Program-made: the position numbers and the translations under genes
Assembly: GCA_028736075.1 (NCBI GenBank)
Contig: CP117875.1
Location: forward strand, 2,976,001 to 3,040,000
Reading direction: 5' to 3'
DNA from: Chryseobacterium sp. KACC 21268
GTDB taxonomy: Bacteria > Bacteroidota > Bacteroidia > Flavobacteriales > Weeksellaceae
Length of the DNA stretch: 64,000 bases
The notes under the pieces: model-generated
The model's database searches: none
What the model saw: only the letters and a program-made list of their open reading frames with translations
Told to the model about the DNA's origin: nothing
Shown: positions 1-64,000 of the stretch, one piece after another
Numbering within the stretch: the stretch's first letter is position 1
How the letters are laid out: each line of letters opens with the position of its first letter

Positions 1-49
1 TAAATTACGTACGGGAAAATCAAGTCTCTGCCGTATAAGAGCAAAATCA

Positions 50-493
50 ATGAAATTTAATATAGTCAACGAGATAAAATTAAGCTATTCGAGAAAAGGA
101 AATTCTGAAAAATTAGTCGGTAGTTCACGTGATGCCGTGGATGTGTTCCGTCAGCACTTTGACCATGATGAAATGGACTACAGAGAATCTTTTTTTGCCC
201 TATATTTAAATCAGACTCACAAGGTCTTAGGGATAAGGAAAATTTCTGAATCGGGAATTTCTTCTACGGTAGTCGATGTTCGCATCATTATGCAGGCGGC
301 ACTCCTTTGTAATGCTTCGGCTGTGATATTAGCACATAATCATCCATCAGGGAATTTGAAACCTTCTGCTGAAGATCTGAAAATTACGCAGAGCATAAAA
401 AGTGCGTCTGAATTTCTAAACATCAAATTACTCGATCATTGCATTCTGACATCAACGGGCTATCTATCATTTGCTGATGATGGTCATTTATAA
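50..493 (+). CDS. radC: RadC-like JAB domain protein (ICE type)
   Basis: A 147-residue JAB/MPN-fold protein of the RadC family. The metal-binding signature is visible as AHNHPSGNLKPSAED at about residues 95-109, followed by LLDHCILT, the usual RadC C-terminal pattern. It is short because it lacks the N-terminal helix-hairpin-helix region of chromosomal RadC. This short form is typical of Bacteroidetes conjugative elements, where it often sits near the end of the tra region. Its biochemical role is not established; the fold suggests a zinc-dependent hydrolase or a DNA-related accessory function. Its presence here, followed by cargo and then traQ, supports assigning the left of the window to the ICE. 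Confidence 0.88.
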   Translation: MKFNIVNEIKLSYSRKGNSEKLVGSSRDAVDVFRQHFDHDEMDYRESFFALYLNQTHKVLGIRKISESGISSTVVDVRIIMQAALLCNASAVILAHNHPSGNLKPSAEDLKITQSIKSASEFLNIKLLDHCILTSTGYLSFADDGHL

Positions 494-1217
494 ATGAATT
501 TATATTAATGGCAAAATTCACGGCAATATTTTTATTGTCGTGTATTTTCAGATCGGGCGAAAAGACAATTCCTTCCGGTGGTCGGAAACATCTTTTCGCA
601 CTATATATTGATACAACTCTTATGATCGCCCCTCAAAAGACCAGCTGCAACATAACAGTTGTGAGCTTTTGCAGATTTTCATTTTTAATTAAATCTGTGC
701 TGTCAATATTCAATATTGATGGACGAAGTTTTGACTGGAAGTAATACTAAAAAAAGCACTTATGAGATTTTAGAAACAGTCAGCGCAATTTACTATTATG
801 CTAAATCTTACTTAACAAATTTCCATTGAATTAAGACATAACAAATTATTACTACATAAGAACAAAATATGATTATTTTGATGGTCTAAATCCTTTAAAT
901 TTACCATTAGTCTCTCAAGAGGCCTTAATAATAGCGGTAGAATTCCCTAATTTCACTAATTGCCGTTTCTTTGTCAGCATCATTTTTATTTGCAATCTCT
1001 TGTTAGAACTTACATATGTATATAATTTTTTACAACAAAGACAAAATCCAATATTATACAATGATAAGATTATAGCTTTAAATGTACACATGTGATAATT
1101 AAACAAACAATTTCATATAGATATTTGGTCAATTAAGAAATTTTATTTAATTTTAGACAAAACAAAATATTACTTTATAGATTCAAAAAGTAAGAAAAAC
1201 TGAAAACCACTTAACCA
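494..1217. other. Intergenic, no convincing gene
   Basis: About 720 bases, AT-rich. I see no ORF with recognisable protein features and no RNA gene. Just before the following pseudogene, AGTAAGA (1189-1195) could be a decayed copy of the leader motif found before the intact peptide genes. Confidence 0.5.
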
Positions 1218-1374
1218 ATGAAAAACTTAAAAAAAACTTTCTCGAGAAATTCTCAAGAGTATCTATGGAAGATATGGACCTTGTACTCCGCTTGCTTGCT
1301 ACCTTACGAATTTGAGACGTCCGGCAAGCTGCATACAAACGATTCTTCTATGTATTGTAGTTCCGCAGTTATAA
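1218..1374 (+). pseudogene. Frameshifted bacteriocin-like peptide gene
   Basis: The start matches the leader of the downstream peptide genes (MKNLKK), but the A-run at 1229-1236 contains one base too many. In frame 0 the product becomes an unrelated 53-residue peptide ending at 1379. Skipping one A restores MKNLKKLSREILKSIYGR followed by a short tail with four cysteines (PCTPLACYL, then SC and LC), ending at the TAA at 1372-1374. This closely matches the LSRE-LKSI leader of the intact genes, with GR replacing the usual GG. I read it as a dead or slippage-switched member of the peptide family. The leader motif seen before the other copies is not intact here. Confidence 0.72.
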
Positions 1375-1388
1375 TTTAAATGATCCAC

Positions 1389-1429
1389 GCCCACCCTAAT
1401 ACTAGTAATATTTAAGGTTGGGCATTTTT
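1389..1429 (+). terminator. Rho-independent terminator
   Basis: Arms GCCCACCCT (1389-1397) and AGGTTGGGC (1415-1423) pair with one mismatch and are followed by ATTTTTAT. It lies between the frameshifted peptide gene and the oxidoreductase gene. Confidence 0.6.
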
Positions 1430-1452
1430 ATGTTAAATTAAAACATTACCAT

Positions 1453-2955
1453 ATGCAATTCAGTCATCTACTGGGAAAGCTCAAACTCAACCAACAAGAA
1501 TTTATATTTCAATTTCAATCTCATCCTCAACATCCCTCAGCACTTGCATTCAGCGATACGCTAAATTTTATGGGTCTTAAAAATGATGCTTATGAATTGG
1601 ATAAGGATTTTTGGGGGGAATTACCCGCCGAGTTCATTACCATTTATAATAACAATTTTACTTTGGTAAAAATGGAAGATGAACTTTACAGGACTTTTTC
1701 CGATAATACTCAAGTTATCACAAAAGATACTCTTTATAAAAGTTCTTCCAATTTTATTTTGCTATTCGAAAATGAAGAAAAAAATAACGTTAATAAGAAA
1801 ATTAACTATCAATATCTCATTTTATTTTCATTAGGACTTTTGCTGATCTATTCATTTTTACAACTAAAATGGTATGAGGGAATATTCAATACACTTTCAA
1901 TAATTGGTATCTACATATCTCTCGAATTGTTCAGTGAAAAATTTGGATATGACTCAAATGTAATTAATAATATTTGTGGAGCAACCACTGCCAAAACACA
2001 AACATCCTGTGCGAAGATTGTTGACTCGGACAAGACTGATATTTCGGGTTTAAAACTTTCCGACCTTAGTTTAATTTACTTTACAGGACTTTTAATGATC
2101 GGAATTTTTCTGCCTTCAACAGGGCTTGTACTAAAAATAGCTTCTGGAATATCATTTTTTGTCATCCTCTATTCACTTTATGTACAGATATTAGTTGAAA
2201 AAATCTTTTGTAGAATATGTTTTATTATTAACACATTATTGATTTTGCAAATCTGTTTAAGCAATATTTACTTCACTAATTGGATATCTGGAGGTACTCT
2301 ATTCTTAAGTGTTTTGGCAATGGGAACATCATTTATTACATTATCATTCATCAATACTATATTGAAGGAAAAGCTTGAATATCATAAAGCAAGTATAAAA
2401 CATTTAAAATTCAAAAGAGATTATGAAATATTCAGAAGAGAACTTTTGGATCATGAAAAAATCACTTTTATTAATAAAAGGATGTTTTTTTTAGGAAATA
2501 AAGAAGCAAAACTTCATATTTCCCTAATATCAAATCCCTACTGTGGCTTTTGCAGAGACGCCCATAAGATCTTAGAAAAACTTTTGCAACAGTATCCAGA
2601 TGATGTCTCTGCCCAAATTCGTTTCAATTATTCTGCAAAAATAGAAGACAAAAATTTTACAAATCTCATCAACGACTTTGTGTACATTTATACAAGTAGC
2701 AAGAATCACTTGTTAGAAGCAGTTGACAACTGGTTTGAAAACCGTAGTGAGAAAAAAATTAGATTACAATATAACCCCGAAGGTGAAATTTCAGACTTGA
2801 CCGAAATCAATGAAACCAATCTCGAAAATGAAATTAAGGGCTTTAATTTCACACCTATATTTTTGATTAACGGTTATCAATTACCAAAAAAATATGACCG
2901 CGAAGAGATATTTTATTTTATTGACGATCTTTTGGAAGAGGAAAATATATGGTGA
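1453..2955 (+). CDS. C39-like / VKOR / thioredoxin-fold membrane oxidoreductase
   Basis: A 500-residue fusion. Residues 1-110 resemble a peptidase C39 domain (HPQHPSALAFSDTLNFMG) but lack the catalytic cysteine. Next comes a multi-helix membrane region of the vitamin K epoxide reductase family, with a cysteine pair around CGATTAKTQTSC (about 176-187) and the CxxC pair CRIC (about 253-256). The C-terminal part is a thioredoxin/DsbA-like domain with NPYCGFCRDAHKIL (CxxC near residues 363-367). VKOR-thioredoxin fusions make disulfides outside the cytoplasm and recycle through quinone. Here the gene opens a cluster of cysteine-rich exported peptides, so it probably oxidises them; the inactive C39-like domain may bind their leaders. 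The domain assignment is strong; the substrate is inferred from context. Confidence 0.85.
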   Translation: MQFSHLLGKLKLNQQEFIFQFQSHPQHPSALAFSDTLNFMGLKNDAYELDKDFWGELPAEFITIYNNNFTLVKMEDELYRTFSDNTQVITKDTLYKSSSNFILLFENEEKNNVNKKINYQYLILFSLGLLLIYSFLQLKWYEGIFNTLSIIGIYISLELFSEKFGYDSNVINNICGATTAKTQTSCAKIVDSDKTDISGLKLSDLSLIYFTGLLMIGIFLPSTGLVLKIASGISFFVILYSLYVQILVEKIFCRICFIINTLLILQICLSNIYFTNWISGGTLFLSVLAMGTSFITLSFINTILKEKLEYHKASIKHLKFKRDYEIFRRELLDHEKITFINKRMFFLGNKEAKLHISLISNPYCGFCRDAHKILEKLLQQYPDDVSAQIRFNYSAKIEDKNFTNLINDFVYIYTSSKNHLLEAVDNWFENRSEKKIRLQYNPEGEISDLTEINETNLENEIKGFNFTPIFLINGYQLPKKYDREEIFYFIDDLLEEENIW

Positions 2956-3005
2956 TTTATGTTGAAATCTGAACATAAATATATAATCCAAAAAAAACAG
3001 CGGAG

Positions 3006-3028
3006 TCCGAAAAGCTTATAGAGTAGGA
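3006..3028 (+). promoter_or_regulatory. Conserved leader motif, copy 1
   Basis: TCCGAAAAG ... AGAGTAGGA, 23 nt, with 21 nt between its end and the ATG at 3050. The outer arms TCC/GGA can pair and enclose GAA opposite AGTA, the consensus of a bulged-G (loop E) internal loop. Confidence 0.75.
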
Positions 3029-3049
3029 ATATTAAAAAGCATTTAAAAC

Positions 3050-3256
3050 ATGAAAAATCTCAAAAAACTGTCAAGAGAGGATTTAAAATCAATGGTAGGT
3101 AGCGGAGCACAATCTGCTTGCGTTGCTGGCTGCTCAGATGGAACAATGGTATCTATTACTTGTGGCGGCCTTTGCGCTGCACAAGATGGAGTTGGCGTTT
3201 CATGCTCAACAGGAGGTTCAAAGGCTTGCCCAAAGGTTATCGATCCCCAAGGTTAA
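3050..3256 (+). CDS. Bacteriocin-like exported peptide precursor, six Cys
   Basis: A 68-residue precursor. The leader MKNLKKLSREDLKSMVGSG matches the double-glycine-type leader shared by the cluster, though the expected GG is written GSG, so the cleavage point is less certain than in the paralogues. The mature region is rich in Gly, Ser and Ala and has six cysteines (CVAGC, TCGGLC, SC, AC), an even number that allows complete disulfide pairing. It follows the oxidoreductase gene and carries the conserved leader motif at 3006-3028. Processing is expected by the C39 domain of the ABC exporter at 5752. The activity of the mature peptide (toxin, signal or other) cannot be told from sequence. Confidence 0.85.
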   Translation: MKNLKKLSREDLKSMVGSGAQSACVAGCSDGTMVSITCGGLCAAQDGVGVSCSTGGSKACPKVIDPQG

Positions 3257-3262
3257 TAATTT

Positions 3263-3326
3263 AAACAATCTTTAAAGCTACCATTTTTTTAAAATTTTGG
3301 TTCGATATCAACTTTAAAGATTGTTT
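3263..3326 (+). terminator. Hairpin with 15-bp perfect stem, probable terminator
   Basis: AAACAATCTTTAAAG (3263-3277) and CTTTAAAGATTGTTT (3312-3326) are perfectly complementary around a 34-nt loop. The 3' arm ends in TTT and is followed by TATAATT. It separates the first peptide gene from the GLPGLI gene. Confidence 0.5.
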
Positions 3327-3370
3327 TATAATTAGGTTCAAAAAACCATGTTTTTTATGAAATATTAATT

Positions 3371-4207
3371 ATGAAAACTTTTATTTTTTGTTTATTGATT
3401 ATCATGCCTGTAACTTGTCATTCACAATTTTACAGATTTATATACGAATATTCCTTTGTTAAGGATACAATTTCGCAGAAGAAATTTTCGATGCGATATT
3501 ATTTAGATATTTCTCCACAAAAAGTAAAATTTTATAATGAAGAGCTTTATCATCTAGACTCGATTCAGAAACTAACCAAGGAAACAACCTCAATGACAGT
3601 ACCTGCATCAGTTATGGTAGAAAGAATGCTTGGTTCAGATGAAAATATGGCCTATAAATTTATCGACAGCGATTACTATAAGATAAAATCGAAGGACAAA
3701 TTACGTTGGAATATTGATTCAGAAACTAAAATATATAATAATTTCCCTCTTCAAAAAGCTAATACGAAATATGGTGGAAGACTTTGGACCGCATGGTTTT
3801 GTAAGGATATAATTATTTCAGAAGGTCCGTACAAATTTAGGGGATTGCCAGGTTTAATTTTTGAAATCGAAGATGTAGAAGGAAATTTTAAGTTTAAACT
3901 CGTAGAAGTTCGTAAAATAAGTTCTGAATATAATACAGAAAATATTTTGGAATCTAATTTTGGAAAAAAGGCATTGGCTGTCTCTGTTGAAAAATATAAT
4001 AAAATACTAATCGATGCATATAATAATCCTTTTTCAGAACTTAGAACAAAAATGGAAATGGGAGAAGATTTTACATTATCAATCTATGGAAAACAAATAA
4101 AAACAGTAAAAGATTTGGATAGCATAAAGAGATTGAGGCAATCGGATATTAGAAAAAATTACAATCCAATAGAATTGGATAAAGCTGTAAAGTATAATTC
4201 TAAATAA
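3371..4207 (+). CDS. GLPGLI family secreted protein
   Basis: A 278-residue protein with an N-terminal signal peptide (hydrophobic FIFCLLIIMPVTCHSQ) and the family-defining motif GPYKFRGLPGLIFEIED near residue 155. GLPGLI proteins are common secreted or periplasmic proteins of Bacteroidetes with no established function. They are frequently found beside peptide export or TonB-receptor loci. Here it sits between the first and second exported peptide genes on the same strand, so it may belong to the locus, but no specific role can be read from the sequence. A second member of the family is at 20823-21632. Confidence 0.85.
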   Translation: MKTFIFCLLIIMPVTCHSQFYRFIYEYSFVKDTISQKKFSMRYYLDISPQKVKFYNEELYHLDSIQKLTKETTSMTVPASVMVERMLGSDENMAYKFIDSDYYKIKSKDKLRWNIDSETKIYNNFPLQKANTKYGGRLWTAWFCKDIIISEGPYKFRGLPGLIFEIEDVEGNFKFKLVEVRKISSEYNTENILESNFGKKALAVSVEKYNKILIDAYNNPFSELRTKMEMGEDFTLSIYGKQIKTVKDLDSIKRLRQSDIRKNYNPIELDKAVKYNSK

Positions 4208-4488
4208 ATAAAATACTATTACAAAGTGGAAATTTAAAAAAGATATATATGAATTTCGATAGCATCATTTTCCAGCTCAGAACGATAAACAGATTCCATT
4301 TTCAGCCCCAATCTCATTTGAAATACTCTTTTGCATTAGTATTTACTGCTAAGACTAATTAATGGGTTTTAAAAATTAAATATTTAATCTCAATAAAGCA
4401 TATTGTATTGAACTTGTTAGAAAAGTAAAAATGCACAGTAATTTTTGTCTAATTATTTACAGAAATAAAAATAAAAAAAATAGCGAAA

Positions 4489-4511
4489 TCCGAAAAGCTT
4501 ATAGAGTAGGA
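4489..4511 (+). promoter_or_regulatory. Conserved leader motif, copy 2
   Basis: TCCGAAAAG ... AGAGTAGGA, identical in 23 of 23 positions to copy 1. It lies 20 nt before the ATG at 4532. Confidence 0.75.
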
Positions 4512-4531
4512 AAAAATAACAAATATTTTAT

Positions 4532-4684
4532 ATGAAAAATTTAAAAAAAATCTCAAGAGATGATTTAAAATCAATCAAAGGTGGTGCTCCTATTAATTCT
4601 TGTAAAGCCTACCCTGCCTTATGGTGTTATGATCCTTGTGGTACATGCGTTAGATGCAATACCGTACATTGGGCAGACTGTTAA
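4532..4684 (+). CDS. Bacteriocin-like exported peptide precursor, six Cys
   Basis: A 50-residue ORF. The leader MKNLKKISRDDLKSIKGG ends in a canonical double glycine, giving a mature peptide of about 32 residues that begins APINSCKAYPALW. It contains six cysteines (SC, WC, PCGTC, RC, DC at the very end). The gene is preceded at constant distance by the conserved leader motif. The leader codons contain a run of eight A residues, the same kind of tract that is frameshifted in the pseudogene at 1218. Expected route: cleavage after GG by the C39 exporter at 5752 and disulfide formation outside the cytoplasm. Function of the mature peptide unknown. Confidence 0.85.
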   Translation: MKNLKKISRDDLKSIKGGAPINSCKAYPALWCYDPCGTCVRCNTVHWADC

Positions 4685-4842
4685 ATTGTACCAATACCGC
4701 AATTATTTGTAGACCACTTTAGCAGTCTATTTATCACAAATTTCGACCTTACGTCGTATGGTGATTTACAAATATGTGTCAGACTGAAACAGGTATTAAA
4801 ACCTGTCATAGACAAAAGGCGTGTATTTATAAAACAGCGGAA

Positions 4843-4865
4843 TCCGAAAAGCTTATAGAGTAGGA
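4843..4865 (+). promoter_or_regulatory. Conserved leader motif, copy 3
   Basis: TCCGAAAAG ... AGAGTAGGA, identical to copy 1, preceded by ACAGCGGAA. It lies 20 nt before the ATG at 4886. Confidence 0.75.
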
Positions 4866-4885
4866 AAACCAAAGCAAAATTTTAT

Positions 4886-5080
4886 ATGAAAAAATTAAAA
4901 AAAATCTCGAGAGAAGGTCTAAAAGAAATTAGTGGCGGTGCGCCTACTCAACCGGGCGACTGGATGTGTGAACCAGGTAAGAAACAAGCAAGATGCGTTG
5001 ATCCTGTTACTGGAGCAACATCGTGGCAATGTACAGCAAATGGTGATCCTAGATTGTGTCTGAGAGTTGTACCAATTTAA
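4886..5080 (+). CDS. Bacteriocin-like exported peptide precursor, four Cys (paralogue A)
   Basis: A 64-residue precursor. The leader MKKLKKISREGLKEISGG ends in double glycine, and the mature part starts APTQPGDWMCEPGKK. Four cysteines occur in the order MC, RC, QC, LC. The core pattern RCxDPxxGAxxWQC and the ending LCLRVV are shared almost exactly with the next gene (5173), so the two are tandem duplicates. The conserved leader motif precedes it. Charge and cysteine spacing suggest a compact, two-disulfide peptide. Function unknown. Confidence 0.85.
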   Translation: MKKLKKISREGLKEISGGAPTQPGDWMCEPGKKQARCVDPVTGATSWQCTANGDPRLCLRVVPI

Positions 5081-5129
5081 AAGCATTCTATCTAAAAAAA
5101 TATGAATTATTAAAAGTAAAATAGCAGAA

Positions 5130-5152
5130 TCCGAAAAGCTTATAGAGTAGGA
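5130..5152 (+). promoter_or_regulatory. Conserved leader motif, copy 4
   Basis: TCCGAAAAG ... AGAGTAGGA, identical to copy 1. It lies 20 nt before the ATG at 5173. Confidence 0.75.
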
Positions 5153-5172
5153 AGACAAAATAAATATTTAAC

Positions 5173-5364
5173 ATGAAAAATCTAAAAAAAATATCCAGAG
5201 AGAACTTAAAATCTTTTTCTGGAGGAGCACCAACTGTTCCTGTCTTAATTTGCCCGCCATTGACATCACAAGTGAGATGTTTTGACCCTTACAATGGAGC
5301 GGTTACATGGCAATGCACCAAGAATGGAGACCCAATGTTTTGTCTGCGACTTGTAGAGCTATAA
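5173..5364 (+). CDS. Bacteriocin-like exported peptide precursor, four Cys (paralogue B)
   Basis: A 63-residue precursor. The leader MKNLKKISRENLKSFSGG ends in double glycine. The mature part has four cysteines in the same positions as paralogue A (IC, RC, QC, FC), and shares RCFDPYNGAVTWQC and the ending FCLRLVEL. The N-terminal part of the mature peptide (PVLICPPLTS) differs from paralogue A, so divergence is concentrated between the leader and the second cysteine. Preceded by the leader motif and followed by a terminator at 5392. Function unknown. Confidence 0.85.
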   Translation: MKNLKKISRENLKSFSGGAPTVPVLICPPLTSQVRCFDPYNGAVTWQCTKNGDPMFCLRLVEL

Positions 5365-5391
5365 GAGACAAATTTATTCGATACTATACTG

Positions 5392-5419
5392 AATAAGGCA
5401 GGATTTACTGCCTTATTTT
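5392..5419 (+). terminator. Rho-independent terminator
   Basis: AATAAGGCAG (5392-5401), loop GATTTA, CTGCCTTATT (5408-5417), then TTC. A perfect 10-bp stem after paralogue B. Confidence 0.7.
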
Positions 5420-5461
5420 CTAATACATTTTTATATTTAACCTTACTAGATAATAGAGGAA

Positions 5462-5484
5462 GCTGTAAAGCTTACGTAGTGAGA
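5462..5484 (+). promoter_or_regulatory. Divergent copy of the leader motif, copy 5
   Basis: GCTGTAAAG ... GTAGTGAGA aligns without gaps over 23 positions to copy 1 and lies 21 nt before the ATG at 5506. The inner C-G pair is replaced by T-A, a compensatory change. The GAA/AGTA core has drifted to GTA/AGTG. Confidence 0.5.
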
Positions 5485-5505
5485 TAACCAAAACAAATAT
5501 TTTAT

Positions 5506-5682
5506 ATGAAAAATTTAAAAAAATTAACAAGAGAAAAATTGAGAGAAATTAAGGGTGGAGATGACCCTATATCGTTAGACTGCGGCGGTCAGACATGCTA
5601 TGCAACTGAATATTGCAGACAAGACTGTTATGGTGGTTTATTTTGCGCTCGAAAGGGCGTTGTATATCCTCCTTGTAGTTAA
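5506..5682 (+). CDS. Bacteriocin-like exported peptide precursor, six Cys
   Basis: A 58-residue ORF: leader MKNLKKLTREKLREIKGG, then a mature region starting DDPISLDCGGQTC. It has six cysteines (DC, TC, YC, DC, FC, PC) and ends CS. The leader matches the other members at MKNLKK-TRE-L-IKGG. It carries the most divergent leader motif of the cluster. It is followed by a 13-bp perfect hairpin and then the ABC exporter, so it is the last peptide gene before the exporter. Function unknown. Confidence 0.83.
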   Translation: MKNLKKLTREKLREIKGGDDPISLDCGGQTCYATEYCRQDCYGGLFCARKGVVYPPCS

Positions 5683-5698
5683 TATAATTTGTAACAAA

Positions 5699-5729
5699 AT
5701 CAGTTGTTATTATTTTAATAACAACTGAT
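5699..5729 (+). terminator. 13-bp perfect hairpin upstream of exporter
   Basis: ATCAGTTGTTATT (5699-5711), loop ATTTT, AATAACAACTGAT (5717-5729). No T-tract follows directly, so it may be an attenuator or an RNA-stability element between the peptide gene and the exporter rather than a full terminator. Confidence 0.5.
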
Positions 5730-5751
5730 TATCGTAAATATTTCCAACGAC

Positions 5752-7944
5752 TTGAAAAGTTTCCCATTCTACCCTCAACCAGATATTAAAGACTGCGGTC
5801 CAACTTGTATCCGAATTATCTCAAAATATTATGGCAAAAACATTGCCTTACAGCAGATTCGTGACCTATCAGAAACTACAAGAGAAGGAAGTAGTCTACT
5901 TGGACTAAGTGATGCGGCAGAAAATATAGGATTTCGTTCTTTAGGTGTTCAAGTCGATTTTACCACTTTATCTGAAGAAGTTCCATTGCCGTGTATTGTC
6001 CACTGGAATAAACAGCATTTCGTTGTAGTATATAAAATTGAAAAAGCTGAAAAAGTATTCATATCTGATCCCAGCTATGGACTAATAACCTATACCAAAA
6101 ATGAATTTATAAAAAGTTGGATTGGAGAAGATGCCACCGAAGACACAGAAGAAGGTATAGCTCTCATTCTGGAAACAACGCCGGCGTTTTACAGAAACGA
6201 ATTTGATAACCGAGAGAGTAAAGCCAGCCTCTCATTTCTTTTTAAATACCTTTTAAAGTATAAACCTCTTGTCCTTCAATTGGCAGTTGGTCTATTGGCA
6301 GGAAGTTCAATGTCATTAATTCTACCTTTCTTAACACAGAGCATTGTAGATGTCGGTATTCAGAATCAAGACCTGAATTTTATCTATTTGGTATTGCTGG
6401 CGCAAGTGATGCTATTTCTGGGAAGGACTGGCATAGAGGTTATTCGAAGCTGGATTCTTCTTCATCTTTCAACAAGAATAAATATTTCTATTATTTCTGA
6501 CTTCTTTATTAAGCTGATGAAATTACCCATCAGTTTTTTTGACACAAGAATGACCGGGGATATCATGCAACGGATCAATGATCATCATCGCATAGAGCAA
6601 CTGCTTACAAACTCGTCTTTGAACACACTTTTTTCACTTGTTAATCTGATCATTTTCAGCGTTGTTTTACTGCTTTATGATTACAGATTATTTTTTGTAT
6701 ATCTTATTGGTGCAGTATTGTATATAGCCTGGATTACATTTTTTTTAAAAAAAAGAAAAGAGTTGGATTATAAGAGATTTTCGCAAGTTTCTCAGGAACA
6801 AAGCAAAGTAATTGAGATAGTCAATGGAATGCAAGAGATCAAAATGCATAACGCCGAAAAGAAGAAACGATGGGATTGGGAATTTTTACAGGTAAAACTA
6901 TTTAAGATCCAGATTAAGTCTCTTTCTTTGGAGCAGTGGCAATCAGTCGGAGGAAATTTCATTAATCAGGTAAAAGATATTCTTGTTAGCTTTCTCTCTG
7001 CAAAATTGGTATTAAGCGGCAATCTCACTTTGGGTATGATGCTTTCAGTACAATATATCATTGGTCAATTGAACAGTCCTTTACTCCAGTTGGTAGATTT
7101 TATCCGCCAAACACAAGATGCAAAGATATCTTTGGAAAGATTAGGAGAAATCCATGATAAAGAAGACGAAGAAAACAAAGATGAACAATATGTAAGCGAC
7201 ATACCACAAGAAGATATTAAAATTGAAAATCTGACGTACCGATATTTAGGTTCAGATTCTTTCGTATTCGAAAATTTAAATCTTTCAATTCCCTATCGGA
7301 AAACTACTGCAATCGTAGGCGCTAGCGGAAGTGGGAAGACTACCCTTCTGAAATTATTGATGAAATTTTATGAACTGAATTCAGGTGATATAAAAGTTGG
7401 AAATACCAATCTAAAAAATATCTCGCCAAGAATCTGGCGTGATCACTGTGGCGTCGTAATGCAAGAAGGCTATGTGTTTAATGACACAATCGCACAAAAT
7501 ATTGCAGTGGGTGAAGACTATATAAATAAGCCTAAACTAAAGAAAGCAGTAGAGATTGCCAATATCAAAGATTTTATTGAAAAATTACCCTTAACCTACA
7601 ACACCAAGATAGGCAACGAGGGAGTTGGTATAAGTGGCGGTCAGAAACAAAGACTCTTCATTGCAAGAGCCGTATACAAGTCACCAGACTACATCTTTTT
7701 TGACGAAGCTACTTCTGCCCTTGATGCCAACAACGAAAAGACAATTATGGAAAATCTTGAACAATTCTTTAAAGGTAGAACAGCAATAATTATCGCACAT
7801 AGACTTTCTACTGTGAAGCATGCTGATAAAATAATTGTATTGGACAAGGGCAAAGTTGTAGAAGAGGGTAATCACAAAGAATTAGTTGCTTTGAAAGGTG
7901 AATATTACAGACTTGTCAAAAACCAGCTAGAACTAGGTAACTGA
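5752..7944 (+). CDS. Peptidase-containing ABC exporter (C39 bacteriocin type)
   Basis: A 730-residue protein with the full three-domain layout of double-glycine peptide exporters. The N-terminal C39 cysteine protease shows DCGPTC (catalytic Cys15), a His in KQHFVVVYK near residue 90 and DPSYG just after it. A membrane domain spans about 165-450. The C-terminal ATPase has Walker A GASGSGKTT (about 523), signature ISGGQKQR (about 627), Walker B IFFDEATSALD (about 650) and the H-loop AHRLST. It should cleave leaders after GG and export the peptides encoded on both sides. The start is an unusual TTG at 5752; no in-frame ATG fits the domain better. It needs an HlyD-type partner, present at 8609. 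Confidence 0.95.
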   Translation: MKSFPFYPQPDIKDCGPTCIRIISKYYGKNIALQQIRDLSETTREGSSLLGLSDAAENIGFRSLGVQVDFTTLSEEVPLPCIVHWNKQHFVVVYKIEKAEKVFISDPSYGLITYTKNEFIKSWIGEDATEDTEEGIALILETTPAFYRNEFDNRESKASLSFLFKYLLKYKPLVLQLAVGLLAGSSMSLILPFLTQSIVDVGIQNQDLNFIYLVLLAQVMLFLGRTGIEVIRSWILLHLSTRINISIISDFFIKLMKLPISFFDTRMTGDIMQRINDHHRIEQLLTNSSLNTLFSLVNLIIFSVVLLLYDYRLFFVYLIGAVLYIAWITFFLKKRKELDYKRFSQVSQEQSKVIEIVNGMQEIKMHNAEKKKRWDWEFLQVKLFKIQIKSLSLEQWQSVGGNFINQVKDILVSFLSAKLVLSGNLTLGMMLSVQYIIGQLNSPLLQLVDFIRQTQDAKISLERLGEIHDKEDEENKDEQYVSDIPQEDIKIENLTYRYLGSDSFVFENLNLSIPYRKTTAIVGASGSGKTTLLKLLMKFYELNSGDIKVGNTNLKNISPRIWRDHCGVVMQEGYVFNDTIAQNIAVGEDYINKPKLKKAVEIANIKDFIEKLPLTYNTKIGNEGVGISGGQKQRLFIARAVYKSPDYIFFDEATSALDANNEKTIMENLEQFFKGRTAIIIAHRLSTVKHADKIIVLDKGKVVEEGNHKELVALKGEYYRLVKNQLELGN

Positions 7945-7991
7945 TTCGTATAATTAAAAATTAATGTTAATTTAAATGAACAACAGCGGAA

Positions 7992-8014
7992 TCTGAAAAG
8001 CTTACAGAGTAAGA
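7992..8014 (+). promoter_or_regulatory. Conserved leader motif, copy 6 (compensatory change)
   Basis: TCTGAAAAG ... AGAGTAAGA. Relative to copy 1, the innermost arm pair C-G is changed to T-A on both sides, preserving pairing. It lies 21 nt before the ATG at 8036. Confidence 0.75.
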
Positions 8015-8035
8015 GAACCAAAAACAAAAATTTAT

Positions 8036-8212
8036 ATGAAAAATCTAAAAAAAATTTCGAGAGAAAGTCTGAAATCTATCAAGGGTGGTGGATTCATTAA
8101 TAATTGCAAAGGAAAAGAAGCTGGCGCTTTTTGCGATTGGACAAGTGCTTCCGGATATAATACCGGGACCTGTGATGGATCAGGAAATATAACTGGATGC
8201 ATACCTGACTAA
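8036..8212 (+). CDS. Bacteriocin-like exported peptide precursor, four Cys
   Basis: A 58-residue ORF. The leader MKNLKKISRESLKSIKGG is the consensus for the cluster. The mature part starts GFINNCKGKEAGAFC and has four cysteines (NC, FC, TC, GC), with Gly, Ser, Thr and Asn-rich spacing, ending CIPD. It lies directly downstream of the ABC exporter with its own leader motif, so it may be transcribed both with and independently of the exporter. Function unknown. Confidence 0.83.
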   Translation: MKNLKKISRESLKSIKGGGFINNCKGKEAGAFCDWTSASGYNTGTCDGSGNITGCIPD

Positions 8213-8307
8213 CTAAATAAAAGATTTATTTTAAGAGTGAGTCTATTATATTATTACGCTCATTATGTGACATCATCAAATTTATAGTTTAAAATCTAAC
8301 AGCGGAA

Positions 8308-8330
8308 TCCGAAAAGCTTACAGAGTAGGA
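8308..8330 (+). promoter_or_regulatory. Conserved leader motif, copy 7
   Basis: TCCGAAAAG ... AGAGTAGGA with one loop change (TTACAG for TTATAG). It lies 21 nt before the ATG at 8352 and is preceded by ACAGCGGAA. Confidence 0.75.
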
Positions 8331-8351
8331 AAACCAAAATAAAAATTTTGT

Positions 8352-8510
8352 ATGAAAAATCTAAAAAAAATCACCAGAGAAAACTTGAAAAACATTAAAG
8401 GAGGAACTGTTAAAATGGATCCGATGTGTGTTTCTGTATACGGTTGTCCCAGACCCGCATGCATTTACAAAGGAGGCAATCATGGGGGTGGCGATGTTGA
8501 ATGTCTTTAA
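8352..8510 (+). CDS. Bacteriocin-like exported peptide precursor, four Cys
   Basis: A 52-residue ORF: leader MKNLKKITRENLKNIKGG, mature part TVKMDPMCVSVYGC onward. Four cysteines occur (MC, GC, AC, EC), with a Gly/His stretch GGNHGGGD before the last one. It is the last peptide gene before the HlyD adaptor. The stop codon lies within a 10-bp palindromic hairpin (8507-8530). Function unknown. Confidence 0.83.
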   Translation: MKNLKKITRENLKNIKGGTVKMDPMCVSVYGCPRPACIYKGGNHGGGDVECL

Positions 8511-8576
8511 TTCTATTTTAATAGAATTAAGATATATACATTGAGAGTCAAAAAACAAAAAAATATTAACTTTATT

Positions 8577-8604
8577 AAGCCCTATTAGTGTAGGGCTTTG
8601 TTTG
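8577..8604 (+). terminator. Hairpin ahead of the hlyD gene
   Basis: AAGCCCTA (8577-8584), loop TTAGTG, TAGGGCTT (8591-8598), then TGTTTG. It ends a few bases before the hlyD ATG, so it may attenuate transcription into the adaptor gene. Confidence 0.5.
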
Positions 8605-8608
8605 ATCT

Positions 8609-9901
8609 ATGCCAGATAATATTTTAGATAACACAGAACTGCGAAGCGAGAATGTCCAAGATATTCTTTCCCAACCCCCAAACTGGATGATACGTTGGGG
8701 GAACTCAATAATTTTCGGAATTATTCTAATGATATTTTTAATGAGTTGGTTTATAAAATATCCTGAATTCATTCCTGCACCAATAATTGTCACGTCACAA
8801 AATCCACCAGAAAAATTAGAATCTATAATTAATTCCAAGATTGAAAAGATCTTTGTAAAAGATCAACAAATTGTAAATAAGGATGACATTCTGATGATTT
8901 TGCAATCCACTGCCAATTATCAGGATGTACTTAAACTAAAAGATATCGTTGATTCTACTTCCTCTGATAAGATACTTTCCTTTCCTATAGCTAGAATCTC
9001 CGGCTTCAAATTAGGAGAATTACAAAGTGATTATAACGCATTTTCAAAAGCTTTTCAAGACACAAAACTTTTTGGAAGACTTAAGCCTTATGCTCCAGAA
9101 AATGTTGCAGCAAACCAAAGTATATCGGAATATAATGTTAGAATTTCAGCCTTAAGGCAACAATATAGCCTGGAAAAAGCAAAGTTGGCTTTAAGCAAAA
9201 AGAATTTTGGGAGATCTCAAATTTTGTTTGATCAAGGTGTCATTTCTAAAATGGAATTGGAAAATGAAAAAATAAAATATCTGCAGGCTGAGCAAGCCCT
9301 CGAAAATATTAATATTGCCCTTTCCCAAATGCAAGAAGGTATCTCAAACCTACACAGAACTAAGAGCGGTGCATCTATTAATGCTGAAAAAGATGAAATT
9401 AACTATTCATCACAAGCCCTGCAACTTTTTGAACAATTGAGAAAATCGTTGAAACAATGGGAACAGTCATACATAGTCATTTCATCAACTGATGGTATTG
9501 TCAGTTTTCAGCGATTTTGGGGAGAAAATCAATTCATAAAAACAGGAGATGCAATTTGTACTATCTTGCCAAAAAATAAAATGGCAGTAGTAGGCAGAAT
9601 GCAGGTGCCATCGACCAACTCTGGAAAAATTGTTCCGGGACAGAAAGTCCTTATTAAGCTAGACAATTATCGTTTCCAGGAATATGGAATTATTGAGGGA
9701 AAAATTCAACATATTTCTCTATCTCCTGATGACAAAGGAAATTACTACGTTGATGTTCTTCTTCCTAATGGTCTTCATACTTCATATAACAAGAATCTGC
9801 CATTTGATAAAGAGTTAAAAGGCAACGCCGAGATCGTTACTCAGGACTTAAGATTAATTGAAAGATTTTTCTATCAGATTATGAGTTTATTAAAATACTA
9901 A
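8609..9901 (+). CDS. HlyD-family membrane fusion protein (peptide export adaptor)
   Basis: A 430-residue periplasmic adaptor. A short cytoplasmic N-terminus is followed by one membrane segment (IIFGIILMIFLMSWFI, about 30-50). Then come a biotinyl-lipoyl-like half (EKIFVKDQQIVNKDDIL), a long helical hairpin (about 150-265, with EKAKLALSKKNFGRSQ) and a barrel-like domain with VPSTNSGKIVPGQKV. Proteins of this family bridge a C39-type ABC exporter to an outer-membrane channel. It closes the peptide locus and should partner the exporter at 5752. No TolC-like gene is present in the window, so a chromosomal one would be used. Confidence 0.92.
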   Translation: MPDNILDNTELRSENVQDILSQPPNWMIRWGNSIIFGIILMIFLMSWFIKYPEFIPAPIIVTSQNPPEKLESIINSKIEKIFVKDQQIVNKDDILMILQSTANYQDVLKLKDIVDSTSSDKILSFPIARISGFKLGELQSDYNAFSKAFQDTKLFGRLKPYAPENVAANQSISEYNVRISALRQQYSLEKAKLALSKKNFGRSQILFDQGVISKMELENEKIKYLQAEQALENINIALSQMQEGISNLHRTKSGASINAEKDEINYSSQALQLFEQLRKSLKQWEQSYIVISSTDGIVSFQRFWGENQFIKTGDAICTILPKNKMAVVGRMQVPSTNSGKIVPGQKVLIKLDNYRFQEYGIIEGKIQHISLSPDDKGNYYVDVLLPNGLHTSYNKNLPFDKELKGNAEIVTQDLRLIERFFYQIMSLLKY

Positions 9902-10102
9902 TCACAATTAAACTAAAACTTAATCAGTACCATATATTTACTTTACATATTAACCTTTTTAGTTTAATAAAATATCAGCAATATAATATTTTAGCAATAG
10001 AAAGATTTTGAGGTAGCTGACCCTACAAAAGATTGCATCAATTTAACTCACCTAATTAAGTTGATCAAAAATTTGAAACAACAATGTTGGAATCTCGCTC
10101 TG

Positions 10103-10130
10103 AAAAAACGGCTTAGTTAAACCAAGCCGT
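10103..10130 (-). terminator. Terminator of the tra operon
   Basis: Read on the minus strand: ACGGCTTGG, loop, CTAAGCCGT, then TTTTTT. It lies just beyond the traQ stop codon. Confidence 0.75.
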
Positions 10131-10153
10131 AAATGATAAAATTATATGTAACA

Positions 10154-10591
10154 TCAAGCATTGTCAAATTCAAAATCAACCTTTCTTTCATTTCCAAAAC
10201 TATCCTTGATCCAAATAGTGAACTTCTGGGATTGTTGAGCTTTAGATGTATAGTAAAGCCTGAATTCCTTTTGCTTCAATGGATACTCATCATTCTGCAG
10301 ATATGGTGGGTCACTGTAATGTTGGAGTTGACCAGATCCTTCGTATTGAAAATAACGGAGACTGTAAGTTGTCCCACTGAAATCAGAAGAAGTAATGAGT
10401 GAAATCCGGATTTCCACCGTTTCATTTTCGGCTATTTTCCCAGGAACAGGCATTACCTGGACTTCAAAAGGAAAGTCCTGCCGTATTTTGAGATAGTTGT
10501 CCTCACAAGAAGTTAGTACCAGACCTATCAGTAAAACCACCATCGAAAATTTGAACAATTTCAAGACTTTATTGTTGATCATATTTTTCAT
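10154..10591 (-). CDS. traQ: Conjugal transfer lipoprotein TraQ (DUF3872)
   Basis: A 145-residue lipoprotein. The signal sequence ends VLTSC, and the cysteine is the expected lipidation site. The following domain has the DUF3872/TraQ pattern, including QDFPFEVQVMPVPGKI and IRISL. The start was set at the methionine at 10591 (MKNMINNKVLK), because the longer frame would begin inside traO. TraQ is the last gene of the Bacteroidetes tra operon; its exact role in the type IV secretion apparatus is not defined. A terminator follows. Confidence 0.85.
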   Translation of the reverse strand: MKNMINNKVLKLFKFSMVVLLIGLVLTSCEDNYLKIRQDFPFEVQVMPVPGKIAENETVEIRISLITSSDFSGTTYSLRYFQYEGSGQLQHYSDPPYLQNDEYPLKQKEFRLYYTSKAQQSQKFTIWIKDSFGNERKVDFEFDNA

Positions 10592-10601
10592 TTTATATGT
10601 T

Positions 10602-11162
10602 TTAAAAATTATAACGTATTCCAAAACCAAACAGTGAATGAAACTTTCCCAGCTGGCTGTTCTGCAAATAGCGCAGCTGCCCGTTGACCAAAAAGACCAT
10701 ATGGTCTGTCAGGTAACTTTCTAAGGATAGTTTTCCACTTACACCGTAAATAAAATTACTGGTGGAATTAAGCATTGAACCGTCGTAAAGAATTTCAGTT
10801 CCCCTATTGATCTGCTCACATCCTACTAGCCCGCCAATGCCAAGATTGACATTGACATTTCGCATCAGATCTCCCCACACATAGAAACTGTAGCCTCCGT
10901 TGAAAGAGAAAGTATCGATCGGGATATCGTAATGGGCATACTCGTAATACTTTCTGCTGTAATCGGCCAGTCCGAAAAGATAATTTCCATTTTTAGTGTA
11001 ATAAATAAAACCCGCACCTAAAGCGTAATTTTGCTTTTCAGGAGACTTCGGAAATACCGAATATGAAATTTCGAATCCTTTCTGCTGAGGGATCATTTGC
11101 TGTGCAAAAGAACCAATACTAATGAGGACCAGCATTGCTGTCCCTAAAATCAAATGCTTCAT
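10602..11162 (-). CDS. traO: Conjugal transfer protein TraO
   Basis: A 186-residue protein with a cleavable signal peptide (MLVLISIGSFAQQ). Alternating aromatic strands and a terminal F (GIRYNF) give it the look of a small outer-membrane beta-barrel. This fits TraO of Bacteroidetes conjugative elements, both in length and in position between traN and traQ. It starts one base after the traN stop, so it is translated within the same operon. Likely localisation is the outer membrane as part of the mating apparatus. Confidence 0.88.
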   Translation of the reverse strand: MKHLILGTAMLVLISIGSFAQQMIPQQKGFEISYSVFPKSPEKQNYALGAGFIYYTKNGNYLFGLADYSRKYYEYAHYDIPIDTFSFNGGYSFYVWGDLMRNVNVNLGIGGLVGCEQINRGTEILYDGSMLNSTSNFIYGVSGKLSLESYLTDHMVFLVNGQLRYLQNSQLGKFHSLFGFGIRYNF

Positions 11163-11163
11163 A

Positions 11164-12066
11164 TCAATTCGTTTTTATATTCAGTCCACTGATCGGTCTC
11201 GCATTGACAAGCTCTTTATTTTCAAGCTGGATCTTCTGATGCCTTCCGCCATTTTTTTCCAGAATCTCGATCTCCAAAACCTGATCCTTCAGCAGGGTAA
11301 ACTGATCTAATAAATAAACTGCTGCTAGGTCAGAATGATGAGAAACTGTCATTGTTGGAAAATATATTCTGACAGGCTCTAACAGTTTGTCCTGGAGAAC
11401 CGTTCTTTTCAGATTCTTCTTATCGACAATTTTAAAGTTTACCAGATCAATATTGTACGATATGTTGCTGCTGTTCTTTACCTCCAAGGTGAAATAGAAT
11501 TTGCTGTCATTCACGTGTAATGCCCGAACTGAAAACTGAATTCCATAGCTTCTGGAAGCGATGTGTTTAATGGTTCTGCTGTTTTTTGTATACAGGTTTT
11601 CCATAATAAGCTCCGACAATGAAGACGAACTTCCATTAAGATCTTCAAACAGGACATCCGTAGCATATTGCTGTTCAATGCTCCGTTCCTTTTTTAACAG
11701 ATCATAACTGAGTGCATCCGGATAAGCACTGTAATACACATCGAAATTGTAAAATTTCCCGTCTTCTGTGATCACAGAAAAATTGGTCTCCTCCTCGAAG
11801 TCCTTGACCGCAGATTTGATGCGAAGAACATTTCCGATAGGTTCTGCCTTGTTGGCGATCAGCAGATCACTCCCTAAGTCAACATATCGAATACGGGATG
11901 GGAAAAGTAAATGCGAGGTCTTATGATAAGTGACCTGTATTTTGTAAGGTTCTATTTTGGCCTCATCCAGTGGCAGATAGGAAACAGTTGGATCCTGAGC
12001 CGGCGATCTGCCTGAAAAGAGCAGAAATACGATCATCAATAGATAATGGCTTATTAATTTGTTCAT
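11164..12066 (-). CDS. traN: Conjugal transfer protein TraN (DUF4138)
   Basis: A 300-residue periplasmic protein. The start was taken at 12066 (MNKLISHYLLMIVF), which gives a clean signal peptide ending GRSPAQ; the longer frame would add 12 residues overlapping traM. The domain (KTSHLLFPSRIRYVDLGS, then EVKNSSNISYNIDL) is the DUF4138/TraN family, considered the VirB9-like component. The pattern HLLFPS-I-YVDLG is typical. It is predicted to join TraM in the outer-membrane core complex. Confidence 0.9.
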   Translation of the reverse strand: MNKLISHYLLMIVFLLFSGRSPAQDPTVSYLPLDEAKIEPYKIQVTYHKTSHLLFPSRIRYVDLGSDLLIANKAEPIGNVLRIKSAVKDFEEETNFSVITEDGKFYNFDVYYSAYPDALSYDLLKKERSIEQQYATDVLFEDLNGSSSSLSELIMENLYTKNSRTIKHIASRSYGIQFSVRALHVNDSKFYFTLEVKNSSNISYNIDLVNFKIVDKKNLKRTVLQDKLLEPVRIYFPTMTVSHHSDLAAVYLLDQFTLLKDQVLEIEILEKNGGRHQKIQLENKELVNARPISGLNIKTN

Positions 12067-12085
12067 TTTTTTATTATTTAATTGG

Positions 12086-13381
12086 TTATTTTTTGGGTAC
12101 AAGAAAAACCTGATGACCCGCCTTTACTGTGACTTTTAACTGCCTCACCCGTTTTTGAAAATAGCCTGACAGGCCCTGCACCAGACCCCTGCTCATATCT
12201 GCCGCGATCTGTTGACCTGCCGACTGTGTCATCATAATGTTGGTACTGGAGGTCTGCCCCATATCGCCCACAATTTCTGTCACAGCATTTTGTTCCGGTT
12301 TGTATGGAACATAAAGGCCGAGCTGACCATCATTGTCATGAACATTGATCTCTACAGGATAAATGCTCCCATGATACTCAATTGATGAAATTTTCAATTG
12401 CATTCTCCCGCCCTGAAATTTGCCACTGGCTTTCAGCAATGTTCCGGAGGGGATTTCTGTACGACCTACAATCATATTTTCAGAAAGCCTGATGGATAAT
12501 AGACTTTCACTGGTCATCTTCATTGATTGCTGAACTGTCCCTCGAATTGCACTCTTGGCCTGTCGTGGAACATCGGTCTCACTTTGAATTCCGAACATTC
12601 TGCGTTCATTAAGACCAGCAAGGAAGGCGCTATCCGATGGCTCCCTGTATAAAGAAGAAACGACATTTAAGTGCGCTGGCTTCACTGCTGTGAGCAAAAC
12701 TTTATTACTAGAAGGCTGCTTCACATCGTATTCCTCGGTTACAGGTTCTTCCTGTTTATTACTTTGGGGTAGGTATTTCGCAGCCATTTGGTAGGATTTT
12801 TCCATCAACGCTAACTGGTCATTAACCCCAAGACTTGAAGGCGAAGTATTGTTCTGCAAAGCTTCATTCTTCAACCTGGAAATTTCTTTCTTAAGATTAT
12901 TCACTTCCTGATCATCTCTATTGCAGAAGGAACTTAAGGTCTGCTGCGCATTGCGATAGCTGTTGACTGCATTCTGATCCGCCTGGGATAAACCGTTTGG
13001 ATGACCTGGCAATGGCGTCTGATCAGAATTCCGACCTATATTGTTGGTGTCACTCCAATAATCTGATAATGTCGTCATCGCATTTCTCTTTTCTTCATTT
13101 TTCTGTTCCAACAACTGCTGTTCGTAAGCCTTTTGTTTGTCAGATTGCAGCTGATCGTCCTTTGCCTGTGGTATCCCTGCATTAAAGCCTGGATTATCTG
13201 TAATTTTATTGTCCTTCGGTCTGAAGATGAGGTAAAAGCAACCGGCACATATTGCGGCCATCAGTAAATAGATCAGGGGTTTCTTAATATTCTCCCACTT
13301 TACATTTTGGAGGCCTTGTAATCCCTGTTCTAATTGTGGTGAATCACTTTCAGTGATCTTGATTTTATTTGAATCTTTCAT
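12086..13381 (-). CDS. traM: Conjugal transfer protein TraM (VirB10-like)
   Basis: A 431-residue protein with one membrane segment (LIYLLMAAICAGCFYLIF, about 34-51). A long, charged, Gln-rich linker follows, and then a C-terminal beta domain (about 240-431) typical of TraM/VirB10 proteins (LRIKS is absent, but IPSGTLLKASGKFQGGRM and KVTVKAGHQVFLVPKK are present). VirB10-like proteins span the periplasm and connect inner and outer membrane parts of the secretion channel. Its start overlaps the traL stop by four bases (ATGA), indicating translational coupling. Confidence 0.9.
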   Translation of the reverse strand: MKDSNKIKITESDSPQLEQGLQGLQNVKWENIKKPLIYLLMAAICAGCFYLIFRPKDNKITDNPGFNAGIPQAKDDQLQSDKQKAYEQQLLEQKNEEKRNAMTTLSDYWSDTNNIGRNSDQTPLPGHPNGLSQADQNAVNSYRNAQQTLSSFCNRDDQEVNNLKKEISRLKNEALQNNTSPSSLGVNDQLALMEKSYQMAAKYLPQSNKQEEPVTEEYDVKQPSSNKVLLTAVKPAHLNVVSSLYREPSDSAFLAGLNERRMFGIQSETDVPRQAKSAIRGTVQQSMKMTSESLLSIRLSENMIVGRTEIPSGTLLKASGKFQGGRMQLKISSIEYHGSIYPVEINVHDNDGQLGLYVPYKPEQNAVTEIVGDMGQTSSTNIMMTQSAGQQIAADMSRGLVQGLSGYFQKRVRQLKVTVKAGHQVFLVPKK

Positions 13382-13656
13382 CGGTCTGCTTTTTTAATGG
13401 TTGAACCATCTTTATTATCCTTTGCTAATCTTTTCATTGCAGTATGATTTGAAATGGTCATAATATGACTGATTGAGATGGTATTGCTCTTATTTCCAGT
13501 CGAGATACCGATGCTGATAAGTACTATTAAAGTAACTATGGCATAACCTGCCAAAAACAGCTTGGTTAAAAACCTCTGTCGTTCAGCCGGGATCGACTTC
13601 CATTTTTTGTCTGCACTTAAAGTAAAGTGCTCTATTTTATCCCTTAATTTTTTCAT
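13378..13656 (-). CDS. traL: Conjugal transfer protein TraL
   Basis: A 92-residue small membrane protein with a basic N-terminus and one hydrophobic segment (LFLAGYAIVTLIVLISIGI). Size, membrane topology and place between traK and traM match TraL (DUF3989 type) of Bacteroidetes elements. It overlaps traM by four bases. Family identity rests partly on synteny because the sequence is short. Confidence 0.8.
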   Translation of the reverse strand: MKKLRDKIEHFTLSADKKWKSIPAERQRFLTKLFLAGYAIVTLIVLISIGISTGNKSNTISISHIMTISNHTAMKRLAKDNKDGSTIKKADR

Positions 13657-13667
13657 TGCTCTGGATT

Positions 13668-14291
13668 TTAACGTTCAACGGTTTCAACATCTTTGTTTTC
13701 AATGACATTAAACTTCTCGATCGTAAATCCCTGTGGATTGCTGTCTGACCTCACTGAATTTACTAAGGAACAGTTGGTGATCAGACTTCGTATCGTCAGA
13801 TTGCTGGATCGGATAATGAACTGTCTTGCAAAGGTCTTGACTGAATATGGGTAATTGTTAAAATCAGCCACAACACTGTCAACCTCTATTCTCTGCTGAA
13901 TATTCCCTGAGATGATCCGGTTGTAATAGCCTTTCTCCTGAAGATCTTTGTAATAATCAAATGCGGACTGGTCTGCCAGATTAAAGGCTCTTTTGACATT
14001 GCTTTCAATAGCATTTTTATCGGGTGCCACGGTAAAGAACAGCTCGTGAAAACGCCTTACATGCTCCCTCGCTTCTACAGGCCTATTGATCGACATATCC
14101 TGAGACAGCGCTACCATCAGTGATTTGCCGTTATCCAAGACGTATATCTTCTGTCGCTGATCTTCTGCAAACTGATAGGACTTGAAAACGACCACACCAA
14201 CCACAGCAAAGCATAACACTGCATAAACAAACGTAAATAAGCGGATCTGTTTGAAGCTGCTCTCTATATTTCTTAAAGTTTTGAATTCCAT
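13668..14291 (-). CDS. traK: Conjugal transfer protein TraK (VirB8/TrbF-like)
   Basis: A 207-residue inner-membrane protein with one N-terminal membrane helix (LFTFVYAVLCFAVVGVVVF) and a periplasmic domain. The motif MSINRPVEAREHVRRFHELFF is characteristic of TraK in Bacteroidetes conjugative elements. The domain is considered VirB8-like and would help assemble the channel. It sits in the conserved order traJ-traK-traL with short spacers. Confidence 0.92.
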   Translation of the reverse strand: MEFKTLRNIESSFKQIRLFTFVYAVLCFAVVGVVVFKSYQFAEDQRQKIYVLDNGKSLMVALSQDMSINRPVEAREHVRRFHELFFTVAPDKNAIESNVKRAFNLADQSAFDYYKDLQEKGYYNRIISGNIQQRIEVDSVVADFNNYPYSVKTFARQFIIRSSNLTIRSLITNCSLVNSVRSDSNPQGFTIEKFNVIENKDVETVER

Positions 14292-14302
14292 TGTTTAAGT
14301 AT

Positions 14303-15295
14303 TTATTTTAATAATCTGCCTGATATATTACCTGTGGCACTACCTGCTGCTGCCCCTGCAATATTGCCTGATTTTGTAGCGGTCTGGTTGACGTTCCTCA
14401 TAAAATTACCGGCACCTCCTGCCTGAATGACCCATCCCGTAACCGTTGGAACTGTAAAGTATCCTATGATTCCTATAATCATATAGATGATGTAAACGGT
14501 ATTAGAGGTATCAGGTATAAAGTTCGGATCAGCCAGCATCTCAATATCCCGCTCCAAAATGAGGGATTGGATCTTTGCCAGGATTGAACTGAAAATATCA
14601 GCCACCGGTAACCACAGATATACACTGATGTACCTGGTAAGCCATTGGGTCAACGTGGTCTGAAATCCATCCCATACTGAAATGGCAAAGGCAATGGGTC
14701 CCAAAATGGAAAGTACAATGAGAAAGAAGGTCCGTATCGTATCAATGACCAGAGCTGCGGACTGGAACAGGATCTCCAGAAACTCACGAAAACCGTCCCT
14801 GATATCTTTCTTGATGTCAAACATTTCTCTTTCGATGTACATTCCGGACATCGTCACCAGATCGGATGGTGACCATCCCAGTTCATCAAGTTTTTTGTCA
14901 AATTCTTCATCCGATATCAGATAGGCCATTTCTGGATTTCTGAGCATGGCCTCCCGTTCGAGCAGATCTTTTTTCTGTTGCAGCTCGTTCATGTCTAATA
15001 CCTGACCTTCGAGCATCGAATGACTTCCCTGAACGATGGGGCTCAGTACGCCATTGATACTGCCCAACACCAATGTTGAAAAGAACATAATGCAGATCCC
15101 GATGGCAAAAGGTCTCAGCATTGGGAACAGATCGATCGGTTCGGCACGGCTGAGCGATTGCCAGACCTTGATGCCCACGTAGAACAGTGCTCCCAGACCG
15201 GCGACACCCTTTGCTACGGCAACCATGTCGGCACACATTGGCATCATCTCATCATAAACTGAGCGAAGGACCTCGTGTAGATTGGTAGGTTCCAT
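14303..15295 (-). CDS. traJ: Conjugal transfer protein TraJ (VirB6-like)
   Basis: A 330-residue polytopic membrane protein. Several hydrophobic segments are visible (GVAGLGALFYVGIKVW, PFAIGICIMFFSTLVLG, TFFLIVLSILGPIAFAI, and YIIYMIIGIIGYFTVPTV). The sequence KDIRDGFREFLEILFQSAAL and the Gly/Ala-rich C-terminus (AGAAAGSATGNISGR) are typical of TraJ. It corresponds to the VirB6-type inner-membrane channel component. It starts one base after the traI stop. Confidence 0.93.
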   Translation of the reverse strand: MEPTNLHEVLRSVYDEMMPMCADMVAVAKGVAGLGALFYVGIKVWQSLSRAEPIDLFPMLRPFAIGICIMFFSTLVLGSINGVLSPIVQGSHSMLEGQVLDMNELQQKKDLLEREAMLRNPEMAYLISDEEFDKKLDELGWSPSDLVTMSGMYIEREMFDIKKDIRDGFREFLEILFQSAALVIDTIRTFFLIVLSILGPIAFAISVWDGFQTTLTQWLTRYISVYLWLPVADIFSSILAKIQSLILERDIEMLADPNFIPDTSNTVYIIYMIIGIIGYFTVPTVTGWVIQAGGAGNFMRNVNQTATKSGNIAGAAAGSATGNISGRLLK

Positions 15296-15296
15296 C

Positions 15297-15929
15297 TTAC
15301 CAGTATTTTTGGTTTGAAGTACCGTAAAGTTCCAAGACCCTTTGGGTGTTGTTCTGTTTCTTTGCTCTCAGATAGCTTACAGAGATGTTCTTGTTGGTGT
15401 AGTATCTTACGAGGTTATGATACTCTTTGATCTCTTTGTAGACCCGGTCGATCACATCCATTCTTTCCTTATCATTGAGCGAAAGTCCATTGGCAGTGAT
15501 GATCTGCTTCAGCTCTTTGAGAAGCTCGGTACTTTCGGTCAATAGTGCTGAGTAACCGTTCGCAATGGCCGTCAGCTCCTGGGCATTGAAGTTGGGGTCG
15601 TTGAGCATCTTACTGAAATTGTTGACATACATCTCAGATACATCGCCGACGAGCAGGACGGTCTGCTGAACCTTCCTGGCATCTTTGACCAAGTTGTTGA
15701 TGGCTTTCAGCTTGTCATAATATTCCTTTCCCTGTTCATAGACCTTCTTAACCTCGTTGAAGTTTTTAACGACGTTGGAAACGGTTGATGAGGTCTGCAC
15801 GATCTCATTGGCAGAATTGAGGATACCTGATGCGAGGTTCGCTGGATCGGTCACTACGAATTGTGCTTTTACACTGGTGGTGGTAGCGAAAAGAACTACC
15901 ATTGCTGTTTTAATGATTAAATTTTTCAT
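15297..15929 (-). CDS. traI: Conjugal transfer protein TraI (DUF4141)
   Basis: A 210-residue secreted protein with signal peptide (TAMVVLFATTTSVKAQ) and the start of the mature domain FVVTDPANLASGILNSAN. This is the pattern of TraI/DUF4141, the VirB5-like helical component of these systems. The rest is strongly helical. It lies between traG and traJ as in other Bacteroidetes elements. Confidence 0.92.
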   Translation of the reverse strand: MKNLIIKTAMVVLFATTTSVKAQFVVTDPANLASGILNSANEIVQTSSTVSNVVKNFNEVKKVYEQGKEYYDKLKAINNLVKDARKVQQTVLLVGDVSEMYVNNFSKMLNDPNFNAQELTAIANGYSALLTESTELLKELKQIITANGLSLNDKERMDVIDRVYKEIKEYHNLVRYYTNKNISVSYLRAKKQNNTQRVLELYGTSNQKYW

Positions 15930-15953
15930 TGTTGTAAATTTTAAATGATTGAA

Positions 15954-18461
15954 TTATTTGTCTTTGGTCGGTTTGATTCTCTTGAGAGAAATCCTCTTGA
16001 TGGCATGTTCTACATTGCCGTCAAGTTCAGAGGCCAGATTCATGACTTCCATCTTCTCTGTCTCCTCAGTGGTGTAAGCCAGATATTCCTCGGTGGAAAC
16101 TTCCGTGGCATAGACCGCAGAATGGGTTCCGCCAAGTCCGATCCAGACTTCTTTGTAGAGTCTTCTCGGATCGTTGTTCATATTGATCGAAAGTACCTGG
16201 GCTTTCTCTTTGTCCGTGAGACCTAGCATCGCCTGAATATCATCGAACTTGTTCATATACTTGCGCTGATCCAGAAGGATCTTGCAGTCTGAATTATTGA
16301 TGATGCTTTCTTTGACGATCGGTGACTGGATGATGTCATCGACTTCCTGGGTCACTACGATGGCTTCCCCGAAAAATTTTCTGACGGTCTTAAACAGGTA
16401 TTTGATATACTCTGCCATGCCTTCTTTGGCGATCGCCTTCCAGGCTTCTTCGATCAGAATCAGTTTTCTGATGCCTTTGAGTCTTCGCATCTTATTGATG
16501 AAAACCTCCATAATGATGATGGTCACGATTGGGAACAGGATCTTGTGGTCTTTGATGGCATCGATCTCAAACACGATGAATCGTTTGGACAACAGGTCAA
16601 GCTGTTTTTCTGAATTCAACAGATAATCGTATTCCCCTCCTTTGTAATAAGGCTCCAGTACATTGAGAAAGTTGGCAATGTCAAAGTCCTTTTCCCTGAC
16701 TTTTTTTAATTCCAGAACTTTCTGGTAGTCATCTTTGACATAGTCGTAGAATCCGTTGAATGACGGATGGTGATTATTTTTCTTGATCTGCTCAATGTAT
16801 CCGCTCACCGCATTGGAAAGTGCTACCTCTTCTGAACGGGTCGGCGGCTCATCATCCCTCTTCCATAAAGTCAGGATCAAAGTTTTGATGCTTTCTCTTT
16901 TTTCAATATCAAAGACGCCGTCATCAGTATAGAATGGATTGAAAGCGATCGGATTGTCTTCGGTATAGGTAAAGTACACGCCGTCCTCCCCTTTTGTCTT
17001 TCCTTTGATCAGCTCGCACAATCCTTGGTAGGAATTTCCGGTATCTACCAATAGAACATGAGCACCCTGCTCATAATACTGTCTGACCATATGGTTGGTG
17101 AAAAATGATTTACCGCTTCCTGAAGGTCCCAAAATAAACTTGTTCCGATTGGTAATGATCCCCTGCTTCATCGGAAGATCGGAGATATCCAGATGAATGG
17201 GTTTTCCTGTCACTCGGTCGGCCATCTTGATCCCGAACGGTGAGGGTGAATCCTGATAATTGGTTTCCTCTGTAAAAAAACACAAAGCCGGCTCAATGAA
17301 TGTGTAAAAGCTTTCTTCACTTGGGAAATCACCGGCGTTGCCTGGGATACCCGCCCAGTAAAGCGTTGCTGTATCCGTTGTATTATGGCGTGGCTTGCAT
17401 TCCATCAATGCCAAGGCACTGCCGGTATCATTTTTCAGCTGTTTCAGTTCTGAAGGATTATCCGACCACGACATCACATTGAAATGCGCCCGGATGGATT
17501 GAAGACCGTAAGAGTGTGCTTCATTCAAATACTTTTCGATCCATTCCTTGTTGATCTGGTTCGCTCTGCTGTATCTCGCCAACGAATGCATGTTTCTGGC
17601 GGATTTTTCAAACTTGGTCAAGTTTTCATCGCTGTTATCAATGAACAGATACTGATTGTAAATGTGATTACAACTTAGCAGAAGGCCCACCGGAGATGCA
17701 AATGATAACAGACAGTCACTACGGTCGGTACTCAGCTTTTCATAGCGGCTGTGTGATGAAACAGAACCCGGCAGATCATCTGTATCGGATAAGGTGTGCA
17801 TACTGATTCGGTTGTTTCCAATCCGCATTTCTTCCGATCCTAGCTTGATATCCTGCAAAGAAGGATTAGGTTCTCTTGATAAGGTCAGGTACTGTTCTAG
17901 TATTCCGGATTGTTCGGCAGTTCCTGAAATTTCATCTTCAGTCATCCTTTCCAGATGGACATAACCGCTGTCATTCATAATCCTTTCGAGCTGGTCGATG
18001 GCTTCCAAAAAGCGGCTTATCACTTCTTTGTCTTTGATCTCCTTTGGGATCAGTTTGCCTTTACATAAGGATGAGAAGTTGCTCTGCATCCGCATTCTTT
18101 CTTTACTGGTCTTCGTAATGAACAGATAACAGTAGTGGTTTAAAAATGGTCTCTCATTGAAATGTCTTTCAAAAGATTTTGACAGAAAACTTTGGTCTTC
18201 TCTGAAAAGGTCAGGGTTGTAGTTTTCCTTGATAAACCAATCTTGCTTATGCACAACAGTAAAATCTGGCAGAGTCTTGATGGCCTTAAACCAAGCCGAA
18301 TGCATCGCTTCATATTCAGCCGATGCCACTGTAAACAGTTCAGGAAGTCTGACCTTAAAGCAAACCGTGACATCCGCATCTTTTGAAATGATGCAATTGT
18401 TTTCAATCGCAAGCAGTGGAAATTTACTCTCCAGGGTTGCGGCTTTGGAGGTATTTCTCAT
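15954..18461 (-). CDS. traG: Conjugation ATPase TraG (VirB4-like)
   Basis: An 835-residue ATPase. Walker A GPSGSGKSFFTNH lies near residue 445, and Walker B LILIEEAWKAI is followed by a helical region and the VVTQEVDD sensor-like segment. The N-terminal half (AATLESKFPLLAIENNCI) matches the TraG family of Bacteroidetes conjugation systems. VirB4-type ATPases energise assembly of the apparatus and interact with the coupling protein. Length is as expected for the family. It overlaps traF by four bases. Confidence 0.95.
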   Translation of the reverse strand: MRNTSKAATLESKFPLLAIENNCIISKDADVTVCFKVRLPELFTVASAEYEAMHSAWFKAIKTLPDFTVVHKQDWFIKENYNPDLFREDQSFLSKSFERHFNERPFLNHYCYLFITKTSKERMRMQSNFSSLCKGKLIPKEIKDKEVISRFLEAIDQLERIMNDSGYVHLERMTEDEISGTAEQSGILEQYLTLSREPNPSLQDIKLGSEEMRIGNNRISMHTLSDTDDLPGSVSSHSRYEKLSTDRSDCLLSFASPVGLLLSCNHIYNQYLFIDNSDENLTKFEKSARNMHSLARYSRANQINKEWIEKYLNEAHSYGLQSIRAHFNVMSWSDNPSELKQLKNDTGSALALMECKPRHNTTDTATLYWAGIPGNAGDFPSEESFYTFIEPALCFFTEETNYQDSPSPFGIKMADRVTGKPIHLDISDLPMKQGIITNRNKFILGPSGSGKSFFTNHMVRQYYEQGAHVLLVDTGNSYQGLCELIKGKTKGEDGVYFTYTEDNPIAFNPFYTDDGVFDIEKRESIKTLILTLWKRDDEPPTRSEEVALSNAVSGYIEQIKKNNHHPSFNGFYDYVKDDYQKVLELKKVREKDFDIANFLNVLEPYYKGGEYDYLLNSEKQLDLLSKRFIVFEIDAIKDHKILFPIVTIIIMEVFINKMRRLKGIRKLILIEEAWKAIAKEGMAEYIKYLFKTVRKFFGEAIVVTQEVDDIIQSPIVKESIINNSDCKILLDQRKYMNKFDDIQAMLGLTDKEKAQVLSINMNNDPRRLYKEVWIGLGGTHSAVYATEVSTEEYLAYTTEETEKMEVMNLASELDGNVEHAIKRISLKRIKPTKDK

Positions 18462-18790
18462 ACTGAAGCTTTTTGATGGTTACTTTTCAGGTAGCGATAG
18501 ATGCACTTTCGGCTGATGATATATTTTGGATGCTTTTTTTGAGCGCCTAATTTCATCAGTCCATGTTCACCGTATTTTCCGTTCAGTGAGAACGTCTGCC
18601 AGATCAGTATGGAACTGCTGGAGCCGCCCATAGTAAGGCATAGATAGGTGTTGACGCCAGCCATATACATCACCATCACGCATACGAGTATTCCCAATAA
18701 GCCTCCTGCAAAAATGAACAGGTATTGTGCTTTTAGTCCTTTGAACTCTACCGTTCTTCCGATGCCTTTGTTGATATGATAGGTATTCAT
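18458..18790 (-). CDS. traF: Conjugal transfer protein TraF (DUF4133)
   Basis: A 110-residue membrane protein. The start was set at 18790 (MNTYHINKGIGRTVEFKGLK), which is the conserved beginning of the DUF4133/TraF family; the longer frame runs into traE. Two membrane helices follow (YLFIFAGGLLGILVCVMVM and TYLCLTMGGSSSSILIW), and the C-terminus is basic. This family corresponds to the VirB3-like component that works with TraG. Four-base overlap with traG. Confidence 0.92.
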   Translation of the reverse strand: MNTYHINKGIGRTVEFKGLKAQYLFIFAGGLLGILVCVMVMYMAGVNTYLCLTMGGSSSSILIWQTFSLNGKYGEHGLMKLGAQKKHPKYIISRKCIYRYLKSNHQKASV

Positions 18791-18801
18791 AGTAACAAAA
18801 T

Positions 18802-19107
18802 TTAAAGGAAGAATGAACGGAGGATCGTTGCCGCCACGATCAGAAAGATACACGCACCAAACCAGCTGGCAGCGGTCTTGCTGGTGTCGGGGTCACCACT
18901 GCTGAACTTGTTGTAAACCTTGACCCCACCGATCAGTCCCACGACTGCCCCGATCGCATAGATCAATTGGGTAGCCGGTTCAAAATAAGAGGTTACCATT
19001 TGTGTGGCCTCATTAATCCCTGCGGTTCCATTCCCTTGCGCGAAGGCATCCGTCACTACCAAAATGGTCAGAACTGATAGCAGTAGTTTTTTTCTTTGTT
19101 TTCTCAT
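18802..19107 (-). CDS. traE: Conjugal transfer protein TraE (DUF4134)
   Basis: A 101-residue small membrane protein with signal peptide (LLLSVLTILVVTDAFAQG). The DUF4134 signature follows: a helix with YAIGAVVGLIGGVKVYNKF, then GDPDTSKTAASWFGACIFL. It is the VirB2-like (pilin-like) component of Bacteroidetes transfer systems. It is the first gene of the traE-traQ block. Upstream, instead of traD, there is plus-strand cargo, so this block must have its own promoter. Confidence 0.93.
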   Translation of the reverse strand: MRKQRKKLLLSVLTILVVTDAFAQGNGTAGINEATQMVTSYFEPATQLIYAIGAVVGLIGGVKVYNKFSSGDPDTSKTAASWFGACIFLIVAATILRSFFL

Positions 19108-19343
19108 AATTATAACACATCAATTTGTTATGTTGTGCCGCACTTTGCGGAACTATGGGACAAAGATGTTAGGGTCTTGGGATAATTTTAGAAGAATGGC
19201 GGTATCGGGAATGGTTTGGCTGTTAACTGACAACTCACTTGAATTGAATATGACAATCTTAGGTCAAAGTATTGTCGCAAGTGATCAAAACCGATGAGCA
19301 CGAGATCTAAGGTTTTTCGGATAAAAACATATGGAGAATGTAG

Positions 19344-19496
19344 TGGTCTTATGAAAGCTATCAGGAGTTTCCAAAAGTCTCAAAAGTGTTGAGAGAAACC
19401 AACGCAAATATCGCCAATACAATTAGTGATAGCTATGTCTTTGGCTTTTTGGTAGGTGTTAAATACTTGGGTGATTTCTTTACAGAAATGAATTAA
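19344..19496 (+). pseudogene. C-terminal remnant of an unknown ORF
   Basis: One frame reads SYESYQEFPKVSKVLRETN and continues to FLVGVKYLGDFFTEMN before a stop. There is no start codon and a stop lies immediately upstream (TAG at 19341-19343). It looks like the 3' end of a lost gene left when the cargo at 19.6-21.6 kb was inserted. I do not recognise the family. Confidence 0.4.
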
Positions 19497-19600
19497 TACT
19501 ATATTTGATCGAGTTATGTAATATCGGCATCTTTTCAATTGTCATACTTAAATATGGTCTGATTTGTCAAGTAAGACTATCGAAAAAACTATCATCCATT

Positions 19601-20608
19601 ATGAAGAAAATATTTCTGTTAACAATTAGCGCACTGCTCTTTAGCTGTGCTACACGCAAAAAAGACACATCCGATTTTGAATACAAAAGGATTGAGAAAG
19701 TAGCAGATAGCATAAAAATTCAGAATATTACGGTCCATAACCTTTTCAGATCACAGATCTTGGCGCATAGATCTGAAGATTTTGATTCGACAATGATCGT
19801 TCGCAATGTCTATCTACCTCACAGGAAACTTTGGGACAGCTGCTATGGAGCTATCTTTGGAGAGGATAACGGGAAGATGTTCAACAATCAAAAGGGCATG
19901 ATCGGTTGGAATAGAACGCTTCTCGATAAGGAACGATCATTGATGGTAGAACGAACCAACTTGTTATTAAAGTTGAGGATTGACAAACTGCTTGAGACCA
20001 ATCTTAAGAAATTTGTCAGGCTTGTTCCTGAAAGTCCGACAGCCAAGATAAGTATTGTCCTAACTCCCTTTGACGGCATCGGGTTCGGCGGATGTGATTT
20101 CGAGCAGTTTGCACTGGAACTCAATAATGGATCATTGGATATCAATTACACCCTAAACAAGGGGCTGCCGCATGAATTGAACCATTTGGTCTATGAAAAG
20201 TACAGAAATAGTCGCTCTGATAAAGATTCGGCACTAAGCCAGACCATTGATGAGGGATTCGCCTGTTATTTCACCTATGTCTTTTTTGATAGAAAGATCA
20301 CTCCATACGAAGCAGTGGAAAACATGTCGAAAGCAGACTGGGAATGGTTTGTGAAAAATGAAAAAGAGATCTATCTTAAAAACAGACCGTATTTTTCAGA
20401 TACGTCAGGAGATAATCCCCTATTAAGAAACGACAAACTTAAGATCTTTCCTGCTGCACCAAGATCTTTATACTATTGGCTGGGTTTTAGGATCATTTCT
20501 AAATATGTTGAAAAATACGGTGCTGATTCATGGAAGGATATCTACAAGATGACGCCTCAAGAGGTTTTGGAAAGGAGCCAATATGAGAGTTATATTGAGC
20601 AGTTGTAA
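19601..20608 (+). CDS. Lipoprotein with HEXXH metallopeptidase motif (DUF2268-like)
   Basis: A 335-residue lipoprotein, using the start at 19601 (MKKIFLLTISALLFSC), which gives a clean lipobox; the longer frame lacks a signal. Near residue 190 is GLPHELNHLVYE, an HEXXH zinc site, followed about 25 residues later by IDEGFACYF, whose glutamate fits a third ligand. This arrangement resembles the predicted zinc-protease family DUF2268. It is cargo on the strand opposite to the tra genes, between traE and traD. Substrate unknown. Expected location: anchored in the inner or outer membrane, facing the periplasm or exterior. Confidence 0.75.
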   Translation: MKKIFLLTISALLFSCATRKKDTSDFEYKRIEKVADSIKIQNITVHNLFRSQILAHRSEDFDSTMIVRNVYLPHRKLWDSCYGAIFGEDNGKMFNNQKGMIGWNRTLLDKERSLMVERTNLLLKLRIDKLLETNLKKFVRLVPESPTAKISIVLTPFDGIGFGGCDFEQFALELNNGSLDINYTLNKGLPHELNHLVYEKYRNSRSDKDSALSQTIDEGFACYFTYVFFDRKITPYEAVENMSKADWEWFVKNEKEIYLKNRPYFSDTSGDNPLLRNDKLKIFPAAPRSLYYWLGFRIISKYVEKYGADSWKDIYKMTPQEVLERSQYESYIEQL

Positions 20609-20822
20609 CTTAAAAACGATATATATCGCAGGATGTATCCTAAAAATTTGTAGGATCAGTGTAAGAATAGTAAAATTAAATTAACTTTAAGTTTTAAAAT
20701 GGTCTAACTATTTGCCTTGTGATCGTCACAGGGCAGGTTGAGATCAGGCAGTTCGTCAAGGGTCTATACCTTATTTTTTGTTTATGTAAATTTCGTATTT
20801 CTCCAGTCTAAAAACCTTTACT

Positions 20823-21632
20823 ATGACCTTAAGATATTTGTTTTCAACTCTGATCTTCATATCCTCTCTTTTAAGGGCCCAGGAGATCAATAGATTTATC
20901 TACGAGTTAAAATATCGGGAAGACTCTACAAGTACCATTTATCATAGTGAGAAAATGTTTTTGGATGCTGATGAAAAAGATTTCACCTTTCGCAGCTACG
21001 ATAGGTTCATAATGGATTCCCTCTACAATTCAGACAATAGCAAAGAATATGATGACGTCGGAAAGTTCCTTTACGTCATCGAAAAGAAAGAAAAAAAGAG
21101 TGATCTATCAATTACAGAGTTTCAAGGTGCGATAAGATATAAATATGATGATAACGTCGCCCTCAATTGGTCCATCACGAATGAAAAGAAATTAGATGGG
21201 CGAGGAAAGCGACTACAAAAGGCAGAGGTCTTCTTTAGAGGGCGTAAATGGAATGCCTTTTTTGATGCCGAGATCCCAATTAATGCAGGGCCTTATAAAT
21301 TTTATGGTCTGCCAGGACTTATCGTTGAAATATATGATGATAGAAGGGACTACAATTTCAAACTAATTGGCAACTATAAGAAACCCAGAAAGGACATTGG
21401 CGTACCAGTTTTCAGGTATGTTGAAAAGGATCTGAAAGTGAGTAAGGCCAGATTTTTTCAAATTATAGATGAATATAAAAAAGACCCTGCACGCGATTTT
21501 AAGGCAGGGGTCTACAACGGCACTATAAAATTGGTCGACCGGGATCCCAACGAGATCATTCGTGGTATCGAGGAGAAATATCGAGAAGAGCAGAAGAAAT
21601 TCAATAATCCCATAGAACTTGTGGACCAATAG
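20823..21632 (+). CDS. GLPGLI family secreted protein
   Basis: A 269-residue protein with signal peptide (LFSTLIFISSLLRAQ) and the motif GPYKFYGLPGLIVEIYD near residue 160. It is homologous in layout to the GLPGLI protein at 3371, including RGRKWNAFFDAEIPINAGPYK. It lies downstream of the HEXXH lipoprotein on the same strand and the two form a small cargo unit. A CRP-like dyad (TGTGATCGTCACA at 20718-20730) lies upstream of it. Function not established for the family. Confidence 0.85.
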   Translation: MTLRYLFSTLIFISSLLRAQEINRFIYELKYREDSTSTIYHSEKMFLDADEKDFTFRSYDRFIMDSLYNSDNSKEYDDVGKFLYVIEKKEKKSDLSITEFQGAIRYKYDDNVALNWSITNEKKLDGRGKRLQKAEVFFRGRKWNAFFDAEIPINAGPYKFYGLPGLIVEIYDDRRDYNFKLIGNYKKPRKDIGVPVFRYVEKDLKVSKARFFQIIDEYKKDPARDFKAGVYNGTIKLVDRDPNEIIRGIEEKYREEQKKFNNPIELVDQ

Positions 21633-21678
21633 TCTGTATTGTCAATGAGTCGATAACTATCTTTATCGCGCCAAATGT

Positions 21679-21710
21679 CAAAAGGGGAATTTGATCAAAC
21701 AAACTCCCCT
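21679..21710. terminator. Bidirectional terminator-like hairpin
   Basis: AGGGGAATTTG and CAAACTCCCCT form an 11-bp stem with one G-U-type mismatch around GATCAAA-like sequence. It lies between the GLPGLI gene and the convergent traD stop, overlapping the end of traD. Confidence 0.45.
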
Positions 21711-22321
21711 ATGTCGAAACCATCTACATCATCTTTAAGCTTTAGAGAAATGTCCTCATCTTCATTCGAAACACTCTGGCTCAGCAAAGCGGAAATTCGC
21801 TGTGAAGCATCACTTAATGAATTTTCCAAAAGATCGAAAAGCTCGGTTCCATGAATTTTTTGAATGATGTCAACCGCTTGTTGTTCAAGGTCAGGCTCCA
21901 GCACATCTTGCTGAAGCAGTTGTCCTGCAGTATTCAATTCCTGAAAGGTAACCCCTGTGGCAAACCCGCTTTCGATCTCAGGATCATCCTGATACTGCCA
22001 GTCTTCTTCCTCGGCTTCCCAGTCAATATTTTTGACCAGTATCTCGTCAATTTCTTTCTTTGAGGCCGTATTTTCAAATGCCTCCTCCTTGGTTTCTGAA
22101 TCAAAATTATTTGCTTTTGGTACGAGAGATTCGCCTTGGCCTTTATAGAAATCAGATGGCACTGGTTTTCTCTCTTCTTTTTTTGGTTCTCCCATAATAG
22201 AGGGCACAGCTGGATGAGCTTTGATACTATTTTCTTTGGAATACTGATTTATAAACTTTCTGTCCCAAAGTAGTAGTAGGATGATAACCAATAATAGTCC
22301 TATAATGATTAGTTGTTCCAT
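21695..22321 (-). CDS. traD: Conjugal transfer protein TraD-like
   Basis: A 208-residue protein with one N-terminal membrane helix (IIIGLLLVIILLLLW) followed by an acidic, probably cytoplasmic tail (KNIDWEAEEEDWQYQDD, then GVTFQEL). Its position directly after the DUF3408-type gene and its architecture match the protein called TraD in Bacteroidetes elements. The name is given from synteny and general architecture. Its function in transfer is unknown. It ends the traA-traB-traD unit. Confidence 0.68.
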   Translation of the reverse strand: MEQLIIIGLLLVIILLLLWDRKFINQYSKENSIKAHPAVPSIMGEPKKEERKPVPSDFYKGQGESLVPKANNFDSETKEEAFENTASKKEIDEILVKNIDWEAEEEDWQYQDDPEIESGFATGVTFQELNTAGQLLQQDVLEPDLEQQAVDIIQKIHGTELFDLLENSLSDASQRISALLSQSVSNEDEDISLKLKDDVDGFDIGEFV

Positions 22322-22332
22322 TTGATGATAGA

Positions 22333-22728
22333 TTAAAAGATTGGACGGTATTTGCTGTTGAAGTCATCAGTGATCTCTTTTTCAAACTTTTCAAAATGAT
22401 ACGCCAAAATATTATCGAGATAAGCATATAAAGGGATCTGATCTTCGGCAATGATCTGAATGATCCGGGAAAGTCGTTCGTGATATTCAGGACGGATGTA
22501 GATACTTTTGTCACCACGCTTGGTCATCGTGTGATGGGTAAGAAACTGATCAGCGTAAGTGATTCCAACGCTTTTTTTGCTTTTTATTTTTTGTTTCGTT
22601 GTCGGTTCTTCCTTGTAGGTATCAAGTTTCTGGCTCGGCAGTTCCTTATTTAGGTTACCAGCCATGATAGACATCAGATATTCTTCATCGATATTGTTGT
22701 CTTCACTGTTCTTTTTATTAATGTCCAT
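22333..22728 (-). CDS. traB: Conjugal transfer protein TraB-like (DUF3408)
   Basis: A 131-residue protein. The N-terminus is acidic and variable. The C-terminal half (SIYIRPEYHERLSRIIQII, then YAYLDNILAYHFEKF) has the DUF3408 pattern, resembling a ribbon-helix-helix DNA-binding fold. It overlaps the end of the ParA-like gene by 11 bases, so the two are coupled. ParA plus a small DNA-binding partner suggests a role in DNA positioning or in regulation during transfer. Confidence 0.8.
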   Translation of the reverse strand: MDINKKNSEDNNIDEEYLMSIMAGNLNKELPSQKLDTYKEEPTTKQKIKSKKSVGITYADQFLTHHTMTKRGDKSIYIRPEYHERLSRIIQIIAEDQIPLYAYLDNILAYHFEKFEKEITDDFNSKYRPIF

Positions 22729-23500
22729 CTTTTGACAATTTTACAATTCTTAAAAACTCTTCCATAAACTGGTCTAGCCTGCATAATGTCATCAACTTAG
22801 GATCTGCCGGCATTAAGGTCGAGCGAAAAACGGTTTTAGACACCGTCTCCCCTTCCTTACGAAATCTCTTGCTGTCTGTGATGGATGTTTCCATCACTTG
22901 AAGTCCGAGATTTTTGATGACCTTGCTGTAATTCTCATACAATGGTGTTTTCTCTCTGCCATCGACCTGGTTCCAGAACAGCTGTATACTTTTGATTTCG
23001 GTATGCTTTTTCTTCATCAAGATGTTGGTAAGGACATCCGTAAAACTCAAGGTGCTTTCCAGGACAACTCGGTCGGCAGTTATGGGAGAAAAAATATAGT
23101 GGACACTGGCGATTGTGCTCAAAATACCAGCGGTATTGACTGTTCCTGGAAGATCGAGAAAAACGACATCGGGAATAACTTCGGAATTATCAAAATATGC
23201 TTCAAGCTCTTCAAAGACCGTATCGGTCTTGCTTTGGAAAATAGGATAGACTTTTTTATTGATGCTGGTAAACTGCTTATGGGCAATTTTTTTTAATACC
23301 TCATTTTCCATAACGGTTTTCAAATCCCGTTCTCTCATCTGTATCAAACTGTGCTGTGGAAAATCACAGTCAAATACTGCGACATTATAACCCATCCGAT
23401 AATGCAGGATACTGGCTATTAATACAGTGAAAGTACTTTTGCCTACCCCTCCTTTCTGAGTCGAAAAGGCAATGATTGCTGGTTGTTTTTTTGTTTCCAT
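22718..23500 (-). CDS. traA: ParA-family ATPase TraA
   Basis: A 260-residue ATPase with the deviant Walker A STQKGGVGKSTFTV at the N-terminus and the Walker B-like VVFLDLPGTVN near residue 115. In Bacteroidetes conjugative elements this ParA/MinD-like protein is TraA, the first gene of the tra region, divergent from mobA across the oriT region, exactly as here. It probably acts in positioning or partition of the element during transfer. Confidence 0.9.
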   Translation of the reverse strand: METKKQPAIIAFSTQKGGVGKSTFTVLIASILHYRMGYNVAVFDCDFPQHSLIQMRERDLKTVMENEVLKKIAHKQFTSINKKVYPIFQSKTDTVFEELEAYFDNSEVIPDVVFLDLPGTVNTAGILSTIASVHYIFSPITADRVVLESTLSFTDVLTNILMKKKHTEIKSIQLFWNQVDGREKTPLYENYSKVIKNLGLQVMETSITDSKRFRKEGETVSKTVFRSTLMPADPKLMTLCRLDQFMEEFLRIVKLSKDGH

Positions 23501-23692
23501 TTTTTTTATTTTATAGTTGAATATTCGTTACTGGTGATTGCAGTAAGGCTGATGGCGAGAAAGATTGCGATACTTCCTGCGCTCTTGAAATCTTGAACTA
23601 CTTAAATCAGATCTGACTTCAGGAATGAGGAGAATCATTCAATCTGTCAATTGGCCTTACTTGATGGCATCCTACACTTCTGTCAGCTTGTC

Positions 23693-24001
23693 ATTCCGGA
23701 CGGACCTTTATCCAGTGGAAATTCCGGATGTCCGGAAAGCTTGAATTCCTGAAGGCTGGAATTTTTGCCTTAAAGATCTCAAGCAATTTTGCCATACATC
23801 TGTCCTGCTAACCTTCTTGTGCAAATAAAAAACATCCGTTTCTGCTCAGCATCTAAGTGGTTGTCTTAGGCTTGCAGTGGTCTTGTTTGTCCTTATGAAC
23901 ATCATAAAACCTTTCAGACATTGTTATTTACTTTGTTCAATGAGACTGACCAGCCCATAGATATTGATCTTTTCAGATCTTGAGATTCCGGTAATTCCGG
24001 A
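23693..24001. repeat. ATTCCGGA iteron-like repeats next to oriT
   Basis: ATTCCGGA or ATTCCGGT occurs at 23693, 23721, 23985 and 23994, and TCCGGAA at 23731 forms a dyad with the copy at 23721 (TTCCGGA-TG-TCCGGAA). They cluster in the noncoding traA-mobA interval and could bind a relaxosome protein such as MobA. Confidence 0.55.
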
Positions 24002-24042
24002 CTAAATCTCCTGTATAATGGGTTTGACCTTTCACCCGAAAG

Positions 24043-24100
24043 GGGCAAGTTGTGTTTTGAGCATCCCGAAACATTTTCGAATGCTCAAAACAACTTGCCC
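24043..24100. other. oriT: Probable oriT hairpin
   Basis: GGGCAAGTTGT(GT)TTTGAGCAT at 24043-24064 and its complement ATGCTCAAAACAACTTGCCC at 24081-24100 form a 20-bp stem with a two-base bulge. Inside it is a smaller CGAAA/TTTCG stem. It lies 60 bases upstream of mobA and opposite traA, the expected place for the origin of transfer. The nick site was not identified. Confidence 0.7.
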
Positions 24101-24159
24101 TGCCGGGAGCTTAAAAACAATCTCCGAAGTCGATGTTTAATTAACTAATTTGATATATT

Positions 24160-24597
24160 ATGAATGAACATAATGGTAGACCACAGAAAAAGACAGGACG
24201 CCGTCCAAAGGCCGATCCTGCCAAGATTCGATATACGATCTCATTCAATGAGGTTGAACATTCCCGCTTTCTAGAACTTTTTGATCAGTCAGGAATGAAA
24301 GTGAAGGCTCATTTTATAACAGCTTGTATTTTCGAAAAAACGATCAAGACCGTCAAAGTAGATAAGGGGACGATGGATTTCTATATGCGGTTGACTTCAT
24401 TCCACAGCCAGTTTCGCGCGGTAGGAGTGAATTACAATCAGATAGTGAAACTTTTATACACTCATTTTTCAGAGAAAAAAGCGGCAGTCTTACTCTATAA
24501 ATTGGAAAAGAATACTGTTGAAATGGTGGAGATTTTCAAAAAGGTGATGCAGCTAACTGAGGAATTTGATCAAAAACATTTTAAAAATCCGGAGTAA
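24160..24597 (+). CDS. mobA: Mobilisation protein MobA (relaxosome accessory)
   Basis: A 145-residue basic protein. A charged N-terminus (RPQKKTGRRPKADPAKIRYTIS) leads into a ribbon-helix-helix-like segment and a helical C-terminus containing FRAVGVNYNQIVKLL, a pattern typical of MobA/MobC-type relaxosome proteins. It sits just downstream of the oriT-like hairpin and stops one base before the relaxase start. It probably binds oriT and helps the relaxase nick DNA. Confidence 0.88.
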   Translation: MNEHNGRPQKKTGRRPKADPAKIRYTISFNEVEHSRFLELFDQSGMKVKAHFITACIFEKTIKTVKVDKGTMDFYMRLTSFHSQFRAVGVNYNQIVKLLYTHFSEKKAAVLLYKLEKNTVEMVEIFKKVMQLTEEFDQKHFKNPE

Positions 24598-24598
24598 T

Positions 24599-25873
24599 AT
24601 GATTGCAAAAATTGGAAGAAGCAGTAAATTATTTGGTACACTATCCTATAATAATTCAAAAATTGAAAAAGCAAAGGGAGAGATCCTGATGACCAATAAA
24701 ATGATCGAGACAGTTGACGGGAAATATTCGGTTGCTCAATTGGCGAAATCATTTGAGCCTTACCTGTTGGCTAACCGAAATACCGAAAAGCATACCTTGC
24801 ATATTTCCCTGAATCCTGACCCTAAAGACAATGTTTCTGATGAGCAGTATAAGGATATTGCTGAGCAGTATATGAATGGAATGGGCTATGGTTATCAGCC
24901 TTTCATAGTGTTCAAACATACCGATATCGACCGAAGTCACATCCATATTGTTTCTGTTTGTGTGGATGAGGAGGGAAAAAAGATATCCGATCGATTCGAA
25001 AAGATCCGTTCGATGAAGGTCTGCCGGGAACTTGAAAAGAAATTGGGTCTTATCTCAGCAGTTGAGAAACGGTCTCGGCAAGATCGGGAGATCTTACGAC
25101 CAATTGATCTTAAATCTGGAGATATCAAAAGTCAGATCGCATCGGTAATAAGACATTTACCCTCCTATTACCAATTTCAATCCTTTGGTGAATACAATGC
25201 TTTGCTTTCAGTATTTAAAATTACTGTGGAGAAAGTGGAGGGAGAATTACAAGGCCAATTAAAAAGAGGATTGCTTTACTTTCCTTTAGATGATCAAGGA
25301 AAAAAAGCAGGAAATCCCTTCAAGGCATCTTTGTTCGGTAAAAAAGCAGGGATCGATGCTCTCCAAAAACACTTCACTGCTTGTAAAAACAAAAGTAATG
25401 ATCGATCCGCCAAACAAAATTTGAAAAGATCGATCACAGAAGCTCACCATTCTTCAAAAGATGAGCAAGCATTTAAAAAGAAATTGAAAAAAGAGGGAAT
25501 TGATACCGTTGTCCGTAAAAACGACAACGGCAGGATCTATGGAATAACGTTTATCGATCACCGGTCCCGAACAGTATGGAACGGGTCAAGTTTAGGGAAA
25601 GACTTTTCCGCAAATAATTTTCACGATAAATGGATCGGTCAGGATGGACAAAAAATCAATAACGATCATCCAACAAAGTCTGATACTAACTTACCAACTG
25701 ACAATAGTATTTACAGATCGACATATCCCCTATTTGATTTTAACACATTTGAAGAAGGCAATTCACTGGATCTCTTGGCTGGTATTCTTCCTTCTACACA
25801 AAACGAGGATTATGAAGAATCCGAATTTGCAGATCAGATCAGAAGAAGAAAGAAAAGACGAAGAAAGAAATAA
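24599..25873 (+). CDS. mobB: Relaxase MobB
   Basis: A 424-residue relaxase/mobilisation nuclease. The start was set at 24599 (MIAKIGRSSKLFGTLSYNN), one base after the mobA stop; the longer frame overlaps mobA. The N-terminal domain carries the metal-binding HUH-type motif HTDIDRSHIHIVSV (about residues 107-120), and an upstream Tyr in LSYNN is a candidate catalytic residue. The C-terminus is very basic (RRRKKRRRKK). It should nick oriT, stay bound to the 5' end and be delivered by the coupling protein MobC. Confidence 0.92.
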   Translation: MIAKIGRSSKLFGTLSYNNSKIEKAKGEILMTNKMIETVDGKYSVAQLAKSFEPYLLANRNTEKHTLHISLNPDPKDNVSDEQYKDIAEQYMNGMGYGYQPFIVFKHTDIDRSHIHIVSVCVDEEGKKISDRFEKIRSMKVCRELEKKLGLISAVEKRSRQDREILRPIDLKSGDIKSQIASVIRHLPSYYQFQSFGEYNALLSVFKITVEKVEGELQGQLKRGLLYFPLDDQGKKAGNPFKASLFGKKAGIDALQKHFTACKNKSNDRSAKQNLKRSITEAHHSSKDEQAFKKKLKKEGIDTVVRKNDNGRIYGITFIDHRSRTVWNGSSLGKDFSANNFHDKWIGQDGQKINNDHPTKSDTNLPTDNSIYRSTYPLFDFNTFEEGNSLDLLAGILPSTQNEDYEESEFADQIRRRKKRRRKK

Positions 25874-25976
25874 GGCTATAAATAGAAAGTCAGCTACAGC
25901 CAACAATTACCTATCTGATCATTAAACCGTTTTAGAATTAGTAGCTCGATAGATTGCATTTTTAAATAAATTAAAG

Positions 25977-27977
25977 ATGCAAGGAGAAGATGATCTAAGA
26001 GGACTTGCCAAAATAATGGCATTTATGAGAGCGGTCAGTGTTATTTTGGTGTTGATGCACCTGTACTGGTATTGCTACAGCTTTTTCGATGATCGTGGAT
26101 GGACTTTAGAGCTGGTCAATAAGATCCTTCAAAATTTTGATCGGGCAACAAGATTATTTAGCAAACCATTGTATTCAAAACTTTTTACAGTTGTATTGTT
26201 GAGCCTGAGCTGCCTTGGAACCAAAGGGGTGAAAAATGAAAAAATCACGTGGAACAAGATATTTGTTGCTCTAGGTATGGGCAGCTCCTTATTCTTTTTT
26301 AGCATCATATTATTACAGGTACCATCCAATTCTGCAACTGCTCTTTATATTTTTTCAACTGGTGTGGGTTATATTTTCTTGATGATGTCTGGTGTGTGGA
26401 TGAGCAGACTTCTGAAACATAATTTAATGGATGATGTATTCAATAGTGAAAATGAAAGCTTTCAACAGGAAACAAAACTGCTATATAACGAATACTCAGT
26501 CAATCTGCCAACTAAGTTTTATTATCAAGGGAAACGGCATCAGGGATGGATCAATGTGGTAAATCCTTTTCGTGCTACCATTGTTCTGGGTACGCCTGGA
26601 TCGGGAAAATCCTATGCTGTTGTGAATAATTATATCAGGCAGCATATTGAAAAGGGATTCTCTATGTACATCTATGATTTTAAGTTCGATGATCTTTCAA
26701 CAATTGCTTACAATCATCTTTTACATCATTCTGAAGGCTATCAAATAAAACCCAAATTTTACATTATCAACTTTGACGATCCCAGAAAAAGCCATCGCTG
26801 TAATCCGTTAAATCCGGATTTTATGACGGACATTTCTGATGCCTATGAAGCGGCCTATACGATTATGCTGAATCTCAACCGGAGCTGGATCCAAAAGCAG
26901 GGCGACTTCTTCGTAGAAAGTCCCATCATTCTATTGGCAGCGATCATCTGGTTCTTGAAGATATATGAGGACGGTAAATTCTGTACGTTCCCACACGCCA
27001 TCGAATTGCTGAATAAGAAATATGAGGATGTATTTACCATCCTGACCTCCTATTCCGAACTGGAGAACTACCTCTCCCCCTTTATGGATGCCTGGCAGGG
27101 AGGCGCACAGGATCAATTGCAGGGGCAGATCGCTTCGGCAAAGATCCCATTGTCGCGGATGATCTCTCCACAATTATATTGGGTAATGACCGGGGATGAT
27201 TTTTCTTTGGACATCAATAATCCGAATGAACCGAAGATCTTATGTGTTGGAAATAATCCCGACCGTCAGAACATCTATTCTGCAGCATTGGGTCTTTACA
27301 ATTCGCGGATAGTCAAACTGATCAACAAAAAAGGACAGCTGAAAAGTTCGGTCATCATCGATGAGCTCCCTACCATCTATTTCAGGGGACTGGACAATCT
27401 TATCGCGACGGCAAGAAGCAACAAGGTCTCCGTATGTCTTGGGTTTCAGGACTTTTCACAGTTGACAAGGGATTACGGTGATAAGGAAAGCAAAGTGATA
27501 CAGAATACTGTCGGAAATATTTTCAGTGGTCAGGTCGTTGGCGAGACCGCAAAGACGCTGTCCGAAAGATTCGGTAAAGTTTTGCAGAAAAGACAAAGCA
27601 TATCCATCAACAGAAATGACACCTCCACTTCCATTTCCACCCAATTGGACAGCCTGATACCTGCTTCCAAGATATCAACATTGACACAGGGATTTTTTGT
27701 CGGTGCCGTGTCCGACAATTTTGATGAGAGGATTGAGCAGAAAATATTCCACTCAGAGATTGTCGTCGATACCGTTAAACTTTCTGCGGAAGAAAAGAAT
27801 TATCAAAAAATTCCACAAATCCGATCCTTTACTGATGATCAGCAAACCGACCGCATGAAAGAAGAGATCGATGAGAATTACACAGCGGTCAAAGCAGACG
27901 TTCGCAGGATCATAGAAAAGGAAATGGACAGGATCTCCAATGATCCGGACTTACAGCATCTGGTCAATAAAAATTAA
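25977..27977 (+). CDS. mobC: Type IV coupling protein MobC (VirD4/TraG-type)
   Basis: A 666-residue protein. Four hydrophobic N-terminal segments lie within about residues 20-145. A large ATPase domain follows, with Walker A GTPGSGKSYAVVN (about 204), Walker B-like SSVIIDELPTIYF (about 460) and a C-terminal region with GNIFSGQVVGETAKTLSERFGK, the TraM-recognition type segment of VirD4/TraG coupling proteins. It hands the relaxase-DNA complex to the TraG-TraQ channel. Mob genes run on the strand opposite to tra, as usual in this element class. Confidence 0.93.
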   Translation: MQGEDDLRGLAKIMAFMRAVSVILVLMHLYWYCYSFFDDRGWTLELVNKILQNFDRATRLFSKPLYSKLFTVVLLSLSCLGTKGVKNEKITWNKIFVALGMGSSLFFFSIILLQVPSNSATALYIFSTGVGYIFLMMSGVWMSRLLKHNLMDDVFNSENESFQQETKLLYNEYSVNLPTKFYYQGKRHQGWINVVNPFRATIVLGTPGSGKSYAVVNNYIRQHIEKGFSMYIYDFKFDDLSTIAYNHLLHHSEGYQIKPKFYIINFDDPRKSHRCNPLNPDFMTDISDAYEAAYTIMLNLNRSWIQKQGDFFVESPIILLAAIIWFLKIYEDGKFCTFPHAIELLNKKYEDVFTILTSYSELENYLSPFMDAWQGGAQDQLQGQIASAKIPLSRMISPQLYWVMTGDDFSLDINNPNEPKILCVGNNPDRQNIYSAALGLYNSRIVKLINKKGQLKSSVIIDELPTIYFRGLDNLIATARSNKVSVCLGFQDFSQLTRDYGDKESKVIQNTVGNIFSGQVVGETAKTLSERFGKVLQKRQSISINRNDTSTSISTQLDSLIPASKISTLTQGFFVGAVSDNFDERIEQKIFHSEIVVDTVKLSAEEKNYQKIPQIRSFTDDQQTDRMKEEIDENYTAVKADVRRIIEKEMDRISNDPDLQHLVNKN

Positions 27978-27978
27978 A

Positions 27979-28014
27979 GAAAGCCTCAAATGCTCAGTTG
28001 TATTTGAGGCTTTC
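27979..28014. terminator. Bidirectional terminator
   Basis: GAAAGCCTCAAAT (27979-27991) pairs perfectly with ATTTGAGGCTTTC (28002-28014) around GCTCAGTTGT. It lies between the convergent mobC and rteC genes. Confidence 0.75.
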
Positions 28015-28023
28015 AAAATAAGA

Positions 28024-28869
28024 TCACTCGCCTTCGGTATTTATAAAATGCTGACTGAGATGGTCACTTACCAACTGTAGAAACTTCGTTGGTCCCTGCT
28101 TCCTTGTCCGGATCTCAAAAATGGTCTTGTGGAAATTGCCCAGGTCTGTATCCAAAGATCTTTCAGCAAACTTGATGACCTCACTGAGTTCAATATTCCC
28201 ACCATTGAAACATCGCATTTGATAAAGTGCATATACAAGTTCAATCAGACCAACCTTTGATGCGGACCACACCAATGGTGACAATGTTTTGGCCGTTGGA
28301 CTGTCACCTATCTTTTCAAGCAGTTTTTTTAAATACTGGTCCAATTTCTGGCTGGCGAGGAATCTCGCGATCATATGATCGTGAGAGGTGGTAAAACTCG
28401 TGTCAAAATTATAGAAGCCAAAGGATAATTTCATTTTCAGATCGTAAGAGTTTCTGACAAATATCTTATGGTCCAGATAGGTAGCTTCTCTTCTGTAATA
28501 ACTGTAAAATTCTGCCTGCTCCTCATAAAAGATTCTCAGCTTCTCCTGCTCTGCCTCATAATACTTTTTCAGAGCCTTGTTTCCTGCGTTAGGTCTATGG
28601 GATTCAATGTCCAGAATTGTTGAATAATAGATAAATTTTGAAATGAACTGCGGCTTTAGTGTTTTAAAGAAATAAACTTCTTCAGCGATAGTCTCAAAAT
28701 GTAGCGGAGAGATCAATTCTTTTAAAATTCTAATGGATTCATCGATGATTACAAGAGATTTCTCTGCGATCTTTACCATATTGTCGTCGTCATCGTAAAC
28801 TTCGTTGATCTTTAAATCCAGATCCTCATTTAATTTTTTGATTTTTCTAAAAATAGCTTTTGTTACCAT
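28024..28869 (-). CDS. rteC: RteC family regulator
   Basis: A 281-residue, largely helical protein matching RteC: EEVYFFKTLKPQFISKFIYY near residues 62-82, then FYSYYRREATYLDHKIF, and a C-terminal SKVGLIELVYALYQMRCFNGG. In CTnDOT-type elements RteC activates excision functions. Here it sits, as usual, directly beyond the mob genes, which supports the ICE reading and suggests regulated excision. No RteA/RteB pair is adjacent; an AraC-type regulator follows instead. Confidence 0.9.
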   Translation of the reverse strand: MVTKAIFRKIKKLNEDLDLKINEVYDDDDNMVKIAEKSLVIIDESIRILKELISPLHFETIAEEVYFFKTLKPQFISKFIYYSTILDIESHRPNAGNKALKKYYEAEQEKLRIFYEEQAEFYSYYRREATYLDHKIFVRNSYDLKMKLSFGFYNFDTSFTTSHDHMIARFLASQKLDQYLKKLLEKIGDSPTAKTLSPLVWSASKVGLIELVYALYQMRCFNGGNIELSEVIKFAERSLDTDLGNFHKTIFEIRTRKQGPTKFLQLVSDHLSQHFINTEGE

Positions 28870-28914
28870 GTCCTTTTTTTAGAAATTTACAAAAAATCCT
28901 TTATTGAAGCCCAT

Positions 28915-30618
28915 TCAGCTCAGACCCAATTCTTTTTTTCTGTTCCTGATGTAATCTGTCGGCCTGATTCCATTGATCTCGTAAAATAGGCTTGAGAAAT
29001 TTTGACGGGCTGCTATGCCGCATTCCTCTGCCAATGCTTCGATAGTATAATGGAGGTATTTATTGTCGGTATTGAGGAGATTGGTAATATAGTTGATCCT
29101 AAGTTCAGCGATATACCTGTTGAAATTCATTCCCTTATGCTCATTGATATAGATGGAAAGATAATGAGAATTGGTACCGAGTTTTACGGCTGTACCATGT
29201 TGGGTCAATCCCTTTTTCCGGAACTGATGCTCATCTTCGAACTTTTTTAGTTTTTCTGTGATCTTCTGCGCCATCGCATCGGTCAGAAAAGTCTTTCTTA
29301 TCGAGTATTCAGGTACTTCTTCGATGACGGCATCATATTTCGGAACTGATTTTTCTGCCAGTTTTTTTTGTAGAAATAGATACTGCTTTTTGATCTTTTG
29401 GTCTTTCCGGTAACGTATGATGAAAATAATTAGGATCAGTATAACAAGTCCTGCAAGGAATTGAGAATAAATGGTCTTTTGCTTGCTGACCTGTTCCATC
29501 CTTTCTTTATCCTCTACCAACGTACGGCGATCATAATCCCTGTGAAGCTTTGAAGAGAGATATGCATAATTGGTGGTCAGCAAACTGTCAGCCTTCAGCA
29601 ATTGGTTGGTGTAATACAGCTGCCTCTTAACATCTTTATCTTTGTAATGTTCGATAAGATAGTTATAGCTTTTATAGACCTCGGGGAGTATAAAAGCGTT
29701 AACTTCAAAAATAGAATCGATCTTCGTATAATATAAAATGGCTTTATCGGTATTTTTTTGTGCCTCGTTGATCTTGCCAAGATAGTAATACACCACTGAC
29801 GCCCAAGCGAAATCATTTCTTTGGACAATGATCGATAATGAACTTTCAAGGTCGGTCTCTGCACCTGGGTAGTCCTTTTTATTGAATTTTGAAATGCCTC
29901 TGCACTTCAGAAAATAGCTATGCTCCAAAGCAAAATCGTCATCATTCAAAGTAAGGTCGTAACCCAACTCGCTTAGACTGTCGCTCTTCCTATAGTATTT
30001 AAGATATCTGCTGGTGACCGTCAGCTGGTGGAGGCTGTTCAAATATGCTTTTTTACGGTTGAACCTTTCGTTGGAATGCAGTCCTATCTCTGTATTTTTT
30101 CCATAATAGGCAACGCACTCATCAAAATGCTCCTGAGCCTCCTCATAATAACCCAGGTGTAATTTCACGACACCTAAGTGATAGATCACCTTATGGTGAA
30201 GATACTGGTCATCTGAACTTTTGGAAAAGACATAGGCTTTTAAATACTCATCCAGTGCAAATTTGTAGTTTTTATGATAGAAATAGTAAATGATGCCCTT
30301 GCTTAGATGGTCATTACTGCTGTCATCCTTTGTTCCATACTTGATGCTGGCCGTAATTGCACTGTCTGCATAGTTGATCTTATGTTTGAGATCGAACTGT
30401 CTTCCATCCCGGTAACCTTGGATCAGCTTTGAGAAATTGGCCTCATTTTTTGCTTTCTGGATAAAGATCCTGACGTCAGGCATCGCACTGATGTCGTCAA
30501 TTGTTTTCATCTCATACTTTTTTCTTATTTCCTCAAAGGTCTTTTCTTTTCTGGACTGTGAAAATGTAAACTGTGATAAAAAGAAAAAGAGCATGAGAAA
30601 GCAGTAACACTTTTTCAT
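28915..30618 (-). CDS. TPR-containing AraC-family transcriptional regulator
   Basis: A 567-residue protein. A signal or anchor at the N-terminus (YCFLMLFFFLSQFTFSQ) is followed by tetratricopeptide-like repeats (about 100-350, for example YHLGVVKLHLGYYEEAQEHF). A membrane helix follows (FLAGLVILILIIFIIRYR, about 388-405), and then a C-terminal AraC-type helix-turn-helix (KLGTNSHYLSIYINEHKG, with NFSSLFYEINGIRPTDYIR). Such membrane-spanning TPR-AraC proteins are common in this group and regulate nearby TonB-receptor or surface loci. It may control the cargo from 30.9 to 40.6 kb. Confidence 0.88.
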   Translation of the reverse strand: MKKCYCFLMLFFFLSQFTFSQSRKEKTFEEIRKKYEMKTIDDISAMPDVRIFIQKAKNEANFSKLIQGYRDGRQFDLKHKINYADSAITASIKYGTKDDSSNDHLSKGIIYYFYHKNYKFALDEYLKAYVFSKSSDDQYLHHKVIYHLGVVKLHLGYYEEAQEHFDECVAYYGKNTEIGLHSNERFNRKKAYLNSLHQLTVTSRYLKYYRKSDSLSELGYDLTLNDDDFALEHSYFLKCRGISKFNKKDYPGAETDLESSLSIIVQRNDFAWASVVYYYLGKINEAQKNTDKAILYYTKIDSIFEVNAFILPEVYKSYNYLIEHYKDKDVKRQLYYTNQLLKADSLLTTNYAYLSSKLHRDYDRRTLVEDKERMEQVSKQKTIYSQFLAGLVILILIIFIIRYRKDQKIKKQYLFLQKKLAEKSVPKYDAVIEEVPEYSIRKTFLTDAMAQKITEKLKKFEDEHQFRKKGLTQHGTAVKLGTNSHYLSIYINEHKGMNFNRYIAELRINYITNLLNTDNKYLHYTIEALAEECGIAARQNFSSLFYEINGIRPTDYIRNRKKELGLS

Positions 30619-30894
30619 ATGCTTATTTTTAGAACCTCACCTTCTCAAAATTAAACATTTTCCTTTTAAATAAAGGATTTCTGTGCGGCTTGATGGTCTG
30701 TCAAACGGAAATTGTTCATAACTCGCATGACTAAGGGCTTAATGCCTGAAATTGAGTGGTGCAATTTTAAAATTGATCCGTCTTCATTTTAAAATAGCGC
30801 CACAGTAGGCTTTTTTTCGATTCCCAACGACGCTACCTTTGATCTCAGAATTCTAATATAATCCGGCCGGAATAACCATTTAAAACTATTTGAA

Positions 30895-31110
30895 ATGAAA
30901 AAGTTATTCCCATTTTTAAGTCTTATGGCATGCGCATTTGGTATGCTGAATTGTGTAAACCGAGATGAAGGTTTTTCATCCAATGTTGAAAATAAGGGAC
31001 TTCAGTCAACAGTGTCCTTTCGTGGAGATTCACTCATAACAGAAAATCCTATTGTGGATCCTGATCCACCTGTGAGAGACGGTGACAATTGGCGATCTGT
31101 ACCAAAATAA
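30895..31110 (+). CDS. Small lipoprotein, function unknown
   Basis: A 71-residue ORF with a lipoprotein signal (LMACAFGMLNC, lipid cysteine about residue 20). The short, acidic, low-complexity tail is rich in Asp and Pro (VDPDPPVRDGDNW). A TACCTTTG -7-type box at 30834-30841 lies about 50 bases upstream. It starts a plus-strand series with the 55-residue ORF and the MauE-type gene. No family recognised. Confidence 0.65.
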   Translation: MKKLFPFLSLMACAFGMLNCVNRDEGFSSNVENKGLQSTVSFRGDSLITENPIVDPDPPVRDGDNWRSVPK

Positions 31111-31129
31111 TCACTTAATCTTATATGCT

Positions 31130-31297
31130 ATGATTCCCCGTACCTCCATATCAGTTGTCACAGGCTTACCATGTCCGGAAAGCGGCATTTGGGAAAGTAT
31201 GGGGAATTTTAAAACAACCTGTCCGATCATGAAAGGCAGCAAGATGCCGGACTACTGCGGATTGAAAGTAAAATGGAGATTGTTGCGGTCAAGTTAA
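31130..31297 (+). CDS. Conserved-looking 55-residue protein, function unknown
   Basis: The start was chosen at 31130 (MIPRTSISVVTGLPCPESG), because the longer frame begins inside the lipoprotein gene. The sequence is compositionally protein-like. Motifs such as GLPCPESGIWE, KGSKMPDYCG and LKVKW look like a small one-domain protein rather than a random frame. It has three cysteines. It lies 19 bases after the lipoprotein stop and 12 bases before the next gene, consistent with an operon. No function can be given. Confidence 0.55.
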   Translation: MIPRTSISVVTGLPCPESGIWESMGNFKTTCPIMKGSKMPDYCGLKVKWRLLRSS

Positions 31298-31309
31298 ATT
31301 CTAAAAATA

Positions 31310-32758
31310 TTGATGATGAAAAATTATTTGAATACCTATATTTTAATAGTCAGCTACTTTTTTATTCTGCTTTTTGTGTATGCCAGCATCAGTAAGATTT
31401 TGGATTTTGAGAACTTCCAGGTCCAGATTGCACAGTCGCCGGTTTTAAATACTTATGCTGGATTTGTATCATATGCCGTGATCATATCTGAGTTAACTAT
31501 TGTTTTTCTTTTGCTTTTCCGTAAATCTCGCTTATTAGGACTTTATCTATCTTTAAGTATAATGTTTGCTTTTACCATTTACATTTATCTGATCTTGAAT
31601 TTCAGTGAATCGATACCCTGCTCTTGCGGAGGCGTTTTAGAAAAAATGGACTGGACCGACCATATGATCTTTAATCTAGTATGCATTTTGTTGGTGATCA
31701 TTGCAATTGTCGGATCAGAAAAGAAGGATCAAAAAACATTAGTAGGTTTCATATCACTTGCTGCTGCTTTACCTGCAATATTATTATCATTGATCTTTTA
31801 TCCACACATCAATGATGACCAGGGAAGTTTTACAAGAAAAATAATGGTTCCGTTAACAGCGGAACAAAAAGTTATAAAGCTTCCGACGGATAACTACTAC
31901 TTTGCAGGAAATCAGGGTGACACATTGTTCTTGGGAAATCGAAAAACACCACTGCTCCTCTCGGGCATTGATCCGGATTTTAATAATGTTAAAGTGGACA
32001 CTATTAAATTGGATAATTACCATCACCAGTTCGTGAGTGTCACCATTAATGTATTATATCCTTACTTCAGTGTTTCTGATGGTAAAGTGCCAGTTATTTT
32101 TGAAGGGAAACTGCCATCGTTAAAGGCATATGACACTGGAATCGATAGATTGTATTTTTCGAGATTCTATATGCTCGGACCAAAGCATTATGTTTTTCGG
32201 ACAATGCTTGTCAAAACAAAAGAAAATGAACTGGGTATTCTGAACACCGATTCGAAACAATATCTTTTATTTCCTAATGTTTTACAAACGCAGGTCGATG
32301 GTGTTTTTGACACAGATGGCGATATAAGCATCGATCGTCAAAATAAACTAATTGTCTATACACATCTGTATCGCAGTGAGATGATCAAAGCGGACTTTGG
32401 TCTCCAAAATATCCAGAGAAGACCAACCATTGACTCCTCATCCCGTACACTACTTGAAACGAAAACACTTAAAAGCGGGCAGACAAAACTGATCAGATCA
32501 CCAAATGTGATCAACCGGGCACAGACAATATCAGGCAACAGATTCTATAATATTTCCAAAATAAGAGGACAGGATGAATCCTTTACAGATTTTAGAAACA
32601 AAAATGTTGTCGACGTTTACGATGCATCAACTCAGAAATACCTCTACAGTTTCTACATTAAGAATGAGAGACGAATCAAGATCAAAGGCATATTATGCAC
32701 AAAAAAATATTTTTATGTACTGGCAGGAAACCAAATGACCAGATATGCATTTAAATAA
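31310..32758 (+). CDS. MauE/DoxX-type redox membrane protein with extracytoplasmic domain
   Basis: A 482-residue protein. The N-terminal 150 residues form a four-helix MauE/DoxX-like membrane domain with YASISKILDFENFQVQI and a cysteine pair in IPCSCGGVLEKMDW (about residues 102-106). A further membrane helix (FISLAAALPAILLSLIFY) precedes a beta-rich region of about 290 residues that resembles a propeller. MauE-type proteins are linked to electron transfer for disulfide formation or reduction. The two genes that follow encode secreted peptides with two conserved cysteines, so these may be its substrates; that part is inference. Confidence 0.78.
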   Translation: MMMKNYLNTYILIVSYFFILLFVYASISKILDFENFQVQIAQSPVLNTYAGFVSYAVIISELTIVFLLLFRKSRLLGLYLSLSIMFAFTIYIYLILNFSESIPCSCGGVLEKMDWTDHMIFNLVCILLVIIAIVGSEKKDQKTLVGFISLAAALPAILLSLIFYPHINDDQGSFTRKIMVPLTAEQKVIKLPTDNYYFAGNQGDTLFLGNRKTPLLLSGIDPDFNNVKVDTIKLDNYHHQFVSVTINVLYPYFSVSDGKVPVIFEGKLPSLKAYDTGIDRLYFSRFYMLGPKHYVFRTMLVKTKENELGILNTDSKQYLLFPNVLQTQVDGVFDTDGDISIDRQNKLIVYTHLYRSEMIKADFGLQNIQRRPTIDSSSRTLLETKTLKSGQTKLIRSPNVINRAQTISGNRFYNISKIRGQDESFTDFRNKNVVDVYDASTQKYLYSFYIKNERRIKIKGILCTKKYFYVLAGNQMTRYAFK

Positions 32759-32784
32759 TTCTGTTGGCCAACAGAACAGGAGTT

Positions 32785-32812
32785 GCCGAAAACCTGTTAA
32801 CTGAGAGTAGGC
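32785..32812 (+). promoter_or_regulatory. Leader motif, long form (copy 8)
   Basis: GCCGAAAACC ... GAGAGTAGGC, 28 nt, with 21 nt to the ATG at 32834. The ends (CCGAA and AGTAGG) match the peptide-cluster motif. The outermost T-A pair is replaced by G-C, a compensatory change, and the internal part is five bases longer. Confidence 0.7.
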
Positions 32813-32833
32813 ATCACATTAAATTTTAATAAA

Positions 32834-33115
32834 ATGAAAAATTACGTTTTACCCGTAGTTCTGATTCTGATAGGAACCGGAACTGCATTCGCTACTCAAA
32901 AAGAAAAAAGTAGCACAGAAAATTTAGTCGATAGACAAGGCTATATCTTCAACAGCGCAACGAATCAATGGGATCGTAGCGTCACTTGTCAAACTGATGT
33001 TAATCCGATCTGCACCGTTGATGGCACAACAGCAGGACAGCAGGTTTTTGGAACGAGCGGACCTGAACTGGATCATCCAGAAACGGCCAATGTCGAATTA
33101 TATAAGATCGACTAA
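32834..33115 (+). CDS. Secreted peptide, DUF6520-like (copy 1)
   Basis: A 93-residue precursor with a classical signal peptide (LPVVLILIGTGTAFA) and a mature part starting TQKEKSS. Two cysteines occur in TCQTDVNPICTVDG, with DRQGYIF before and QQVFGTSGPEL after. Size and layout match the Bacteroidetes small secreted family DUF6520. It follows the MauE-type gene and carries the leader motif also used by the double-glycine peptide genes. A near-identical paralogue lies 250 bases downstream. Function unknown. Confidence 0.82.
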   Translation: MKNYVLPVVLILIGTGTAFATQKEKSSTENLVDRQGYIFNSATNQWDRSVTCQTDVNPICTVDGTTAGQQVFGTSGPELDHPETANVELYKID

Positions 33116-33119
33116 GAAT

Positions 33120-33146
33120 AGCTCCCGCAAGGGAGCTTTTGTTTTT
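33120..33146 (+). terminator. Rho-independent terminator
   Basis: AGCTCCC, loop GCAA, GGGAGCT, then TTTGTTTTTT, directly after the first DUF6520-like gene. Confidence 0.85.
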
Positions 33147-33315
33147 TACATCGGATCAAATGAGTCAAATGGCAATTATTATTTTTTAAATATCGAAAAC
33201 CATTGCCATATTTTAAAATCAAGGTGTGCAGGATTCGATGCTAACAAAGACTGTGTTATTTGTTGATTACGATAAGAACAACCAGATAAATTTAAATAGT
33301 ATAGATTTAGGAAAT

Positions 33316-33343
33316 GCCGAAAACCTGTTGAAAAAAAGTAGGC
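33316..33343 (+). promoter_or_regulatory. Leader motif, long form (copy 9)
   Basis: GCCGAAAACC ... AAAGTAGGC, 28 nt, again with 21 nt to the ATG at 33365. Outer arm GCC/GGC and GAA/AGTA core are kept; the inner loop sequence has drifted. Confidence 0.7.
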
Positions 33344-33364
33344 ATCATATCAAATTTTAATAAA

Positions 33365-33646
33365 ATGAAAAATTACTTGTTACCGTTAGTTCTCATTCTG
33401 ATCGGAACCGGAACTGCATTCGCTAATCAAAAAGAAAAAAGCAAAAGGAAATTTTTAGTTGACAGACAAGGCTATATTTTTAATAGCTTTACGAATCAGT
33501 GGGACCGAAGTGTCATGTGTGGTACTGACTTGAATGTAATTTGTACCGTTGATGGAACACCAACGGGACAGCAGGTTTTTGGGACCAATGGACCTGAACT
33601 GGATCATCCTGAAACGGCCAACGTCGAATTATATAAAATTGATTAA
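33365..33646 (+). CDS. Secreted peptide, DUF6520-like (copy 2)
   Basis: A 93-residue precursor, a close paralogue of the gene at 32834, with the same signal peptide (LPLVLILIGTGTAFA), the same length and the same two-cysteine segment (MCGTDLNVICTVDG). Changes are concentrated just after the signal peptide (NQKEKSKRKF, more basic than copy 1). It has its own leader motif and its own terminator, so the duplication copied the whole transcription unit. Function unknown. Confidence 0.82.
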   Translation: MKNYLLPLVLILIGTGTAFANQKEKSKRKFLVDRQGYIFNSFTNQWDRSVMCGTDLNVICTVDGTPTGQQVFGTNGPELDHPETANVELYKID

Positions 33647-33650
33647 AAAA

Positions 33651-33672
33651 TGCTCCCGTAAGGGAGCATTTC
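33651..33672. terminator. Terminator between convergent genes
   Basis: TGCTCCC, loop GTAA, GGGAGCA, then TTTCT. It ends at the stop codon of the convergent peptidase gene and probably serves both sides. Confidence 0.75.
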
Positions 33673-36176
33673 TACTTTGTAATTGGATCGATCCAATCTG
33701 CAGGTGGCTTGTTTTTCAAATAATGTTCAAACCACTGCCAAATTTTAACATTAAGATCCAATTGGTTAGGTGGTGAGAAAACATTGTGGGTCTCGTTAGT
33801 ATACTCCAATATCACCGCCTTTTTCTGCAGCCTTTTCATCCCTAGAAAGAACATCTTGGATTGCGTGGCAGGTACGTTTTTATCTTTTAGCCCAGACCAA
33901 ATTAAAACCGGGATGTCGATCTTTTTTATATGGAAAACCGGAGAGTTGTCCAAATAGGTATTCCAGCTGTCAAATACGTTGTTTTTCATTCTCATCTGAT
34001 GAGTTTCTGTCCTCATATAATTAGGCATAGACATGACCTCAGATTGACTGAAAGCATGAAAGACCAGATCAGAGATCATCACGCCTGCTACACCGGTTTT
34101 AAAATATTTGGAATTGGTCACTGCCAGACCTGTCTCATAGCCCCCATATGATAGACCAACTACACCAATATTTCTATCATCGACCGAAGCCAGCGACTTG
34201 GCAGTATCAATACTTTTTTCCAAAGAGGTGACAACACTGTTTTTAACGTTGGCGATCTCATGTTGAAGATCAGGCAGTAGAACAATATAACCATTCATCA
34301 GGTAATGCATGTAGTTGAATCCTATTCTTGTATTTAAATAAGGCGGCACAAAAAACAGTAGATCACGAGATTGCTGTTGATAGATATTGACGATCATAGG
34401 ATATTTCTTCTGTCTGTCGTAGCCTTTGGGAAATAAAAGTGCAGCATTGGCTTCACCATACCGTGTTTCATACTGATAGATCTTATACTGGATATTTTCG
34501 AGACCTTTTCTTTCAGTTTTCATGGATTCATATACCACCGTGTACTTCCCTTTGTCAAATTTTGTCAGTTTGAATGGTTCCATAGCAAACTGAGAAGTTA
34601 AAAATAGTCCATCTCCATATCTTAATAACTCCTTGTAATGACCCTGCTGATAGTGGTGGGTTTTATTTTTTTTGTGTAGATACGTCGCAAACCCGGAATC
34701 ATAGGATCTTTTATCGAGAAGGTTGAATGTGATCTCTTTGTCCAGGTCTATTTCAGCAAATTTTACGCTCCAGGACGATTTTGGATATTGACCCGCAGGA
34801 ATTTTCAGTTCATATTTGATCTTTTTATCACGCCCGCTCGTGATCTGTTTCATTTGATGGGTTTTGAGATCTACAATATAATAGTCAAAACGGTCGGAAA
34901 GCATGAGGGAAGATCCACCTTTGATTTTGATCGGCATGACGGCCGGAGCATCGACCAGGCCGTTATCCCTAGGATTTTCCCAGCCATCCATCTTCAATGG
35001 CAGCAATTCGTGAACTATTCCTGTCCTGATGTGATGGCACAGCCATCTTTTGTTTTCGAAGTAAATAAATTGTTCTGTGCTGCGGTCCCAAAAATAATTG
35101 CCGTCATCTGCCCTTTTTTGCGGAAATACCCGGGAACTTTTACCATAATCCAAGATCAGATTGAGGTCAAGAATCACATTTTGCTGTTCTTCCACAACAT
35201 CATTACTTTGATCATATACAACAAAGTCTCCTTTGTCATTTAAAAATCTATAAACAGGAAGATGGTCGCTCTGATCAGGTCGGTAGTCCCATCGTTTTTC
35301 TTTTATATTATAAATACCTAGATGATGGTTTAAAAAATGATCCTTACCATTCCTGTTTGAGTAGGTGATCTTCATTTCCGGATCCTCCCTGGCATTTAAT
35401 TTACTTTTTAAATACATAGGAAAGATAAAATGTTCGCCTTCTCTCAGTTCAAAATAGGTATTTATTGCCGTGGCAAATTCAAAGGCCTCGGGGCTCATTA
35501 TTATTTGTTTTGTCAGATGGTCTGAAGGCAGATCAATAATGTACAGTTCTACTTTTGATCTCTCAATATCAGCACAGTAGATCCTGTTATTGTGAGAAAA
35601 AATCCATTGGACACCACTGTCCAGTTTGTACCTTTTTGATTTTTGATTCTTAAGGTCTCTAAAGACAATATGGTTCCCGGAAGCGTAGATCAACCGATGG
35701 CCGATCTCATCTAAGTGGTAGGACCTGATTCCGTTTTCCTTCCATAAGACCTTCCCATCATCAGAAACTAAAAGCAGATCCTTTGAGCTTGTATTATATA
35801 AAACCACCTGTCCAGATCGCTGTGCAAGAGTAGAACTGTAATTGCCTGCAATATCTTTGTTTTGACCATTTTTCAAATTTAAGAACCGACTGTGGTTGTT
35901 GTTCTGCATCAGAATTACATCGTCCCCGAGGAATTGATATTTAACGTGCTTATCTAACATTGTTCCTTTGCTGGATCTTATATCCACCAGTTCGTCTTCA
36001 TCCTTACCATAAGTATTGGTATGCTTTAATACTACATATTGGCCGTTTGGGCTGGCTGTCAACAGGGCTGTTTGGTAAAATTGTTTGTATAGGGCGGTCA
36101 AGCTGTCTATATTCTGAGAATATCCCAACCCATAGATCAATAGCAGACCTGCTATATATATTCTAATAGCCTTCAT
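33672..36176 (-). CDS. S9 family serine peptidase (prolyl oligopeptidase type)
   Basis: An 834-residue secreted protein with N-terminal signal (IYIAGLLLIYGLGYSQ), a long beta-propeller-like region, and a C-terminal alpha/beta-hydrolase domain. The nucleophile elbow is VGLSYGGYE (Ser about 676), the aspartate is probably in IWSGLKDKNVPATQS, and the histidine in YTNETHNVFSPPN. Family S9 enzymes cut short peptides. It overlaps the SusD gene by 14 bases, so uptake (SusC/SusD) and peptide degradation are encoded as one operon. The likely role is peptide scavenging. Confidence 0.9.
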   Translation of the reverse strand: MKAIRIYIAGLLLIYGLGYSQNIDSLTALYKQFYQTALLTASPNGQYVVLKHTNTYGKDEDELVDIRSSKGTMLDKHVKYQFLGDDVILMQNNNHSRFLNLKNGQNKDIAGNYSSTLAQRSGQVVLYNTSSKDLLLVSDDGKVLWKENGIRSYHLDEIGHRLIYASGNHIVFRDLKNQKSKRYKLDSGVQWIFSHNNRIYCADIERSKVELYIIDLPSDHLTKQIIMSPEAFEFATAINTYFELREGEHFIFPMYLKSKLNAREDPEMKITYSNRNGKDHFLNHHLGIYNIKEKRWDYRPDQSDHLPVYRFLNDKGDFVVYDQSNDVVEEQQNVILDLNLILDYGKSSRVFPQKRADDGNYFWDRSTEQFIYFENKRWLCHHIRTGIVHELLPLKMDGWENPRDNGLVDAPAVMPIKIKGGSSLMLSDRFDYYIVDLKTHQMKQITSGRDKKIKYELKIPAGQYPKSSWSVKFAEIDLDKEITFNLLDKRSYDSGFATYLHKKNKTHHYQQGHYKELLRYGDGLFLTSQFAMEPFKLTKFDKGKYTVVYESMKTERKGLENIQYKIYQYETRYGEANAALLFPKGYDRQKKYPMIVNIYQQQSRDLLFFVPPYLNTRIGFNYMHYLMNGYIVLLPDLQHEIANVKNSVVTSLEKSIDTAKSLASVDDRNIGVVGLSYGGYETGLAVTNSKYFKTGVAGVMISDLVFHAFSQSEVMSMPNYMRTETHQMRMKNNVFDSWNTYLDNSPVFHIKKIDIPVLIWSGLKDKNVPATQSKMFFLGMKRLQKKAVILEYTNETHNVFSPPNQLDLNVKIWQWFEHYLKNKPPADWIDPITK

Positions 36177-37560
36177 TTTGTGGATTTAGGTTTGGATTTA
36201 ACAGAAGTTCTTTTTCGGGCAAAGGAAGAAACCTGAAGTATGGTTTCCATCCTGGTTTCTTCGGAGTCATGACGATATCCAGAATATCATGCTGTCTGAG
36301 ATCATAGAACCGATGGCCGAATTCCGTGAACAGCTCTATTCTTCTTTCCTTGATGAGGGCGTTGATCAGCGTACTCTGATCTGTAACAACTGCCAGCGAT
36401 GTCAGGCCTGCCCTGTTTCGTATCTTGTTTAGGTCGGCGACAGCCAGATCATTTTGTCCTTTATAAATATGGGCTTCAGCCCTGATAAGATATAGTTCTT
36501 CCACCCTGAGGATGACGGAATACTCTAAAGAATTGGTGCTTGTAGAATACTGCTTGTATTTAAATGGATAATAGTAGGTTTTGTTCTGCGAATCTGTCTT
36601 TTGCCCGATCCACGCGGATCTCCTTCCATCACCAGGCTCAAGATCATTGATGAAATCCTGGCGGAGTGCCACATTCGTCGGTGGTGCTGTATTAAGAATG
36701 AAAACATTGGCTTGATAGGTATTGTAGGTTGAACCAAATGGCAACAGTTGCCATATGCTGCCAGAACCGTCCTTTAGAAAAACTTTGTTCAGGTCGGTCT
36801 CCATTTTATACTGGGGATTACTGATCACATTACTGGCATATTGCACGGCAGCATCCCAATTTTTTTCATAATAGGCAATTCTTGCCAATACCGCAAAGGC
36901 CGCCATTTTAGTGGGATAAACTCTGTTTCCTGCTGTCAAAGTTTCAGGTAGTAACGGTATTGCGGCTTGCAGGTCAGACTGGCATTGGAGATAAACCTGA
37001 GTAATGCTGCTTTTACCGATCGTCTGGTTTACCTGATAATCTGTAGAATTTACATAGGGTACAGAGGCAAAGGACTGAACCAAATACAGATGCAGTATCG
37101 CTCTGAGAAAAAGCCCCTCTCCTTTTAGCCGGTTTCTTACTTCTGAGCTAAGGCTTTCAGAATTTTCCACCCCTTCAATGATCGCATTGATGTTATAGAT
37201 CTGCGAATAGGTGCTCGTCCATAAACTACTGACTTTCGTAGAACTGGCCATATGGCCCAACTGATAAAAGACCGAGACATCGCTCGCGGGAGCAGCATAG
37301 GATTGAAGTTCGTCCACATAGGCACCCAAAATAACTTGAGCGCCGCCCGAAGAGCCTGATAAAAAGCCCGACTCTTCCATAGAACGGTAGATACTGGCCA
37401 TTGCGGATCTGGCCAATTGGTCATCTTTAAAGACCAGATCTCTGGTAATTTGGTTTTTAGGCAGTCCGACATCGGTAAAGCTGTCACAGCTTTTGCAGAG
37501 CAAAAGTGAAACGATCAAAAGGCTTAAAAGAATGATATTTTCTATTATTGTACTTTTCAT
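36163..37560 (-). CDS. RagB/SusD family outer-membrane lipoprotein
   Basis: A 465-residue lipoprotein with signal and lipobox (LLIVSLLLCKSC). It has the SusD pattern of helices early (TYSQIYNINAIIEGVE) and, late in the protein, LRVEELYLIRAEAHIYKG followed by ADLNKIRNRAGL, and then IKERRIELFTEFGHRFYDLRQ. SusD-type proteins cap a SusC channel on the cell surface and bind substrate. Because the operon also encodes an S9 peptidase, the substrate may be peptide (RagB-like) rather than glycan. Confidence 0.93.
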   Translation of the reverse strand: MKSTIIENIILLSLLIVSLLLCKSCDSFTDVGLPKNQITRDLVFKDDQLARSAMASIYRSMEESGFLSGSSGGAQVILGAYVDELQSYAAPASDVSVFYQLGHMASSTKVSSLWTSTYSQIYNINAIIEGVENSESLSSEVRNRLKGEGLFLRAILHLYLVQSFASVPYVNSTDYQVNQTIGKSSITQVYLQCQSDLQAAIPLLPETLTAGNRVYPTKMAAFAVLARIAYYEKNWDAAVQYASNVISNPQYKMETDLNKVFLKDGSGSIWQLLPFGSTYNTYQANVFILNTAPPTNVALRQDFINDLEPGDGRRSAWIGQKTDSQNKTYYYPFKYKQYSTSTNSLEYSVILRVEELYLIRAEAHIYKGQNDLAVADLNKIRNRAGLTSLAVVTDQSTLINALIKERRIELFTEFGHRFYDLRQHDILDIVMTPKKPGWKPYFRFLPLPEKELLLNPNLNPQNEGY

Positions 37561-37571
37561 AATTGTGCTGT

Positions 37572-40500
37572 TTAATAGGTTAATGAGACTCCGAAGCTGA
37601 GAACCCTCAGCGGACCACTGTATCCCGGAAGGAGAAACTCCGGACTGCTGCCTTTATAGTTCGAGAACACGAACAGATTCTGCCCGCTCATAAATATTTT
37701 AGCTTTGGACCTGGCCTTGTCTGTTGTTGAAATATTATAACTGAGGGTTGCATTTTTAACCCTTAAGGTGAAGGAATCTGAAACGGTCGCATCACTGTTG
37801 ATGAAAAAAGTACCCGCCGCAGTGGCTGCCGTATTGTATCCAGCACTTGGTTTTTGGAATTGGGCGTCCGGATTCTCCGGTGTCCAGTAATCATTGAAGA
37901 TAGCGGGTCTATTGGACATCGAACCGATGCTACTATATTGTGTATACATGTTGGACTGGCTTTGACTGACGAACTGTAATAACAGGTCGAAACTCCAGTT
38001 CTTGTACTGAATGCTGTTCTGTAGACCTCCATACCAATACTCTTTGATCTCTTTGCTGACGACGCGGTCAGCGGCATTGATGATGCCGTCCTGATTGGCA
38101 TCAAGAAAAGTGTACAGACCTGTGACGGGATCGATGCCTGTGTACTGGTATAGCTTGACCAGAGTGGTGGCCTTTCCTATCTCAAATTTGTTGGCATAGG
38201 TGGACCTTTCAAGGTTTGGAAATTCCATCAGTTTGTTTTCAGGCAAGGTGAAATTGAGACTGGTGGTCCATTTCCAGTGATCACTCTGGATATTGACCGA
38301 CTGCAGCGACACTTCAAGACCCCTGTTTCTGACAGTGGCATCCAAATTAGCCTGAATGCTGCTGAACCCTACCGTAGCAGGCATTGGAATACCGACCAGC
38401 TGATTGGAACTGATGTTATGGTAATAACCCACATTCAGATTCAGCCTTTGCTTGAACAGTCCAACTTCTAAAGCGGCCTCAAACTTACGGGTCTGCTCCC
38501 AGCCGAAATTTTTATTGTAAAGCCGCTGTGGCAACAAGCCTGAAGAACCTCCATAGGATCCGCCGGTGGACTGGTACGTATCATAATATTGATAGTCCCC
38601 GATCTGGTCGTTCCCTGCGACCCCATAGCTGGTTCTGAGTTTTCCAAAACTCAGCCACGACCACCCTTTAAATAGGTTCTCTTCTGAAAAGATCCATGCA
38701 GCGCCGACGGCCCCAAAATTCGCATACCTTCTTTCAGAACCAAATCGACTCGACCCGTCACGCCTGCCTGTCAGGTTTAAAAAATAACGTTTGTTATAAC
38801 CGTAATTGAATCTGGCATAAACGGCTTGGTAGCGGTACAGGGATTCATAGGCATTTGGGGTGGTAACGACGGCTGCGGCACCAATATTGGTCAGCATTTC
38901 ATCCGATGGGAAATTAGTGCCCACAATGACCAGATTGTCAGATTTCTGTTCCTGCAATGAAGCACCTACCAATGCTGAAAATTGGTTTTTCCTCCATTTC
39001 TTTTCATAGTTGAGCTGCGGTTCGAGGATCCAGCTCTGGTTCAGCTTCTGCCCTTTTCTTAAGGAAGAATTGCTGCTTCCAATATTGCTGGACGGATTGT
39101 AGGTGGTCTTTGGAAAGATCTTCTGATCATTAGTGTTGTAATTGCTGTAACCGCTGTTAAGGTTCACACTGAATCCACCTCCAATGACATAGCTTGATGT
39201 GACATTGGCATTCAAACTTTTGGTTCTGACCGAATAGGTCTGTGTGGCAGGCCCCATTGGATTGGTAAAGGTATTGTTCTCCCAGTTGATCGCATGGTTG
39301 GCACTGTAAAGATCGGGCGCATTGGGCGCCAGCGTTGCATAGACCGCATTAAAATCGGTAGGCGGCAGGATATTTTTTTGTAACGCTGCAGTCCCATTGA
39401 AAGCGATCTGAAATCTTCGGTCCGCACTGCTGTGGCTAAGGTTGACGCCAAGGTTATTTCTTGTGTAGCGGTAACTCCCGGGAAATATAGTGGTCTCTTC
39501 ATTATGTCCCCCGGTAATTGAGAATTGCGTATTGCCGCTGCCACCGGACACACCAATCTGAACATCCGAGTATTCAGCGGTGTTTCCCACAAAGTATTTT
39601 TGCCAGTCTGTATATTTTGTCGGACTCCACACGCCATTGATGTCATAGGCATTGGAAGGGACCGCTACCCTGTCATTTGCGAAAGCATGTTTCCGCATCG
39701 CCGTGTATTCTTCAAGATCCATCATTTTGGGGAGGTTGGTCATTTCTCCAAGCCCGTAACTGGTTCTCAGATTGAACTCCGTCCTGTCCCTTTTTCCTTT
39801 TTTTGTGGTGATCAGAATGACCCCATTGGCTCCTTTACTGCCGTAAATGGCGGTTGCATCGGCGTCTTTGAGAACCTCCAGAGACTCGATCTCATCCGGA
39901 TTGATGGAATTTAAAGGGTTTGTTTCACTGTATGGAAGGATGTTGGCGGACATCCCCGTGCTGAAATCATTGATCTGAGGCAGAGGAACACCATCCACAA
40001 CATATAACGGTTTGTTTCCGTCATAGCCGGTGGTCGTAAAGCTTCTTAAGCTGTTCCTTCCCCTGATCTGCACATCAAAGCCGCCTCCCGGGACACTTGA
40101 GTTCTGGGTGATGCTGACACCCGGCATTCTGCCTTGCAGTGCGGAAAGCACATTGTTGACGGGCTGGTTTTCTATGTCTTTTGCCGAGACTTTGGCGATA
40201 CTACCGGTTCTTTCCTTGTCTTTGACCTTGTAGTAGCCTGCATTGAGAATAACTTCTTCGATTCCCTTTACATTTTCCTTTAAACTGATATTGATGACTT
40301 TCTGATTGTTGGCTTTGATTCGCTCTTCTGAATAATCAGGGTGTCTGAACACTAAGATGGGATTTTCTGCTGAAACCTGTAATGTATAGGTCCCGTTTTC
40401 GCTGGTGGTGGTTACCTGATCACTGCCCTGTTGGGAGATGGTTACTCCTGAAAGAGGCTTGTTGGATGAGGTTACGGTACCGGAAATGGTGCGTGTTTGG

Positions 40501-40577
40501 GCTTTTGTGTTGGTGCTGACAGCGGTCAGCATAAGGCCAAAGAAAATACCTCCTATCTTGTAATAGGAATTTTTCAT
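37572..40577 (-). CDS. SusC/RagA family TonB-linked outer-membrane transporter
   Basis: A 1001-residue TonB-dependent transporter. Signal peptide, then a carboxypeptidase-like domain (SGTVTSSNKPLSGVTISQQG). The plug has LQGRMPGVSITQNS, IRGRNSLR and PLYVVDGVPLP, then EVLKDADATAIYGSKGANGV. A long beta-barrel ends in an aromatic strand (GVSLTY). It pairs with the SusD gene 11 bases downstream. Its start is preceded by a long leader (about 350-520 bases) that contains the structured RNA at 40926-41097. Confidence 0.95.
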   Translation of the reverse strand: MKNSYYKIGGIFFGLMLTAVSTNTKAQTRTISGTVTSSNKPLSGVTISQQGSDQVTTTSENGTYTLQVSAENPILVFRHPDYSEERIKANNQKVINISLKENVKGIEEVILNAGYYKVKDKERTGSIAKVSAKDIENQPVNNVLSALQGRMPGVSITQNSSVPGGGFDVQIRGRNSLRSFTTTGYDGNKPLYVVDGVPLPQINDFSTGMSANILPYSETNPLNSINPDEIESLEVLKDADATAIYGSKGANGVILITTKKGKRDRTEFNLRTSYGLGEMTNLPKMMDLEEYTAMRKHAFANDRVAVPSNAYDINGVWSPTKYTDWQKYFVGNTAEYSDVQIGVSGGSGNTQFSITGGHNEETTIFPGSYRYTRNNLGVNLSHSSADRRFQIAFNGTAALQKNILPPTDFNAVYATLAPNAPDLYSANHAINWENNTFTNPMGPATQTYSVRTKSLNANVTSSYVIGGGFSVNLNSGYSNYNTNDQKIFPKTTYNPSSNIGSSNSSLRKGQKLNQSWILEPQLNYEKKWRKNQFSALVGASLQEQKSDNLVIVGTNFPSDEMLTNIGAAAVVTTPNAYESLYRYQAVYARFNYGYNKRYFLNLTGRRDGSSRFGSERRYANFGAVGAAWIFSEENLFKGWSWLSFGKLRTSYGVAGNDQIGDYQYYDTYQSTGGSYGGSSGLLPQRLYNKNFGWEQTRKFEAALEVGLFKQRLNLNVGYYHNISSNQLVGIPMPATVGFSSIQANLDATVRNRGLEVSLQSVNIQSDHWKWTTSLNFTLPENKLMEFPNLERSTYANKFEIGKATTLVKLYQYTGIDPVTGLYTFLDANQDGIINAADRVVSKEIKEYWYGGLQNSIQYKNWSFDLLLQFVSQSQSNMYTQYSSIGSMSNRPAIFNDYWTPENPDAQFQKPSAGYNTAATAAGTFFINSDATVSDSFTLRVKNATLSYNISTTDKARSKAKIFMSGQNLFVFSNYKGSSPEFLLPGYSGPLRVLSFGVSLTY

Positions 40578-40925
40578 AGATTTGTAAAAGGTTTTTTAAT
40601 TGTTCAGTAATTACTAAGCTTTGCTCTTTCCCTGTAGGTGTGCGAACTGATGGGAAAGGGCTTTTTTGTTTTTTTGTAATTATAGTAGTAGATTCATTGA
40701 TGGATAAAAACTTTCCTGATGCCCTTTGGTGTGAAAAAGGACTGGTGAGGTTCTATAAGCAGTGACCGCAAGGCACCGGAAAGAGTTTGATATGAATGAA
40801 ATCTGTGTCCCGAGTGAGCTATTGAAAGCCTCAATAGGTTGTACCCTCCTATTGTATCGTGTAGTCTGATACTATGTTTTAGGAAGCGGGCTTAGATTTT
40901 AGTGTAGAGAGGAAGCGAACTGCAT

Positions 40926-41097
40926 AAAAAAAAGACGGCGTGGGACTCTACATTATCCAATTCGGGGTACTGGTATACCTTTGACACAGATAAGAGAGCC
41001 CACGCCTAGGTCGTGAGCTTTCTGCTTATCATCTCGTGTCTATAAGTACCAGTTTTCGAATTGAGATTCTAAGCAATAGCTTCTAATATTCTTTGAA
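40926..41097 (-). ncRNA. Structured leader or small RNA upstream of the SusC operon
   Basis: On the minus strand, a terminator (arms CCCACGCC at 40999-41006 and GGCGTGGG at 40937-40944, extended by AGAG/CTCT, then an eight-T run at 40933-40926) ends a transcript of about 170 nt. A competing long-range helix pairs 41063-41025 with 40994-40958: CGAATTG/CAATTCG, TACCAGT/ACTGGTA, GTGTC/GACAC and CTTATC/GATAAG, all in the right antiparallel order. The first terminator arm falls in the loop of that helix, so the RNA can be drawn as a pseudoknot or as alternative terminator/antiterminator states. It could be an attenuator for the SusC operon or an independent small RNA. Confidence 0.6.
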
Positions 41098-41103
41098 GTA
41101 TCG

Positions 41104-41135
41104 CAAAGTTACATTAATGTAACATATGTCACAAA
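41104..41135 (-). promoter_or_regulatory. Bacteroidetes-type promoter for the SusC leader RNA
   Basis: On the minus strand, TTTG (41135-41132) and TAACTTTG (41111-41104) are separated by 20 bases. This matches the -33 TTTG / -7 TAnnTTTG consensus of the group and places the start near 41097. Confidence 0.65.
41108..41123. promoter_or_regulatory. 16-bp perfect palindrome overlapping the promoter
   Basis: GTTACATTAATGTAAC is a perfect dyad that overlaps the -7 box of the minus-strand promoter. It is a good operator candidate; the divergent XRE-type regulator starts 94 bases away. Confidence 0.55.
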
Positions 41136-41216
41136 TATACTTAAATTTTTCGATTTAGGTATATATCCCCAAAAGATTTTTTTAAAAAGTCAAGACTTTA
41201 GCCAAAATGCTTGTAA

Positions 41217-41468
41217 ATGAATATCACTGAAGATTTTTTGAAAGAAATTGGTAAAAAAATTTTTGAAATTAGAACAAAGAATAAACAAACACTGGACGAT
41301 TTAGAATTTTTAACCGGAATAGATTCAAGTGACATAAGTAAATATGAACAAGGAAAAATAAATCTTACAATTAGAACACTTGTAAAACTTTCGCAAGCCT
41401 TAATGATTCATCCACAAGATTTATTAAAATTTAATTTTGATTTCGACCACTATAAAAAAGATATTTAA
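41217..41468 (+). CDS. XRE-family helix-turn-helix regulator
   Basis: An 83-residue protein consisting of one Cro/C1-type HTH: IGKKIFEIRTKNKQTLDDLE, then TGIDSSDISKYEQGKINLT and LVKLSQALMIHPQDLL. It lacks a second domain. It stands divergently from the SusC-leader promoter and ahead of the kinase/methyltransferase island, so it could regulate either. Base composition is AT-rich like the island, which suggests it arrived with the island. Confidence 0.82.
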   Translation: MNITEDFLKEIGKKIFEIRTKNKQTLDDLEFLTGIDSSDISKYEQGKINLTIRTLVKLSQALMIHPQDLLKFNFDFDHYKKDI

Positions 41469-41767
41469 ATATTAAGTTCTAACGAGAGTTGGATTTTTTA
41501 TTTTAGACAAAAAGAAGTACTTTTAATCGTTATTAAATTTGACTAGCAACTACAGTTAATTGGTATGCTTCAGATTAACCCACAAAATGATTTAATGTAT
41601 AATATTTTTTGTTGAAATTGTCAGTCATACTTTGTTGATAATTCAACGAGAAAAGATTAGTTGGCTACTATATAAAATCTCAGCTAAGAAATAGAACTGA
41701 GAAAAATATTATGTCGGGAAATAATATATTGACAATTAATTTTTGAACAGGAAAGTATAATAATATC

Positions 41768-42016
41768 TTGAAAAAATTATTCTACAGGCGTTTAGGTTTT
41801 GAATTACCTAATCCGTATATTAAAAAGCCAAATTACGTGGGCATTGATTAAATTAATAATCTTACAAATTACGATCTAGAATGGCTTTTTGCTTTTGAAG
41901 ACATACAAATAGTTCTAGAAGTTGGTACAAGTGGGTCATTAGACTATTTTGTTTTAAATGGTTCCTGCTTCACATTGGAAAATAGTACAAGAAAATTATT
42001 ATCAATACAAAATTGA
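41768..42016 (+). pseudogene. Decayed ORF with one in-frame stop
   Basis: One frame reads LKKLFYRRLGFELPNPYIKK, then a TAA after VGID, then INNLTNYDLEWLFAF, followed by IQIVLEVGTSGSLDYFVLNG, ending in a TGA. Both halves look protein-like and are in the same frame, so this is probably a gene broken by a single stop. There is no clear ATG. Family not recognised. The remaining intergenic sequence of 41469-42220 shows nothing else. Confidence 0.45.
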
Positions 42017-42220
42017 CATTCATTTTACTGAGTTAATGTCAAAATTTTAATAAGAAATACACTTTGTTGACAGCTATCTGGAATACCTAGAAATTGACGG
42101 GTAAAAAAAATTGTTTGTAAATTTTATAAATATTTAGTTGTAGCTTTAGATGATTTTAAAAGTAAAACTTGTATTTTAAAAGAATTAAAATAATCTTTAT
42201 ATAATGTTGATTAATTATTT

Positions 42221-44830
42221 ATGGAGATACTTATAAATAATAATAATAATATGGATAACGAAAATTTACATTTTAAAACAAATATCCAGATAAAAAGTAT
42301 CATTGGTAAGGATTTAATTAATGATGACAATATTGCTATTTTAGAATTAGTGAAAAATTCTTTCGATGCAGATGCAAAAAAGGTTACTATCTCATTTTTA
42401 AATATTTTAAATAATGATGATGAGTATTCTACTGAACTTAGTAATATGGCCTCCAAGATTATTATTAGAGATGATGGTGTCGGCATGGATTTCCTAGACA
42501 TTCAAAATAAGTGGCTAAATATTGCCTATTCAGAAAAGAAAGAAAACGCATATCAATTTAACCGTACAATGGCTGGTGCAAAAGGAGTTGGAAGATTTTC
42601 TTGTGACAGATTAGGAGAATATTTGAATGTCTACACAAAAACAAAAAAAGAAAATCATTTTTTAAAACTTCAAATTGATTGGAAACTTTTTGAAGTTAAT
42701 GACATAAACAAAGAGATCGGTGAAATAAAATTAAAATATTTCTATCTATCCATAAGTGAACTTAAACAAAGCGGTATTAAACCATTTGATCACGGAGTAG
42801 TTCTAGAAATTGTGAAATTAAGATCAAAATGGGTTAGACCTAATATAGATAGAGAGGGAAATTTTATAGGTTGGAATACAGATAAGCTTACCAATATTAA
42901 AAAATATTTAGAAAAACTTATTAACCCCAATCACGCATTTGAAAAAAATGATTTTGGTATATATATTAGTGCGCCAGAATTTGAAAGAGAAAACAGTTTA
43001 GAAGAACCGCATAAAAAATTTATTGGGAAAGTTGAAAATACAATTTTTGAAAAATTAGATTTTCAAAGCACAAGTGTTGAAAGTACTTTAAATGGAGATG
43101 AGATATGTACTGAATTGAAAGATAAGGGAGAAATCATCTTCAGAATTCGGGAGAAAAATGAATTTTTCCCTCTTATAAAAAATGCAAAGATAACTTTGTA
43201 TTATTTGAATCCGTATGCCAAAGCTTTTTTCACTAAACAAACAGGTATCAGAGCTGTTGATTATGGATCAATTTTCCTATTTATTAACGGCTTCCGTATA
43301 CCACCATATGGTGAATATGGAAATGATTGGTTAGGCATTGATCAGCGAAAAAATCAAGGATATGCTAGATTTATTGGTTTAAGGGAATATGTTGGACGAA
43401 TTGAAATCACCGACAGTGAAAATGATTTTCAAATAGTATCTAGTAGAGAAGGGATTGTTCGTAATGACAGTTTTAATTCTTTAACACTTCGAGAGGATAA
43501 TAAAAGTTTTTTCTTCAAAACTTTACGTCGTTTAGAAAGGTATGTAGTTGATGGTCTCAATTGGGATAGCATACCAAAAGAAGATAAAGATTCAATAAGT
43601 TTGATAGAAAGAAAAATAATCTCTGGCGAACTTACTGATGAAGAATTAGAATATCGTGAAGATATCAAAACTAAGAAAAGAAGGGTATATGAAAGTATAC
43701 ACTCAATTATGGGAGCAAAACCAGAAACAGTCATTGAAATCTTCATAAATCAAGATTTAATATTAGATAAAATAGAAGAAGAAAAAGAACAATCAGAAAG
43801 AGAATTTATAAAGATTCTAGAAGATTTCGAAAAACATAAGATTGATACTGATACATTAAATAGGATTATTCAGAGAAAAGCAGATAAAAATAATGAAATA
43901 GACAAGGAAATTTTTAATTTGACGAAATATAATACTGATGCTGTAACATCTAAAGCGATAATTGCCCTCCAAATCCACCGCGATAAATTGAGAGAGCAAG
44001 AAAGTATTATATCTAATTTAAAAATAGATCTTGAAAATTTGCAAAAAAAAGATAGGGAATCTAAACAAAAAGTTGAAGAAGCAAATAAAGAATTGGAGGA
44101 GACAAGATCTCAAAATTTATTTTTAAAGTCAATCAAGTCTCAAGAATTTGATGACGTTTTAAATCTGATGCATCATATTGGAATTTCAACAGGAACAATA
44201 CAAAATTATATTAAGGGAGTAATTTTTAAAATCGATAACAATTTAGAAATTCCAAATTCAGAATTAAAAAATGTATTTTCGAAGCTAAATTACGAATTGA
44301 ATAAAATTTATTCAATATCTAAATTTGCTACGAAAGCAAATTTTAAAATAGAAGCTAAAGATTCAAATTTAGATTTAGTCTCATTCATTGAGCAGTATCT
44401 AATAAATGTCGTAAAACCATTTATGTCGAATATCATAGAGTTTGAAATTTCCGCAGGCGAATTGAGTGCGTTTAACACGACGTTTAAACCTATTGAAATG
44501 ACTATTATACTAGATAATTTAATAAATAATTCCAAGAAAGCGGTCACTGCAAGATTGGGAGAAAAAGAAAATGGATATAAACCTAAAATAGAAGTTCTAT
44601 TAATAAATAAAAATGTTGATCAATTTCAAATTAATGTGAGAGATAATGGAATAGGTATTAAAAGTGAAAATTATAAAAGGATATTTGATTATGGCTTCAC
44701 AACTACAAATGGTTCAGGATTAGGGCTTACTCATATTCAAGAATTATTAGAAAAAATTGATGCATCAATTTTACTTAATGAAAACTTTCAGAACGGCGCA
44801 GAATTTATAATAATATTTAACAAAAGATAA
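42221..44830 (+). CDS. Sensor kinase-like protein with two GHKL ATPase domains
   Basis: An 869-residue cytoplasmic protein. The N-terminal domain is an Hsp90/MORC-like GHKL ATPase: LVKNSFDADAKK (N-box, about 42), IRDDGVGMDF (about 84), AKGVGRFSCDRLGEY (about 120). A middle region is followed by a long coiled coil (about 525-635). Next comes a DHp-like segment with LMHHIGISTGTI (candidate phospho-His about 650). A second, histidine-kinase-type ATPase has DNLINNSKKAV (about 765), RDNGIGIKS (807) and GSGLGLTHI (831). No membrane segment. A methionine at 42251 (MDNENLHFK) is an equally likely start. The receiver gene 12 bases downstream is the obvious partner. The context suggests a defence role. 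Confidence 0.8.
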   Translation: MEILINNNNNMDNENLHFKTNIQIKSIIGKDLINDDNIAILELVKNSFDADAKKVTISFLNILNNDDEYSTELSNMASKIIIRDDGVGMDFLDIQNKWLNIAYSEKKENAYQFNRTMAGAKGVGRFSCDRLGEYLNVYTKTKKENHFLKLQIDWKLFEVNDINKEIGEIKLKYFYLSISELKQSGIKPFDHGVVLEIVKLRSKWVRPNIDREGNFIGWNTDKLTNIKKYLEKLINPNHAFEKNDFGIYISAPEFERENSLEEPHKKFIGKVENTIFEKLDFQSTSVESTLNGDEICTELKDKGEIIFRIREKNEFFPLIKNAKITLYYLNPYAKAFFTKQTGIRAVDYGSIFLFINGFRIPPYGEYGNDWLGIDQRKNQGYARFIGLREYVGRIEITDSENDFQIVSSREGIVRNDSFNSLTLREDNKSFFFKTLRRLERYVVDGLNWDSIPKEDKDSISLIERKIISGELTDEELEYREDIKTKKRRVYESIHSIMGAKPETVIEIFINQDLILDKIEEEKEQSEREFIKILEDFEKHKIDTDTLNRIIQRKADKNNEIDKEIFNLTKYNTDAVTSKAIIALQIHRDKLREQESIISNLKIDLENLQKKDRESKQKVEEANKELEETRSQNLFLKSIKSQEFDDVLNLMHHIGISTGTIQNYIKGVIFKIDNNLEIPNSELKNVFSKLNYELNKIYSISKFATKANFKIEAKDSNLDLVSFIEQYLINVVKPFMSNIIEFEISAGELSAFNTTFKPIEMTIILDNLINNSKKAVTARLGEKENGYKPKIEVLLINKNVDQFQINVRDNGIGIKSENYKRIFDYGFTTTNGSGLGLTHIQELLEKIDASILLNENFQNGAEFIIIFNKR

Positions 44831-44842
44831 AAAAATAAAACC

Positions 44843-45229
44843 ATGGATAAATTTACTATTTTGATGTATGAAGACGATTTAGAATATAAAGATTCATTCG
44901 AATATAATCTCCAATCAAAATTTTTAGTAAGAGGTTGTGAACTTGTAATTGATCATCGAGTTAATGGAGACACAATTGAACAAGACTTAATAGTTAGTAA
45001 TCCTAATCTTATTATGATTGATCACGATTTGGGCACATTAACTGGAGAAGAAATTATTGATATTTTAGATAATATGCCAGAATTTACAAAAGTTTTACTA
45101 ATATATTATTCTGGGGGCGAGTCGCTTGATGACTTAATTGAAAAAACTAAGAAGTATAATTGCCATATTCAATGCTATACTAAAGAAGGCGACGATTTAG
45201 AAACTGCAATTCTTAAAATGGTCAGATAA
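44843..45229 (+). CDS. Stand-alone response regulator receiver
   Basis: A 128-residue protein with a single receiver fold: MYEDD near the N-terminus (acidic pair), phosphoacceptor Asp in IMIDHDLGTLTGEEI (about 59), IYYSGG for the switch Ser/Thr position, and CYTKEGDD with the conserved Lys. No DNA-binding or other output domain follows, so signalling must go to a partner protein or back to the kinase. It lies 12 bases after the two-ATPase kinase gene and before a strong bidirectional terminator. Confidence 0.85.
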   Translation: MDKFTILMYEDDLEYKDSFEYNLQSKFLVRGCELVIDHRVNGDTIEQDLIVSNPNLIMIDHDLGTLTGEEIIDILDNMPEFTKVLLIYYSGGESLDDLIEKTKKYNCHIQCYTKEGDDLETAILKMVR

Positions 45230-45251
45230 TATCAACATTCTGAATTTCCAT

Positions 45252-45278
45252 AAAAGCCTCATTATAAATGAGGCTTTT
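45252..45278. terminator. Bidirectional terminator
   Basis: AAAAGCCTCATT, loop ATA, AATGAGGCTTTT: a perfect 12-bp stem flanked by A/T runs, between the convergent receiver and DUF262 genes. Confidence 0.85.
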
Positions 45279-45286
45279 GAATGATT

Positions 45287-46789
45287 TTATTCTTTCAAGA
45301 TACTATGATTTCTAAGATTATATATTTTTATAATTCCTTCTTGATAAGTTATAATTAATTTATCATCAGCTTGGGCGAAATCACCTAATCCAGTAAACCA
45401 AATCCTGTAATCTCCTCTTCCATTTGATCTGTAGAGTGAGATAGTGGTTGGCATTTCAGAATTATCACTTACAAAGACTCCTTCTAATTTTACTTTATTA
45501 TCCTGACCAAGTTCTTGATTCTCATAATTGTGAATTCCTTTGTCTTTCAGAAAATTTCTTACGACTGATGTTGCATCGATGATATTTTTAGACAAACCAG
45601 TTTTAGTCGGAATAATCAACACTTGATCACCCTCTACTGTTTTTGTAGTGGTAGATTTTATTTCTGTTTTTTCATTTTCATCAAAAAGTGATTTTAAAAC
45701 AATATCCTTAATAACCTTTGCTCTATGTTCTCTAGCCGCCAGTTCATGACTTCCTTGTCTTGCTACCTCAAAATATCTTTTTTCATCGTTTGAGAGAATT
45801 TCCATTTGATCCTCGCTTCCATCAAAGTAAATATCAACCTTTTCTTCTAAGTCAAGTAAATAATATTCTAATTTGTCAAAATTAATTTCTTCAAATTTTA
45901 AATTTTGAAATTCAATAATTAATGTAAATAAATTTGCTTTATTAAACCAATAACTTTCTTTTGCAAGTTTTAAGTTATTAATAATTTTTAAAGAATTTAT
46001 AAATTTTTGTAAAGGTTCATGAAAGTTTGCAAACTCAGAATTATATTGCTCTAAATAACTATTTATCCTATTATTCCTTCCAAAATATTTACCATCTAAA
46101 ATCGTTGAAGTAATAAGCATAATATATTGAGAATCAAACATCCTTTTTATATCATTTTCTTTAAATACATTATGCTCAAAAAGAAAATCAATTACAAAAT
46201 TTCGTTCTTCGTCGCTAATAATTACATCTGTAATTGCTTCACTAACTTCTAAATTTTTATCTACAAGCTGTTTAGCAAACATTGCAAACTCTCCATCGCC
46301 GAATTGTGCATTTAATGTTTCATTACTATTCAAAGCATAGTTTGTACTATTAATTCGCTGAAAAATCTCTTTGATATTTGACATCTCAATATCCTTCAAA
46401 TCTTTCACTGATACAGGATAATTCAAGAATTGCCTCTTTGCGTCAATATCAAGGTTTTCAAATGATATAAGTTTATTTTGATTTTTAAAATCGTTTTCAC
46501 CTTTAATATAATCAACGATTGTTGTCAATCGTTGTTGTCCATCAACAACAACTTCCTGTGATAGTAATGTCTTGACATCCATTGCTATACTCGCAATATA
46601 TACTTCCGGAAATGGAAAATTCATTAAAATAGTTTTAATAAATTCGTATTTATGCTGTTTCTTCCAAACTAAATTACGTTGAAAATTTGGTGATGGTGAT
46701 AATTGACCTGAATGTATTTTATTATATAATTCAATAATCTTAAATGAATTTGAAGGAATGCTCTCTTTAAGTTTATAATTTAAATCCAT
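45287..46789 (-). CDS. DUF262 (ParB/Srx-like nuclease fold) protein
   Basis: A 500-residue protein. The N-terminal DUF262 domain has PNFQRNLVWKKQHKYEFI and the active-site-like VVVDGQQRLTTIVDYI (about 80-95), followed by NIKEIFQRINSTNYALNSNE. A helical middle part leads to a C-terminal domain (about 410-500) with LYRSNGRGDYRIWFTGLGDF, a basic, possibly DNA-binding module. DUF262 occurs in GmrSD-type and other anti-phage nucleases. There is no DUF1524 HNH domain, so it differs from GmrSD. The start codon is two bases after the upstream nucleotidyltransferase gene, so the two are coupled. Confidence 0.8.
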   Translation of the reverse strand: MDLNYKLKESIPSNSFKIIELYNKIHSGQLSPSPNFQRNLVWKKQHKYEFIKTILMNFPFPEVYIASIAMDVKTLLSQEVVVDGQQRLTTIVDYIKGENDFKNQNKLISFENLDIDAKRQFLNYPVSVKDLKDIEMSNIKEIFQRINSTNYALNSNETLNAQFGDGEFAMFAKQLVDKNLEVSEAITDVIISDEERNFVIDFLFEHNVFKENDIKRMFDSQYIMLITSTILDGKYFGRNNRINSYLEQYNSEFANFHEPLQKFINSLKIINNLKLAKESYWFNKANLFTLIIEFQNLKFEEINFDKLEYYLLDLEEKVDIYFDGSEDQMEILSNDEKRYFEVARQGSHELAAREHRAKVIKDIVLKSLFDENEKTEIKSTTTKTVEGDQVLIIPTKTGLSKNIIDATSVVRNFLKDKGIHNYENQELGQDNKVKLEGVFVSDNSEMPTTISLYRSNGRGDYRIWFTGLGDFAQADDKLIITYQEGIIKIYNLRNHSILKE

Positions 46790-46791
46790 TA

Positions 46792-47412
46792 TTATGCTAT
46801 TAAATTTAGATGAATATTTTGAATGTTTTGTTTGTGATATATTTCAAAAAAGTACCAAGATTTATATATTTCAATATTTACTTTTCTCCCATACTGCATT
46901 TGATACTTACTTTGTACTCCCTCAATTTCTTTTGTTAATTTAAAATCTACAGGAAAAAATCTTGAAGCCAACCTTCCTTTCAAAAAATACTTCCCTAGAT
47001 CTGTTCTTCCTCCCCAATTTTTTACGAATTCAGCATTATAAAAATTTGTATGATTAAAAAGATTTTTCATTTCCTTATCAAATAATTGAGATGAAATAAC
47101 TGCTATATCTAAATCAGATTTTTCATTTGTATTGTCTACATTAAAATTATAATCAAACTCTCTATAACGATAGAAACCTGGTTGGTTAATTTCAGGTTTC
47201 AAGCTAAAACCAAGCTTTCCAGAACCAACAATAACAATATCCCTAATATGAACATTTAAAATATTTGCAATATTCCTTTTAAATTCAAATTCTGTTTTTT
47301 CCGGGAATATTTCTTTAAAGAAATATGAGTCACCCTCAATAATATATTTTTGAATCACTACATCGTGAGGTTCGTTTATACAAGCTATTTTGAAATCATC
47401 AATTGAGATCAT
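46792..47412 (-). CDS. Putative nucleotidyltransferase-fold protein
   Basis: A 206-residue protein. The segment IVIVGSGKLGFSLKP (about 60-74) followed by KSDLDIAVISSQLF (about 98-111) and a later FPVDFKL has the order GS...DxD...D of the DNA polymerase beta-type nucleotidyltransferase superfamily. The rest is not recognised. It overlaps the methyltransferase gene by 14 bases and abuts the DUF262 gene, forming a three-gene operon. It may modify a nucleotide, RNA or protein as a toxin or signal generator, but the reaction cannot be read from sequence. Confidence 0.6.
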   Translation of the reverse strand: MISIDDFKIACINEPHDVVIQKYIIEGDSYFFKEIFPEKTEFEFKRNIANILNVHIRDIVIVGSGKLGFSLKPEINQPGFYRYREFDYNFNVDNTNEKSDLDIAVISSQLFDKEMKNLFNHTNFYNAEFVKNWGGRTDLGKYFLKGRLASRFFPVDFKLTKEIEGVQSKYQMQYGRKVNIEIYKSWYFFEIYHKQNIQNIHLNLIA

Positions 47413-48970
47413 TTAATTGTTTTTTTATTAAAACACCAAGATTAAAAGCTAAAAGAGGTGGTACTGCATTACCAACTTGAGAATACTGTGGCACTTCGTA
47501 TTTTCTCAAATCACCACCTGTAGTTACTTTAGACTTAAACTGAAACCAATCCGGAAAAGATTGGATCCTTGCCATCTCGCGTACTGTTAAAGTTCTCGTT
47601 TCATCGTAATGACACATATCGTCGGGAATAGTAAGTTGTGCCGGAGCAGGATAATTTTTTCTTAAGGCTCTTTGACTTCTTTTCTTAGTTTTTATAGTTT
47701 TTAACAAATTTATAAAATCTTTAATATTTTCCAGCAATCTTTCTTCATATATTGATAAATCAACATTAGGGGCAAAAAAGAAAAAGTTTTTAATTTTGTC
47801 AAAAAAAGGTTCTAAAATATTCTCTTCATATTTATCTATAGTGAGAAGCCTATAAAAATCTTTTTTATAATTTGAATCAATATTTTCTAAAACCTGATAA
47901 AAGCGGAATCTTGCTTGAGTAATTAAATTATGTCTTCTTTCCTCAAAATTTAAAATTTTTTCATAATTAAATTCTTTAAAAAATTTGTTATTTAGGTTTT
48001 GAACATAATTTGAAGGTGCCGTATTTTTTTTTGATAAATCATCAATGGCGAGTGATACTGAAATAAATTCTGATTTTGAATTTGTAATATTTGGTAATAA
48101 AATACCATTGAATAGCTTCTTTTCTTCTTCTATATCAAAATATTTAAAATCATCAATTTTCACCTCATTAAGATTATGCCTATTCTGTCTAACCTTTTTA
48201 CTGAATGATTCTGATATTTCGAATATTTTTTTACTATCCTCATCATTATATTTAGTACGCAGTTTATCAAAAATATCTTTTCTATAAGCAAGCAAAATAA
48301 ATCGGGGTCTACTTTGAGGAACTCCAAAATATTTTGAATTAAGCATCATACAAATTGGAACATAACCTTCTAAAACAAATGCTTTCGAAACCTCTAACCA
48401 CGCGTGATATTTTTCTTGGTTTTCTAAAAATGGAATCGTAATACCTTTAACATTTTCTAACAGGACAACTTTGGGCTTAACTAATCCAGCAAATTTAGCA
48501 AAGGACAAAGGCAATAAATTTTTTTCGTTATCCTTTTCCCTTCTACCTGCTAAGCTAAAACTTTGACATGGCGGACCTCCAGATATTATGTCGATATCTA
48601 AATCTTTTAATGATTTATATTTTTTAGATTTAATTATATAAGATAGTAAACTGTTTATATCTCCAATTAAAAGCTTACCATCTAAGTTTGAAGTATTAGT
48701 CAGATCGCTATATGGCTTTTTTCCAATAAATGGATTTTCATTTAGTCGAGATTTCAGCGATTTGTGAGAAAATCCACTATTAATCCAAAATGTTTTTGCG
48801 ATTACTTTATTATCTTCAATTAATTTAGCGATGTCTTCATCTAAAAAATTATAAGCAAAAGTCTGCCCAGCCATTGGCGAAATTTCATTAGCGAACAATA
48901 AATCAAATCCAGCTGATTTTAGTCCAAGACTCATTCCACCACATCCAGCAAACAGTTCAATATGCTTCAT
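47399..48970 (-). CDS. DNA cytosine-5 methyltransferase
   Basis: A 523-residue C5 methyltransferase. Motif I is LFAGCGGMSLGLKSAGF at the very N-terminus. The catalytic motif IV is SGGPPCQSFSLAGRREKD (about 127-144). Motif VI is LLENVKGI (about 170), QSRPRFIL is motif VIII-like, and motif X is YSQVGNAVPPLLAFNLG near the C-terminus. A large insertion lies between motif VIII and the C-terminal motifs. It is longer than minimal M.HpaII-type enzymes. Target sequence unknown. It heads an operon with the nucleotidyltransferase and DUF262 genes, and a Vsr nuclease lies upstream, so it is part of a modification or defence island. No separate classic restriction enzyme is seen. Confidence 0.93.
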   Translation of the reverse strand: MKHIELFAGCGGMSLGLKSAGFDLLFANEISPMAGQTFAYNFLDEDIAKLIEDNKVIAKTFWINSGFSHKSLKSRLNENPFIGKKPYSDLTNTSNLDGKLLIGDINSLLSYIIKSKKYKSLKDLDIDIISGGPPCQSFSLAGRREKDNEKNLLPLSFAKFAGLVKPKVVLLENVKGITIPFLENQEKYHAWLEVSKAFVLEGYVPICMMLNSKYFGVPQSRPRFILLAYRKDIFDKLRTKYNDEDSKKIFEISESFSKKVRQNRHNLNEVKIDDFKYFDIEEEKKLFNGILLPNITNSKSEFISVSLAIDDLSKKNTAPSNYVQNLNNKFFKEFNYEKILNFEERRHNLITQARFRFYQVLENIDSNYKKDFYRLLTIDKYEENILEPFFDKIKNFFFFAPNVDLSIYEERLLENIKDFINLLKTIKTKKRSQRALRKNYPAPAQLTIPDDMCHYDETRTLTVREMARIQSFPDWFQFKSKVTTGGDLRKYEVPQYSQVGNAVPPLLAFNLGVLIKKQLNDLN

Positions 48971-49760
48971 ACCTCGTATATTCTCAATTTAATAAACCGT
49001 AAAAATACGAATAATAAAATTCTTTCAATATAGAGATTTGCACTAATTGAAGAACTTTAAAATTTTTATCAAACAGCATTAAATCTATACTATTAAATAC
49101 TACTCTGACAATAAAAAAAACTCTTTTATAAATCGATCCACATTACTCAAGGCTTCATAGTATGAATATCTAATTATTATATAATTGCGTATGAAATTTG
49201 TACAACCCACTATTATGATAACATTTAGTTAAAATTGTATGTTAATTAATTTAGTAGGTTTAGATTTCACAGTACTTTAAAAATCAAAGCTTGATAATGA
49301 TATCAAGTTTGTGGTGCACAGCTGAACCTCGCTTTATATACTGCAATGGCAACTGACCCTTTTGTGCCGGATCTTAGCTACAATTTAACAGGTAAGCTTG
49401 CTTTCCTTAAGATACGGTCGACTACATTCTCAAAAGCTCAGAAGCTATATAGAATAGATCCGATCTAAGCCATTGTATTCAATGAAAAAGACAATTTAAG
49501 GTATCAGGAGAAATACCTTGACGTAACAATATATTATTGGTTCAATTGGATAGGTGTCAAATTCAAGATGGGAAGCCAAGAAACTACAGTGCCGCCACTG
49601 CATGGAGTATGGCCATTGATTTGCATAAATTCCTGCAATACCTTAAAACTTGCCCGATCCATTATTATCAGCAAAGGGTCAACGACTATAAAAAGAATGC
49701 ATAAGGAAGCTATGTTTGCGACATTAGAAAATGAGTTTTCGCAAAAGTAATATAATTTAT
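48971..49760. other. Gene debris between methyltransferase and Vsr
   Basis: No intact gene. Short protein-like stretches occur, for example a plus-strand frame containing NYSAATAWSMAIDLHKFLQY near 49.6 kb and MATDPFVPDLSYNLTGKLAF near 49.3 kb, each broken by stops or frameshifts. They look like remnants of cargo genes that were replaced. Families not recognised. Confidence 0.45.
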
Positions 49761-50192
49761 TTAGGAATAGCTTTCTATAAAGGACTTGACTTGGAAGAGG
49801 CAACTTGTCAGGTCTTTCTTAATGTTATGCTCCCAAAACCTAAATACTGTATATCCCATTTCTTGCAATGCAGCAGTATTTTCAAGGTCCCTTTCCATAT
49901 TCCGTTCTATTTTTTTGATCCAGTATTCAGCATTCGATTTGATACGGAGCTTCTTCTCCTCCCAATTATAGCCGTGCCAAAAGTCCCCGTCAATGAAAAT
50001 GGCAACCTTATACTTACGTAAAACGACATCTGGCTTTCCTGGAAGCTTCGACACATTAAGCCAGTAACGCAGCCCTTCCGACCATAGTGCCTTTCTAAAA
50101 ATGATTTCTGGTTGTGTGTCTTTTCCCTTTATTTTTGACATTAGCTTCGAACGCTCTAGTGTTGTATTAAAAATATACTTTGCCATAGACAA
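49761..50192 (-). CDS. vsr: Very short patch repair (Vsr) endonuclease
   Basis: A 143-residue protein with the family pattern: SKIKGKDTQPEIIFRKALW, LPGKPDVVLRKYKVAIFIDGDFWHG (active-site Asp and the FWHG segment, about 52-74), and a C-terminal FRFWEHNI. Vsr nucleases nick T:G mismatches that arise when 5-methylcytosine deaminates in a methyltransferase target, which fits the C5 methyltransferase encoded next to it. A start two codons later (MAKYIFNTT, 50186) is also possible. The gene is separated from the methyltransferase by about 790 bases of debris. Confidence 0.92.
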   Translation of the reverse strand: MSMAKYIFNTTLERSKLMSKIKGKDTQPEIIFRKALWSEGLRYWLNVSKLPGKPDVVLRKYKVAIFIDGDFWHGYNWEEKKLRIKSNAEYWIKKIERNMERDLENTAALQEMGYTVFRFWEHNIKKDLTSCLFQVKSFIESYS

Positions 50193-50644
50193 GATTTGAT
50201 CTTGACTATTAGATACAAAAATAATGTCAAAATAATTTAATAATCAATATTAATTTATGAATAGGAATTTCAAGATTAGATCTTACTAATAACTCTGTGT
50301 AATTTCCGCCAATAATTTTTGTAGCTAATTATCATTTTCAGTGGTTCCAGATCATCCGTTTTATGAAATCCTTTTTGGTAGGTTGTGTCATAACTTATCA
50401 ACTTTTAATTTGACTCACTGCTCAAAGTGGCAATTTATTCTTTGCAATTCATCATTATAACTATTAGAAACTAAAAAAAGTTTAGGTAAAATTTGTACCG
50501 TTTAATTTTTATTTTAACTTCTATTTTGGTATACTTTCCAGCAATGCCCTTTTTATGGTTATTTGAAATAGATCAGCCAGATTATATTAATATTGCAGAT
50601 TAAATAATTAAATTGTAAATTTACTTATCTAAAAAAATTCTTCC
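50193..50644. other. Intergenic, nothing recognised
   Basis: About 450 AT-rich bases between vsr and the next plus-strand gene. No ORF, RNA gene or repeat that I can support. Confidence 0.5.
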
Positions 50645-51046
50645 ATGACACCTACAAAACAAGGCCAAATTGTAAAATTTCATACCCCATTAGAAGATGA
50701 AAATCCAAATCAATTATATGTAGTTACAGATATTTTTTTGGACAAAGAAATTCCCGTAGCTTCAATTCAGGCTTTAGGTACTGGTCTTTCTTTTCCACCT
50801 ATTTCTAAGGTAAAGTTAAAGGATATTAATGTTGAAGAAGTAGAAACTGCAGATTTGATAGGGACCAACGTTTGCGTGCTAGACGACAAAAACCAACAGT
50901 TTCAGGGTAAAGTAATTTCTGCAAAAGATGAAAAAATACTTCTTGACATGGATGAAAAGGATGGAATTGTTTTTACTAACGTTTGGTTATCTATTGCTGA
51001 TTCTGAGGGGAATCAGCATTCCGGGAATCTTTTGGTTAAAGCATAA
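50645..51046 (+). CDS. Conserved-type hypothetical protein of the ICE backbone
   Basis: A 133-residue, soluble, acidic protein starting MTPTKQGQIVKFHTPLEDEN, with two similar beta-rich halves (VKFHTPLEDENPNQLYVV, and CVLDDKNQQFQGKVIS). No signal peptide, membrane segment or catalytic motif. Small proteins of this kind occur near topB in Bacteroidetes elements, but I do not recognise a named family. It stands alone on the plus strand between the defence-like island and topB. Confidence 0.7.
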   Translation: MTPTKQGQIVKFHTPLEDENPNQLYVVTDIFLDKEIPVASIQALGTGLSFPPISKVKLKDINVEEVETADLIGTNVCVLDDKNQQFQGKVISAKDEKILLDMDEKDGIVFTNVWLSIADSEGNQHSGNLLVKA

Positions 51047-51750
51047 ACATTAATAGTGAGTATTTCTACTGATCATTTCTAGTCTTTTATAGTTCCAGTG
51101 TCAAGGAGTTTTCTCTTTTCCAATAGATAGGTAGATTCTTTACCCATTTATTTGAGACTTTTCAATAAAATACAGAAAAATAAAAAATCCGCTTTTAAGA
51201 AACGAAAAAATCAAACTTTTTCCTACTGCTTTAAAACGCTGAGTTATTGGTCTGGATTTAAAATAATAACAAGGTATGTAGAGAAAAATGGAAAAGGTTT
51301 ATGAAAGAACCTTTATACTCTCAAGTTAAAGAAGTATTGACGAAAAGTAGATATGAAGATATTAAAGAATATTAATTGGAATAGGTTGTTGAGGATAATT
51401 TGCGTGTTATGTGGTGATAGAGTCAATCTGTTTTTCGTTTTTTATTATTTACTTCTGAGGTATTCATAGCACAATGATCTCGCAAATACATAGTTATGAC
51501 AGTATTCTGTGAACAATTAGTATAGATTTTTTAAAAAATTTACAATAATAATTCCTTAAAGATCTCCTAAGCCAGTTGTCAGAAGGTTAATGACATGATT
51601 CAGAGAGTCAAATGTTTTCATACAAGAATATCTACGGCAATATAAAGGTTGTTTTTTGTCATTACATTGACAAACTTGACAAATAATGGAAACGCTCTGT
51701 CATTAAGTAAATAGAGTCTTTACATTAATATTCCAATGCCGTTTGCGATT
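51047..51750. other. Intergenic, nothing recognised
   Basis: About 700 AT-rich bases downstream of the hypothetical gene and downstream (3') of topB. Only very short ORFs, for example one ending KEVLTKSRYEDIKEY near 51.37 kb, none supportable. Confidence 0.45.
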
Positions 51751-53856
51751 TCATTTGCGTCGTACAGGAAACTCAAATGAGGCGGTGAAATCTCCCTTAA
51801 TTGTGATGTAGGCATCAAAGCTTTTGCCGTTTTTGCTTCTCATCTTTTTAATGAGCGGGGTTTTTCTGTCATTTATTAGTGAAGTGATCTGATCTATGCT
51901 TAGCTGTACCTCGCAAACATTTCTGAACTGCATCCAGTTACATTGTTCATCAGGGCATTTGATGATCTTGTCATTGATGATAAGGTTTTGCTGCTGGCAT
52001 TTAGGGCATTTTAGTTTGGGGATATTTTCCTGCGGGATGGCTAATGATAACAGTTCTTTGGTAATTTCTGATGTATAGTCTTTGATATCAGTGATAAATT
52101 GTTTTGAATCAAGTTCGCTTTTTTCGATCTTGTTCAATGACATCTCCCACTCTGCGGTCATTTGTACATTGCCTATCTTTTGGTCTTTGACTAGACTATA
52201 GACTTTTAAACCTTTTTCGGTTGGTACTAAAGCTTTATTTTTTCTGACAATGTAGTTCCTGCTCAGCAGGGTCTCAATAATGGAAGCTCTGGTGGCTGGT
52301 GTACCGATCCCGATATTTGATAGTGCTTTCTGAGCCTCTTTGTCTTCAGTTGATCTTCCTGCATTTTCCATTGCTGACAACAGATCTGCCTCACTGTATA
52401 GCTTGGGTGGTTGGGTTATCTTTTCTAGTAGCTCAGCTTGGGAGATCTTCAGCTCATCACCGATTTTCAATTCTGGCAGGTCAATGAGTGTTTCTACGTC
52501 GTCATTGATGTTATCATTGCTGTTCTGCTCTGAAAGGACTCCCTTGATGGCTCGCCAGCCTTTAGTCAGTATTTTTGAACCTTTGATGCTGAAGTCATAA
52601 TGATGAACTTTGATCGTGATATGACTGACCTGTTTGCTGCAATGTTCTGAAAGGGATTCCAATAGACGATAGGCGATCATATCATAGATGGCTTTTTCAG
52701 TTGCTGTGAGTGCAGACGGGATTTTTGTAGTGATCAGTAATCCGTGGTGATCAGTTACTTTGAGGTCATTGACCATACGCTTGTTAAAATTGCCGAACTT
52801 AAGGGTGGAGATGGCGGGTTTGAATTTATCTACGGTATTGAGAATTCTGACCAGTTCCGGGATCTCTGCCCAAAGGTCTGCGGGAATATATTTGCTGCCG
52901 GTTCTTGGATAGGTAATGAATTTCTTTTCATAAAGTGACTGTGCGGTCTGCAAAACCTCATCGGCTGACATACCGAGCTTTCTGTTGGCCTCCTTTTGAA
53001 GTTCTGTCAGGTCAAAAAGTAAGGGCGACTGCTCCTGAATTGTTTTAACGGATATATCTTCTACAGTAGCTTTTCCCTCCCGCTCAATGGATCTTATAAT
53101 TTGTTCTGTTTGCTTTTTGTCATCCCATTGTTCATTGGATTGACTGGTGAAGTCCAGGTATTCTTTACGGTGCTTTAACTGGATCTGAAAGTATTTCTTT
53201 TGGGCGAAATTTTGATGGTCTTCGAATCTTTTGCAGATCAAAGCCAATGTCGGGGTCTGAACCCTACCTAATGAGTAGACATCTTGGTTGGCGGCAATGC
53301 TCAATGCTTGTGTAGCGTTGATACCGACCAGCCAGTCGGCTTCGCTTCTGGCCTTTGCCGCTTTATATAAACCGTCGAATGCTGAGCCTGGTTGCAGCTT
53401 TTTGAAACCGTCCTGTATGGCTTTTTCAGTCAGGGAACTGATCCACAGTCTTTCTAATGGTTTTTTGCATTGGAGATAGTGGTAGATGTACCGGAAGATG
53501 AGCTCTCCTTCCCTTCCCGCATCTGTAGCTACAATAATGCTGTCGCATTGATCGATCACATTTTTAATAATTTTTAATTGTTTGACTGCTGAAGGATCAG
53601 GTTGGTAACCTTTGTTGTTTTGCTTTTTGATGGGTCTTGGGATCAATAGGAAGGGATCGGGAAAGATAGGCAAAGAGGCTTTGTCAAAGCCTCTTATGCC
53701 ATAATCTTCCGGCATTCCCAATGACACCAAATGGCCTAGTGCCCAGGTTACGCAATAACCATTGCCTTCGAGGTAACCGTCTTTTCTTTCGTTGGCATTT
53801 AACAATTGAGCGATCTCTCTTGCAACACTGGGCTTTTCTGCGATGATGGCTTTCAT
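51751..53856 (-). CDS. topB: DNA topoisomerase III
   Basis: A 701-residue type IA topoisomerase. The Toprim domain has AIIAEKPSVAREIAQLL at the N-terminus and IVATDAGREGELIFRYIY (about 106-123). The catalytic tyrosine is in KKFITYPRTGSKYIP (about 317). The C-terminal zinc-ribbon-like segment CPKCQQQNL ... CPDEQCNW is present. Element-borne TopB is a standard part of the Bacteroidetes ICE backbone and may act in excision or replication of the transferred DNA. It is followed upstream by the DUF3945 and HTH genes on the same strand. Confidence 0.95.
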   Translation of the reverse strand: MKAIIAEKPSVAREIAQLLNANERKDGYLEGNGYCVTWALGHLVSLGMPEDYGIRGFDKASLPIFPDPFLLIPRPIKKQNNKGYQPDPSAVKQLKIIKNVIDQCDSIIVATDAGREGELIFRYIYHYLQCKKPLERLWISSLTEKAIQDGFKKLQPGSAFDGLYKAAKARSEADWLVGINATQALSIAANQDVYSLGRVQTPTLALICKRFEDHQNFAQKKYFQIQLKHRKEYLDFTSQSNEQWDDKKQTEQIIRSIEREGKATVEDISVKTIQEQSPLLFDLTELQKEANRKLGMSADEVLQTAQSLYEKKFITYPRTGSKYIPADLWAEIPELVRILNTVDKFKPAISTLKFGNFNKRMVNDLKVTDHHGLLITTKIPSALTATEKAIYDMIAYRLLESLSEHCSKQVSHITIKVHHYDFSIKGSKILTKGWRAIKGVLSEQNSNDNINDDVETLIDLPELKIGDELKISQAELLEKITQPPKLYSEADLLSAMENAGRSTEDKEAQKALSNIGIGTPATRASIIETLLSRNYIVRKNKALVPTEKGLKVYSLVKDQKIGNVQMTAEWEMSLNKIEKSELDSKQFITDIKDYTSEITKELLSLAIPQENIPKLKCPKCQQQNLIINDKIIKCPDEQCNWMQFRNVCEVQLSIDQITSLINDRKTPLIKKMRSKNGKSFDAYITIKGDFTASFEFPVRRK

Positions 53857-53925
53857 AGGATTGGATCTATTGTGGTTGTAACTGTTTTTGTTGATCAGGG
53901 TGGTTGTTTAATTGTAGTTGAGTAA

Positions 53926-55374
53926 TTACATCTTGCGCCCTCTGGATCTGACCGGTTTCTTCTGCTGGGCTTCCTGTTGCTTATTTGCAGGCTGCTGTTG
54001 TTTGGGCTCCAACGGTTCTTTGAGATTCTTGGTGGCCTCATTGGTCTTGCCATCTGAATTAACTGCCTTTTGGGTTTTATGGTCTTCTGAAGGCTGGGCT
54101 TTTTCCTTTAATTTGTTGGGGTTGGTAAAGGAGAATTCTGTCTTTGCGGTTTCCTTGTTGAAGGTGATGTAGCCTTGATAGGCTTTACCTTTGCTGTCTT
54201 CGAGACCGTCCACATAGACCGTCTGCCCTGCTTTGAATTTGTCATATTGTCCATCATCCAGTTCTTTTCCTCTGAATACTTTCGGGGCTTCCCCATCGTT
54301 TTTTTGAGCTGGGAGATTGGATTGATCCTGTTGTTGGGATTGTTGCTGGTTTTGGTTGTTATTAAAGATAAATTCTACATAACGCTTGTCTGCGTTGAAC
54401 TGTACTGTGGCATCGAAAGGTTCGCCTTTTTTGGAGATCATTCCTTCAAGATAAAGCGGTTTGCCTTCCAATAGGGTCTGTTTTTGGTGGTCATCCAGCT
54501 TGATCCCTTTGATTTCATCGGGGACCTTGATGTATTCTGCCCTATAGGCGACGAGTTCATTGGTGAGGCGGTCACGGCTGATCACGGATGGGATGATCTC
54601 GTCGGTCTTGGGATTGACAAGGTCTACTACTCTGCCCATATTTCCGCTTTCTTTAAGGTTTTTCTTGTCTTCCTCGGTAAACTCGTGACCAAGGAACTTG
54701 AGGTTGTAGTTAGGTTCCTTCCGAATACCGTGCAGGTTAACGGCGATCTCGCCATTGTTTGCTGTCTGTAGTGATAGCCTTACATCCATTTTACTGACCG
54801 CTGTTCCCAGATTAATGGTGATGGGAATTAGGTTATTGGTCTTGAACCCCCTCAATAGAGGATCAAGGGCATTCATCTTTTCAAGCTTTTCCTGATTCAG
54901 CCCGAATTTTTCCATTGTCTTCCAGTCGATCTGCTCTGGCTGGAAGCGGTACTCCTGAGTGTCTGTGTTGTTTTCCATTGTACTATGATCTTTTAATTGG
55001 TTTGTATTTTTTGGCAGCATCTCGTATGCTTTCAATACTTCCTTATCTTCGGGAGATGCGTTATTAACATATTGCTGAAGGTCTTTTGCAGTGCTGATCG
55101 CATCATATTCCGAGACCTTGAAAAAATTGAATTGAGAAGGGTTCTTGAGCTGCCGGTAGAAATTGGAGAAGAAGTTGGAGAACAGGTCACCGTGCTTATC
55201 GACCCGGATCAATTGTTCATTGTCCTTTGTTTCTTCTGGTGGAAGCTTTTGCAGATTTCCATCTTTGTCCAAGCCTTTGACCATCTCGATCTTGTTGGTG
55301 TCTTTGTCCAAGACCAGCAGTGTATCCGATACCGGCTTGATCTCACTGTTTTTATTTTGTACTATTTCTTCCAT
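53926..55374 (-). CDS. DUF3945 domain protein (ICE backbone)
   Basis: A 482-residue protein. The start was chosen at 55374 (MEEIVQNKNSEIKPVSDTLL), because the additional 38 residues of the longer frame are not protein-like. The DUF3945-type repeats are visible as LDDHQKQTLLEGKPLYLEGM followed by ISKKGEPFDATVQ, and a second copy KELDDGQYDKFKAGQTVYVD. The C-terminus is Gln/Lys-rich and basic (KKPVRSRGRKM). It is found next to topB in many Bacteroidetes conjugative elements; function unknown. Same strand and 70 bases from topB. Confidence 0.88.
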   Translation of the reverse strand: MEEIVQNKNSEIKPVSDTLLVLDKDTNKIEMVKGLDKDGNLQKLPPEETKDNEQLIRVDKHGDLFSNFFSNFYRQLKNPSQFNFFKVSEYDAISTAKDLQQYVNNASPEDKEVLKAYEMLPKNTNQLKDHSTMENNTDTQEYRFQPEQIDWKTMEKFGLNQEKLEKMNALDPLLRGFKTNNLIPITINLGTAVSKMDVRLSLQTANNGEIAVNLHGIRKEPNYNLKFLGHEFTEEDKKNLKESGNMGRVVDLVNPKTDEIIPSVISRDRLTNELVAYRAEYIKVPDEIKGIKLDDHQKQTLLEGKPLYLEGMISKKGEPFDATVQFNADKRYVEFIFNNNQNQQQSQQQDQSNLPAQKNDGEAPKVFRGKELDDGQYDKFKAGQTVYVDGLEDSKGKAYQGYITFNKETAKTEFSFTNPNKLKEKAQPSEDHKTQKAVNSDGKTNEATKNLKEPLEPKQQQPANKQQEAQQKKPVRSRGRKM

Positions 55375-55472
55375 CACAACTAATTTTGATGAAGCGAAAA
55401 TAAAAGCAGATATTGTCGATCTTTGAATATGGTTTTGGAGAGGCTGCCTTGGCTTTGAATGTCTCTGTCCTG

Positions 55473-55754
55473 TTAAGAACTTAAACATTCTCTGATCAGC
55501 TGATGGACATCGGACAGCTTGTAGTAAAGCTTGCCACTGATGGTATAGTACGGCAGCTTTTTGTCGGTGCGGTAGCGTTGCAAGGACCTTGAACTGATCT
55601 TTAGCAGCTGCAATACGTCCTGATTGTCAAGCAATACTTCGCCGTCGATCTCAATGTATTTGGATTGGCTGGATGACACTTGTTCCTTAAGGATGTCGAA
55701 TCGTTCCATGATTCTTTCCATCCATGCTATAAATTCTGTTCTTTCGGTATTCAT
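55473..55754 (-). CDS. Helix-turn-helix protein (excisionase/MerR-like)
   Basis: A 93-residue protein. The N-terminal helix ends near residue 25. The HTH_17/excisionase-like fold is visible as LLDNQDVLQLLKISSRSLQRYR, continuing into LPYYTISGKLYYKLSDV, the wing. This type of small DNA-binding protein is encoded at the start of the topB operon in Bacteroidetes elements. It may act in excision or operon regulation. An inverted repeat at 55847-55866, just upstream of its start, is a candidate binding site. Confidence 0.88.
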   Translation of the reverse strand: MNTERTEFIAWMERIMERFDILKEQVSSSQSKYIEIDGEVLLDNQDVLQLLKISSRSLQRYRTDKKLPYYTISGKLYYKLSDVHQLIRECLSS

Positions 55755-55846
55755 AACGGTGATTTTTGATGTTAATAATGATTTGAACAGTTGATCAACT
55801 TTTAATGTGGTAAAGTTGAAGAATGCACATCACATAAAATCACTAC

Positions 55847-55866
55847 CTTTTCGTAGTACCGAAAAG
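55847..55866. repeat. Inverted repeat upstream of the HTH gene
   Basis: CTTTTCG, spacer TAGTAC, CGAAAAG. The arms are perfect. It lies about 100 bases upstream of the HTH/DUF3945/topB operon and near the transition to decayed chromosomal sequence, so it may be an operator or part of an attachment site. Confidence 0.4.
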
Positions 55867-56134
55867 ATTTTTCCTTTAGAAATGAAGATATTTTTGAAAA
55901 GATCGATATTTACAATAAAAAAGAAATATGATGGGATTTATTGAACAATGACTTGACAAGATCAATCCTTTCTCAGCATCATCTGGGCGATACTGAAGCA
56001 GCAATCCCAAGGATCAGAAAAATAATGGTGTATTGATCCATTTGAGATAAAATTTTATTTAGTGATTAAGAACACGATGCCTTCAAAGATCAAACTTCCT
56101 GCATTTTTGTCGAGTATATATTTAATCCGTGTTC

Positions 56135-56254
56135 TTACTTGGATAGAACAAAATCAGCAATATCCCCCCCAGTTTCCCGAGCAATTAGATCAGGATCGTA
56201 GTTTGGATAGGCAAAGTGTTCCATTGATTTGCCATCCAGCCATTCCTTATCCAT
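56135..56254 (-). pseudogene. C-terminal fragment of an unrecognised protein
   Basis: One frame reads MDKEWLDGKSMEHFAYPNY and continues DPDLIARETGGDIADFVLSK to a stop. It is protein-like but has no upstream partner. A one-base shift in an A-run near 56285 separates it from the MFS fragment. It looks like the tail of another gene joined by deletion. Confidence 0.35.
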
Positions 56255-56258
56255 TTTT

Positions 56259-56714
56259 CTATTTAAGCAAACGGGCATCCTTTTTTTTGTATTGTTTGGG
56301 AGAAACTTCTATTGCGATGGCATCGGCACTGGCATCCTGTACAGAAGCAAAAATACTATGCACAAAAAAAACAAGCGTTAATAGATTCAATTCACTAACA
56401 GGATCACTTATAAAAAGTAACAGCAAAGATGCGATAAAAGCAATAACTTGCGTAAGAATCAGCCAATGCTTTCTGTGACCTATTACCGAATATTGGTACC
56501 TGTCTATGACAGGCCCCCACAAAACCTGTAGAATCCAGGGAATTCCGACAATAGCAGCAAATGTACCTATCAACTGCGGTTGTAAACCCTTTGATGCAAG
56601 AAAATTGCAGATGGCAGTAGTGGCAAATCCAGCAGGGATTCCCTGCATCACATACAAATAGAAGAATGTAAAATACCGCACGGTGCGGCTTTCATTCAGC
56701 GCAGGAAAAAACAT
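56259..56714 (-). pseudogene. Truncated MFS transporter
   Basis: A 151-residue ORF starting MFFPALNESRTVRYFTFFYL. It has four or five membrane segments (FTFFYLYVMQGIPAGFATTAI, VGIPWILQVLWGPVID, HWLILTQVIAFIASLLLLFI, LLTLVFFVHSIFASVQDAS). The pattern resembles the AmpG-like part of the major facilitator superfamily. A full protein would have about 400 residues and twelve segments, so only the first third remains. It ends after SPKQYKKK at an A-run frameshift. Not expected to be functional. Confidence 0.65.
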
Positions 56715-56845
56715 AAATTATTTAATTATAACGATGTTAAAGCTACTGAATTTATACATAGCAAAAATTGATGCTATGGATCTTTTTTATACGATAAGTA
56801 ATTATTAATAATTTACGACTATAACAAGGTGATTATACAAACATA

Positions 56846-58144
56846 ATGAATTATATATTGCTCTACATTCTTCAAGCTATCAATTCTGCGAGTTCAGGTA
56901 TTATAATAACTGACAACCTGCAACCTGACAACCCAATTATATACTGTGACAAAGCCTTTGAATAATTACCGGTTTTAACCATCAAGAGATCGTCGGCCAC
57001 AACTGCCGTTTCTTACAGGCACAAGATCGTACCCAGGAAGAACGCTGACTTATTAAAGATGCTGTGAAAAATGGGAAGCAATGTAAAGTGGAAATTAGAA
57101 ACTATAGAAAAAATGGTTCTTTGTTCTGGAATGAACTTATTATTTCTCTGGTGAAAGATGGCAACGGAAATACCACTAATTTCATTGGAGTTCAAAATAT
57201 TAGTGAAAGGAACAAATTTGAAAGTGAGCTGCGTGCCGAGAAAGATTCTATTGAGAAAAAGATTGAATTGCGCACTAAGGAATTAAACGAAAATGAGGCC
57301 TTTCTTTCCAGTATAATTCAGACGGTCAGGGAAAGTCTACTGGTTTTAAATGCAGAATATAAAGTTATTAGTGCAAATAATCATTTTTTAAACTCCTTTG
57401 AGGTCACTGAACAGGATACTGTTGGAAAAGTGCTGTTTGAGCTTGGCAACCACCAATAGGATATTGATGCCTTAAAAATACTTCGGACTAAAATTTTACC
57501 TACGAACAATCCGGTTATCGATTTCGAAGTTGAACATAACTTTTCGTACATAGGTCGGAAAATAATGCTGGTAAATGCTTATCGTGTCGAATTTGAGGGT
57601 CAGTAAAAGGATAGGATATTGATTGCTATTGAGGATATAACAGATAAAAAAGAAATTGACATGCGCAAGGATGATTTTTTGTAAATCGCCAGCCACGAGC
57701 TTAAAACACCATTGACTACAATAAAAGGTTTTGTGCAACTTCTTGAAAAGATGGTGCCTGAAACAGCTTCGGAAAAATTTATTTCCATTTTAGGTAAAGT
57801 CTCACTTAATGTGGAACGGCTTAATATTCTGATCTCAGAACTTTTGGATACTTCTTTTGTTTGATGCCATTGAAAACCTCTCTTTGGCAACCACAGAATA
57901 TAAATTAAATGTTACAAGTGATACGCAAGCAACAATTTCAGGAGATGAAATTCAAATATCACAAGTGATTAATAATTTGGTATCAAATGCCATAAAGTAT
58001 TCTCATGGAGCAGATAAGGTGGAAATATACTGCAACCGCGTCGGCGATTTTGTTAAAGTTTTTGTGAAAGATAACGGCATGAGCATCAGTCAGATAGATA
58101 ATTCTAAAATATTCGAAAGATTCTTCAAATTGAGGGATATTTAA
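56846..58144 (+). pseudogene. LOV-PAS sensor histidine kinase, multiply broken
   Basis: The frame starts MNYILLYILQAINSASSG and shows a LOV-type PAS domain with the photoactive motif GHNCRFLQAQDRTQEE, then a second PAS region. The kinase part has IASHELKTPLTTIKGFVQLL and, in another frame, GDEIQISQVINNLVSNAIKY, then KVFVKDNGMSIS. In-frame stops occur at 56963, 57046, 57457, 57604 and 57682, and there are frameshifts near 56970 and 57850 with a small internal deletion. Every stop fits a C-to-T change of CAA, CAG or CGA. The intact ancestor was a blue-light-type LOV histidine kinase; the cysteine of the LOV motif is still there. A receiver pseudogene follows. Confidence 0.8.
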
Positions 58145-58150
58145 ACAGAG

Positions 58151-58515
58151 ATGAGCGAAAAGAAAATAATGATATACTACGGCGATACAGGAATCCTGGA
58201 TGTATTGGAGATAATGCTTAAAATCGAAGGCTATACTGTATTTATTGAATGTAATAGTACAAATCTAATAAAAGAAATAAACCTCAAAAAGTCAGATCTT
58301 TTACTTATGGACCTGTGGATGCCTGTGGTGTCTGGTGATCAGCTATTAAAGACTATAAGAGGCACAAAAGGACTAGAAAATTTACCAGTTCTATTCTATC
58401 AGCTAGTGTAGACGGTGAGGAAATAGCAACAAATGCAGGTGCAGACGGCTTTATTTCAAAACCTTTTGATATGGATGATGTCAATGCAAAAATTAAAGAT
58501 GCACTGGACTTTTGA
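58151..58515 (+). pseudogene. Response regulator receiver, frameshifted
   Basis: The frame starts MSEKKIMIYYGDTGILDVLE and contains the phosphoacceptor segment DLLLMDLWMPVVSGDQLLK. After LPVLF there is a one-base frameshift near 58400; the continuation SASVDGEEIATNAGADGF followed by ISKPFDMDDV carries the conserved Lys and runs to a stop at 58515. The acidic pair is also damaged (YYGDTG). It was the partner of the LOV kinase six bases upstream. Confidence 0.75.
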
Positions 58516-59496
58516 TAGTTATTTTACAGTAAAATTTAAAAATTTGGTAGCGTTACTTTTAAAATATTACATTTAAAGTTTTGACAATATTTAATCTATA
58601 CAATACCTGCACGAAATAATTTATTTGAGTTTAGCAATTGCTTACGATTATGACCAGGCATATTTTTTGAATATTAACAGTATCTATTCATAATAGATTA
58701 AATTTTCTACTTTTTAGAACAGGCAATTGCCTGTTCTTTCAATATGATATGAATTGTAAAGTACATGCTATCATTGTGATTGATTCATGCCGGATAAATC
58801 TAATCAATTTAATTTTGCAAAATAAAACTTGTATTTGTTGTTAATCATATCAACGAAAAGGAGAGCAAAACTCTGTTTTTCGGTTTTTTAATGATTAATC
58901 ATTAAATTACCAATGATATTTAATATGTACGATAAGGTTCTACAACATTTTATTGAGCGCTTTAATAATTTTGGATATGGAAGTTATGCAACATTTTCTA
59001 AAATCTGTTTTTATTCCTGCAGAAAAAAGGCAACCAAGAACAGCTATCGCAGGAATTCTACTAACTGATCGAGTCTATTGCATGAAATTTATTCTGTAAG
59101 GGACATTTTGCTGCATATGTGGAGTAAAGTTATCACAGTCTTTATCTACAAGCTAATACCCTATTAAGTTTATGGTATCATCGGTATAAGTCATCAACAA
59201 CTGCGGAAACAAATACAGAATGGAAGTCAACGTCCATGATATTACAAAAAAGACATGCACTATGTTTTACTTACACGAGAATAAAAAAATATTTATTGCT
59301 TCTACATTATCAATTTCTATATAAGAAAATTTGATCATCATCGATTAGCGATAATATATGTTATTTCTACACTTTCACTAAAAAAAAAATTATTGTCAAT
59401 ATTAATGTTAAAAATAATTTTTTATCCTAAATATTTATTTTAATATTATATTTTTGCTGATACTTTTCAAATAACAATAATAATAATAATATTGAA
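58516..59496. other. Intergenic with a palindromic hairpin
   Basis: About 980 bases with no gene I can support. GAACAGGCAATTGCCTGTTC at 58717-58736 is a perfect 20-base palindrome followed by TTTC, possibly a terminator. A 47-codon frame from 58930 (MYDKVLQHFIERFNNFG) may be a gene remnant. Confidence 0.45.
59449..59456 (+). promoter_or_regulatory. Probable -7 promoter box
   Basis: TATTTTTG matches TAnnTTTG and lies 40 bases before the first of three tandem secreted-protein genes. A -33 TTTG is not obvious. Confidence 0.35.
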
Positions 59497-60171
59497 ATGA
59501 AAAATATCTACATAATATCTTTGTTATTCATATATCATTTTTCATCAGCTCAGGTTGGTATCAACACAGCTTCACCTTCAAGAAAATTACATATTGATGG
59601 GAACGTCAGAGTTCGTGGTATTATAAATAAATCTGAATCTTCTGCATACACCGACATACTTGTAACTGATTCCAACGGAAATATCGATTATACTACAAAA
59701 GCAAGTATGCAGCCAACCCCACAGGTAGGAACATCAAATAAAGAGAGCTATAGCCAAATTTACAATATGACAACTGAAAGTGGTGATCCATCTAAAGCAC
59801 TTACTTGCGGTAAATTCAGTTTTTCATTTGATACAGGCGCATCATCAAATATTAGGTTCAGGTTATCTCAAAATCCAAATACAACAGTTAACATCTATAT
59901 GACTATGGAGCAAAATTATGAAGCAAATGGATTTCAGTTTTACCAAGGTAAAACCGGTTCTGATGCCGCAACAGTTCCATTCATTTTTGATGGGACAAAT
60001 TGGAATACTTATCAGCAGTTTGCCCAAGCCAATGTAGCAGATTTCGAGCAAAATGTTATGCATTTCCAATATCCTGGAGATGTAGACTTTTATAGACTTA
60101 CAATATATCGAGCATTACAGAGAACAGGTGTTACAACGTATGACTTTGCTGCAGTTTGCGAAAAATTTTAA
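59497..60171 (+). CDS. Secreted protein, tandem paralogue 1
   Basis: A 224-residue protein with signal peptide (IISLLFIYHFSSAQ) directly followed by VGINTASPSRKLHIDGNVRV, then DSNGNIDYTTKASM. A beta-rich domain carries CGKFSFSFD and the C-terminal YDFAAVCEKF. The segment VGIxTxxPxRKLxIxGNxRVR is common in Bacteroidetes secreted and tail-fibre-like proteins. Two cysteines in the C-terminal domain are conserved in all three paralogues. Function unknown; surface or secreted location expected. Confidence 0.8.
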   Translation: MKNIYIISLLFIYHFSSAQVGINTASPSRKLHIDGNVRVRGIINKSESSAYTDILVTDSNGNIDYTTKASMQPTPQVGTSNKESYSQIYNMTTESGDPSKALTCGKFSFSFDTGASSNIRFRLSQNPNTTVNIYMTMEQNYEANGFQFYQGKTGSDAATVPFIFDGTNWNTYQQFAQANVADFEQNVMHFQYPGDVDFYRLTIYRALQRTGVTTYDFAAVCEKF

Positions 60172-60175
60172 ACAT

Positions 60176-60859
60176 ATGAAACCAGCTATATTTTTAAGCA
60201 TTTTTATCAGCGGATTATTTATTGCACAAAACACGAATGTAGGAATAGACACCAATTCACCAACTAGAAAGCTAGATGTAAACGGTAATCTGCGGGTAAC
60301 AAATACAACATCTGTTACTAATAATCCCTCCTATGATAGAATTGTAACTGCTAACAATAGTACAGGTGATATCGATTATATTTCAATTCCTTCAATTTTT
60401 CAGACAAATACCAATAATGTTGAAGTGAGAAGATTTGTTTATCTTGCACAAACTCCAGTTACAGCAAATGAATGCAGTTGTGGTGATATGACTTTTAGGA
60501 TTAACAATAACAATAATCCTGAATTTAAGTTTAATTCAACAACAGTTTTTATTACGAACAATAATATTACTTCCTTTGATCTAGGATATGGCATTAAACG
60601 TTGGACCGATGCTGCATACACTTATAATAATCGAACAGTAACTCTAAACACAACTAATTATTCAACTTACCAAATTCTGGACGCCACAGCTTTTCCTGCA
60701 TCCAACAATACCGCAGGTAATACGGTTCGAATTTATACCATTATACCGCCAAAACAAAATCATTTGTACAGAATAACATTGTCGAGAACAAACAATAATA
60801 GTACGGTAACCTACGCGTATGCTCTGATATGCGAAAGATTTTATATGCAAACACTGTAA
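60176..60859 (+). CDS. Secreted protein, tandem paralogue 2
   Basis: A 227-residue protein, start at 60176 (MKPAIFLSIFISGLFIAQ), four bases after the stop of paralogue 1; the longer frame overlaps it. The signal peptide is followed by NVGIDTNSPTRKLDVNGNLR, then the beta-rich domain with CSCGDMTFRINN and C-terminal YALICERF. It is rich in Asn and Thr, more so than its neighbours, and has one additional Cys (CSCG). Function unknown. Confidence 0.8.
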   Translation: MKPAIFLSIFISGLFIAQNTNVGIDTNSPTRKLDVNGNLRVTNTTSVTNNPSYDRIVTANNSTGDIDYISIPSIFQTNTNNVEVRRFVYLAQTPVTANECSCGDMTFRINNNNNPEFKFNSTTVFITNNNITSFDLGYGIKRWTDAAYTYNNRTVTLNTTNYSTYQILDATAFPASNNTAGNTVRIYTIIPPKQNHLYRITLSRTNNNSTVTYAYALICERFYMQTL

Positions 60860-60861
60860 TT

Positions 60862-61509
60862 ATGAAAAAAATTAGTTTACAATTGATGTTTTTAATTTCA
60901 GCATTTTATGCATCACAAAATGTAGGAATTGGAACTAATGCACCTTCAAGAAATCTCGACATTAATGGAGATTTTCGAGTGCGAACACTAACTGACAAAA
61001 GTACTGACGCTACATACAATAATGTAATAGTTTCTAATAGCAACGGAGAATTGGACAAATGGGATAAGGCAAGTATGTTAAACACCATACAGCAATTGGC
61101 TTTGGAAAATAAAAAACTAACTTATGTTTCAAATTCACCAAATGTTGGTAATAGTGTGGATTGTGGCAAATTTAGTTTTCGGTTTAATGCCAGCACTTTA
61201 CCACAAATCAAGCTTGTTTCAGGACCTTCTACCTCTATACATTATACATTAATTCACAAAGTTAATAAATCAACTGATGGTTTTTCAGGAACGAACACAT
61301 TGACCTCTAATATGACAGTAACAATTGGAAGTGGTACTACAGTAGATACGAATGGATGGCAGACATTAGATTCATCTTATGCTAATAATAGCCTTGACGA
61401 ATTATATATTACCTATCCAGGAGATAATAATTTGTACAGAGTTACATTTCTTGCACGTAACAGTAGTGCTACACAATTTTTCTACACTATGATTTGTGAA
61501 AAATTTTAA
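60862..61509 (+). CDS. Secreted protein, tandem paralogue 3
   Basis: A 215-residue protein, start at 60862 (MKKISLQLMFLISAFYASQ), two bases after the stop of paralogue 2. The head is VGIGTNAPSRNLDINGDFRV; later come DCGKFSFRFNAS and the ending FYTMICEKF. The three genes are nearly contiguous and on one transcript. They share the head motif, the CGKFSFxF segment and the C-terminal CE(K/R)F, but differ elsewhere, so they arose by tandem duplication and then diverged. Function unknown. Confidence 0.8.
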   Translation: MKKISLQLMFLISAFYASQNVGIGTNAPSRNLDINGDFRVRTLTDKSTDATYNNVIVSNSNGELDKWDKASMLNTIQQLALENKKLTYVSNSPNVGNSVDCGKFSFRFNASTLPQIKLVSGPSTSIHYTLIHKVNKSTDGFSGTNTLTSNMTVTIGSGTTVDTNGWQTLDSSYANNSLDELYITYPGDNNLYRVTFLARNSSATQFFYTMICEKF

Positions 61510-62197
61510 ATATATTGTAAGGTATTAAGTACTTAAATAAACAATTAGAATAGATTGTGAATGTTTCAGAAGTAGAAATTTTGGATAATTGAAAAATATG
61601 ATAAGGCATGTTAAGACCAAATTTATTTATTTTGTAATATAATTATTAAGAAAAATTGATCTTAAAAAAACATTACTTCCGTGCAAGGTACTATTTCATT
61701 CTATTATATATGGCAAATAGTTTATTTATAATCTTACGAGATTTCTGACATTTTCTGCAAATTACTAATCAAGGCAGGCACAAGGAAAATTCCAATCGAT
61801 GTCCTGAAAGCAATAAAGGAATATAATTGCAACAGAATATCACGTAGCCTCATAAAAATTGAACATCATTGTAATCTGATTTGCTTATGAAAGTTTAATA
61901 AAAAATGATGTGAAAAATCTGCAGAAATGGTAAAATTTCTAGAATGGAATTGTAAATTATCTGTAAAATGGTTTTAATTTTTAAAATAGTTACAAAACTT
62001 TTTTTGGGAATGTACCGCTCAGTTCAGTTATGTTGTACTAACTGACAGTCTACTTCGATTCCTGTATATATATGAACGTAGCATCTAATTCATATGCAGA
62101 TTCTGAATATTTAAAATAAATAAAACCATGACGTTTGTTAGGTCTTTAATCTTTAGCAATAAGTTGAAAGGTTCGATTATTACATCCTTTTCTGATC
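61510..62197. other. Intergenic, nothing recognised
   Basis: About 690 AT-rich bases after the tandem genes. No intact ORF with recognisable features and no RNA gene. Confidence 0.45.
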
Positions 62198-62451
62198 TCA
62201 AACCTCCTGCACTATTCTGGTCGAAAATTCATTTATGAGTTGCATGGATTTCGGCATGGATGCCAGAAAATTATTGGATTCATCATGATACCCAATGATA
62301 ATATAACAAAAGCATGAAGACCTTCTTCTGATAAACCTACAAAACTCATCAAACAGTTTGGAGTCAAAACCTTCCATAGGCGTAGCGTCGACTTTTTAAC
62401 TCTACAGCAGCGATGAGGGCTGTAAAATGGGTAACCAAGTGCATAGTAGAA
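62198..62451 (-). pseudogene. C-terminal remnant of a nitroreductase family gene
   Basis: Read on the minus strand with frame corrections: FTALIAAVELK, then VDATPMEGFDSKLFDEF, then EEGLHAFVILSLG, then YHDESNNFLA, ending INEFSTRIVQEV and a stop. The segment DATPMEGFD and the following ILxLGYxD are characteristic of NAD(P)H-dependent nitroreductases. At least three frameshifts are needed and the N-terminal two thirds are missing. Confidence 0.6.
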
Positions 62452-63166
62452 ATGGCCAATAATCGTAAATCAATTTACATTGCACTTGCCGCCAACCTGC
62501 TGATCGCTTTGACCTATTTTATTGCAGGAGCTTTCACCAACAGTTATCTATGATCTCTGAGGAAATCTACTTTACCGTTGATATCCCCAATCGGCTGTTA
62601 TTGCTTAATGGATTAAAAAGGAGCTAAAGCCGGCAAATGAATAACATCCTTTCCGCTATGGTAAATAATTATATTTTTGGTCGTTTGTATATTGATATTT
62701 AGTCTTGGTGGTGCGTTATCCATTTATCACGGTATCTTACATATTCTGGAGCCTAGATTGATGAAAGACCCGTTCTTGAATTATATTGTAATGGTGCTCT
62801 CAACTATTTTCGAGGGTACTTCTCTCTTTTATAGCCGTCAATGAATTCAACAAAACCCGTAATGGCCTGAATTGGTGGGATGTGATCATTAAAAGCAAAG
62901 ATCTCGCAAGCTTTCTTGTAGTCTTTGAAGATGGTGCGACAGTCGCAGGTCTTATCGTTGTAATACTTTTGATGGGAATCAGCCATACCTTCAAAAGCCC
63001 TGAATCTGATGGGCCGCCTCTATCATTACTGGTATCTGTTTATTTTATTCTCGCCAGCGAAAGCAGAAACTTATTGATGGTTGAAGGAATAGAGCCGGAA
63101 ACGAGAGAAAAGATTGCAATACTGCGTGAAAAAGATGTTGCGGTGGTCAGAACAAAAAACAACTAA
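62452..63166 (+). pseudogene. Cation diffusion facilitator (CDF) transporter, broken
   Basis: The start MANNRKSIYIALAANLLIAL and the later pieces LGGALSIYHGILHILEPRLM, NEFNKTRNGLNWWDVIIKS, KDLASFLVVFEDGATVAGL and the C-terminal ESRNLLMVEGIEPETREKI lie in different frames. Together they give most of a CDF-family metal/proton antiporter of about 300 residues. Stops, frameshifts and a small deletion (around SPESDGPPL) show that it is dead. The 3' part is still an open frame of about 94 codons from 62882. Confidence 0.75.
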
Positions 63167-63184
63167 CAACAAACTGAATAAAAA

Positions 63185-63208
63185 AGGAGAGCAAATAAAT
63201 GCTCTCCT
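63185..63208. terminator. Terminator-like hairpin
   Basis: AGGAGAGCA and TGCTCTCCT around AATAAA form a 9-bp stem. The T-run is on the minus-strand side (TTTTTT), so it would terminate minus-strand transcription best. Confidence 0.55.
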
Positions 63209-63266
63209 TAATGATGTATTTATAACTTATGATGAATAAGTCAATACAAACATACAAAATTTATAT

Positions 63267-63345
63267 TAACTTTGCAATGTTTTTTAGAAGACTAAATTAA
63301 TTTTTTTTAAGTTGAAGCTATCTCGATCAGATAGCTTCTTTTTTT
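63267..63345 (+). ncRNA. Possible short transcript (promoter box plus terminator)
   Basis: A -7-type box TAACTTTG (63267-63274) is followed about 40 bases later by GAAGCTATCT, loop CGATC, AGATAGCTTC (63314-63338) and a seven-T run. The space between is too short for a gene. It could be a small RNA or the end of a lost unit. No -33 TTTG is evident. Confidence 0.3.
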
Positions 63346-63779
63346 ATAACTTAACATGAAATGTGTATTGTTGCCTTATCTTTTATGCAGCAATGATTTT
63401 AAGAGAGGCATTTGCTTGATTTGGTACAGTTAAATGGCGGGGTTTTATCTTTATTAGTTGATAGTGACACTGTACTTTGATACCTCTTATCACTCACTGG
63501 TTTTGTTATGATCACGTAATATACATTAATATACTCCAGGTAATCATAAAAATATTCATGTGATCTCCAATCTTTATCTAAAAGCTTTTGCAAATCAACA
63601 ATTTGTGAAAAATAATATACTAAGAAAATAAGAATAAATTTGTAAAATATTTTTCATTTTTATAATATTTTAATGAATGCTTCACGGCGAGTAATATAGC
63701 AATAATTTATCAGGAACCTTATACTTTAATTAAGGATGATCGTATTAAGGCTTCCATTTAAGTTGTAAATTCCAGTGAT

Positions 63780-64000
63780 AGTGACCACCCAATTTCAATT
63801 CAAATTGACCAGGTGATTTAGGTTTAAATTGACCACATTAATTTTGATAAAACTCTTGCTTATCATTACTTTCCATTCACTGTTAACACCTCTCTTCTTC
63901 TCATAAATTCCCTCTGGCGTTCCACGCTGTGAGACTGTCTAGAATAGCATCAGCGAGGAAACTGGGTTAAGAAAACAAGCAACAACAGATTTAACAAATG
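63780..64000. mobile_element. Edge of an IS21-like insertion sequence (partial)
   Basis: After 63780 the sequence has GTGACCACCC and two direct copies of AAATTGACCA (63802-63811, 63826-63835), in the manner of the multiple terminal repeats of IS21-family elements. The 3' end of an istB-like gene follows on the minus strand and runs off the window. Confidence 0.55.
63866..64000 (-). pseudogene. istB: 3' end of istB-like ATPase gene (partial, frameshifted)
   Basis: On the minus strand one frame gives SLADAILDSLT. After a one-base shift the reading continues HSVERQREFMRRREVLTVNGK to the stop at 63866-63868. The pattern DAILDxL-H----RxxxxxGESMRxxR is the usual C-terminus of IS21 IstB helper ATPases. 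The gene extends beyond the right edge; the frameshift suggests decay. Confidence 0.5.

Follow-up and report, generated by a model that had tools for sequence, protein, structure and literature searches.

A leader RNA with two competing folds before SusC–SusD operons of Bacteroidota, probably a transcription attenuator

Introduction

Which RNA-level signals decide whether an outer-membrane receptor operon is transcribed to its end? Intrinsic-terminator attenuators and transcriptional riboswitches place a 5′ leader with two mutually exclusive folds, one of them a hairpin followed by a U tract, before the operon that they control. In the polysaccharide-utilisation loci of Bacteroides, small RNAs and leaders exert RNA-level control, partly over Sus-type operons. 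The window, by which we mean the whole 64,000-nucleotide stretch of Chryseobacterium sp. KACC 21268 DNA analysed here, raises this question at a SusC–SusD–peptidase operon preceded by a promoter and a short structured segment. A sequence-only reading of the segment had proposed either an attenuator or a stand-alone small RNA. Here, we examined the segment together with its homologues and neighbouring genes, and we conclude that it is probably a transcription attenuator in the 5′ leader of the operon, presumably controlled by a divergent regulator and, in relatives, possibly open to bypass by a guide RNA.

Results

A promoter, a structured segment and a T tract precede the SusC gene

The promoter predicted by the sequence-only reading is present on the minus strand, as is a downstream segment of about 170 nt that ends in a terminator and eight T. 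Its form, TTTG-N20-TAACTTTG, is what we take to be the −33/−7 promoter type of Bacteroidota. Genes were assigned from our own ORF calls and clustering, not from annotation. The main features of the locus are as follows.

41104–41135, minus strand: promoter, with TTTG at 41135–41132, a spacer of 20 and TAACTTTG at 41111–41104
40926–41097, minus strand: leader RNA (element 1), about 170 nt, from covariation and covariance model R1, its start placed from the promoter
40926–40933, minus strand: T tract of eight T, from the sequence
40766–40910, minus strand: element 2, a conserved stretch past the T tract with the hairpin CAATAGG (40854–40848)/CCTATTG (40838–40832)
37572–40577, minus strand: SusC/RagA-type outer-membrane transporter, first gene of the operon (TIGR04056, 1.5e-195, above cut-off)
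36163–37560, minus strand: SusD-like lipoprotein, from its position behind SusC and an NCBIfam SusD match (4e-17) below the model's own cut-off
33672–36176, minus strand: peptidase/hydrolase of the prolyl-oligopeptidase kind, from a Dpp5 match (1.5e-18) below the model's cut-off

These features recur in homologous loci. The −7 box is present in 94 of 96 copies and the full promoter in 68 (four loci left out), and at least six T occur among the ten bases past the terminator arm in all 88 parsed copies (seven copies unparsed; five loci left out of the T-tract and interval counts).

Two conserved folds share strands

We then analyzed the pairing within the leader. The predicted fold of the window copy (−53.4 kcal/mol) was more stable than all 200 shuffled sequences (−38.4 ± 3.7; z = −4.0). 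The four antiparallel complementary blocks described earlier, AATTCG/CGAATT, ACTGGTA/TACCAGT, GACAC/GTGTC and GATAAG/CTTATC, are all present, and the alignment of homologues resolves them, with additional helices, into two folds. Of the collected sequences, 55 were retained after broken or short copies (L086, L088, L093 and L094) and a duplicate (L037) were dropped, and L091 gave no match; alignment A2 holds 50 of these 55 (without L059, L061, L065, L066 and L084), and alignment A3 and covariance model R1 hold 40. The helices, all on the minus strand, are listed with the share of alignment cells that are paired.

41071–41082: hairpin H1, AAGC/GCTT, antiterminator fold; 96%, with one-sided changes only
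within 41023–41075: helix A′, TGCTTA (41075–41070)/TAAGCA (41028–41023), terminator fold; 94%
within 41023–41075: helix A, ATCTC (41067–41063)/GAGAT (41035–41031), terminator fold; 84%
40960–41061: helix B, ATTCG (41061–41057)/CGAAT (40964–40960); 98%, with changes on both sides at all five pairs
40969–41053: helix C, ACTGGTA (41053–41047)/TACCAGT (40975–40969); 98.9%, with changes on both sides in five of seven pairs
40983–41040: helix D, GACAC (41040–41036)/GTGTC (40987–40983); 78% in an imperfect alignment, with changes on both sides in four of four counted pairs
40989–41030: helix E, GATAAG (41030–41025)/CTTATC (40994–40989); 91–99.5%
40998–41018: apical hairpin F, GCTCACG (41018–41012)/CGTGGGC (41004–40998); 99–100%, with one-sided changes only
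40937–41006: terminator hairpin G, with the 5′ side GGCGTGGG-CTCT (41006–40995) followed by CTTATC, and the 3′ side GATAA (40957–40953), AGAG (40949–40946) and CCCACGCC (40944–40937); 98, 92 and 89.5%, the upper arm forming in 44 of 45 parsed copies

The antiterminator fold combines H1, the long-range helices B, C, D and E and the apical hairpin F, and helix A is treated as a crossing helix. Across the 50 aligned copies, 94.0% of 1912 cells were paired, and 191 cells carried double changes, compared with 60.3 in shuffled alignments (0 of 500 as high) and 22–53 in slid controls. One pair of helix B takes six standard pair types, and two Niabella loci have replaced helix C entirely, with CCTGAGAA/TTCTCAGG and CGTCGGA/TCCGACG. 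The terminator fold consists of helix A, its extension A′ and helix G. Here 91.8% of cells were paired and 50 had double changes, compared with 17.9 for shuffled alignments (none of 500 as high; slides 1–15); helix A contributes double changes at columns 46/84 and 47/83, in eight sequences each. The further pair types of this fold did not exceed those in shuffles (307 of 500; 424 of 500 in a separate run), nor did the number of double-change pairs in the separate run (204 of 500). The pair counts are non-independent events, copies within a genus being related; slides, Niabella and several genera agree. Compensatory changes in homologues thus back both conformations.

The two folds compete, as had been proposed, for strands common to both: H1 and A′ both use GCUUA, E and A′ both use UAAG, F and G both use CGUGGG (the 3′ strand of hairpin F belonging also to the terminator), and CUUAUC is a strand of E as well as of the upper arm of the terminator. 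The double use of CTTATC was part of the original proposal, and its alternative pairing with GATAA reaches at least 4 bp in 44 of 45 parsed homologues (of 50). Beyond that proposal, the alignment shows that helix ATCTC/GAGAT is extended by UGCUUA/UAAGCA and belongs with the terminator fold. A further closing helix seen by eye across the T run (GAAGC..GCTTAGA/TCTAAGC..GCTTC) was discarded; Flavobacteriaceae-type copies, among them L078, L080 and L081, show no compensation.

In the window, the calculated energies were −47.6 for the antiterminator fold and −50.9 for the terminator fold. When the transcript was lengthened in steps of 10, the best fold was antiterminator-like at 130–160 nt and became the terminator fold at 170 nt, once the last arm was out. 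The two window folds are nearly equal, since adding 14 more 5′ bases turned the best fold back to the antiterminator. Over 50 sequences, the terminator minus antiterminator energy was +2.1 ± 7.1, with the terminator lower in 19, so that neither state is consistently favoured. In the variant of the RNA at L082–L085, L089, L090 and L092, GTGCAGG directly past the T tract is, by eye, a further pairing partner for the last arm, possibly an explicit antiterminator.

The leader belongs to a widespread RNA family

A second copy of the leader, 80% identical, is present in the window genome, a single contig of 4,067,423 bases. DNA similarity located copies in 30 of 98 relatives, the window genome counted, and model R1 (E of 1e-4 or better) in 103 of the 395 genomes sampled from the order, in 22 of 108 genera, with up to seven per genome. 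A scan that required an exact match to a 30-base core, so that core identity in this set is by selection, returned at least 80 loci; among the matches listed are loci from Chryseobacterium, Epilithonimonas, Elizabethkingia, Cloacibacterium, Niabella, Sunxiuqinia, Flavivirga and Gelidibacter; model R1 matched all 20 of these loci on which it was tried.

Rfam 15 returned no family over threshold at the window leader or in five homologous loci, and no known riboswitch family matched the window leader; with E up to 10, two weak matches appeared, both on the opposite strand. We considered and rejected 6S RNA, there being no Rfam 6S match at the leader and several copies before operons. A phage origin was likewise set aside, with no match in phages and none, with a degenerate core, in viral contigs. 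One plasmid match was found, in Rhizosphaericola mali (NZ_CP044017.1, 15051–15147), 76% identical over half of the query and without an annotated feature. Elsewhere in the window, on the plus strand, five matches to the Rfam DUF805b RNA (RF02914) lie within 5.4 kb, at 2997–3029, 4480–4512, 4834–4866, 5121–5153 and 8299–8331. A search of literature on SusC leaders and Chryseobacterium RNAs, with most subscription journals and bioRxiv outside its coverage, found no description of the leader family. The leader thus represents a real, apparently undescribed RNA family with two shapes before nutrient-receptor operons of many Bacteroidota, a family that probably switches these operons on or off.

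Co-oriented genes and conserved structure lie beyond the T tract

Gene neighborhoods were compared across the family. The first 60 loci include 35 with the SusC cluster and 17 with the dCas12f cluster. Another 40 loci were sorted by the co-oriented gene behind the RNA: SusC in 23 (either immediately or with a small, thioredoxin-like or c25 gene in between), sigmaE-dCas12f in 4 and c25 in 13, two of the latter recognised only from reading the sequence. Small genes of no assigned function also occur among the co-oriented downstream genes. The c25 product has about 190 aa, and one member is without a Pfam match; in Chryseobacterium the gene stands alone behind the RNA or before SusC, it has relatives in Niabella, and it spans positions 534–1058 from the RNA start in L195 and 839–1399 in L244.

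The distance to the next gene past the T tract was 89–145 nt in 16 sigmaE-dCas12f loci and about 25–30 nt in three Niabella loci; in the window, SusC starts about 350 nt beyond. A full housekeeping promoter (TTTG..TAnnTTTG) was absent from all 78 T tract–gene intervals, and the −7 box alone occurred in four. An alternative-sigma promoter may lie between the T tract and SusC, which would be a point against a leader. A second hairpin past the T tract, CAATRGG/CCYATTG, forms with at least 6 bp in 33 of 34 loci and has ten arm variants; only its inner pairs count, because the set was picked by the motif ATTG[CA]GGC, which favours the outer four. A leader peptide starting from an ATG after the T run was rejected, since frames and lengths vary between copies (by eye). 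The 5′ region of SusC in the window contains one more hairpin, GCCCTTTCC..CAGTTYGC..GGAAAGAGC (40612–40665, minus strand), which by eye is also seen upstream of other SusC genes in the set.

Both functions offered by the sequence-only reading can be weighed at this point. A stand-alone small RNA of about 170 nt would act in trans through a seed, the invariant GGCGUGGGCUC core, and would sit before operons only for co-regulation. Its own promoter and T tract, the several copies per genome and the very conserved core are what such an RNA would have; however, a co-oriented gene follows the RNA throughout the loci examined, housekeeping −7 boxes are rare in between, and a conserved hairpin as well as genes that begin 25–145 nt away lie past the T run, so that we regard this explanation as unlikely. 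Because the hairpin, the close genes and promoter-free intervals lie beyond the T tract, transcription evidently runs past it on occasion, and an attenuator leader is the favoured reading. The attenuator half of the earlier proposal receives strong support from the comparison: two covarying, mutually exclusive folds share strands, a hairpin is followed by a conserved T tract, and the RNA lies 5′ of a co-oriented gene with no full housekeeping promoter between them.

Each copy adjoins its own divergent regulator

The family alignment and neighborhood analysis added to the original description, besides the RNA family itself and the conserved structure past the T run, a divergent regulator gene upstream of the promoter.

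41217–41468, plus strand: small Cro/C1-type (XRE) regulator gene, 83 aa (HTH_19 at 1.2e-9, HTH_26 and HTH_3, above curated cut-offs)
41135–41164, no strand assigned: imperfect dyad between regulator gene and promoter, with 0 of 20 shuffles as good; a putative operator

A divergent small ORF is present in 102 of 117 copies (three loci left out), before the promoter, its start lying a median of 94.5 nt upstream; HTH_3 matched 65 and HTH_26 64 of these 102. The 15 copies without it include seven beside conjugation-like genes (L082–L085, L089, L090 and L092). Regulator sequences diverge widely, with a mean column identity of 18%, and the dyads vary by locus; in 44 of 86 loci (14 left out), at most one of 20 shuffles equals the dyad. 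Since regulators and dyads both differ between loci, each leader copy seems to own a regulator "key".

Beyond the regulator, genes are mostly unrelated between copies and often of defence type. In the window, these encode an ATPase weakly similar to BbrUII, a GmrSD-N protein, a cytosine methyltransferase and Vsr; the second leader copy of this genome (L035) adjoins the gene for PtuB, part of a Septu-type defence system (3591–4430, plus strand). Of 20 such genes sampled from 86, 10 matched PADLOC models, among them PtuB, MTases, DndF, PbeA and AbiZ; for control genes taken from the window the figure was 2 of 10, a difference that is not significant (p = 0.24). One could read the stretch chiefly as a recombination boundary next to SusCD, where defence cassettes, each bringing a small regulator, are swapped and the RNA folds serve the exchange. 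The unrelated genes past the regulator and the PADLOC matches fit this idea, but with the control comparison as it stands, we consider it very improbable.

Guides of sigmaE-dCas12f in relatives match the leader core

In relatives, the co-oriented genes include a system for RNA-guided transcription: the c3 and c4 proteins match the PDB chains "Nuclease-deactivated Cas12f" (1.8e-175) and "RpoE" in 9n9q (2.5e-75). In 17 of 17 loci, dCas12f is followed by a guide RNA with the scaffold GAGGGTGCTTGTA...TATACAA(C/T) and then GGCGTGGG(C/T), which is the leader core; the guide core in relatives owning the system is GCGTGGG. At one locus (L181), a second copy of the scaffold follows the first 3′ of dCas12f, and some loci may encode more than one guide. 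In G135, a relative of another family, the guide reads GCGTGGGCTCTCTTATTTTG, and its first 16 bases are identical to a core of the window leader.

40990–41005, minus strand: core GCGTGGGCTCTCTTAT

Allowing up to two mismatches, this 16-mer occurs in G135 at three places, namely the guide and two leaders with one mismatch each. In five genomes it was found at 17 places (1 guide, 15 leaders and 1 other), and its reversed control at one. The first 14 bases of the G053 guide likewise equal the core of a SusC-type leader; in a 14-mer search, 16 of 28 matches were neither guide nor leader. Guides in relatives thus match leaders, though more weakly in many of their own: among 20 guides, the own leader was the longest match in the locus for 14, one tied and five matched better elsewhere, and many matches to the own leader span only 6–8 bases. 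Of the 20 own leaders, 11 differ from GGCGTGGG, compared with 11 of the 79 other copies (p = 3e-4, many orthologues being non-independent; L086, a dCas12f locus whose guide scaffold lies outside the pattern, was counted as "other", and moving it would not weaken the result). This greater deviation suggests that the main targets of the guides are SusCD leaders in trans. Leader and system also co-occur: in the order sample, the leader is present in every one of the 22 genomes with dCas12f and in 81 of 373 others (p = 2e-14).

The window genome gave neither a dCas12f match nor a PF07282 protein that passed the cut-off; two weak PF07282 matches were a DnaJ-like protein and an ORF too short, neither of them Cas12f-like. 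The leader as guide RNA of a dCas12f, Cas12f or TnpB was accordingly dropped, the effector being without a match here, and so was the leader as an in-trans dCas12f guide, since the window genome and 80 further RNA-positive genomes are without a dCas12f match and dCas12f has its own guide behind it. It is also very unlikely, in our judgement, that the leader serves mainly as a site where sigmaE-dCas12f lands and its DNA is what matters, copies in genomes without dCas12f being relics or targets of an undetected effector. The guide match and co-occurrence agree with such a site; against it, 81 of 103 RNA-positive genomes are without dCas12f at threshold, the window and its relatives keep promoter, folds and T tract, and the covariation is of RNA type. 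In the window genome, without a dCas12f match, the leader must act alone, through its promoter, the regulator and a signal on the fold.

Discussion

We propose that the 5′ leader of the SusC–SusD–peptidase operon probably acts as a transcription attenuator. In this model, the divergent Cro/C1-type regulator would control the leader promoter, and the nascent RNA would fold first into the long antiterminator hairpin (H1 and helices B–F). Once the last arm is out, the RNA may rearrange, with GCUUA pairing UAAGC and AUCUC pairing GAGAU, and GGCGUGGG-CUCU-CUUAUC would pair with GAUAA-AGAG-CCCACGCC to form a strong hairpin that, with U8, would stop transcription. Whatever stabilises the first fold would let RNA polymerase read through element 2 into SusCD.

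In relatives, the guide target is the 5′ arm of the terminator. In published dCas12f-sigmaE, the recruited sigmaE-RNAP reportedly starts at a constant distance downstream from the R-loop, and the target is said to need no more than an adjacent 5′-G; in the aligned leaders, a G nearly always precedes the core. Guided sigmaE-RNAP would be positioned within the leader, and its transcripts would begin 3′ of the targeted arm. Attenuation may thereby be bypassed, because a start downstream of the target yields an RNA that is without the 5′ arm and cannot form the terminator. Our literature search on dCas12f-sigmaE, with most subscription journals and bioRxiv outside its coverage, found no paper.

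The leader resembles attenuators and transcriptional riboswitches in its 5′ position, its two exclusive folds and its hairpin and U tract before an operon. Unlike them, it has the crossing helix A, a divergent Cro/C1-type gene of its own in each copy and several unrelated operon types behind it, and it has no Rfam match. With the dCas12f-sigmaE systems of RNA-guided transcription (PDB 9n9c, 9n9m, 9n9o and 9n9q by name), it shares that relatives carry the machinery behind the same leader and that the guide matches its core; unlike the guide RNA, the leader is the target, and the window genome is without a dCas12f match. It is like the RNAs of Bacteroides polysaccharide-utilisation loci in pointing to RNA-level control in Bacteroidota, but in different genera, with homology compared via Rfam alone.

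More tentatively, and with more doubt than confidence, we suggest that the leaders form a new attenuator family in which RNA-guided sigma recruitment within the leader bypasses the terminator. Sets of receptor operons beside defence cassettes would then share a two-layer switch, the fold and then the guide RNA, with a Cro/C1 key for each copy. If true, the sigmaE-dCas12f of Flavobacteriales would be aimed at a conserved attenuator, and RNA-guided initiation would skip a stop signal. The structured RNA family named here, with a working model and many copies, precedes receptor operons in Chryseobacterium, Epilithonimonas, Elizabethkingia and Cloacibacterium, and other genes in Niabella; with it, the question of what switches these SusCD operons becomes directly testable.
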